Positions 1 through 21,452 of a stretch of DNA of 21,452 nucleotides are shown here, piece by piece. The notes under the pieces were generated by a model that had not been told where the DNA came from, made no database searches, and saw nothing but the letters and a program-made list of their open reading frames with translations. The stretch is taken from the IMG/VR virus record IMGVR_UViG_3300042371_000145, positions 1-21,452 of that record. One strand, written 5' to 3'. Positions within the stretch are counted from its first letter, which is position 1, and each line of letters starts with the position of its first letter. The position numbers were made by a program, and so were the translations under genes. This DNA is from a virus.

Positions 1-419
1 GTCTTTCCAGCGGTCGTATCAGTAATCCGCAGCTTGAACCCGTACTCACCCGAGCCGCCACGGTTTGCCAGCATATTGAGGCCAACCGCTGTTGGCAGGG
101 CTGTAGACAGCGTGACAGAGCTTGTCGTCGCACCGGCAGCAATAGTGCCAACCAATCCAAGCGACGGGGCAAAAGCCATTGCCGAGCCAGCGCCAAAGGT
201 GCCGGTCAATGCTGGAGACTGGACAAAGTTCCACGCCTTTGTAACGATGTTGTACCGGTTCAACACCGTGGCGTTAACCAAGTTGTAAACAAACGGATTG
301 CGTGATACCCCAGAGCGCAGATCAGATGTAAGCGAAGTAGCCGCAGCGCTGGCGTTAGGTGCCGGGGCGACTTGCGCCCACATCAGCCTGTCAATAACTT
401 TTTTGAATGTATTTGCCAT
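1..419 (-). CDS. Phage virion-type protein, N-terminal part (runs off left edge)
   Basis: An open frame of 139 codons begins with ATG at 419 and runs off the left end without a stop. It opens MANTFKKVIDRLMWAQ and continues with a segment rich in Ala, Thr, Ser, Gly and Val. A good ribosome binding site (AAGGA) lies a few bases before the ATG, in the 9-base gap after the preceding gene. It follows terS, terL, portal and a repeat-bearing protein in the same direction, which is where head proteins sit in P22-like phages. The composition fits a soluble beta-rich virion protein. It has no recognisable scaffold or HK97-coat motif in the part seen, so I cannot name its role. Coding status is well supported; function is inference from position. 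Confidence 0.75.
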   Translation of the reverse strand, partial: MANTFKKVIDRLMWAQVAPAPNASAAATSLTSDLRSGVSRNPFVYNLVNATVLNRYNIVTKAWNFVQSPALTGTFGAGSAMAFAPSLGLVGTIAAGATTSSVTLSTALPTAVGLNMLANRGGSGEYGFKLRITDTTAGK

Positions 420-428
420 GTTTGTTCC

Positions 429-1004
429 TTATGTAATCCGGTTGCGAACTGCCGCTTGCCATGCAGCCATATTGCCGCCGTTGACCAATATCTGCGCCTG
501 TATGCCGCCCATTGATGTTTGGTTGGTAACAGTGCCGACTGTGGTGACGGTTCCGACTGTGGTGACGGTGCCAGATTCGACAACCATTGTTGCTCGCTGG
601 CGTTGCAACGACTTGTCGTAACCCTGCGGAGCGTTTAGGTAGTTCAGCATTCGCGTCAACAGCAAGATCATGCTTTGCTGCGCTTCGGCGTTGGTCACAT
701 CCGAGACCGCCAGCGGGTTGAGTGCCGTAATGTCAGGCAAGCTCACTGGCAGCGGATTCAATGCCGTCACATCAGGCATTGTTACTGGCAATGGATTTAG
801 CGCCGTAACGTCGGGCAAAGTCACCGGCAGCGGGTTGAGCGCGTCAATGCCTATGTCAACCGGCATCGGGTTTACGCTTGATACGTCAACCGCTACGCCA
901 TCAACACCCACGCCGATTTTGATTCGCTGGTGAAGAACACCAGCAATCTCGTCAGCAGCAACCAGCGCTCCTGTGCCTGGCGTGTAGCCTACATTGTCAG
1001 CCAT
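429..1004 (-). CDS. Repeat-containing phage structural-type protein
   Basis: This is a 191-residue protein. The N-terminal part (about 1-40) includes VAADEIAGVLHQRIK, a kind of N-terminus I recall from head-region proteins of many tailed phages. Residues 55-104 hold four tandem 13-residue units (ALNPLPVTLPDVT and variants), each with NPLPV and PD[VI]T. Residues 145-160 hold shorter GTVTTV repeats. The C-terminus is predicted helical and mixed. The ATG (1004) follows the portal stop codon directly, and its Shine-Dalgarno GGAGGA lies inside the last codons of portal, so the two are translationally coupled. The regular 13-residue period suggests an extended or solenoid-like beta structure. Function is unknown; a head-decoration or connector-associated role is possible but unproven. 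Confidence 0.85.
   Translation of the reverse strand: MADNVGYTPGTGALVAADEIAGVLHQRIKIGVGVDGVAVDVSSVNPMPVDIGIDALNPLPVTLPDVTALNPLPVTMPDVTALNPLPVSLPDITALNPLAVSDVTNAEAQQSMILLLTRMLNYLNAPQGYDKSLQRQRATMVVESGTVTTVGTVTTVGTVTNQTSMGGIQAQILVNGGNMAAWQAAVRNRIT
525..572 (-). repeat. Short tandem repeats encoding GTVTTV units
   Basis: About 2.7 copies of an 18-base unit, seen on the plus strand as actgtggtgacggt followed by two variable bases and repeated, encode GTVTTV-GTVTTV-GTVT in the protein at 429-1004. The unit is in frame (six codons). Confidence 0.8.
693..842 (-). repeat. 39-bp in-frame tandem repeats (13-residue units)
   Basis: Three full units and one shortened unit of 39 bp encode ALNPLPV[TS][LM]PD[VI]T repeats (residues 55-104 of the host gene). 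Third-position differences are frequent while the residues are conserved, so the repeat is old and kept at protein level rather than recently duplicated. Confidence 0.85.
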
Positions 1005-3368
1005 TTATTCCTCCGTCTCAATGCGGGTGATGCGGCCTTTTTCGCGCACGACTCGCTTGGGTTTGTTGATCGACTGAATTGCTTTCTCGGCATTCTGAGT
1101 AGCTTTTTCTGCATTCAGCGTGTTGCTGGTTGCCAGTTGCTCCATTGCGCCACCGATTTTATCCACCGCCTCGGCAATGCCTGTGACTGCCGCCTGCATC
1201 ATTTCGCTGGCCATCACCATGCTGTCATTGGTCGTTCGCTCTGCGCGTAGCTGCTCGATCTGCGTGTCGGTGGCCTCAACCCGATTCCGCTTTAGCTGGT
1301 TCTCCAGGCGCATGGCCTCGATTTCTAGCAAGGTCTTCTCGTCTATCGGCATTTGTTGCTGCGGTTGTTGCTGCTGTTCGCCACCGTCCATTTCGCTGAT
1401 CTTGGCAAAGGTCTGCATGGTCTGCGCGTTTTTCAGCTCTGCGCTGGCAATTGTCTCTACCGTGTCTGCCCTGGCCTTGGCTGCTTTGGCGCTTGCTTCC
1501 TCTGCTGCTGCTTGCAGATACATCGTGTTCGGGTCTTGCGGCTGGCCTTGCATTTCGGCCATCAGTTCTTCGGCTTCTTTGTCGGTCGGCTTGATCACGC
1601 CCATTCGCAGGAGTTTCTTGCGATAGTAAGCGTTCGCATCACTGATGCCTTCGCCTTCCATGTTCATCATTGCCATTCCGCCAAGCACCTGGAGCGTTTC
1701 TGGGTCTTGCGTGATCTGCATCATTCCGGTCAATGCGCGAACCGTAGCCGCCTTCTTGCTGCTGGACGATGGCCCAACATCTACGTTCACATCAAAGGTT
1801 GCGCTGCTCAAGTCATTGGCAAGCACCATTGCGCCAGTCTCTTGGTCAATCGTTGGCTGCATCAGTTCGACCGAATCTGTCTCACCGCTGGCGGTAAGCG
1901 TTTTCATCTTGCGCTTGTTCTCAGTGTAAATGTCCCTGGCCATTGACAACCAAACCTCACCGCACCTTTTCATGCCTTTTGCAAAGTTTGACAGGTAAAT
2001 GAACGTCTGCATGTCCACTCGCGCTTGGATCATCTCGACCGCTTTACCGCTTATTCCGCTGACCATCTTGTCAGCACCTTGCGGATTGCCAAGGATTTCC
2101 TGCATGTCTTGTTCAGTGATTTGCAGCAGTGCGGCCATTGCCGGGGGGATTGCTGCGCTGCGCGTGTACGCTACCGGCCCACTGATGGTTTGCTCACCAT
2201 TCGGCCCTGTGATCGGATTGACCAGCAGGTAAGGGTAATCCTTAAGGTTGTCTTCAGCCCACATCATTTGATGGCCGGCAACCTGCTCTGGCGTCAGGAT
2301 TGGCTTCTCAATGCTGGACAGTGCGCTGATTTCACCCAGCTTGGACAGCTGCATGTTCTTGAGGCGTTGCGCATCTTTAGCCAGGCGAACATGGCCCATG
2401 CACCGCTCGATGTTGTCGACAAACCAGCGCTTGCCAAACACCGCAATGATCGGAATGCACTTGCCAGCAATGTAACCAGCGTCTTCCAGCACTCGGCCAC
2501 CAGACATAATGTACTTGCGCACTTTCTTGCGCTTTACCCGTTTCTGTCGGATTTCCCGGCTACCGACTGCGGCCAGGGTTTCCTCTAGCGTCTCGTCCTG
2601 CTCAAAGTCTGCCGGGCTGTAGCGTTCCTCTGATCCGTCAATTGCCTGGAAGATGCGGATTGTTTCGCTCTTTTCCTCGACCTTGTAGTATTCGGCCACA
2701 TAGACTACATCAGGCGTACACCAGTCAAATTCATATTGATGGATGATCTTCGGCCAATCTGTCGGATCGTCGCCCCAGGTGTCTTTGTAGGCTTGGCGGG
2801 TCATGCTGGTGACCACAAAGCAATATTTGGCGTCGGATTTATCCTGGCGCTTGGCACCTAGATCAAAGAATACAGAGCTGTCAGCGTCGAAGATTGGTTC
2901 AATACGGATGCGCTGCCGGTCGTCTTCGTCGTTTTCCTCGTCCTCGTAGACCGTGCGCAGTCTCCAAGCGCCATAACCACCGCCCACAGCTTCCTCAAAA
3001 GCATTGTCGTAGGCTTCGTTGGCCACTGAATCGTTCTCATCTGCGCGATACAGGCCATCGCACACCTCGGCCAGCTTGTCGTTTTCAGCGCCATCTTTGC
3101 TGACGAAATCAACCGTGATGCGGTTATTGCGGTATTCATTGATGATTCGGATGACCGACAGGTGAATCTTGTTGACTTCAAATCGCGGCTTGTTTTCAAA
3201 CTGATCAGCCAGCGGCCCTTCCCATTGACTACCGGCCAGGGAATAGAACCGCCGATCTTGCAGGCATTGCAGGCGCTCATCTCGCAGTGCGGTCTGCACC
3301 TCGTCAAACTGCGCTAAGGCCTCTGCGTGCAGGTTTGCAAGTCGTTGGTCGGTCGATAATCTGGCCAT
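1005..3368 (-). CDS. P22-like portal protein
   Basis: This 787-residue protein matches the P22-type portal family (P22 gp1 is about 725 residues). The dodecameric portal ring sits at one head vertex, docks terminase and is the DNA channel. The N-terminal 120 residues contain the conserved block around FENKPRFEVNKIHLSVIR, NEYRNNRITVDF and VGGGYGAWRL. The C-terminal third is helical and coiled-coil-like with a Gln-rich stretch (about residues 660-672), as expected for a P22-style C-terminal barrel. I take the ATG at 3368 because AAGGA sits six bases upstream; a TTG two codons earlier overlaps that site. The gene lies 14 bases after terL and directly before the repeat protein, the usual terS-terL-portal order. 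Identification is firm from family features; the barrel is inferred. Confidence 0.95.
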   Translation of the reverse strand: MARLSTDQRLANLHAEALAQFDEVQTALRDERLQCLQDRRFYSLAGSQWEGPLADQFENKPRFEVNKIHLSVIRIINEYRNNRITVDFVSKDGAENDKLAEVCDGLYRADENDSVANEAYDNAFEEAVGGGYGAWRLRTVYEDEENDEDDRQRIRIEPIFDADSSVFFDLGAKRQDKSDAKYCFVVTSMTRQAYKDTWGDDPTDWPKIIHQYEFDWCTPDVVYVAEYYKVEEKSETIRIFQAIDGSEERYSPADFEQDETLEETLAAVGSREIRQKRVKRKKVRKYIMSGGRVLEDAGYIAGKCIPIIAVFGKRWFVDNIERCMGHVRLAKDAQRLKNMQLSKLGEISALSSIEKPILTPEQVAGHQMMWAEDNLKDYPYLLVNPITGPNGEQTISGPVAYTRSAAIPPAMAALLQITEQDMQEILGNPQGADKMVSGISGKAVEMIQARVDMQTFIYLSNFAKGMKRCGEVWLSMARDIYTENKRKMKTLTASGETDSVELMQPTIDQETGAMVLANDLSSATFDVNVDVGPSSSSKKAATVRALTGMMQITQDPETLQVLGGMAMMNMEGEGISDANAYYRKKLLRMGVIKPTDKEAEELMAEMQGQPQDPNTMYLQAAAEEASAKAAKARADTVETIASAELKNAQTMQTFAKISEMDGGEQQQQPQQQMPIDEKTLLEIEAMRLENQLKRNRVEATDTQIEQLRAERTTNDSMVMASEMMQAAVTGIAEAVDKIGGAMEQLATSNTLNAEKATQNAEKAIQSINKPKRVVREKGRITRIETEE

Positions 3369-3382
3369 AATCAATCCTTATT

Positions 3383-4606
3383 TCACCATTTGTGCATCGT
3401 CGGCACTGGCTTAAAAGTCTGCGGTTTGACAACAATTGCCCGTCTGATTCCCTCGCAAGCGTACCTCAAAGCATCAATAACGTGGTTTTTCTTGTCTTCC
3501 AGCACTGGCAGAATTTTACCCGTCAATGGATCTTGCTTATAACTGTATAGCGTCAGTTCGTCAATTGTGTGCGTGCAGCGGGGATGGACAACAATGTCGT
3601 ATCCCTTCAAAAACTCTATGCCTTCTTCCACTGATTTCGGGCCTTTGACGGCCGTCATTATCTTTGGGAAACCGTTCTTGCGCATGTGGCTGATCGTCTC
3701 GGGCCTGGCTGAATCTGCCACGATTGGCCATTTCTCAGCCTCTGGAACAGTCATAAACAAGTCTGGCGTGTTCACAATCTCGCAGCCAACCATATACGCT
3801 TCGTGATCAATATAGAGCGTGCGGCCAATGATGTGACAGCGAACTAGCGTTGTCGGGTCTACCGAGAAACCCCAGTCAGCGCCGAGCCGGTGGATCGCGT
3901 CTGGTGGTGCGTCGAACTCGTCAATCTTCCAGTTCTTAAACACCCTGGCGCTGCTGTTGGTCAGGTAGGAACCTTGCCAAACGTGCTGATACTTGTCTGG
4001 ATCGCGCCGCTTGTCGTACTCCATTTCGTCGCGCAGGACTTGCGGAAACCACGGGTTATCGCTGAAGTTCACCTTAATGACAGTCGCATCCTTCGGCGGT
4101 GTCGGGCCACGCAGCAGGAAATCTACCGGGTCGCTGTTCTGGCGCGGGTTCCACGTAAACCACAACTCGCTGTCTGGCTTGCGGATTGTCGGGCGCAGCA
4201 GGTCAAGGCTGGTCTGGGACAGGCTCTGTGCCTCCTCCACCCAGGCGCAATCGTAGCCCTCCAGCGATTTAATGCTGTCAGCGGTGTGATTCTGCATCCC
4301 TTGGAAAATAATCGCGCCATCGGCCTTCTTAGCCTTAATGACGGCATCTTGAACCTCGAAATATGCGCCGGCGTTCATGTCCTGAATCTTGGTCTCCAGC
4401 AGCCGTTTAACGGATTGATTCAGCGATTTCTGGATTTCTCGCACGCAGACGCTTCGCCGCTTCTGGTCAATGATGTGCGCCTCAATCATCAGTTCGGCAA
4501 ACATATGGCTTTTGCCAGATCCACGGCCACCCCAAGCGCCTTTGTATCGGCTGGCGTCCAGCAGGGGCAATGCCCATTCAGGCGTTTGGAGTTGCAGAGT
4601 TGTCAA
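3383..4606 (-). CDS. terL: Terminase large subunit (Sf6/PBSX-type packaging ATPase-nuclease)
   Basis: This 407-residue protein carries both domains of a packaging motor. The ATPase has Walker A GGRGSGKS (residues 26-33), a Walker B-like CAWVEE with catalytic Glu (about 120-125) and a TWNP coupling motif (151-154). The RNase H-like nuclease has acidic residues at ADWGFSVD (about 244), VADSARPE (298) and HVIDALRYA (378). It resembles Sf6 gp2. The frame opens with TTG in a TTGA overlap with the terS stop, with no strong Shine-Dalgarno, so translation is probably coupled to terS. No ATG start is possible upstream of Walker A. It converts ATP hydrolysis into DNA translocation through the portal and cuts the concatemer. 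Length and motifs are complete. Confidence 0.95.
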   Translation of the reverse strand: MTTLQLQTPEWALPLLDASRYKGAWGGRGSGKSHMFAELMIEAHIIDQKRRSVCVREIQKSLNQSVKRLLETKIQDMNAGAYFEVQDAVIKAKKADGAIIFQGMQNHTADSIKSLEGYDCAWVEEAQSLSQTSLDLLRPTIRKPDSELWFTWNPRQNSDPVDFLLRGPTPPKDATVIKVNFSDNPWFPQVLRDEMEYDKRRDPDKYQHVWQGSYLTNSSARVFKNWKIDEFDAPPDAIHRLGADWGFSVDPTTLVRCHIIGRTLYIDHEAYMVGCEIVNTPDLFMTVPEAEKWPIVADSARPETISHMRKNGFPKIMTAVKGPKSVEEGIEFLKGYDIVVHPRCTHTIDELTLYSYKQDPLTGKILPVLEDKKNHVIDALRYACEGIRRAIVVKPQTFKPVPTMHKW

Positions 4607-5016
4607 GATTTAACCACTATGCGCTCGATGCGCTGAACCAGGGGGTTTGCCGGATCTCCAGATACTTCCAGCTTTTCGCCATATTTCCTTGGGGCCAGCT
4701 TGGACAGCAGCCATTTGCGCGTATCAACCTGCAATTTGTGCTTCTGGATGGCTTGCCAATCCTTTCTACCGTCACCAGTCTCGGGGACTTCTTGGTCGCT
4801 CAGTTGCAATACTTCTTCAGCCATGCGCTCAATCAGGTCTTCTCTCGCGCGCGCATATTTTGCAGCAAGTTCGGCATCTTCATTGAGCCACAAGTTAAAA
4901 GTGCTTTGATTTACACCCGCAGCGGCACAAGATTTGAATGCGCTTAATCCGCTTTCCATGCCTTCCAGCACTTTGGTACAGATTTGCTCTTTGTCGGTGT
5001 ATTTTGATTTACCCAT
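4603..5016 (-). CDS. terS: Terminase small subunit (Sf6 gp1-like)
   Basis: This 137-residue protein recognises the packaging site and regulates the large subunit. An N-terminal helix-turn-helix-like region lies at residues about 25-45 (AFKSCAAAGVNQSTFNLWL). Central helices follow, and then the block VDTRKWLLSKLAPRKYG (97-113), which closely parallels Sf6 gp1 (VDTRKW, PRKYG). The ATG at 5016 is preceded by GGAGA at good spacing; a TTG six codons earlier overlaps that site and is less likely. The stop overlaps the TTG of terL by four bases. It sits directly upstream of terL and portal. Identification rests on the C-terminal block, length and position. Confidence 0.9.
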   Translation of the reverse strand: MGKSKYTDKEQICTKVLEGMESGLSAFKSCAAAGVNQSTFNLWLNEDAELAAKYARAREDLIERMAEEVLQLSDQEVPETGDGRKDWQAIQKHKLQVDTRKWLLSKLAPRKYGEKLEVSGDPANPLVQRIERIVVKS

Positions 5017-5239
5017 TGATTCTCCATTGGACAAGCCAAGCGGGTGATATCCCCGACTTCAGCCATCTTTCGACTACTGCACCCATAAGGTCAGGCTTCC
5101 ATTTCCAGAGCGCCCGTATCGTTAGGCTAATCGTCACATCACCGTTCTGCTCTGTTCCTGAGATACCGCCTGCAAGTTCTCGCGCTGGCTTGTCAGTAAG
5201 CGCATCACTTTTCTCGATAGCAACCGTAACAGGGTTCAT
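5009..5239 (-). CDS. Small protein upstream of terS, unknown function
   Basis: A 76-codon frame starts at an ATG that overlaps the preceding stop (ATGA) and ends eight bases inside terS. The protein opens MNPVTVAIEKSDALTDKPAR and contains a basic, Trp-rich segment (RALWKWKPDLMGAVVERWL). No domain is recognised. The start has only a weak Shine-Dalgarno. The tight overlap with both neighbours supports a real gene, but the region upstream also carries promoter- and operator-like sequence, so it could instead be a chance frame. Confidence 0.5.
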   Translation of the reverse strand: MNPVTVAIEKSDALTDKPARELAGGISGTEQNGDVTISLTIRALWKWKPDLMGAVVERWLKSGISPAWLVQWRING

Positions 5240-5397
5240 TGTTTCGCCATCAGCAATCGGTACTGGAACGCAAAAAGCCACTTTCTACTGCGTTCTGATG
5301 CTGCAACATCAGTTCCCTTGTGGGGTAACGCATGAGAAAATGGCCTCATTTGGTCTTGTGTTGCAGCACTTGACGTTGAAATTATAGCCAGTTTCAT
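5236..5397 (-). CDS. Possible small ORF between membrane gene and terS leader
   Basis: A 53-codon frame starts at an ATG overlapping the stop of the membrane-protein gene (ATGA) and ends in an ATGA overlap with the next small ORF. The product (MKLAIISTSSAATQDQMRPF and onwards) has no recognised domain. The same DNA contains a TATAAT, two TGCA-centred dyads and an inner stem, so much of it may be regulatory. Overlaps favour translation; sequence character does not help. Confidence 0.4.
   Translation of the reverse strand: MKLAIISTSSAATQDQMRPFSHALPHKGTDVAASERSRKWLFAFQYRLLMAKQ
5299..5368. promoter_or_regulatory. Pair of operator-like dyads 60 bp apart, upstream of terS
   Basis: TGCTGCAACA at 5299-5308 and its exact reverse complement TGTTGCAGCA at 5359-5368 form a 10-bp inverted repeat with a 50-base interval. 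Each arm is itself an imperfect palindrome around TGCA (GATGcTGCAaCATC and GTGtTGCAgCAC), and the TGCA centres are 60 bp apart. Between them ATGAG (5332-5336) and CTCAT (5345-5349) make a further small stem. The nearer dyad lies just downstream of a TATAAT on the minus strand. Two repressor or activator sites, or part of a packaging-recognition region, would explain it. Function is inference. Confidence 0.45.
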
Positions 5398-5410
5398 ATT
5401 TTCTTGAAAA
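5381..5410 (-). promoter_or_regulatory. Candidate sigma70-type promoter for packaging/late genes
   Basis: On the minus strand TTTTCA (5410-5405) is followed after 18 bases by a perfect TATAAT (5386-5381) preceded by TGGC. The predicted start of transcription is near 5374, just before the first TGCA dyad and upstream of terS. The -10 is excellent and the -35 only moderate (four of six). It would let terS, terL, portal and head genes be transcribed apart from the replication genes. Confidence 0.35.
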
Positions 5411-5567
5411 ATGGCCAAAAACACCAGAACAGCAGCACCCAAGGCACACCAAACAGCCCCAGCATAATCAGACCCATCACGAATCTGTCGGTCATCATTG
5501 CAATGCCGCCTAGCAAGATCAGTGCGCCAATCACCGCATAGAGTCTCACAATAATTGTTCTGATCAC
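5394..5567 (-). CDS. Small membrane protein, two predicted TM segments
   Basis: A 57-residue hydrophobic protein with membrane segments at about 7-24 (VRLYAVIGALILLGGIAM) and 30-52 (VMGLIMLGLFGVPWVLLFW), ending in FFKKI. I choose the GTG at 5567, which overlaps the preceding stop as GTGA and has GAGGG upstream; a GTG 13 codons earlier would add a polar extension overlapping the nuclease gene. It sits in the chain NinB - HNH - this - terS, each pair overlapping by a few bases. It could be an accessory membrane protein; a holin or exclusion role cannot be argued from sequence alone. Confidence 0.7.
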   Translation of the reverse strand: MIRTIIVRLYAVIGALILLGGIAMMTDRFVMGLIMLGLFGVPWVLLFWCFWPFFKKI

Positions 5568-5839
5568 TGTAATGCCCTCATGGTTCGCTGGTGTGCTCTC
5601 TGCCACATTTCCTGCCTTTCGAGTTTAGTTAGTTTAACACCTTGGTCTATTTCCCAATGGCATTTCAGGCATAGCGCGGCCACCAGGTTGTCATCAGCTT
5701 TGATTCCCCGTCCCTTACCGCCGCCCCAGTTGCTATGCGCTGCCTGCACCATTTCCCCGCTACCGCAGTGCTGGCAATCCAGCTGCGCCACCCGTTTTAG
5801 CAAGGCTTTGTCGCGCACATAGACGTGTTTAGGAAACAT
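5564..5839 (-). CDS. HNH/YbcO-like (DUF1364-type) nuclease
   Basis: A 91-residue protein with two Cys pairs (CQHC, residues 22-25; CLKCH, 57-61), AAH at 33-35 and a Gly-rich GGGKGRG loop, then a basic helical tail. This matches the small zinc-containing nucleases of phage nin regions (YbcO/DUF1364), in which Cys pairs bind a structural zinc and His residues form the active site. The ATG at 5839 has AAGGG upstream and overlaps the ninB stop by 11 bases; a long N-terminal extension in the same frame lies wholly inside ninB and is rejected. The stop overlaps the next GTG. NinB and RusA upstream make a DNA-processing cluster. The family call is by motif and context. Confidence 0.75.
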   Translation of the reverse strand: MFPKHVYVRDKALLKRVAQLDCQHCGSGEMVQAAHSNWGGGKGRGIKADDNLVAALCLKCHWEIDQGVKLTKLERQEMWQRAHQRTMRALQ

Positions 5840-6236
5840 CAATGCCCTTTTCTGCTGACCAGGCCAGCAAGAATTCGATGAACTCGCTGCTTTCCGCTGT
5901 CGTAAATTTGTGGCTTTGCAGACCAAGCTGGACGATTCTTTCGCCATCCAGACTCGGGCAGACCTTGCCGATCTTGCGGTTTGTGTCGTGCGCCCACTGG
6001 TCAATCAATAATCTTTTCCAATCGTCACTTGTCCAGGTGCTGCCAGCCGTGGCCATTTGCTTGGCTATTTTGTCGATCATGCTGTGAAACATTGCGTTTT
6101 GCTCAGTGCTGCGGCGGCTCTGCTTGATTTCAATCGTCATCCGGTGGCCTGCCATCAGCATGGATTTCAGCATCGGCCAGACAACGGTCAGCATCTCTTT
6201 GTGCGCCTGGACGGGTTCCCAGCAAGTGACTTTCAT
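5829..6236 (-). CDS. ninB: NinB-like recombination protein
   Basis: A 135-residue protein resembling lambda NinB (Orf), a recombination mediator that helps load annealing protein on SSB-coated ssDNA. Visible NinB-like blocks are the EIKQSRRSTEQNAMFHSM segment, W-rich TSDDWKRLLIDQWAHD, and the C-terminal SSEFIEFLLAWSAEKGIDV, where 'eliefilawgae.GV' is typical of the family. Start ATG overlaps the rusA stop (ATGA). Neighbours are RusA upstream and an HNH nuclease downstream, the same grouping as in lambdoid nin regions. It likely works with the ERF-type annealing protein and SSB candidate encoded on the opposite strand. Confidence 0.85.
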   Translation of the reverse strand: MKVTCWEPVQAHKEMLTVVWPMLKSMLMAGHRMTIEIKQSRRSTEQNAMFHSMIDKIAKQMATAGSTWTSDDWKRLLIDQWAHDTNRKIGKVCPSLDGERIVQLGLQSHKFTTAESSEFIEFLLAWSAEKGIDVS

Positions 6237-6655
6237 TCTTTTTCCTTTATCAGTACATCCACGCCAGCAGTCTCGGCATACACCTTTGTTGTGTGGATTT
6301 CCACCACTTGCGAGTCATCACCGTAAACAATGCCATTCATTGCATCCATGAAAGATTTCACAACATTGTCGAGGTCTGGCTTCTTGCAAGGCCATTCAGA
6401 GCCACTTAAACACGCCTCTGCTCGCTTTTTGGGGTATGACTTAGGCACTGGTAGCCTGACGTAAATAAAAGCCTCTAGCGCGGTTTTAAGCGGTTCACTG
6501 CTTCCCATTGCTTGCAAGGCGTAAAACCGTACCTGATCTTCGTAGCTGCTGGTCTTGGCGTCGGTGTAAGTTGCGACAAAGTTTCCTCGTCGTGCAAACC
6601 GCGGTCGTCCTTTGCCGTGCGGCTGGCCTGGTACTGTGAACATGATTTGCATCAT
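6233..6655 (-). CDS. rusA: RusA-like Holliday junction resolvase
   Basis: A 140-residue protein with the RusA signature: an N-terminal FTVPGQPHGKGRPRFA block, central KKPDLDNVVKSFMDAMNG (about 91-108) with the paired Asp residues of the active site, and YGDDSQVVEI (111-120) with further acidic residues. RusA dimers cut four-way junctions, here probably to resolve recombination or replication intermediates before packaging. The first ATG (6655) overlaps the preceding stop as ATGA; a second ATG follows immediately. The stop overlaps ninB. Length matches the family (about 120-140). Confidence 0.92.
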   Translation of the reverse strand: MMQIMFTVPGQPHGKGRPRFARRGNFVATYTDAKTSSYEDQVRFYALQAMGSSEPLKTALEAFIYVRLPVPKSYPKKRAEACLSGSEWPCKKPDLDNVVKSFMDAMNGIVYGDDSQVVEIHTTKVYAETAGVDVLIKEKE

Positions 6656-6876
6656 TTCAGCGACTTAATTCGTTCGATGATCATTGATCTCAACCCCGGA
6701 AAATCCTGATTCAGTTCTAAGAACCGTTGCAGCAGGTAATCCCGTCTCCCGTCTTTCAACGCCTGGTCGCCCCCAGCCAAGGCCATTTCCGCATACGTCT
6801 GGATCAATGTCTCCAGTGAGTTCCAGGGCGGCTGTGATGTCGGCTTCGGTGTGGTCATGGCCTGCTCTGGTTTCAT
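6652..6876 (-). CDS. Small protein upstream of rusA (frame B of an overlapping pair)
   Basis: A 74-codon frame. Its C-terminal two-thirds (SLETLIQTYAEMALAGGDQA to the end) reads like a genuine helical protein, and its stop overlaps the rusA start as ATGA. Its N-terminus (MKPEQAMTTPKP, Pro/Thr-rich) lies inside the other frame, lacks a Shine-Dalgarno and looks less natural. It may be a separate gene started by coupling, or the C-terminal half of one gene whose N-terminal half is in the frame starting at 6907. No function is recognised. Confidence 0.55.
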   Translation of the reverse strand: MKPEQAMTTPKPTSQPPWNSLETLIQTYAEMALAGGDQALKDGRRDYLLQRFLELNQDFPGLRSMIIERIKSLK

Positions 6877-6907
6877 CTAGCAGCTTGTGGGCTTGGTAGT
6901 AGTTCAT
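6665..6907 (-). CDS. Small protein upstream of rusA (frame A of an overlapping pair)
   Basis: An 80-codon frame with a strong start (AAGGA six to seven bases before ATG 6907). The first 34 residues (MNYYQAHKLLDETRAG, then AALELTGDI) resemble the short helical leader-type proteins common in phage replication clusters. The rest (Gly/Arg-rich, from about residue 38) reads like out-of-frame sequence, overlapping a natural-looking frame at +1. So the true product may be only the N-terminal part, or joined to the other frame. Function unknown. Confidence 0.5.
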   Translation of the reverse strand: MNYYQAHKLLDETRAGHDHTEADITAALELTGDIDPDVCGNGLGWGRPGVERRETGLPAATVLRTESGFSGVEINDHRTN

Positions 6908-6960
6908 GCTATTCCTTTTGTAGCTATAACGTCAATATCCATGCGGGTTAGAGGCATATT

Positions 6961-7203
6961 TCACCACTTTTCATCGGGTTGTTTGTACCAATCAGCCACA
7001 GGTTTACTCAGCGGCTGGCGGTCTGCCCATTGCTTGTAGCTCATCGTGCTTTCGTTCTTTGGCTTTGATCCCCACTGGTGATGGCTGCACTTAGGTGGCG
7101 ATCCTTCTAGGCGAACGCTCCACAGGTTGCCGCATCCGTTGACGCTGCACAGCAGGCTTGGGCCGTCATCACGGTTCTTTGATTCTGGTGGTGCAAAACT
7201 CAT
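6961..7203 (-). CDS. Small putative zinc-binding protein
   Basis: An 80-residue protein (MSFAPPESKNRDDGPSLLC) with a Cys/His cluster: CSVNGC followed about 20 residues later by CSHH, a plausible zinc ribbon or finger. The C-terminus is polar with several Trp and Lys residues. The ATG overlaps the replication-gene stop (ATGA), so the two are probably translated together; an upstream in-frame start would extend into that gene and is rejected. Similar small Cys-rich proteins often follow replication genes in phages of Gram-negative hosts. A 53-base gap separates it from the next gene, and nothing notable is seen there. Confidence 0.72.
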   Translation of the reverse strand: MSFAPPESKNRDDGPSLLCSVNGCGNLWSVRLEGSPPKCSHHQWGSKPKNESTMSYKQWADRQPLSKPVADWYKQPDEKW

Positions 7204-7967
7204 TTTGTGTACTTCCCATCTATGATTTTTTGAAAGTTGGTGGCATTCATTACCCATTCCAGATCAGGCCGCCACGTTCTGCCTGCTGTCTCAAAACCGT
7301 TTGACAAGCTGGTGTCTCGGGCAATGTAGTTAAAAAAGCTGTCCCACCACTTGATGCCTGCTGCCTCTGTTTGGTAACCGTCTGGGCTATATGCACTTGG
7401 CTTGCTGGCCTGGTTCCATCGCTGCTTGGTGTTTGCTCGGCGTGATCCTTCCCAGCTTCTCGGCTGCGCCAGGTGCGGTAAGTGCTTTGCCCAAAGTTTC
7501 AAAATCTCCTCTTGCGGACAGGCCATCAGCTTTGCTGTGGACAAAGTAGCTTTAGCTACTGGTATTAATAATGGTTCTTGGTTATTGGTTATTGGTTCTT
7601 GGTTAGCATCGAAAACAGGTTCGTTCGCATTGCGTTCGGTATGCGTTCGCATTGCATTCGCATTGCTCCAGCGTGCGTTCGCACTGTTTGCCGCCTTGCC
7701 TTTCTTTTCGTGATAGTCGGCAATCTCTTTGTCGCACCGGTTGTGACGCCATCCATCAGCTTGCAAAACAAAGAAATGACGCAGGATCAGATTGACTGTT
7801 TTTTCATCCGAACGCATAGCAAACGCAATGCTTTCGCATTCGTCTTTCAGCGGCTTTTCGTCTAAGTAGTAGCGCCAGAGCATCCGCAGGTAAACGCCCA
7901 TCTGGTCGTTACTTAGGTGTCCGGTGTCTTTGAGAAAGTCACCAATGTGGTGACGGTAGTAGTGCAT
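7200..7967 (-). CDS. DUF1376-type phage replication protein
   Basis: A 255-residue protein. The N-terminal 90 residues (MHYYRHHIGDFLKDTGHL, MGVYLRMLWRYYLDEKPL, HFFVLQADGWRHNRCDKEI) match the DUF1376 domain found in phage replication and initiation proteins, probably a winged-helix DNA-binding domain. A low-complexity linker follows (about 94-135, NAN, NQEPITNNQEP). The C-terminal region (about 150-255) resembles the partner-binding part of O-like proteins. The ATG at 7967 has TAAGG seven bases upstream; the longer frame to 8063 lacks such a site. It is likely the initiator or helicase loader. The linker is encoded by tandem repeats with periods that are not multiples of three, suggesting an origin inside the gene. 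It lies downstream of the Cro-like gene across a 102-base gap. Confidence 0.8.
   Translation of the reverse strand: MHYYRHHIGDFLKDTGHLSNDQMGVYLRMLWRYYLDEKPLKDECESIAFAMRSDEKTVNLILRHFFVLQADGWRHNRCDKEIADYHEKKGKAANSANARWSNANAMRTHTERNANEPVFDANQEPITNNQEPLLIPVAKATLSTAKLMACPQEEILKLWAKHLPHLAQPRSWEGSRRANTKQRWNQASKPSAYSPDGYQTEAAGIKWWDSFFNYIARDTSLSNGFETAGRTWRPDLEWVMNATNFQKIIDGKYTK
7573..7604. repeat. AT-rich heptamer tandem array in the replication gene
   Basis: Four and a half direct copies of a 7-bp unit: GGTTCTT, GGTTATT, GGTTATT, GGTTCTT, GGTT. The period is not a multiple of three, so the repeat is a DNA-level signal and not a protein repeat. It adjoins ATTAATAATG (7564-7573). It lies 19 bases from the 11-bp array, on its downstream side in the direction of the gene, and could be a duplex-unwinding element. 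Confidence 0.8.
7624..7687. repeat. 11-bp tandem repeats (iteron-like) in the replication gene
   Basis: TTCGCATTGC begins at 7624, 7646 and 7657. A variant TTCGGTATGC is at 7635 and a degenerate TTCGCACTGT at 7678. Spacings are 11, 11, 11 and 21 bases, so copies face the same side of the helix. Eleven is not a multiple of three. A further partial match TTCGCATTCG is at 7833. This fits initiator-binding iterons. Confidence 0.75.
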
Positions 7968-8069
7968 TTTTGACCTTACTTCGTTGGTCTGCTTCACTGA
8001 GAAAGAACATCGGCAGGAGGGTGAAGAATCCTCTTTTCGTCCGCTAAGACTAGCCGTGCCCAAATTTTA

Positions 8070-8228
8070 CTATGCAAACCACCCTGGTCGCAAGACTTTC
8101 AGCTGCCAGATGCGCTTCTCTGGGATGACCTTCCAGTGACTGATCGCGGCCTTTGTCACACCCAGCAGCTTTGCCAGCGCACTCTTGCTGCCAGCTTTAG
8201 CAATGATGGTATCTAGGTCAGGTTGCAT
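8070..8228 (-). CDS. Cro-like helix-turn-helix regulator
   Basis: A 52-residue protein (MQPDLDTIIAKAGSKSALAK) whose centre, ALAKLLGVTKAAISHWK (residues 17-33), is a clear helix-turn-helix of the Cro/YdaS kind, followed by PEKRIWQLKVLRPGWF. Very short Cro-type repressors of this form sit at early control regions of lambdoid phages. The ATG at 8228 has no Shine-Dalgarno, but a TACAAT on the same strand ends six bases before it, so the message may be leaderless. A GTG nine codons upstream also lacks a binding site. It faces away from the rightward early operon and precedes the replication gene. No CI-like partner is in the window. It probably represses the flanking promoters. Confidence 0.8.
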   Translation of the reverse strand: MQPDLDTIIAKAGSKSALAKLLGVTKAAISHWKVIPEKRIWQLKVLRPGWFA

Positions 8229-8234
8229 GGCAGG

Positions 8235-8258
8235 ATTGTATAGCAGGCTTAACACCTG
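8235..8258 (-). promoter_or_regulatory. Possible leaderless promoter and overlapping operator of the Cro-like gene
   Basis: On the minus strand TACAAT (8240-8235) would start transcription at about 8228, the A of the ATG. A 15-bp imperfect dyad CAGGCTTAACACCTG (8244-8258) overlaps the promoter spacer. The -35 is poor, as in promoters that need an activator or are autoregulated. Confidence 0.35.
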
Positions 8259-8271
8259 AACATAGGGAAAG

Positions 8272-8331
8272 TACCTAGACGAAAAGATAAAAATAGTTGA
8301 AAAAAAGTCTTGACGATGGTTTAGCTAGGTA
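8272..8331. promoter_or_regulatory. Operator-like inverted heptamers in the divergent control region
   Basis: TACCTAG (8272-8278) and its exact complement-inverse CTAGGTA (8325-8331) are placed 53 bases apart, the second lying within the spacer of the rightward promoter. Between them is a very A-rich stretch (8280-8308). They could be half-sites for the Cro-like protein. Confidence 0.35.
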
Positions 8332-8337
8332 TACAAT
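8310..8337 (+). promoter_or_regulatory. Rightward early promoter (sigma70 type)
   Basis: TTGACG (8310-8315), a 16-base spacer, and TACAAT (8332-8337): five of six matches at each box, with an A-tract upstream. It would start transcription near 8344 and read the operon from 8385. This is the best promoter in the window, in the only sizeable intergenic region (8229-8384). Confidence 0.65.
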
Positions 8338-8384
8338 AGCGTCAATCCCCAGCAAATTGCAAAGGGTCTTTTTAGGAAAACATC

Positions 8385-8615
8385 ATGGATTACGCAGCAA
8401 ACCTTGCACTCTTTCTCCTCAAAAATACTGGCAGCATCTTTGGTCGCTTTGTTAGCAGGATGACTGCCGCAGAGCAGCGCACACTGTTTGGCCGTGTTGT
8501 GGGCAAGGGCCGAATCGTGATTGACGGCGAGAAAGAAGAAGTCAGCAACTTGGTGACCGTCTGTTTTGGCCAAGACTACGACTACCGCAACGTGACCAAG
8601 TGGAACACTCTGTAA
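8385..8615 (+). CDS. First gene of the early operon, unknown function
   Basis: A 76-residue protein, MDYAANLALFLLKNTGSIFG and onwards, with a hydrophobic or amphipathic N-terminal helix, a basic centre and a C-terminus with FGQDYDYRNV. AGGA lies seven bases upstream of the ATG, in the sequence AACATCATG that recurs at two other starts. It is the first gene after the rightward promoter, so it should be made immediately after infection. No family recognised. Confidence 0.72.
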   Translation: MDYAANLALFLLKNTGSIFGRFVSRMTAAEQRTLFGRVVGKGRIVIDGEKEEVSNLVTVCFGQDYDYRNVTKWNTL

Positions 8616-8623
8616 AACAAAAC

Positions 8624-8637
8624 GGGGCTTCGGCCCC
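8624..8637 (+). other. UUCG-tetraloop hairpin between early genes
   Basis: GGGGC-TTCG-GCCCC is a perfect five-bp stem closed by the very stable C(UUCG)G loop. No U-run follows (TGAAAGAACA), and the next gene starts 12 bases later, so it is not a standard terminator. It may stabilise or process the transcript, or attenuate it. Confidence 0.6.
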
Positions 8638-8649
8638 TGAAAGAACATC

Positions 8650-8919
8650 ATGAATCACGCAATCAATTGGGGTCTTGCTGCTTTGACAGCATTGATCTTG
8701 TCTACCGCATACCTGCTGGACGGCCCTAGCGATCACCAGGCTGCAATCGATGCCGCGGCTGATGCCAAGGCTACTCAGCGCGAACAAGCGCAACAGGCGA
8801 GGTTTGAACGTGCTGCACAGGCAATGTGTGGCGATAACGCAGGATGGACGCAGCTGGAAAACGGCAGTGTCCAATGTTTGACTAAACGGGGTCACAAGAC
8901 CCAGAAAGTGCAATTGTGA
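8650..8919 (+). CDS. Small membrane-anchored or exported protein with Cys pair
   Basis: An 89-residue protein with an N-terminal hydrophobic segment (about 5-23, INWGLAALTALILSTAYLL) acting as signal anchor, an Ala/Gln/Arg-rich helical region (30-58), then a compact C-terminal part with two Cys residues (AMCGDNAGW and VQCLTKRG) that could form a disulfide in the periplasm. I recall similar short proteins in phages of Betaproteobacteria. Its stop overlaps the next GTG (GTGA). Role unknown; an early envelope protein such as an exclusion factor is possible. Confidence 0.78.
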   Translation: MNHAINWGLAALTALILSTAYLLDGPSDHQAAIDAAADAKATQREQAQQARFERAAQAMCGDNAGWTQLENGSVQCLTKRGHKTQKVQL

Positions 8920-9110
8920 AGATCGAAGATATCTTGTCCAGCATCACGGACATTGCGAACCGTGCTTACGAAGGCGCTGACCCGGCTGACCGGCTGGCGT
9001 TTGAAGTGGGGATGCTGCATAGCAAGCTGCGGGAAATGTCGTACCTGCTGGCAAACGCTACGGAACACGTTAAAGAGTTGGAAATCGAACTTGCATACGA
9101 AAGGAAATGA
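8916..9110 (+). CDS. Small coiled-coil protein, unknown function
   Basis: A 64-residue acidic, helical protein beginning with GTG in a GTGA overlap: MKIEDILSSITDIANRAYEG and onwards. Heptad-like spacing of Leu, Met and Ile in the last 30 residues (HSKLREMSYLLAN, VKELEIELA) suggests a coiled coil. No domain recognised. Tight packing with both neighbours supports it as a gene. Confidence 0.72.
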   Translation: MKIEDILSSITDIANRAYEGADPADRLAFEVGMLHSKLREMSYLLANATEHVKELEIELAYERK

Positions 9111-9111
9111 A

Positions 9112-9300
9112 ATGACAACCATGACCATGATCCATGAAGTCAAATCTATGGAAATGACTGAAACCAATCAACTGACCAGCGCGGCCGGTTTGTTTTGGCG
9201 GCGTACTTTGAACGTGACTGACAAGCACGGCAATCAGACGCAAATCACGTTCTTTGCTGACAGCAAGGAATCTCTTGAAATCAAGGAAACAACATCATGA
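9112..9300 (+). CDS. Small hypothetical protein upstream of the recombinase
   Basis: A 62-residue protein (MTTMTMIHEVKSMEMTETNQ, then a beta-like stretch LFWRRTLNVTDKHGNQTQITFF). AAGGA lies just before its ATG; a longer frame from 8953 overlaps the coiled-coil gene and is rejected. The stop overlaps the ATG of the ERF gene (ATGA), so translation is coupled to the recombinase. Function unknown. Confidence 0.7.
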   Translation: MTTMTMIHEVKSMEMTETNQLTSAAGLFWRRTLNVTDKHGNQTQITFFADSKESLEIKETTS

Positions 9301-9845
9301 AACAGATTGCATCTGCTTTGGTGAAAGCACAGAAGGCCTTTGGGCCAGCCCTGAAGACCGCTACGAACCCGCATTTCAAGTCACGCTATGCTGACCTTGC
9401 CGCTTGCGTCGAGGCCGTGATTGAGGGCTTAAACAGCGCAGGAATCGCCCTTGTGCAGCGCACCAGCCTGGACGATGCCGGCGTGACCGTAGAAACCGTG
9501 TTTGTGCATGAGTCTGGCGAAATGCTGGAGTGCGGCAAGCTGCACGTACCAGCTGCCAAACACGATCCGCAAGGCTATGGCTCTGCTCTGACGTATGCCA
9601 GGCGCTATTCATTGATGGCGGCTTGCGGAATCGCACCTGAAGATGATGATGGCAACGCAGGCAGCAAGCCAGCCCCCAAGGTTACAGACGCCACGATCAA
9701 TGCGCTGCTGGCAGACATTTCTGGCTGCACAACGCACCAGGCGCTCAAGGACGCATTTTTTCTGGCCATCAAAACAGTGGGTGACGATGCTGCCGCCCGT
9801 GATCGAATCACTTACGCAAAAGACGTACAGAAAGCAAAACTATGA
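9297..9845 (+). CDS. erf: ERF-family single-strand annealing protein
   Basis: A 182-residue protein matching the ERF family named after the P22 essential recombination function. Diagnostic blocks are NPHFKSRYADLAACVEAV (residues 24-41), the Gly-Tyr-Gly block DPQGYGSALTYARRYSLMAA (90-109) and the following GIAPEDDDGN. ERF proteins form rings on ssDNA and anneal complementary strands, allowing circularisation or recombination of phage DNA. The family is usually about 180-210 residues, so this is full length. Both ends overlap neighbours by ATGA. With the nuclease immediately downstream it forms a Red-like pair. Confidence 0.92.
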   Translation: MKQIASALVKAQKAFGPALKTATNPHFKSRYADLAACVEAVIEGLNSAGIALVQRTSLDDAGVTVETVFVHESGEMLECGKLHVPAAKHDPQGYGSALTYARRYSLMAACGIAPEDDDGNAGSKPAPKVTDATINALLADISGCTTHQALKDAFFLAIKTVGDDAAARDRITYAKDVQKAKL

Positions 9846-10471
9846 GCATATTGTTTAGAGCCAGTGCATTGAGCGCAATCATGACCGACGGCAAAGGCAA
9901 AGATGAACTGTCTGTCGGTGCTAAGACCTACGTCACTAAGCTGGCAAAGGAGTTTGTCTACGGCTACGACGAGCGGGTGACTAGTAAGTACATGGACAAG
10001 GGCATCCAGGTGGAGGACGAATCCATTGATCTGTACAACGCTGTTCATCTGACTAGCCACATCAAAAACACCGAGCGCCGAAACAATGAGTGGATTACTG
10101 GCGAGGCTGACATTGTTGCTGATGACAGAATCATTGACATTAAATCAAGCTGGTGTCTGACCACCTTCCCGGTCCTGGGTGAGCAGGGTGAAGACAAAAG
10201 CTACGAATGGCAGCTGCGCGCTTATATGATGCTGTGGGACAAGCCACGGGCAGACATTGCTTATTGCCTGGTCTCTACGCCTGCGGATCTGATCGGCTGG
10301 GAGAATAAATCACTGCACCAAGTTGACCACATCAACCGTGAACTTCGCGTAACCATCGTTCCATATGAAAGGGATTCAACACTAGAAGACAAGATCAAAG
10401 TCAAAGTCGAAGCGGCCAGGGTCTATTACGACCAGGTTATCCAAGAAATCAGCAAACAACACACCTACTGA
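9842..10471 (+). CDS. PD-(D/E)XK (YqaJ/RecB-like) exonuclease
   Basis: A 209-residue nuclease-fold protein. Visible motifs are a conserved acidic helix (GIQVEDESIDLY, about 54-65), GEAD with Asp90, the D-x-K of IIDIKSSW (Asp99, Lys101), and the later YEWQLRAYMM (121-130) with its conserved Gln. This is the arrangement of phage lambda-Exo/YqaJ-like and Cas4-like nucleases. ATG overlaps the ERF stop (ATGA). It would resect dsDNA ends to give ssDNA for the ERF protein. The exact subfamily cannot be told by eye; Exo-like function is inferred from pairing with ERF. Confidence 0.85.
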   Translation: MSILFRASALSAIMTDGKGKDELSVGAKTYVTKLAKEFVYGYDERVTSKYMDKGIQVEDESIDLYNAVHLTSHIKNTERRNNEWITGEADIVADDRIIDIKSSWCLTTFPVLGEQGEDKSYEWQLRAYMMLWDKPRADIAYCLVSTPADLIGWENKSLHQVDHINRELRVTIVPYERDSTLEDKIKVKVEAARVYYDQVIQEISKQHTY

Positions 10472-10479
10472 AAGAAATC

Positions 10480-10719
10480 ATGGCAATCATCAAAGAAATC
10501 AGCTGCATCGTCGGCACATACACCAACGGCCAGGGCGAAAAGAAGAATCGTTATCAGCGTATTGGCAGCATCATCCAGGGACAGCGCGGCGATATGCTCA
10601 AGCTGGACGTTATCCCCTTGAAAGAGGGCGGCTGGGATGGCTGGGCATATCTCAATGACCCCAAGCCGAAAGAGTATCAAGGCCTGCCAAAAGATGAAGA
10701 CAGCGACGTGCCATTTTGA
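10480..10719 (+). CDS. Putative compact single-stranded DNA-binding protein
   Basis: A 79-residue protein. The body is short, beta-rich and basic (KEISCIVGTYTNGQGEKKNRY, KLDVIPLKEGGWDGWAYL), with aromatic residues suited to an OB-like fold. The last residues, KDEDSDVPF, imitate the SSB C-terminal tip (acidic run ending in D-[IV]-P-F) which recruits recombination and repair enzymes. It follows the annealing protein and exonuclease after eight bases. Typical bacterial SSB is 150-180 residues, so this would be a minimal version without the disordered linker. The DNA-binding fold itself is inferred. Confidence 0.6.
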   Translation: MAIIKEISCIVGTYTNGQGEKKNRYQRIGSIIQGQRGDMLKLDVIPLKEGGWDGWAYLNDPKPKEYQGLPKDEDSDVPF

Positions 10720-10731
10720 GGAGAAGACAGC

Positions 10732-10995
10732 ATGAGCATCCTAGAAGAAATCAAAGTCAACCGCACACCGACTCACATGGTGCGTACCCCAAGCCTAACC
10801 TTGAGCCGGGAAGCGCGGCAAAGCATGGGTAAGTACACCGAGCGCAAGAAGCTGGCTGGCGAGGTCAAGGCACCGGAGAACGACCTGTGGCAGCGCGGCC
10901 ACTACAAAACGGGTGACGGTGACTACACCGCACAGGTGCCACGCGAGGGTAGCTTGAGGGCGTTTAGCTTGCCGTCACGGGGGAATCGGACATGA
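10732..10995 (+). CDS. Small basic protein, unknown function
   Basis: An 87-residue protein opening MSILEEIKVNRTPTHMVR, then Ser/Arg/Lys-rich, no predicted membrane segment. A strong GAGGAG lies ahead of its ATG. The stop overlaps the next ATG (ATGA). The basic, polar content suggests a nucleic-acid or protein-binding accessory. No family recognised. Confidence 0.7.
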   Translation: MSILEEIKVNRTPTHMVRTPSLTLSREARQSMGKYTERKKLAGEVKAPENDLWQRGHYKTGDGDYTAQVPREGSLRAFSLPSRGNRT

Positions 10996-11049
10996 ACGAA
11001 TGGGACATGGATCACACAGGGCGCACATCGTTTGGGGAATCGGACATGA
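10980..11049 (+). repeat. 16-bp direct repeat duplicating a start site
   Basis: GGGGAATCGGACATGA occurs at 10980-10995 and again at 11034-11049, 54 bp apart. Both copies include an in-frame ATG of the same gene (10992 and 11046). Confidence 0.85.
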
Positions 11050-11276
11050 CACAACCAGAAGCCTTGCGGCTGGCTGAAAAACTTGAACAAGGGTACGTAG
11101 CGCATACGACTGTACTGTACCCAGCCGCCGCCGAACTGCGCCGACTCCATGCAGTGAATCAGGAACTGCTGGCGGCGTTGAATGAGGTTTACATCACTTG
11201 CGATTGGCATGGCGACGATGGCCGAGAAGCCATGAGCAAAGCCCGTGCCGCCATAGCTAAAGGAGAAACCAAATGA
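10992..11276 (+). CDS. Small helical accessory protein with two in-frame starts
   Basis: A 94-residue frame. The portion from MTQPEALRLAEKLEQ (ATG 11046, 76 residues) resembles widespread phage accessory proteins with AAELRRLHAVNQELLAAL. The first 18 codons (MNEWDMDHTGRTSFGESD) are a less natural extension produced by a duplicated start region. The ATG at 10992 overlaps the preceding stop; both ATGs share the same upstream sequence. The second start may be the ancestral one. The stop overlaps the next ATG (ATGA). Function unknown. Confidence 0.75.
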   Translation: MNEWDMDHTGRTSFGESDMTQPEALRLAEKLEQGYVAHTTVLYPAAAELRRLHAVNQELLAALNEVYITCDWHGDDGREAMSKARAAIAKGETK

Positions 11277-11404
11277 CTGACCACAACCAAGACGACGAGA
11301 TCGAATCGTTGTACAAACCAGACTGGGTAGCACTCAGTCTTGCGGTGGCGATCACCGCGATCTCTTTGACTGCATTTGCTTTCCTTGTGGGGTACTTGAC
11401 ATGA
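11273..11404 (+). CDS. 43-residue single-pass membrane protein
   Basis: A short gene of 44 codons, with ATGA overlaps at both ends (preceding stop at 11276 and following ATG at 11401). The product starts MTDHNQDDEIESLYKPDW, acidic, and then has one strong membrane helix (VALSLAVAITAISLTAFAFL) and ends LVGYLT, so N-in or N-out single pass. The twin overlaps make it very likely translated. Role unknown. Confidence 0.7.
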   Translation: MTDHNQDDEIESLYKPDWVALSLAVAITAISLTAFAFLVGYLT

Positions 11405-11817
11405 CTAAAGACGACATTATCAAGCTGGCGCGGGAGGCTGGGTTTGCCGATGGCGTGGCAGAAATTGTCGGGCTTGAAGGCTTTGCTAACTACTTTGCAG
11501 ATAACAAAAAATCCCTTGAAGCCGCACTGGAGCAGCAGCAAGCCGAGCCGGTGGCGTGGCAATACAAGACAGTTGAGGCTGGGGTTTTTGTGTCAGACCA
11601 ACACCCGCCAGATGTAGAAGTTTGGAATGATATTGAATGGAGCAAACCCCTCTACACCACCCCACCCGCAGCACAGCGCCCGTGGCGGGGTCTGACGGAT
11701 GAGGAGATTGGAAAGGCTTGGTCGGTTGCTGACGGCGAACACAACGCCAGCGCATCCGTGAAGCGCAGGATTACTGGGGCCATCGAAGCCAAACTGAAGG
11801 AGCGCAACAATGGATGA
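11401..11817 (+). CDS. Accessory phage protein with C-terminal LTDEE...LKERN module
   Basis: A 138-residue protein. N-terminal helix (MTKDDIIKLAREAGFADGVA) and an EAALEQQQAEPVAWQYK segment, a proline-rich middle, then a C-terminal module (PWRGLTDEEIGKAW ... EAKLKERN). The same type of module recurs at the C-terminus of the next gene. Such modular accessory proteins are frequent in phages of Pseudomonas and Burkholderiales; I know of no assigned function. The ATG overlaps the upstream stop, and the stop overlaps the next gene by eight bases. Confidence 0.75.
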   Translation: MTKDDIIKLAREAGFADGVAEIVGLEGFANYFADNKKSLEAALEQQQAEPVAWQYKTVEAGVFVSDQHPPDVEVWNDIEWSKPLYTTPPAAQRPWRGLTDEEIGKAWSVADGEHNASASVKRRITGAIEAKLKERNNG

Positions 11818-12044
11818 AGACAAAGCCTATTGGAGCGAAGATCAATGGCGCAAAAATAACTGGAGGTGTGGTCATGGTTGGTTGCGCGGTGAGCAGTGCG
11901 AAATCTGCAATGCACCCAAGCGTGAGTGGCAGGGACTGACGGATGAAGATGTAAACAGAAAGTCTGCCATGATTGCCTCAAAAATGAAGCTGGCATTTCA
12001 CTCTGGGATGTACGTGGCTCAACAGATATTGAAGGAGCGCAACA
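11795..12044 (+). repeat. Repeated gene-end module with SD
   Basis: TGAAGGAGCGCAACA is present at 11795-11809 and 12030-12044, each ending its gene with LKERN and supplying the AAGGAG binding site for the next ATG. The start of the module is also shared: CTGACGGATGA at 11692-11702 and 11936-11946. Confidence 0.75.
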
Positions 12045-12049
12045 CATGA
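11810..12049 (+). CDS. Small Cys-rich protein with the shared C-terminal module
   Basis: A 79-residue protein. Acidic/Trp N-terminus (MDEDKAYWSEDQWRKNNW), a Cys/His cluster CGHGWLRGEQCEIC (residues 20-33) suggesting a small zinc knuckle, then a copy of the WQGLTDED ... LKERN module. A well-spaced GGAG from the preceding gene's last codons precedes the ATG. Stop overlaps the next ATG by four bases. The domain join suggests shuffling of the module between accessory genes. Confidence 0.72.
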   Translation: MDEDKAYWSEDQWRKNNWRCGHGWLRGEQCEICNAPKREWQGLTDEDVNRKSAMIASKMKLAFHSGMYVAQQILKERNT

Positions 12050-12141
12050 CAATCTGGCCCTTTCCCCTTGAGCTACCCAAGCCCCAACCAGCCAAGCCGG
12101 TACCATTCAACCCCAGCAACTTTGAGGACGCACCGTGGTAA
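12046..12141 (+). CDS. 31-residue proline-rich micro-protein
   Basis: A 32-codon frame, ATGA overlap at the start, seven-base overlap with the next GTG at the end. Product MTIWPFPLELPKPQPAKPVP then FNPSNFEDAPW, one-quarter proline. The tight fit between two overlapping genes is the only support; it might be only a coupling peptide that keeps ribosomes on the message. Confidence 0.5.
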   Translation: MTIWPFPLELPKPQPAKPVPFNPSNFEDAPW

Positions 12142-12380
12142 ACGAAGACGATGAGTTTGAGCGTATCGAAATGGAGTCTAAGTTTCGCTTGGATAGCACC
12201 AAGGCCGCAGTGGTGTCGAACGACTATTACTGGATACCTATCGACGCATCGACGCCGACCGGTGTGAAAATCCTGTTGCTTGGGCGCGGTGGCGTGGCAT
12301 CGCTGGGTCAGTATTTCCACCGGCCTAATGAAACCCAGTTCTGGGATTTTTGGGCGCCCCTACCAAAGAAGAAACCATGA
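12135..12380 (+). CDS. DUF551-like small protein
   Basis: An 81-residue protein starting with GTG. The C-terminal two-thirds (YYWIPIDASTPTGVKILLLG, SLGQYFH, FWDFWAPLPKKKP) follows the DUF551 pattern: W-I-P, G-x-x-x-L-L, then a final W-x-P-L-P. DUF551 proteins are common accessory phage proteins with no known activity. The N-terminus is acidic. Stop and next ATG overlap (ATGA). The family call is by eye. Confidence 0.65.
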   Translation: MVNEDDEFERIEMESKFRLDSTKAAVVSNDYYWIPIDASTPTGVKILLLGRGGVASLGQYFHRPNETQFWDFWAPLPKKKP

Positions 12381-12700
12381 CAGAAATTAGCCAACGCCAA
12401 GCAACCGTGCTACACGCACTTGCAACTATCGGCCCAATGACAAACTACGAACTACAGTTGCAACTTGACTGGCCCATGACCTCAGTGCGCAACATTGTTC
12501 AAGTTTTGCGACGCAAGGATCGTCTGCGCATTGTCTCGTATGAGCTTGATAAGACAGGCCATTACGCACCGATTTATGCCGAGGGTGCTGGGTCAGATGC
12601 AAAAAAGCCGCCGCCAAAACCTGCAATCAATCAGACTTTCAGCGCCTACCTGACAGCAAAAACCCACCGTAAAATGGGCGTGTGGGCGGGGTTAATGTAA
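12377..12700 (+). CDS. Winged-helix-type DNA-binding protein
   Basis: A 107-residue protein. Residues 1-65 (QRQATVLHALATIGPMTNYE, then LDWPMTSVRNIVQVLRRKDR) give a clear winged helix-turn-helix as in MarR-like or phage regulators: helix, 'T' turn, recognition helix, beta-wing with IYAEG. The C-terminus is basic and proline-rich (KKPPPKPAINQTF). I take the ATG overlapping the preceding stop; the ORF extends nine codons upstream. It may regulate early or middle transcription. The stop (TAA) shares its last A with the next ATG (TAATG). Confidence 0.75.
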   Translation: MTEISQRQATVLHALATIGPMTNYELQLQLDWPMTSVRNIVQVLRRKDRLRIVSYELDKTGHYAPIYAEGAGSDAKKPPPKPAINQTFSAYLTAKTHRKMGVWAGLM

Positions 12701-12915
12701 TGAGTGCTAAACGACCTGGCGAACCCATGAACGTGTTTTACAGTATCAAACTAACTCAAACTCAGCGTATCAAGTTGATTAAACTTGGCGGCCCGGAGTG
12801 GATAAGGAACCAAATTGAACGATTTACCGAACTTCCCAGCTTGGGAGCGTCAGACGCTGGACAAATTCGCATCGGACAGTTATATCCGGATGCAACAACA
12901 GTCCGAGGCGATTGA
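12700..12915 (+). CDS. Small basic protein, unknown function
   Basis: A 71-residue protein, MSAKRPGEPMNVFYSIKLTQ and onwards, with TQTQRIKLIKLGGPEWIRNQIE in the middle, a helix likely to bind nucleic acid or RNA. The start shares a base with the preceding stop. The last 101 bases are overlapped by another gene in a different frame. No family can be named. Confidence 0.7.
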   Translation: MSAKRPGEPMNVFYSIKLTQTQRIKLIKLGGPEWIRNQIERFTELPSLGASDAGQIRIGQLYPDATTVRGD

Positions 12916-12973
12916 GCAGCTACGTCAAGACCTGCGGGATGCCATGAAGCTACTTCGCAGCACGGCCCTGTAG
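12815..12973 (+). CDS. 52-residue coiled-coil protein starting at TTG inside the previous gene
   Basis: A frame from TTG 12815 to TAG 12973 with AAGGA six bases upstream (12804-12808). Product: MNDLPNFPAWERQTLDKFAS then QQQSEAIEQLRQDLRDAMKLL, a natural-looking helical protein with heptad hydrophobics. It overlaps the preceding gene by 101 bases in another frame and the convergent holin gene by 24 bases at its 3' end. It is the last gene of the rightward operon. Confidence 0.65.
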   Translation: MNDLPNFPAWERQTLDKFASDSYIRMQQQSEAIEQLRQDLRDAMKLLRSTAL

Positions 12974-13372
12974 CTTTTCAATGGTGCGGAGGCCACCCAG
13001 CCCGAGCATTCCCATTAGGATTGGCAGCATCTCGGTGAGGTCTGCCGATGCCAAATTGATTGGATGACCTAATATAACAGCGATTACCTTAGCAATTGGC
13101 AGGCCAATCCAGTTCCATCCGCAAGCCGCTACACAGACCCAGCCAACGCCTGGACGCCATCCAGAAACGAACACGCTTGCGTGTTGCGCCTCGGCAGCGT
13201 TGACCTTGATCTGCTCAATCATCAGGCTGGTTTCAGCAGTCAACTGAGCCAGATCACCAGACTGCTGCATCTTGAGCAGTTCCAACTTGGCGGCGTCACG
13301 CTCTGCTGGATCAGGCCACAGCCGGTCAATGACCTTGGAGCCAAGGCCCATCAGAATTGTTATGGGATCCAT
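12950..13372 (-). CDS. Holin of the GTA_holin_3TM type
   Basis: A 140-residue protein. The N-terminal block VIDRLWPDPAERDAAKLELL (14-33) and the membrane block SGWRPGVGWVCVAACGWNW (70-88) match the three-TM holins seen in the Rhodobacter gene transfer agent and many phages. Hydrophobic segments lie at about 77-101 and 114-128. It makes holes in the inner membrane so that the endolysin can act. ATG overlaps the endolysin stop by 13 bases. It is the last gene of the leftward block; its 3' end overlaps the opposing gene. Confidence 0.85.
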   Translation of the reverse strand: MDPITILMGLGSKVIDRLWPDPAERDAAKLELLKMQQSGDLAQLTAETSLMIEQIKVNAAEAQHASVFVSGWRPGVGWVCVAACGWNWIGLPIAKVIAVILGHPINLASADLTEMLPILMGMLGLGGLRTIEKLQGRAAK

Positions 13373-13815
13373 ATGCCTGCCCTTGTTCCGTTTTTGTCAA
13401 TGGTGATGATTCGGTTGATCACCTTGTCGGGCCGAGCTAGGCTAACGTGTGTCCAGCCGCCACCATTAGGTGATGCGTATTCCAAAATCAACTGACCAAT
13501 CCCCATCACATCAATGACCGACGCCAAGTCTTTGGCGATCTCGTAGGGCGTACCGGCCTTTGGAGCCTTGAAGTCACAAGCGAAGGCCAATGTATGGTCT
13601 GACCCCGGTTTGGAGCCTATAACGCCATTTAGAGCCTTGCAGCGGTATCCTGATGTGATTGTGATGGGCGCATCAATATGGAACCGAATACGCTCCATCA
13701 TTTCCAGTGTTTTCAATGCGTTTTCACGCAGTTCATCAGGCAAGCGATTGTCAATACCCAGCCTAGCCGCCGTGTCGCTGGCAGTGAATTCTTCCAGGCT
13801 GAAATGCGGTGTCAT
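13360..13815 (-). CDS. Peptidase M15-like endolysin
   Basis: A 151-residue protein of the M15_3 (D-Ala-D-Ala-carboxypeptidase-like) family. Zinc ligands are visible at SDHTLAFACD (His74, Asp81) and WTHVS (His123), with a preceding ITSGYRC block (53-59) and N-terminal FSLEEFTASDTA typical of phage and bacterial murein peptidases. The usual Gly in HxxGxAxD is Ala here. It would cleave peptide cross-links of peptidoglycan. No signal peptide, so it depends on the neighbouring holin. ATG overlaps the upstream stop (ATGA). Confidence 0.9.
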   Translation of the reverse strand: MTPHFSLEEFTASDTAARLGIDNRLPDELRENALKTLEMMERIRFHIDAPITITSGYRCKALNGVIGSKPGSDHTLAFACDFKAPKAGTPYEIAKDLASVIDVMGIGQLILEYASPNGGGWTHVSLARPDKVINRIITIDKNGTRAGIWIP

Positions 13816-14066
13816 TTGTCTAGATACTTTACCACTGCAAACACTATGGCCGCAGCAGCCCAGACACCGACACCGCGGTTAACCCATTGGTCGACCTTTT
13901 TATCGATGCGCTGCAAGTGAACGTCATGAACTTCAATCTTGGTTTCAACATTGCCGATTCGCGTTCCCTGCGTGGCTTGCCTCTCTTCAAACAAAATCAG
14001 CTTGCCAACAGCGTCTGTCAGCTTGTCGACCTTGCTCTCCAGGCGACGGAAATCATCGTCTGTCAC
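13812..14066 (-). CDS. Tail-anchored coiled-coil lysis-cassette protein (XhlA-like)
   Basis: An 84-residue protein beginning with GTG in a GTGA overlap. Residues 1-60 form a coiled coil (FRRLESKVDKLTDAVGKLIL, ETKIEVHDVHLQRIDKKVD) and residues 64-81 a C-terminal membrane helix (RGVGVWAAAAIVFAVV). This topology, cytoplasmic coiled coil with C-terminal anchor next to an endolysin and holin, is that of XhlA/hemolysin-type lysis proteins. It probably modulates or assists the holin. A tail-fibre-chaperone or spanin role is less likely as it lacks a lipobox. Confidence 0.7.
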   Translation of the reverse strand: MTDDDFRRLESKVDKLTDAVGKLILFEERQATQGTRIGNVETKIEVHDVHLQRIDKKVDQWVNRGVGVWAAAAIVFAVVKYLDK

Positions 14067-14416
14067 AGCCCCTGCCCCGGTGTGATGTAGACGGTAGCAG
14101 CTGCGCTCGACAGGCCAGAGAAAAAGGTGTTTATGTTGAATCGCAGGATCTCCACCGCACCTGGCAGCAACACGATGGCAGCTGTAGGACTGCCGGCAGT
14201 AGGAGCCACAGCGTTTGCCGTTGCAACTGTTGCGCTGCCACCAGTGCCAAGAAACACGGTTGTCGCTCCAGCATTGATCAGGCGGAACTGACCAGCATTC
14301 TGTGCGTCCAGCTTGCCGTTAACAGGCGCTTGGATGCCGGTCGGCGCAACAGCAGCTGCTGCCACTACGATTGTTTGGCCAAGAGGCGAGAACGCAATTT
14401 GTGAATTGTTTGACAT
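14063..14416 (-). CDS. Probable virion-associated beta-rich protein
   Basis: A 117-residue protein (MSNNSQIAFSPLGQTIVVAA and on) with a core of QFRLINAGATTVFLGTGGSA, LLPGAVEILRFN and VYITPGQGL. I recall similar small 'LPG-E-LRF' proteins from many phages, next to tail or lysis genes, perhaps virion decorations. No catalytic motif. Good GGAG before the ATG. Its stop overlaps the GTG of the XhlA-like gene. Function is not established. Confidence 0.75.
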   Translation of the reverse strand: MSNNSQIAFSPLGQTIVVAAAAVAPTGIQAPVNGKLDAQNAGQFRLINAGATTVFLGTGGSATVATANAVAPTAGSPTAAIVLLPGAVEILRFNINTFFSGLSSAAATVYITPGQGL

Positions 14417-14426
14417 GGTGACTCCA

Positions 14427-14696
14427 TTACTTGATTAAAACTTCAGCTTGTCGTGCCTCGACCTCGTAAGGGTTGGCCCAGTAGCCGTATCGTAGCAGCC
14501 AGTACCCGTATTTGATAGCGTAGACTAGCTTACCGTCGCGTTGCATTTGCTCTAGGTGCTTGCGCTCGTGCCTGATCAGACCTTGGTGCAGTTCATAGCC
14601 TGGCGCCATGTAGATCACGCCCCAAAAGCTAGTCCACCCCTGGAAGCCAAAGGCTTTCATGTATCGCAAAATCAGGCCAGAGGCGGTGCGTATCAT
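14427..14696 (-). CDS. Small HExxH-containing protein (putative zinc peptidase-like)
   Basis: An 89-residue protein whose centre is IRHERKHLEQMQRDG (HERKH, residues 43-47), followed by KYGYWLLRYGYWANPYEVEA with Glu at 78-80. HExxH followed by a downstream Glu is the zinc-binding pattern of gluzincin-type metallopeptidases. An N-terminal hydrophobic or aromatic region is present. ATG overlaps the preceding stop. It sits between tail and lysis genes, so a virion-associated or lysis role is possible. At 89 residues it is much shorter than known HExxH peptidases, so an inactive or non-enzymatic role is just as possible. Confidence 0.65.
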   Translation of the reverse strand: MIRTASGLILRYMKAFGFQGWTSFWGVIYMAPGYELHQGLIRHERKHLEQMQRDGKLVYAIKYGYWLLRYGYWANPYEVEARQAEVLIK

Positions 14697-14932
14697 GGCT
14701 TGGCAGCAGACTTGTAAGCAGTCACCACAGCAGCAGTGTGTGTTGCCGCACAGATGGCTTTCACACGAACATCTTCTGCACTGTAGTCATCGCCGGGGGC
14801 AACAACGTGGCGGTGGAACGTGCCGCTGATCTGCTTGCCATTCTCCATGATGGCAGTCTTGGTGCGGACTTGCACAGCGCCGTTTTCAATCACTTCGATG
14901 CGGTCAACAATTTCAACTTTTTCTAAAGCCAT
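14693..14932 (-). CDS. Small beta-rich phage protein, unknown function
   Basis: A 79-residue protein from ATG 14932 (GGAG seven bases upstream): MALEKVEIVDRIEVIENGAV, RTKTAIMENGKQISGTFHRH, VVAPGDDYS. The pattern (two beta strands, an N-G-K loop, and G-D-D) recurs in small tail-region phage proteins I have seen annotated as hypothetical. An in-frame codon four residues upstream overlaps the binding site. The stop overlaps the next ATG. Function not known. Confidence 0.72.
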   Translation of the reverse strand: MALEKVEIVDRIEVIENGAVQVRTKTAIMENGKQISGTFHRHVVAPGDDYSAEDVRVKAICAATHTAAVVTAYKSAAKP

Positions 14933-14957
14933 TTTGATCTCCAATCAAAACCAAATT

Positions 14958-14974
14958 CCGGTCTTCTGGGCCGG
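14958..14974 (-). terminator. Possible hairpin between tailspike and small-gene block
   Basis: Plus strand CCGGTC-TTCTG-GGCCGG, six bp with one G-T pair on this strand (one C-A mismatch on the minus strand). On the minus strand it is followed by AATTTGGTTTT, only partly T-rich. Weak support for attenuation of the late transcript here. Confidence 0.25.
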
Positions 14975-15020
14975 TACAGTTTGTTAATTACGTTGCTGGT
15001 TATTTCAATGCAGAAAATAA

Positions 15021-16463
15021 CTATGCAAAATTTGCCAACGCTCTCCACAGTGGTGCAAAGTAAGTTACTGCTGCGCCTGCTACTGTCGCAGAAGCATTAC
15101 TAGCCATAGTTAATGTTGTGCCGTTAATACTATCTATAGATGTTGCTGAGTAGGCCCCGGCAATATCTATATACATTCCGGGATAAAGTCCTGTTGCACT
15201 GTTGACAACAACTGTTGGGGTGCCGCTAGTAGTGTTTGCGGTAATGCCAACAAGTGTTCCTGCCGTACCTAGTTGTCTACACACCCAACCAGAAGGTTGC
15301 CCAACTGTCCCAGTGCTGTTCCAACAAACAGCCCCTGCGGTAAATGTGCCGACAGTAGGCGGCGCATTTGTGCTTGTTGTATAACCCTTGTTTAATATTT
15401 GTTGCCCTCCTGTATGGTCGTTAACAATGGGGCAATTAAAGCCAAAATATGGCTGATAACTTATAGTTAAAGAAGGGTTTGAAGTACCACTTATATATTG
15501 CTTTAAACGAATTCCCGACGAATCAGTTTCCATTGACGCTATTGATATGTCAGACGCCACCCCAGTATTTAGAAATGTTATTCTTCGCGTTTGACTATTA
15601 GTTGTAAACTTAGCGGGATTGAATTCTTGATGTCCTTGTATCCAAGTGCCGGACGAAGCTGACGTAAGGACGGCGTAAGTATCTGTGGTTTCGTAATATG
15701 GTTTTGATACTAAAAAACCGATTGCATCTGTTAAATTAAAACCAGTATGAATTGACTCGAATATCTGGTCATAGAAACTGTTGCCATAATTTGGCCCAGA
15801 GATATATACGCCAACATCTCCGCTTGTTGAGCCTAGGTAGTTATTTTCAAAGTTGCCGCCCATAAATGTGTTGGCGTTGACAAAATTTGGTTCTGTGCCA
15901 TCAGGTGTAGCATAAACACCATACTTGCAATAACGCATCCACGACATGTAGACAGTGTTGTAAGCTGTGGCTCCCGGGCCGGCATTTAGATGCAGACCCT
16001 TCTCAAAGTTTGATGCGCGGTTTATGTCAAGGACGGTGTTAGCCAGCGTATTGAACTTGATTGCAGATCGTACATTGGCCCAAGCATCCCAATTGGTGTC
16101 TACATGAACGCCGGTAATCACCCCAAAGTAAACTTCATCAAACACTATGCCATCTGCTGTCGCACTGGTCTGAAATATTTGACCTTCAAATGTAAGCTGG
16201 GGGTAAAACAATTTTCCTGTTGGGAAAGTAATTGCGGCGTTGACTTGGTATGTTCCTTTAGGAAGGATCCAATTCATATTCGTCGTAGTTGCTGCTACAG
16301 GATATGAGTCAATACTTTCCTGAATTGCAGCTGTGATTTCTGCTGGAGTTACTGACCCGTAGACTCCTGTTTGAACTGCTGTAATTTGAGCAGCGGTCAT
16401 GTAATCAAACACGCTTACTGGGGCACCAGTAATCATGGAGTTAGAAACTTTAGTTAGTGACAT
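15021..16463 (-). CDS. Tailspike-like protein with beta-helix character
   Basis: A 480-residue protein. The N-terminus (MSLTKVSNSMITGAPVSVFD) is of the kind that opens tailspikes after a short adaptor. Residues 70-400 are rich in Thr, Asn, Gly, Val, Phe and Tyr with short strands, as in right-handed beta-helices (WILPKGTYQVN, GVYISGPNYGNSFYDQIFES). The C-terminus is Thr/Val/Ala-rich (GLYPGMYIDIAGAYS ... YFAPLWRALANFA). It probably recognises, and may degrade, surface polysaccharide; I see no identifiable catalytic signature. Base composition is clearly AT-richer than neighbours. The ATG has only weak GAGA upstream. It follows the fibre-like and head-binding proteins. Confidence 0.8.
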   Translation of the reverse strand: MSLTKVSNSMITGAPVSVFDYMTAAQITAVQTGVYGSVTPAEITAAIQESIDSYPVAATTTNMNWILPKGTYQVNAAITFPTGKLFYPQLTFEGQIFQTSATADGIVFDEVYFGVITGVHVDTNWDAWANVRSAIKFNTLANTVLDINRASNFEKGLHLNAGPGATAYNTVYMSWMRYCKYGVYATPDGTEPNFVNANTFMGGNFENNYLGSTSGDVGVYISGPNYGNSFYDQIFESIHTGFNLTDAIGFLVSKPYYETTDTYAVLTSASSGTWIQGHQEFNPAKFTTNSQTRRITFLNTGVASDISIASMETDSSGIRLKQYISGTSNPSLTISYQPYFGFNCPIVNDHTGGQQILNKGYTTSTNAPPTVGTFTAGAVCWNSTGTVGQPSGWVCRQLGTAGTLVGITANTTSGTPTVVVNSATGLYPGMYIDIAGAYSATSIDSINGTTLTMASNASATVAGAAVTYFAPLWRALANFA

Positions 16464-16486
16464 AGTTGTTTCTCAAAATATTTTAA

Positions 16487-16957
16487 TTAAATAAAATATG
16501 AAAATGTTGAAACTACAGTTTGATTTGCCCCTGATGAAAATGTTGGACAGTTGATATTTACACTGTATGAAGCGCCAACTCCAATATTTGCTGTAGTAGA
16601 TATGTTGGAAAACGGGCAAGAACTGACGGTATTGAAATAAGGTAAGCCGGCGAAAAATGTTGTCCCTGCTGTGGATGCTAACGATGTTGTAGCCGATGCC
16701 GTTAATTTAATTGTTACCAAATTTCCAATTTTAGTATATTGACCACCGTAAGTTGGTGTTCCAACAACAGTTAAACTTGTCGGCACTGGCGTCCAAGTTC
16801 CTTCTTCATAGTCGTCCAGCAATTCACTGGTCATTCCAGCGGCAGCAGGGTCAGCAGAAAAGTCAATGCCTTTGCCTGCTGTGCCAATGACCAGGTTGCC
16901 ATCGACAATGGTTTGATCACCTGTGCGTATTGATGGGAATCCAACTGTTTTTAGCAT
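16487..16957 (-). CDS. Tail-fibre-like protein with the IDFSA...YEEGTWTP motif
   Basis: A 156-residue protein. Residues 25-60 carry GTAGKGIDFSADP and LLDDYEEGTWTPVP, a motif I know from many phage tail fibres and host-range proteins, followed by a beta-rich part (YGGQYTKIGNLVTIKLTAS, FAGLPYF). It ends in SVNINCPTF and VSTFSYFI, without a collagen-like shaft. GGAGA lies six bases before the ATG. It is AT-rich like the tailspike and lies between the head-binding protein and the spike, so it is likely part of the adhesion complex. Short for a fibre, so it may be a tip or chaperone-like piece. Confidence 0.75.
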   Translation of the reverse strand: MLKTVGFPSIRTGDQTIVDGNLVIGTAGKGIDFSADPAAAGMTSELLDDYEEGTWTPVPTSLTVVGTPTYGGQYTKIGNLVTIKLTASATTSLASTAGTTFFAGLPYFNTVSSCPFSNISTTANIGVGASYSVNINCPTFSSGANQTVVSTFSYFI

Positions 16958-16967
16958 TTCAGTCTCC

Positions 16968-17453
16968 TTAAATCAAGAATTCAATTACTGATGTGGCCGG
17001 TGGCGCTTCTGAGAATGTCACATTACCACCAGCAAATGTGTAGGTGTTTTGGTTCTGATACACGCCATTGATAAAAATAGCCGAAGGCCCAGACGACACG
17101 GGAAAGATTGTTTGAACGCCATCGCCAGTGGCATTGCTTGCCACAGCACCGCCGCTAAAAGCATTGCCATTCGTGGACGTGTAGACCACAGTACCCTTGC
17201 TGTCTAGCACCTGAATGCTGTAGTCGCTGGCGGCATAGAAGCGTGATGGCGTTCCCTGGTAAACCGGATACCCGTTAAGCGTGCGGATGGGCTGCGCTGC
17301 TGCAATCGTCAGAGCCGAATCCCAATAGACCGCGATCTGGTTGACCTGGGGGTTCAGGTTGACCGTGCCTACCCAGATGTAGCCGTTCTCCAGCGGCTGC
17401 CCGTCAGCGCCAGCAAATGCTGGGTACGGTGGTTGGATTGAGAGTGCGGACAT
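16968..17453 (-). CDS. Tail protein with P22-tailspike-like head-binding domain
   Basis: A 161-residue protein. Residues 8-90 (PYPAFAGADGQPLENGYIWV, IAVYWDSALTIAAAQPI, RFYAASDYSIQVLDSKG) match the N-terminal head-binding domain of P22-like tailspikes, which fixes a spike to the portal/tail hub. The rest (INGVYQNQNTYTFAGGNVTF) is a small carbohydrate- or fibre-like module ending in EFLI. No catalytic beta-helix follows: this looks like a split version where the receptor-binding part is provided by the two downstream proteins. ATG shares one base with the upstream stop (TAATG), with AGGAGA inside the upstream gene. Confidence 0.85.
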   Translation of the reverse strand: MSALSIQPPYPAFAGADGQPLENGYIWVGTVNLNPQVNQIAVYWDSALTIAAAQPIRTLNGYPVYQGTPSRFYAASDYSIQVLDSKGTVVYTSTNGNAFSGGAVASNATGDGVQTIFPVSSGPSAIFINGVYQNQNTYTFAGGNVTFSEAPPATSVIEFLI

Positions 17454-20077
17454 TACTGGTTCTCCTGATCAAATTGTCGGCCGGCTTGCGTTGCAGTCTG
17501 CAACCACTGGATTCTTGAATCAAGTGCTTTTGGCAGCTTAACTGCGTCTGCAAAATTCTGGAAGGATTGTGACATGGCCGTGCGACGAAGTGCTGCTGCG
17601 CTTGGTGCTGGTTTGGTTGCCGCTTCGACTGCAAGTTTTTGGAATGCCTCATCAGCAAACAGCTTGCCGGCCGCTTTAACTCGTTCCTCTGCACCCGTTG
17701 ACATGAATTTGATAATGTCAGGGGCCACTGCACCGCCGCCAGGAACCATGCCTGTGACTGTCGTAACAATGCGCTGAGTGATAGTGCTATCCATCACCTT
17801 GCCAATAAGTCCTTCAGGGTTTGCAAATGCTTGATTTGCCTTGCCGGTGGTCAGCACATTGGCCCTGGCCTCAGTGACACGCTTGGATACCTCAAACAGA
17901 TCGCGCAGCACGTTTGCTGAATCTTTGCCAAGTGTCTCCACAATCGTCTTATAGACGGGTGGATTAGCACGTAACTTGGGATAAATGTCAGCAAATTCCG
18001 AGAATCCAAAACCTCCTTTTTCTGCGCCTCGGGCCGAACGAGTAACGGATGCCAGTGCTGTTGCAATTGTTTCTTTGCGCAGGTCTTCAGGAACAGTCTT
18101 GAGCAAGCGATTGAATTCACCAGCATCACCCTTGGCTGCGCCTGTGATGGCAGTACGCATCTTGTTTGCTACGCTACCTTCTATGTCCTGGCCAAAAGCA
18201 TTGACAATGCGTTGACCTAATGCGCGTTCTTTGGCGTAGATCAGATTAGCCGCACGCAGTTGCTTTCGCAGTTCCTCGCCACCGATATTGCCCACGTTTG
18301 TCAGTTGATCGTCAGCCAGTGCAGCATACAAGCGTTTTAGGTCTGCCTCGGCCATGCTACCGTATGGTGACTCCAGCTTGTCAATGGCTTTCCCGATTAG
18401 CGTTTTTTCGCGCTTGAGCCGGCCATACGTGACATTGCCATCTTCAATCATCTTGGCCAGATTGCGCTCTGCGGCTGACATTCCTTTTTCGCCAACTTCA
18501 GCTTTAACGGACGCAAGAATTTCTTGGAGTTTTGGCAATTCAACTACTGACGTTTTGGGAACTACTTCGTCAACCGAGTTGTAAATTTTGCTTGCTTGTG
18601 CATTTAGGTCAGATCGAGTTGCTGTCAATGAGTCTTTGATCTTCTGCGAAACCACACCAGGCGCTACTGCACCTTCAACAAAGGTGGCATCAAACTGCCT
18701 GATTACCTCGTCAGCCTTTTCCACGGCCTGAGAAACGGTTGTGCGCCATGCTGCCTCTGCTTCGCTTGCTGCGGCTGAACGGGTTAGTCCTGCGGCTGCT
18801 CTTACCTGTGGGCTATCGCTGAATACGTCAGCAGGTAGTTTGATGCCAAGTCGGTCTGCTGCTTCTTTGGCTCCAACATTGATTTGTGCAAGATCGGCCA
18901 GCTTGTTGCGTGCTGCTGCTGCACCAAAACCCGTGCCAGATGCTTTCTGAACAAGATTATTGACAACTTCTGTGGTCACGGTGGTGGTCGCAGCCGGCGC
19001 AGCCGGTGCTGCTGCTGTTGGTGCAACAGGTGGTGCTTCTGGCGTTACAGGTGGTGTTTCAAAGGTTGGTTCAACTCGCGGAGCAGGAGCAGGGCCAGGA
19101 CGTGGCATAACCCTCTGTGCGCCGCTTTTGACTGCTTGGACTACTGGTGCCCCAACTCGCTGCAAAATCTGCCCTGCTGGGCCTGTAGCCGCTGCTATGC
19201 CTATATCAGCAAGTTCACCTCGACCAACATTGCCACCAGTTGCCGCTTGGCTTGCTTCGATAGCTGCTTGCGTAGCGCCAGAACCAAGGATTGCACCTGG
19301 AATAGTTCTTGCAGCGCCGGCCGGCGTGAATGCTGCTATGCCACCAATGGCTCGGGGAATGTCTCCCATTGTGAAGCCAGGCGTGATTGCATACTCTTTT
19401 TGATCAACCGACGAACGCAACAGGTAGTTTCCCTTGGCATCTTGGCGAACCTGGACACCGGGAAAATTGGCTTGCAGAATCTGCACCGTTTCCTTGGGGT
19501 TGCTCATCATTGTGCCAAGCGCAGATTTGAACGATGCCATGTTCATCTGGTTCATTTCTGGCATTGATGTCCACTCTGGGAGCGTTTGCGTCTCAGGTGT
19601 TGCGCGTCTTGACCCTGTAATCTGCTCGGCTAAACCTTCAAAGAATCCCATCTGCGGCTGCGCTGCTGGGGCTGGTGCAGCTGCCGAGGCTGGTGCAACG
19701 GGTGCTGGAGGCGGTGCAGCGATGGGGGCAGATGCTGGAGAAAGTGCAGGCATAGCACCAAGATCAACCGTAACGCCTTTGCGTGCTAATTCACGGGCAA
19801 TTGATTCAAGATCACCTTGCGCTCTTGTGTCGCCGGCCTGAACTCTACCTTGTGCTTTTTGGAACTCCTGCGTCAAAATCTGAATTGCATCTTTGTCACG
19901 GTCAACTTGTTGAGTGGGCGTAACTTGTGCGCTTGCAGCCTGGGCAGATGGTTGTGCAGTTGCGCTACCAGCACGAATTGCCGCCACCCGTGCTTTCAGA
20001 TCAGGCGAATCTGGTGCAACATCGTCAGGGATGTTGTTGATGGTGATGCCATCTTTGGTGGTGATGGAATATGGCAT
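17453..20077 (-). CDS. Large ejection (internal virion / DNA transfer) protein
   Basis: An 874-residue protein. The N-terminus (about 1-35, ITTKDGITINNIPDDVAPDS) is a motif shared by injection proteins of many podoviruses. Proline/alanine linkers lie at about 110-140 and 325-370. A conserved block FPGVQVRQDAKGNYLLRSS (205-223) and PGFTMGDIPRAIGGIAAFTP (233-252) leads into a Gly/Ala-rich, potentially membrane-active stretch to about 305. The C-terminal 500 residues are helical. It fits the P22 gp16/gp20 group: packaged inside the head and released into the envelope to conduct DNA. Identity to a particular P22 protein cannot be told; the class is well supported by size, position and composition. 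Confidence 0.8.
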   Translation of the reverse strand: MPYSITTKDGITINNIPDDVAPDSPDLKARVAAIRAGSATAQPSAQAASAQVTPTQQVDRDKDAIQILTQEFQKAQGRVQAGDTRAQGDLESIARELARKGVTVDLGAMPALSPASAPIAAPPPAPVAPASAAAPAPAAQPQMGFFEGLAEQITGSRRATPETQTLPEWTSMPEMNQMNMASFKSALGTMMSNPKETVQILQANFPGVQVRQDAKGNYLLRSSVDQKEYAITPGFTMGDIPRAIGGIAAFTPAGAARTIPGAILGSGATQAAIEASQAATGGNVGRGELADIGIAAATGPAGQILQRVGAPVVQAVKSGAQRVMPRPGPAPAPRVEPTFETPPVTPEAPPVAPTAAAPAAPAATTTVTTEVVNNLVQKASGTGFGAAAARNKLADLAQINVGAKEAADRLGIKLPADVFSDSPQVRAAAGLTRSAAASEAEAAWRTTVSQAVEKADEVIRQFDATFVEGAVAPGVVSQKIKDSLTATRSDLNAQASKIYNSVDEVVPKTSVVELPKLQEILASVKAEVGEKGMSAAERNLAKMIEDGNVTYGRLKREKTLIGKAIDKLESPYGSMAEADLKRLYAALADDQLTNVGNIGGEELRKQLRAANLIYAKERALGQRIVNAFGQDIEGSVANKMRTAITGAAKGDAGEFNRLLKTVPEDLRKETIATALASVTRSARGAEKGGFGFSEFADIYPKLRANPPVYKTIVETLGKDSANVLRDLFEVSKRVTEARANVLTTGKANQAFANPEGLIGKVMDSTITQRIVTTVTGMVPGGGAVAPDIIKFMSTGAEERVKAAGKLFADEAFQKLAVEAATKPAPSAAALRRTAMSQSFQNFADAVKLPKALDSRIQWLQTATQAGRQFDQENQ

Positions 20078-20078
20078 A

Positions 20079-21380
20079 TTAGTAATTCACCGTTACGTTT
20101 CGTTGACCAGCAGCAGGACGAGTTGCCGCAGCAGGGGCTGGTGGCATCGGTGTTCCCGTTGGTGAAGTCTGCGCAACTGGTGCAACCTCGGTTGGCGTGT
20201 AAAAAATGTTGGCTGTGTTTAGTCCGTAGCCTGTGGCAATACGCTCAAGTCCAGAACGCACTGTTTTTTCACCTTCCAAAGCGCTGTTGTACAGACCCTT
20301 GGCTTGACCCTTGAAAGAGTTTCGCTGAGAAGCATTCAGACGTTCACCGCTAATCAACTTGTTGTAGATGTTCATGATGCGCTCTGGCACACCGGCTGCA
20401 TTCTGTGCAGTGGCAAACTCTCCCTCGCGAACTACAGAGCCTGGGTCAAGCATTTTCATGTAACCAAAAATTAGCGACAAATCACCGACTGCGGTGTCCT
20501 CAGACGCGAGCATTCGCCCATAGGCCGACTTGACTTCCTGATAAGGCTTGGTCTGGTTGTTGTACTCAGTACGGAACTTTGACTCAACATCCGGCCGCTT
20601 GTCAGCAGGGATAACGCCCATTGCCATCTGTTTTGCTTCTGCCTCGGCACGGGTTGCTTCTGCGCCAGATTTCTTTGCCGCAGCATCAGATGCACGGATT
20701 GCAGCTTTAGCTTGGTCAATCTGAGATTGAGTTAGGTCGATTTCTTTACCAAACTTTTCTGGGGCGTACTTAGCTTGCGCTTCTGCAACAATAGTTTTAG
20801 CGGTAAGTTCTCGCACTACAAGTGGTTGTTTTGTTTGCGCCCTTCGTTCTTCCTCTAACGCAATTGCGCTGGTAATTACCTTGTCGCCACCAGGAATTTG
20901 CGAGATAGTGAAGCCAAAGTAATCTTCCGCAGCCTTTGGATTTTCTTTAGCAACATCACGCCATGTTTCTAAAAACTTAGCACCAGCTTGATCACCAGCA
21001 TTGCGTTTTCCTTCAATCTGCTGGTCAAGCAAAGTAATGGCAATCTCTGGCTTTCCTGATTTGAATGCAGAAAACACTTCTCCAGATTGTCGCAATGCGG
21101 TTTGCTGACGTTCACCTGACAACATTCCGAAACTTTCGCGTACTGCTTTGGCCTGTGTTTCAGGCAACATCATGGAAAGATTTGCATAATCGGCAGCAGT
21201 GGCGCCTGGTTGCTGTAGCTTTTTAAAACCTTCTTGAATCAGCTTTTGCTGGGCCGCTTGCTGCTGCTGCTGCTGCTGTTTGAATTGCGCTTCTTGAATG
21301 CTTGCGCCAGTATTGAAGGCACTCAAAAATGCCTGCGTTGGATCAGCGATTTGAATACCGTAGTCAATAGGAGCAACCAT
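20079..21380 (-). CDS. Ejection (DNA transfer) protein, helical, Gln-rich N-terminus
   Basis: A 433-residue protein. Residues 1-60 include MVAPIDYGIQIADPTQAFLS and a run of Gln encoded by CAG/CTG triplets. The remainder is long amphipathic helix (e.g. KIDLTQSQIDQAKAAIRASD-like stretches around 215-250), and a Pro/Ala-rich tail ending RNVTVNY. Such helical proteins directly before a long ejection protein and tailspike are characteristic of P22-like injection modules (gp7, gp20, gp16). ATG shares a base with the upstream stop. One base separates its stop from the next gene. The function is inferred from position and helical composition. Confidence 0.75.
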   Translation of the reverse strand: MVAPIDYGIQIADPTQAFLSAFNTGASIQEAQFKQQQQQQQAAQQKLIQEGFKKLQQPGATAADYANLSMMLPETQAKAVRESFGMLSGERQQTALRQSGEVFSAFKSGKPEIAITLLDQQIEGKRNAGDQAGAKFLETWRDVAKENPKAAEDYFGFTISQIPGGDKVITSAIALEEERRAQTKQPLVVRELTAKTIVAEAQAKYAPEKFGKEIDLTQSQIDQAKAAIRASDAAAKKSGAEATRAEAEAKQMAMGVIPADKRPDVESKFRTEYNNQTKPYQEVKSAYGRMLASEDTAVGDLSLIFGYMKMLDPGSVVREGEFATAQNAAGVPERIMNIYNKLISGERLNASQRNSFKGQAKGLYNSALEGEKTVRSGLERIATGYGLNTANIFYTPTEVAPVAQTSPTGTPMPPAPAAATRPAAGQRNVTVNY

Positions 21381-21452
21381 TAAAACTTCCCTCCCAATCC
21401 CTGAAATATTCCAAGACCACCAGCAATAGCTCCAGGAATTGCGCCAAATGCG
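21380..21452 (-). CDS. C-terminus of an upstream ejection-type protein (partial)
   Basis: The frame at the right edge reads ...AFGAIPGAIAGGLGIFQGLG and ends GKF plus TAA, which overlaps the ATG of the next gene by one base. The Gly/Ala zipper-like C-terminus resembles small P22 gp7-like or gp14-like injection proteins. Only 23 residues are in the window. Confidence 0.6.
   Translation of the reverse strand, partial: AFGAIPGAIAGGLGIFQGLGGKF

Follow-up and report, generated by a model that had tools for sequence, protein, structure and literature searches.

The window (the whole 21,452-nucleotide stretch of viral DNA analyzed here) encodes a protein of 79 residues that is probably a phage SSB. 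Its family has not previously been recognized as one of SSBs, and the protein probably acts together with the annealase and exonuclease whose genes immediately precede its own (Table 1). A minimal SSB in the service of a Red-like module is the interpretation that fits this protein best: its C-terminal tip is conserved, its gene keeps its position while the partner genes are exchanged, and distant relatives have the anatomy of an SSB. Under this interpretation, we infer binding of ssDNA and contact between the tail and ERF. The preliminary description had called the protein a stripped-down SSB. The SSB-type tip, the link to annealase-exonuclease modules and the long-linker relatives that share its core all agree with this, but the OB fold and the descent from an SSB family that were implied do not find support.

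Table 1. Features of the recombination module and of the opposite arm of the window.
Feature	Position	Strand	Evidence or remark
ERF-type single-strand annealing protein, 182 aa	9297..9845	+	PF04404 E=1.3e-22; phrog_2324 E=3e-40
PD-(D/E)XK (RecE/RecB-like) exonuclease, 209 aa	9842..10471	+	phrog_5715 "exonuclease" E=4e-63; motifs
79-aa SSB-like protein, whole gene	10480..10719	+	relatives in >400 viral contigs
79-aa protein, core, residues 1-60	10480..10659	+	predicted four-stranded β-meander, pLDDT ~92
79-aa protein, short linker PKPKEYQGLPK, residues 61-71	10660..10692	+	low model confidence
79-aa protein, SSB-type acidic tip DEDSDVPF, residues 72-79	10693..10716	+	resembles host-type SSB tips
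NinB/Orf recombination mediator, likely partner	5829..6236	-	PF05772 E=6.5e-22; phrog_72
RusA Holliday-junction resolvase	6233..6655	-	PF05866 E=9e-34
HNH endonuclease (YbcO/DUF968-like)	5564..6004	-	phrog_131 E=4.5e-23; Pfam DUF968 and YbcO below cut-off

The Recombination Module and its Relatives

The three genes are consecutive on the same strand, as first described, and profiles confirm the identity of the ERF and exonuclease genes. The exonuclease ATG overlaps the ERF stop codon by 4 nt; a gap of 8 nt then separates the exonuclease stop from the 79-aa ORF. ERF scores 80.8 bits against PF04404, where the cut-off is 25, and so belongs to the ERF annealases. The exonuclease, a member of phrog_5715, has readable motifs (EADIV...DIK, corresponding to D..DxK, and QLRAY, corresponding to QxxxY); its match to Pfam PDDEXK_1 is weak (0.14, below the cut-off). 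The NinB, RusA and HNH proteins expected on the opposite arm are likewise borne out by profiles and lie between 5.6 and 6.7 kb on the minus strand; NinB scores 78 bits against PF05772 (cut-off 23.8) and thus belongs to the NinB/Orf family. The true start of the HNH gene probably lies downstream of the listed TTG. Upstream of ERF, positions 8916-9110 of the window encode a 64-aa protein, look-alikes of which were seen by eye before different annealases in loci L044 and L072; it is possibly a further conserved component of the module.

Scanning viral contigs yielded 414 confirmed relatives of the 79-aa protein, the best 80 of which were taken, and a second clade of the family was reached through Methylophilaceae phage P19250A. 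A plasmid search returned no relatives, and a viral scan with the relative from phage ctDrO704 as query gave zero confirmed. In the open-licence literature no paper was found on phage P19250A, and none naming the family. The window protein has weak links only to PHROGs 18187 and 37570 (the latter once given as 37560), both of "unknown function", which are matched by the window family and by its distant relatives. In one copy from a Betaproteobacteria MAG (L086:3-245) the reading frame departs from the family after DGWG and is probably frameshifted.

The position of the gene is conserved among these relatives. A recognized exonuclease lies upstream in 141 of the 152 loci with enough upstream sequence, and a recognized annealase in 121 of 139. 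Loci without a recognized ERF might be taken to contradict this synteny, but the objection is weakened by the three that were opened by hand: L044 encodes a phrog_3290 single-strand annealing protein with an exonuclease of the YqaJ type, the ERF of L072 is divergent, and in L066 the exonuclease is missing but ERF is directly adjacent. Among distant relatives, the gene follows RecT and an exonuclease in Vibrio phage ValSw3-3, a protein annotated as Mgm101-like and an exonuclease in ctDrO704, ERF and an exonuclease in Shewanella phage ZP9, Rad52 in a Microcystis phage, and an exonuclease in Sulfitobacter phage pCB2047-A and Stenotrophomonas phage SOVA965. In locus L269 the immediate neighbor is RecT (PF03837, 2e-39), and in Bordetella phage PBb002 the gene lies between helicase and primase genes. 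Adjacency to an SSAP or a recombination exonuclease, as is characteristic of phage SSBs that accompany an annealase, is therefore found in most of these loci, whether the partner is ERF, RecT, Rad52 or another annealase. Since the gene holds its place behind unrelated partners (ERF, the phrog_3290 SSAP, Rad52 and RecT, with RecE or YqaJ exonucleases), its position points to a general role on ssDNA.

Two further observations concern this neighborhood. In SOVA965 and a Vibrio phage (L239:2349-2858 and L242:1333-1839), the place of the annealase, immediately before the exonuclease and the SSB-like gene, is taken by proteins of ~168 aa from phrog_21613, a group of unknown function; these proteins are candidates for an unrecognized annealase or SSB-like partner. 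A tail-bearing relative was also seen in an apparent Mu-like prophage (L283), with a Gam-like ORF, identified by eye, upstream.

The C-Terminal Tip and the Layout of the Family

The 79-aa ORF terminates in KDEDSDVPF, which had been noted as an SSB-type tip; DEDSDVPF has the acidic residues and hydrophobic-P-F ending typical of PF00436 proteins, and the tip is conserved among relatives. The terminal residue is Phe in all of 162 relatives, and 160 of these end in [ILVM][PSAG]F. A stricter test, demanding at least three D/E immediately before a hydrophobic-[PSAG]-Phe ending, was passed by 96 of the 162, whereas not one of ~3,300 other ORFs from the same loci passed it, save for a second copy of the window gene. 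A coincidence confined to one sequence can be rejected on these figures. Among 123 distinct gene copies all end in Phe, mostly as acidic-[ILVM]-P-F. This Phe is encoded by TTT in 105 copies and by TTC in the other 18, so that the residue has been retained despite variation in the DNA. The acidic part of the tip is more variable than this invariant Phe, since in many members of the second clade the acidic residues number just one or two (e.g., ATDSAMPF), and the stretch preceding the tip differs in length among relatives.

Distant relatives display the full layout of an SSB: a core of ~60-80 residues is followed by a linker of 20-60 residues, rich in Q/G or A/P, and the chain closes with DDDIPF or a sequence close to it. 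Thus the SOVA965 protein has a G/Q linker followed by NFNDDDIPF, those of PBb002 and L273 end in QYDDDIPF and PYDDDIPF, and copies in betaproteobacterial genomes (L282 and L284) end in FDDDIPF, in L284 as VEFDDDIPF. The SSBs of host type in genomes of the same class as a Burkholderiales MAG that bears a relative mostly end in FDDDIPF, MDDDIPF or similar, and the phage tips therefore look compatible with the host. Within this family, the window protein represents the form with a short linker. To say that it lacks the linker, as was first proposed, is somewhat too strong: the linker is short, but its 11 residues are present.

Could the likeness of the tail be incidental, and the protein serve some other purpose, for example as a cofactor or inhibitor of the exonuclease, which its gene almost always adjoins? 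We regard this as extremely improbable, given that the terminal Phe is invariant in the 123 distinct genes despite their variable linkers, that loci L059-L068 carry the gene with ERF but without a recognized exonuclease, and that DDDIPF tips recur in distant relatives.

The tip is not universal, and this counts against the reading as an SSB: it is absent from the proteins of ZP9 and V1.029.O and from a Microviridae ORF, and in pCB2047-A, as in the Microcystis phage protein, it stands shortly before a small C-terminal extension. The Microviridae ORF is itself a side observation, an unannotated frame of 68 aa in a ssDNA phage (L240:1998-2204), which has the core motif and lies between the scaffold and replication-initiator genes. 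A core-like protein without a tail (YSVREYEANGEKKSDWTRIG...) was also seen in a betaproteobacterial genome (L285:1309-1668), and the core may, given this protein, be a more general small domain. In ctDrO704 (L083:6007-6444) the ORF runs ~36 residues beyond DDDIPF without a stop and overlaps the next annotated gene, which is either a real extension or a slip in sequencing or assembly.

The Predicted Core

The AlphaFold model of the window protein, computed on 52 family sequences, is confident over residues 1-60 and places strands at residues 3-15, 21-34, 37-42 and 56-59. The predicted core is a four-stranded β-meander with a short helix, in the order β1-β2-β3-short helix-β4, and the fifth strand of an OB fold is missing. 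The predicted model of a distant relative with a long linker has the same strand order. Confidence falls toward the C-terminus (pLDDT ~52 at the very end of the window protein and below 50 over residues 77-99 of the relative), and in both models the folded core is followed by a linker and tip that are probably disordered.

Searches with this core gave little. Against Pfam, NCBIfam and PDB sequences nothing rose above noise; even at E-values up to 1 the window protein matches no Pfam family, be it PF00436, DUF669 (PF05037) or the Enc34/gp2.5 family (PF10991), and it is placed in none of these three. Thirty diverse family members likewise gave no match above noise in Pfam/NCBIfam, PF00436 being absent. 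Profile-profile alignment (hhalign) of the window family to 11 bacterial SSBs covered the tail only, over 15 columns, and when the broader family alignment was used, the top match to bacterial SSBs was a meaningless stretch of 15 columns. With two models, Foldseek found no PDB match with E <0.4, and the best match of VIA-align 2, the N-terminal region of HipA (Z 2.4-2.5), was taken as noise. Among viral predicted structures, Foldseek matches with E <0.001 were only unnamed or uncharacterised phage proteins resembling family members. The preliminary description had expected structure prediction to return an OB fold and remote homology searches to reach SSB families. Neither expectation is supported, since the fifth strand is missing, the models have no significant structural match in the PDB, PF00436 and PDB sequences are not matched, and the alignment to SSB profiles is confined to the tail. 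An OB fold is possible, if unsupported, for example as a barrel completed in an oligomer.

These results bear on two other explanations. The protein might belong to a known SSB family (PF00436, gp2.5/DUF2815, DUF669 or the lactococcal p2 type) as a truly reduced OB-fold member that has diverged too far to be recognized; the order of its predicted elements fits the first four of an OB fold, and the GenBank annotation of the ctDrO704 relative is that of an SSB. We consider this quite unlikely in view of the absent fifth strand, the tail-only profile alignment and the failure of the 30 diverse members to find a family; nor is any OB protein prominent among the Foldseek and VIA matches, although absence there is not proof. 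Somewhat less unlikely, though still improbable, is that the core binds the exonuclease, the annealase or nothing rather than ssDNA, and that the protein is a tail-bearing adaptor or decoy whose tip captures host proteins that interact with SSB (candidates are RecO, PriA, ExoI, RecQ and primase), recruiting or inhibiting them. The tip is indeed the best SSB-like feature of the protein and the sole part to align with bacterial SSBs, it resembles host-type tips, and the core is without a link to ssDNA-binding folds. Against this explanation, long-linker relatives with the full SSB layout lie in annealase modules, strand 2 carries conserved K, R and aromatic residues, and the PBb002 relative occupies a position where an SSB would be expected.

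For the reading as an SSB itself, the sequence searches and predicted models offer contrary points: a link to known ssDNA-binding proteins in sequence or fold appears to be lacking, and a core of ~60 residues would be small for the task, with a net charge of only +2 over residues 1-66. We suggest only tentatively, and with more doubt than the assignment as an SSB, that a widespread family of phage SSBs has been built on a small non-OB β-meander and has gained the tip of bacterial SSBs independently, by which annealase modules would possess a tip-compatible SSB of their own and be less dependent on the SSB of the host.

Proposed Mechanism and Comparison With Known Systems

Resection of DNA ends is a known activity of this class of exonuclease. 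Here, the exonuclease would resect a DNA end, and the small β-core of the 79-aa protein, probably as an oligomer, could cover the exposed strand. The acidic [ILV]PF tip may then dock onto ERF, and perhaps also onto NinB and host SSB-binding proteins; by analogy with HK620 SSB and Sak4 and with host SSB and RecT, this docking would load the annealase and annealing would begin. A search of 22 related contigs turned up no SSB of the PF00436 type, and the 79-aa protein may therefore be the only SSB of the phage, with the caveat that these contigs are incomplete. Searches of whole contigs for DUF669 and PF10991 gave no match but are uninformative, as the controls gave none either.

The association of annealases with SSBs is already known; what is new is the SSB-like assignment for a common family of unknown function with an unrecognized small core. 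If correct, the assignment would give this family a function and would extend the known annealase-SSB pairs by one whose SSB is exceptionally small and easy to make. The efficiency of recombineering across hosts depends on matching between annealase and SSB tip, and the host range, or portability, of RecT depends on the last seven residues of SSB (PMC10711431). An SSB this compact, encoded alongside its cognate annealase whether that is ERF, RecT, Rad52 or another, could therefore be directly useful, and with the 79-aa protein one could ask cleanly how much of an SSB the loading of an annealase requires.

Several systems invite comparison. In phages of Firmicutes, erf adjoins ssb in almost 80% of cases (PMC8093625), and YbcN, a relative of NinB, binds SSB through its tail (PMC4118853). 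The closest experimental precedent is the SSB of HK620 (DUF669, PF05037), which stimulates annealing by Sak4 and recombineering and needs its last six residues, NDYPPF, without which recombineering falls tenfold (PMC5928155). As in the window, its gene stands beside that of an SSAP and its acidic tip ends in [P/I]PF, but it is a protein of 21 kDa with Sak4 rather than ERF as partner, and the window protein has no PF05037 match. Bacterial SSBs (PF00436; E. coli, Burkholderiales) share with the distant relatives a core, a flexible linker and a similar acidic DDDIPF tip. Their core, however, comprises ~110 aa against ~60, without a match in sequence or detected fold, and the linker of the window protein is nearly absent. 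T7 gp2.5 and Enc34 ORF6 (DUF2815, PF10991) are also phage SSBs with a disordered acidic C-terminus but are larger and have a full OB fold (PMC5686142), and PF10991 is not matched by the window protein. The Orf14bIL67-type SSBs of lactococcal phages, encoded beside Sak3, are similarly SSBs of non-bacterial type within an SSAP module (PMC3208561, PMC8093625); they are set apart by description, being reported as related to archaeal SSBs. PHROGs 18187 and 37570, which the window family matches, are given no function; the SSB-like layout is a new annotation for both.
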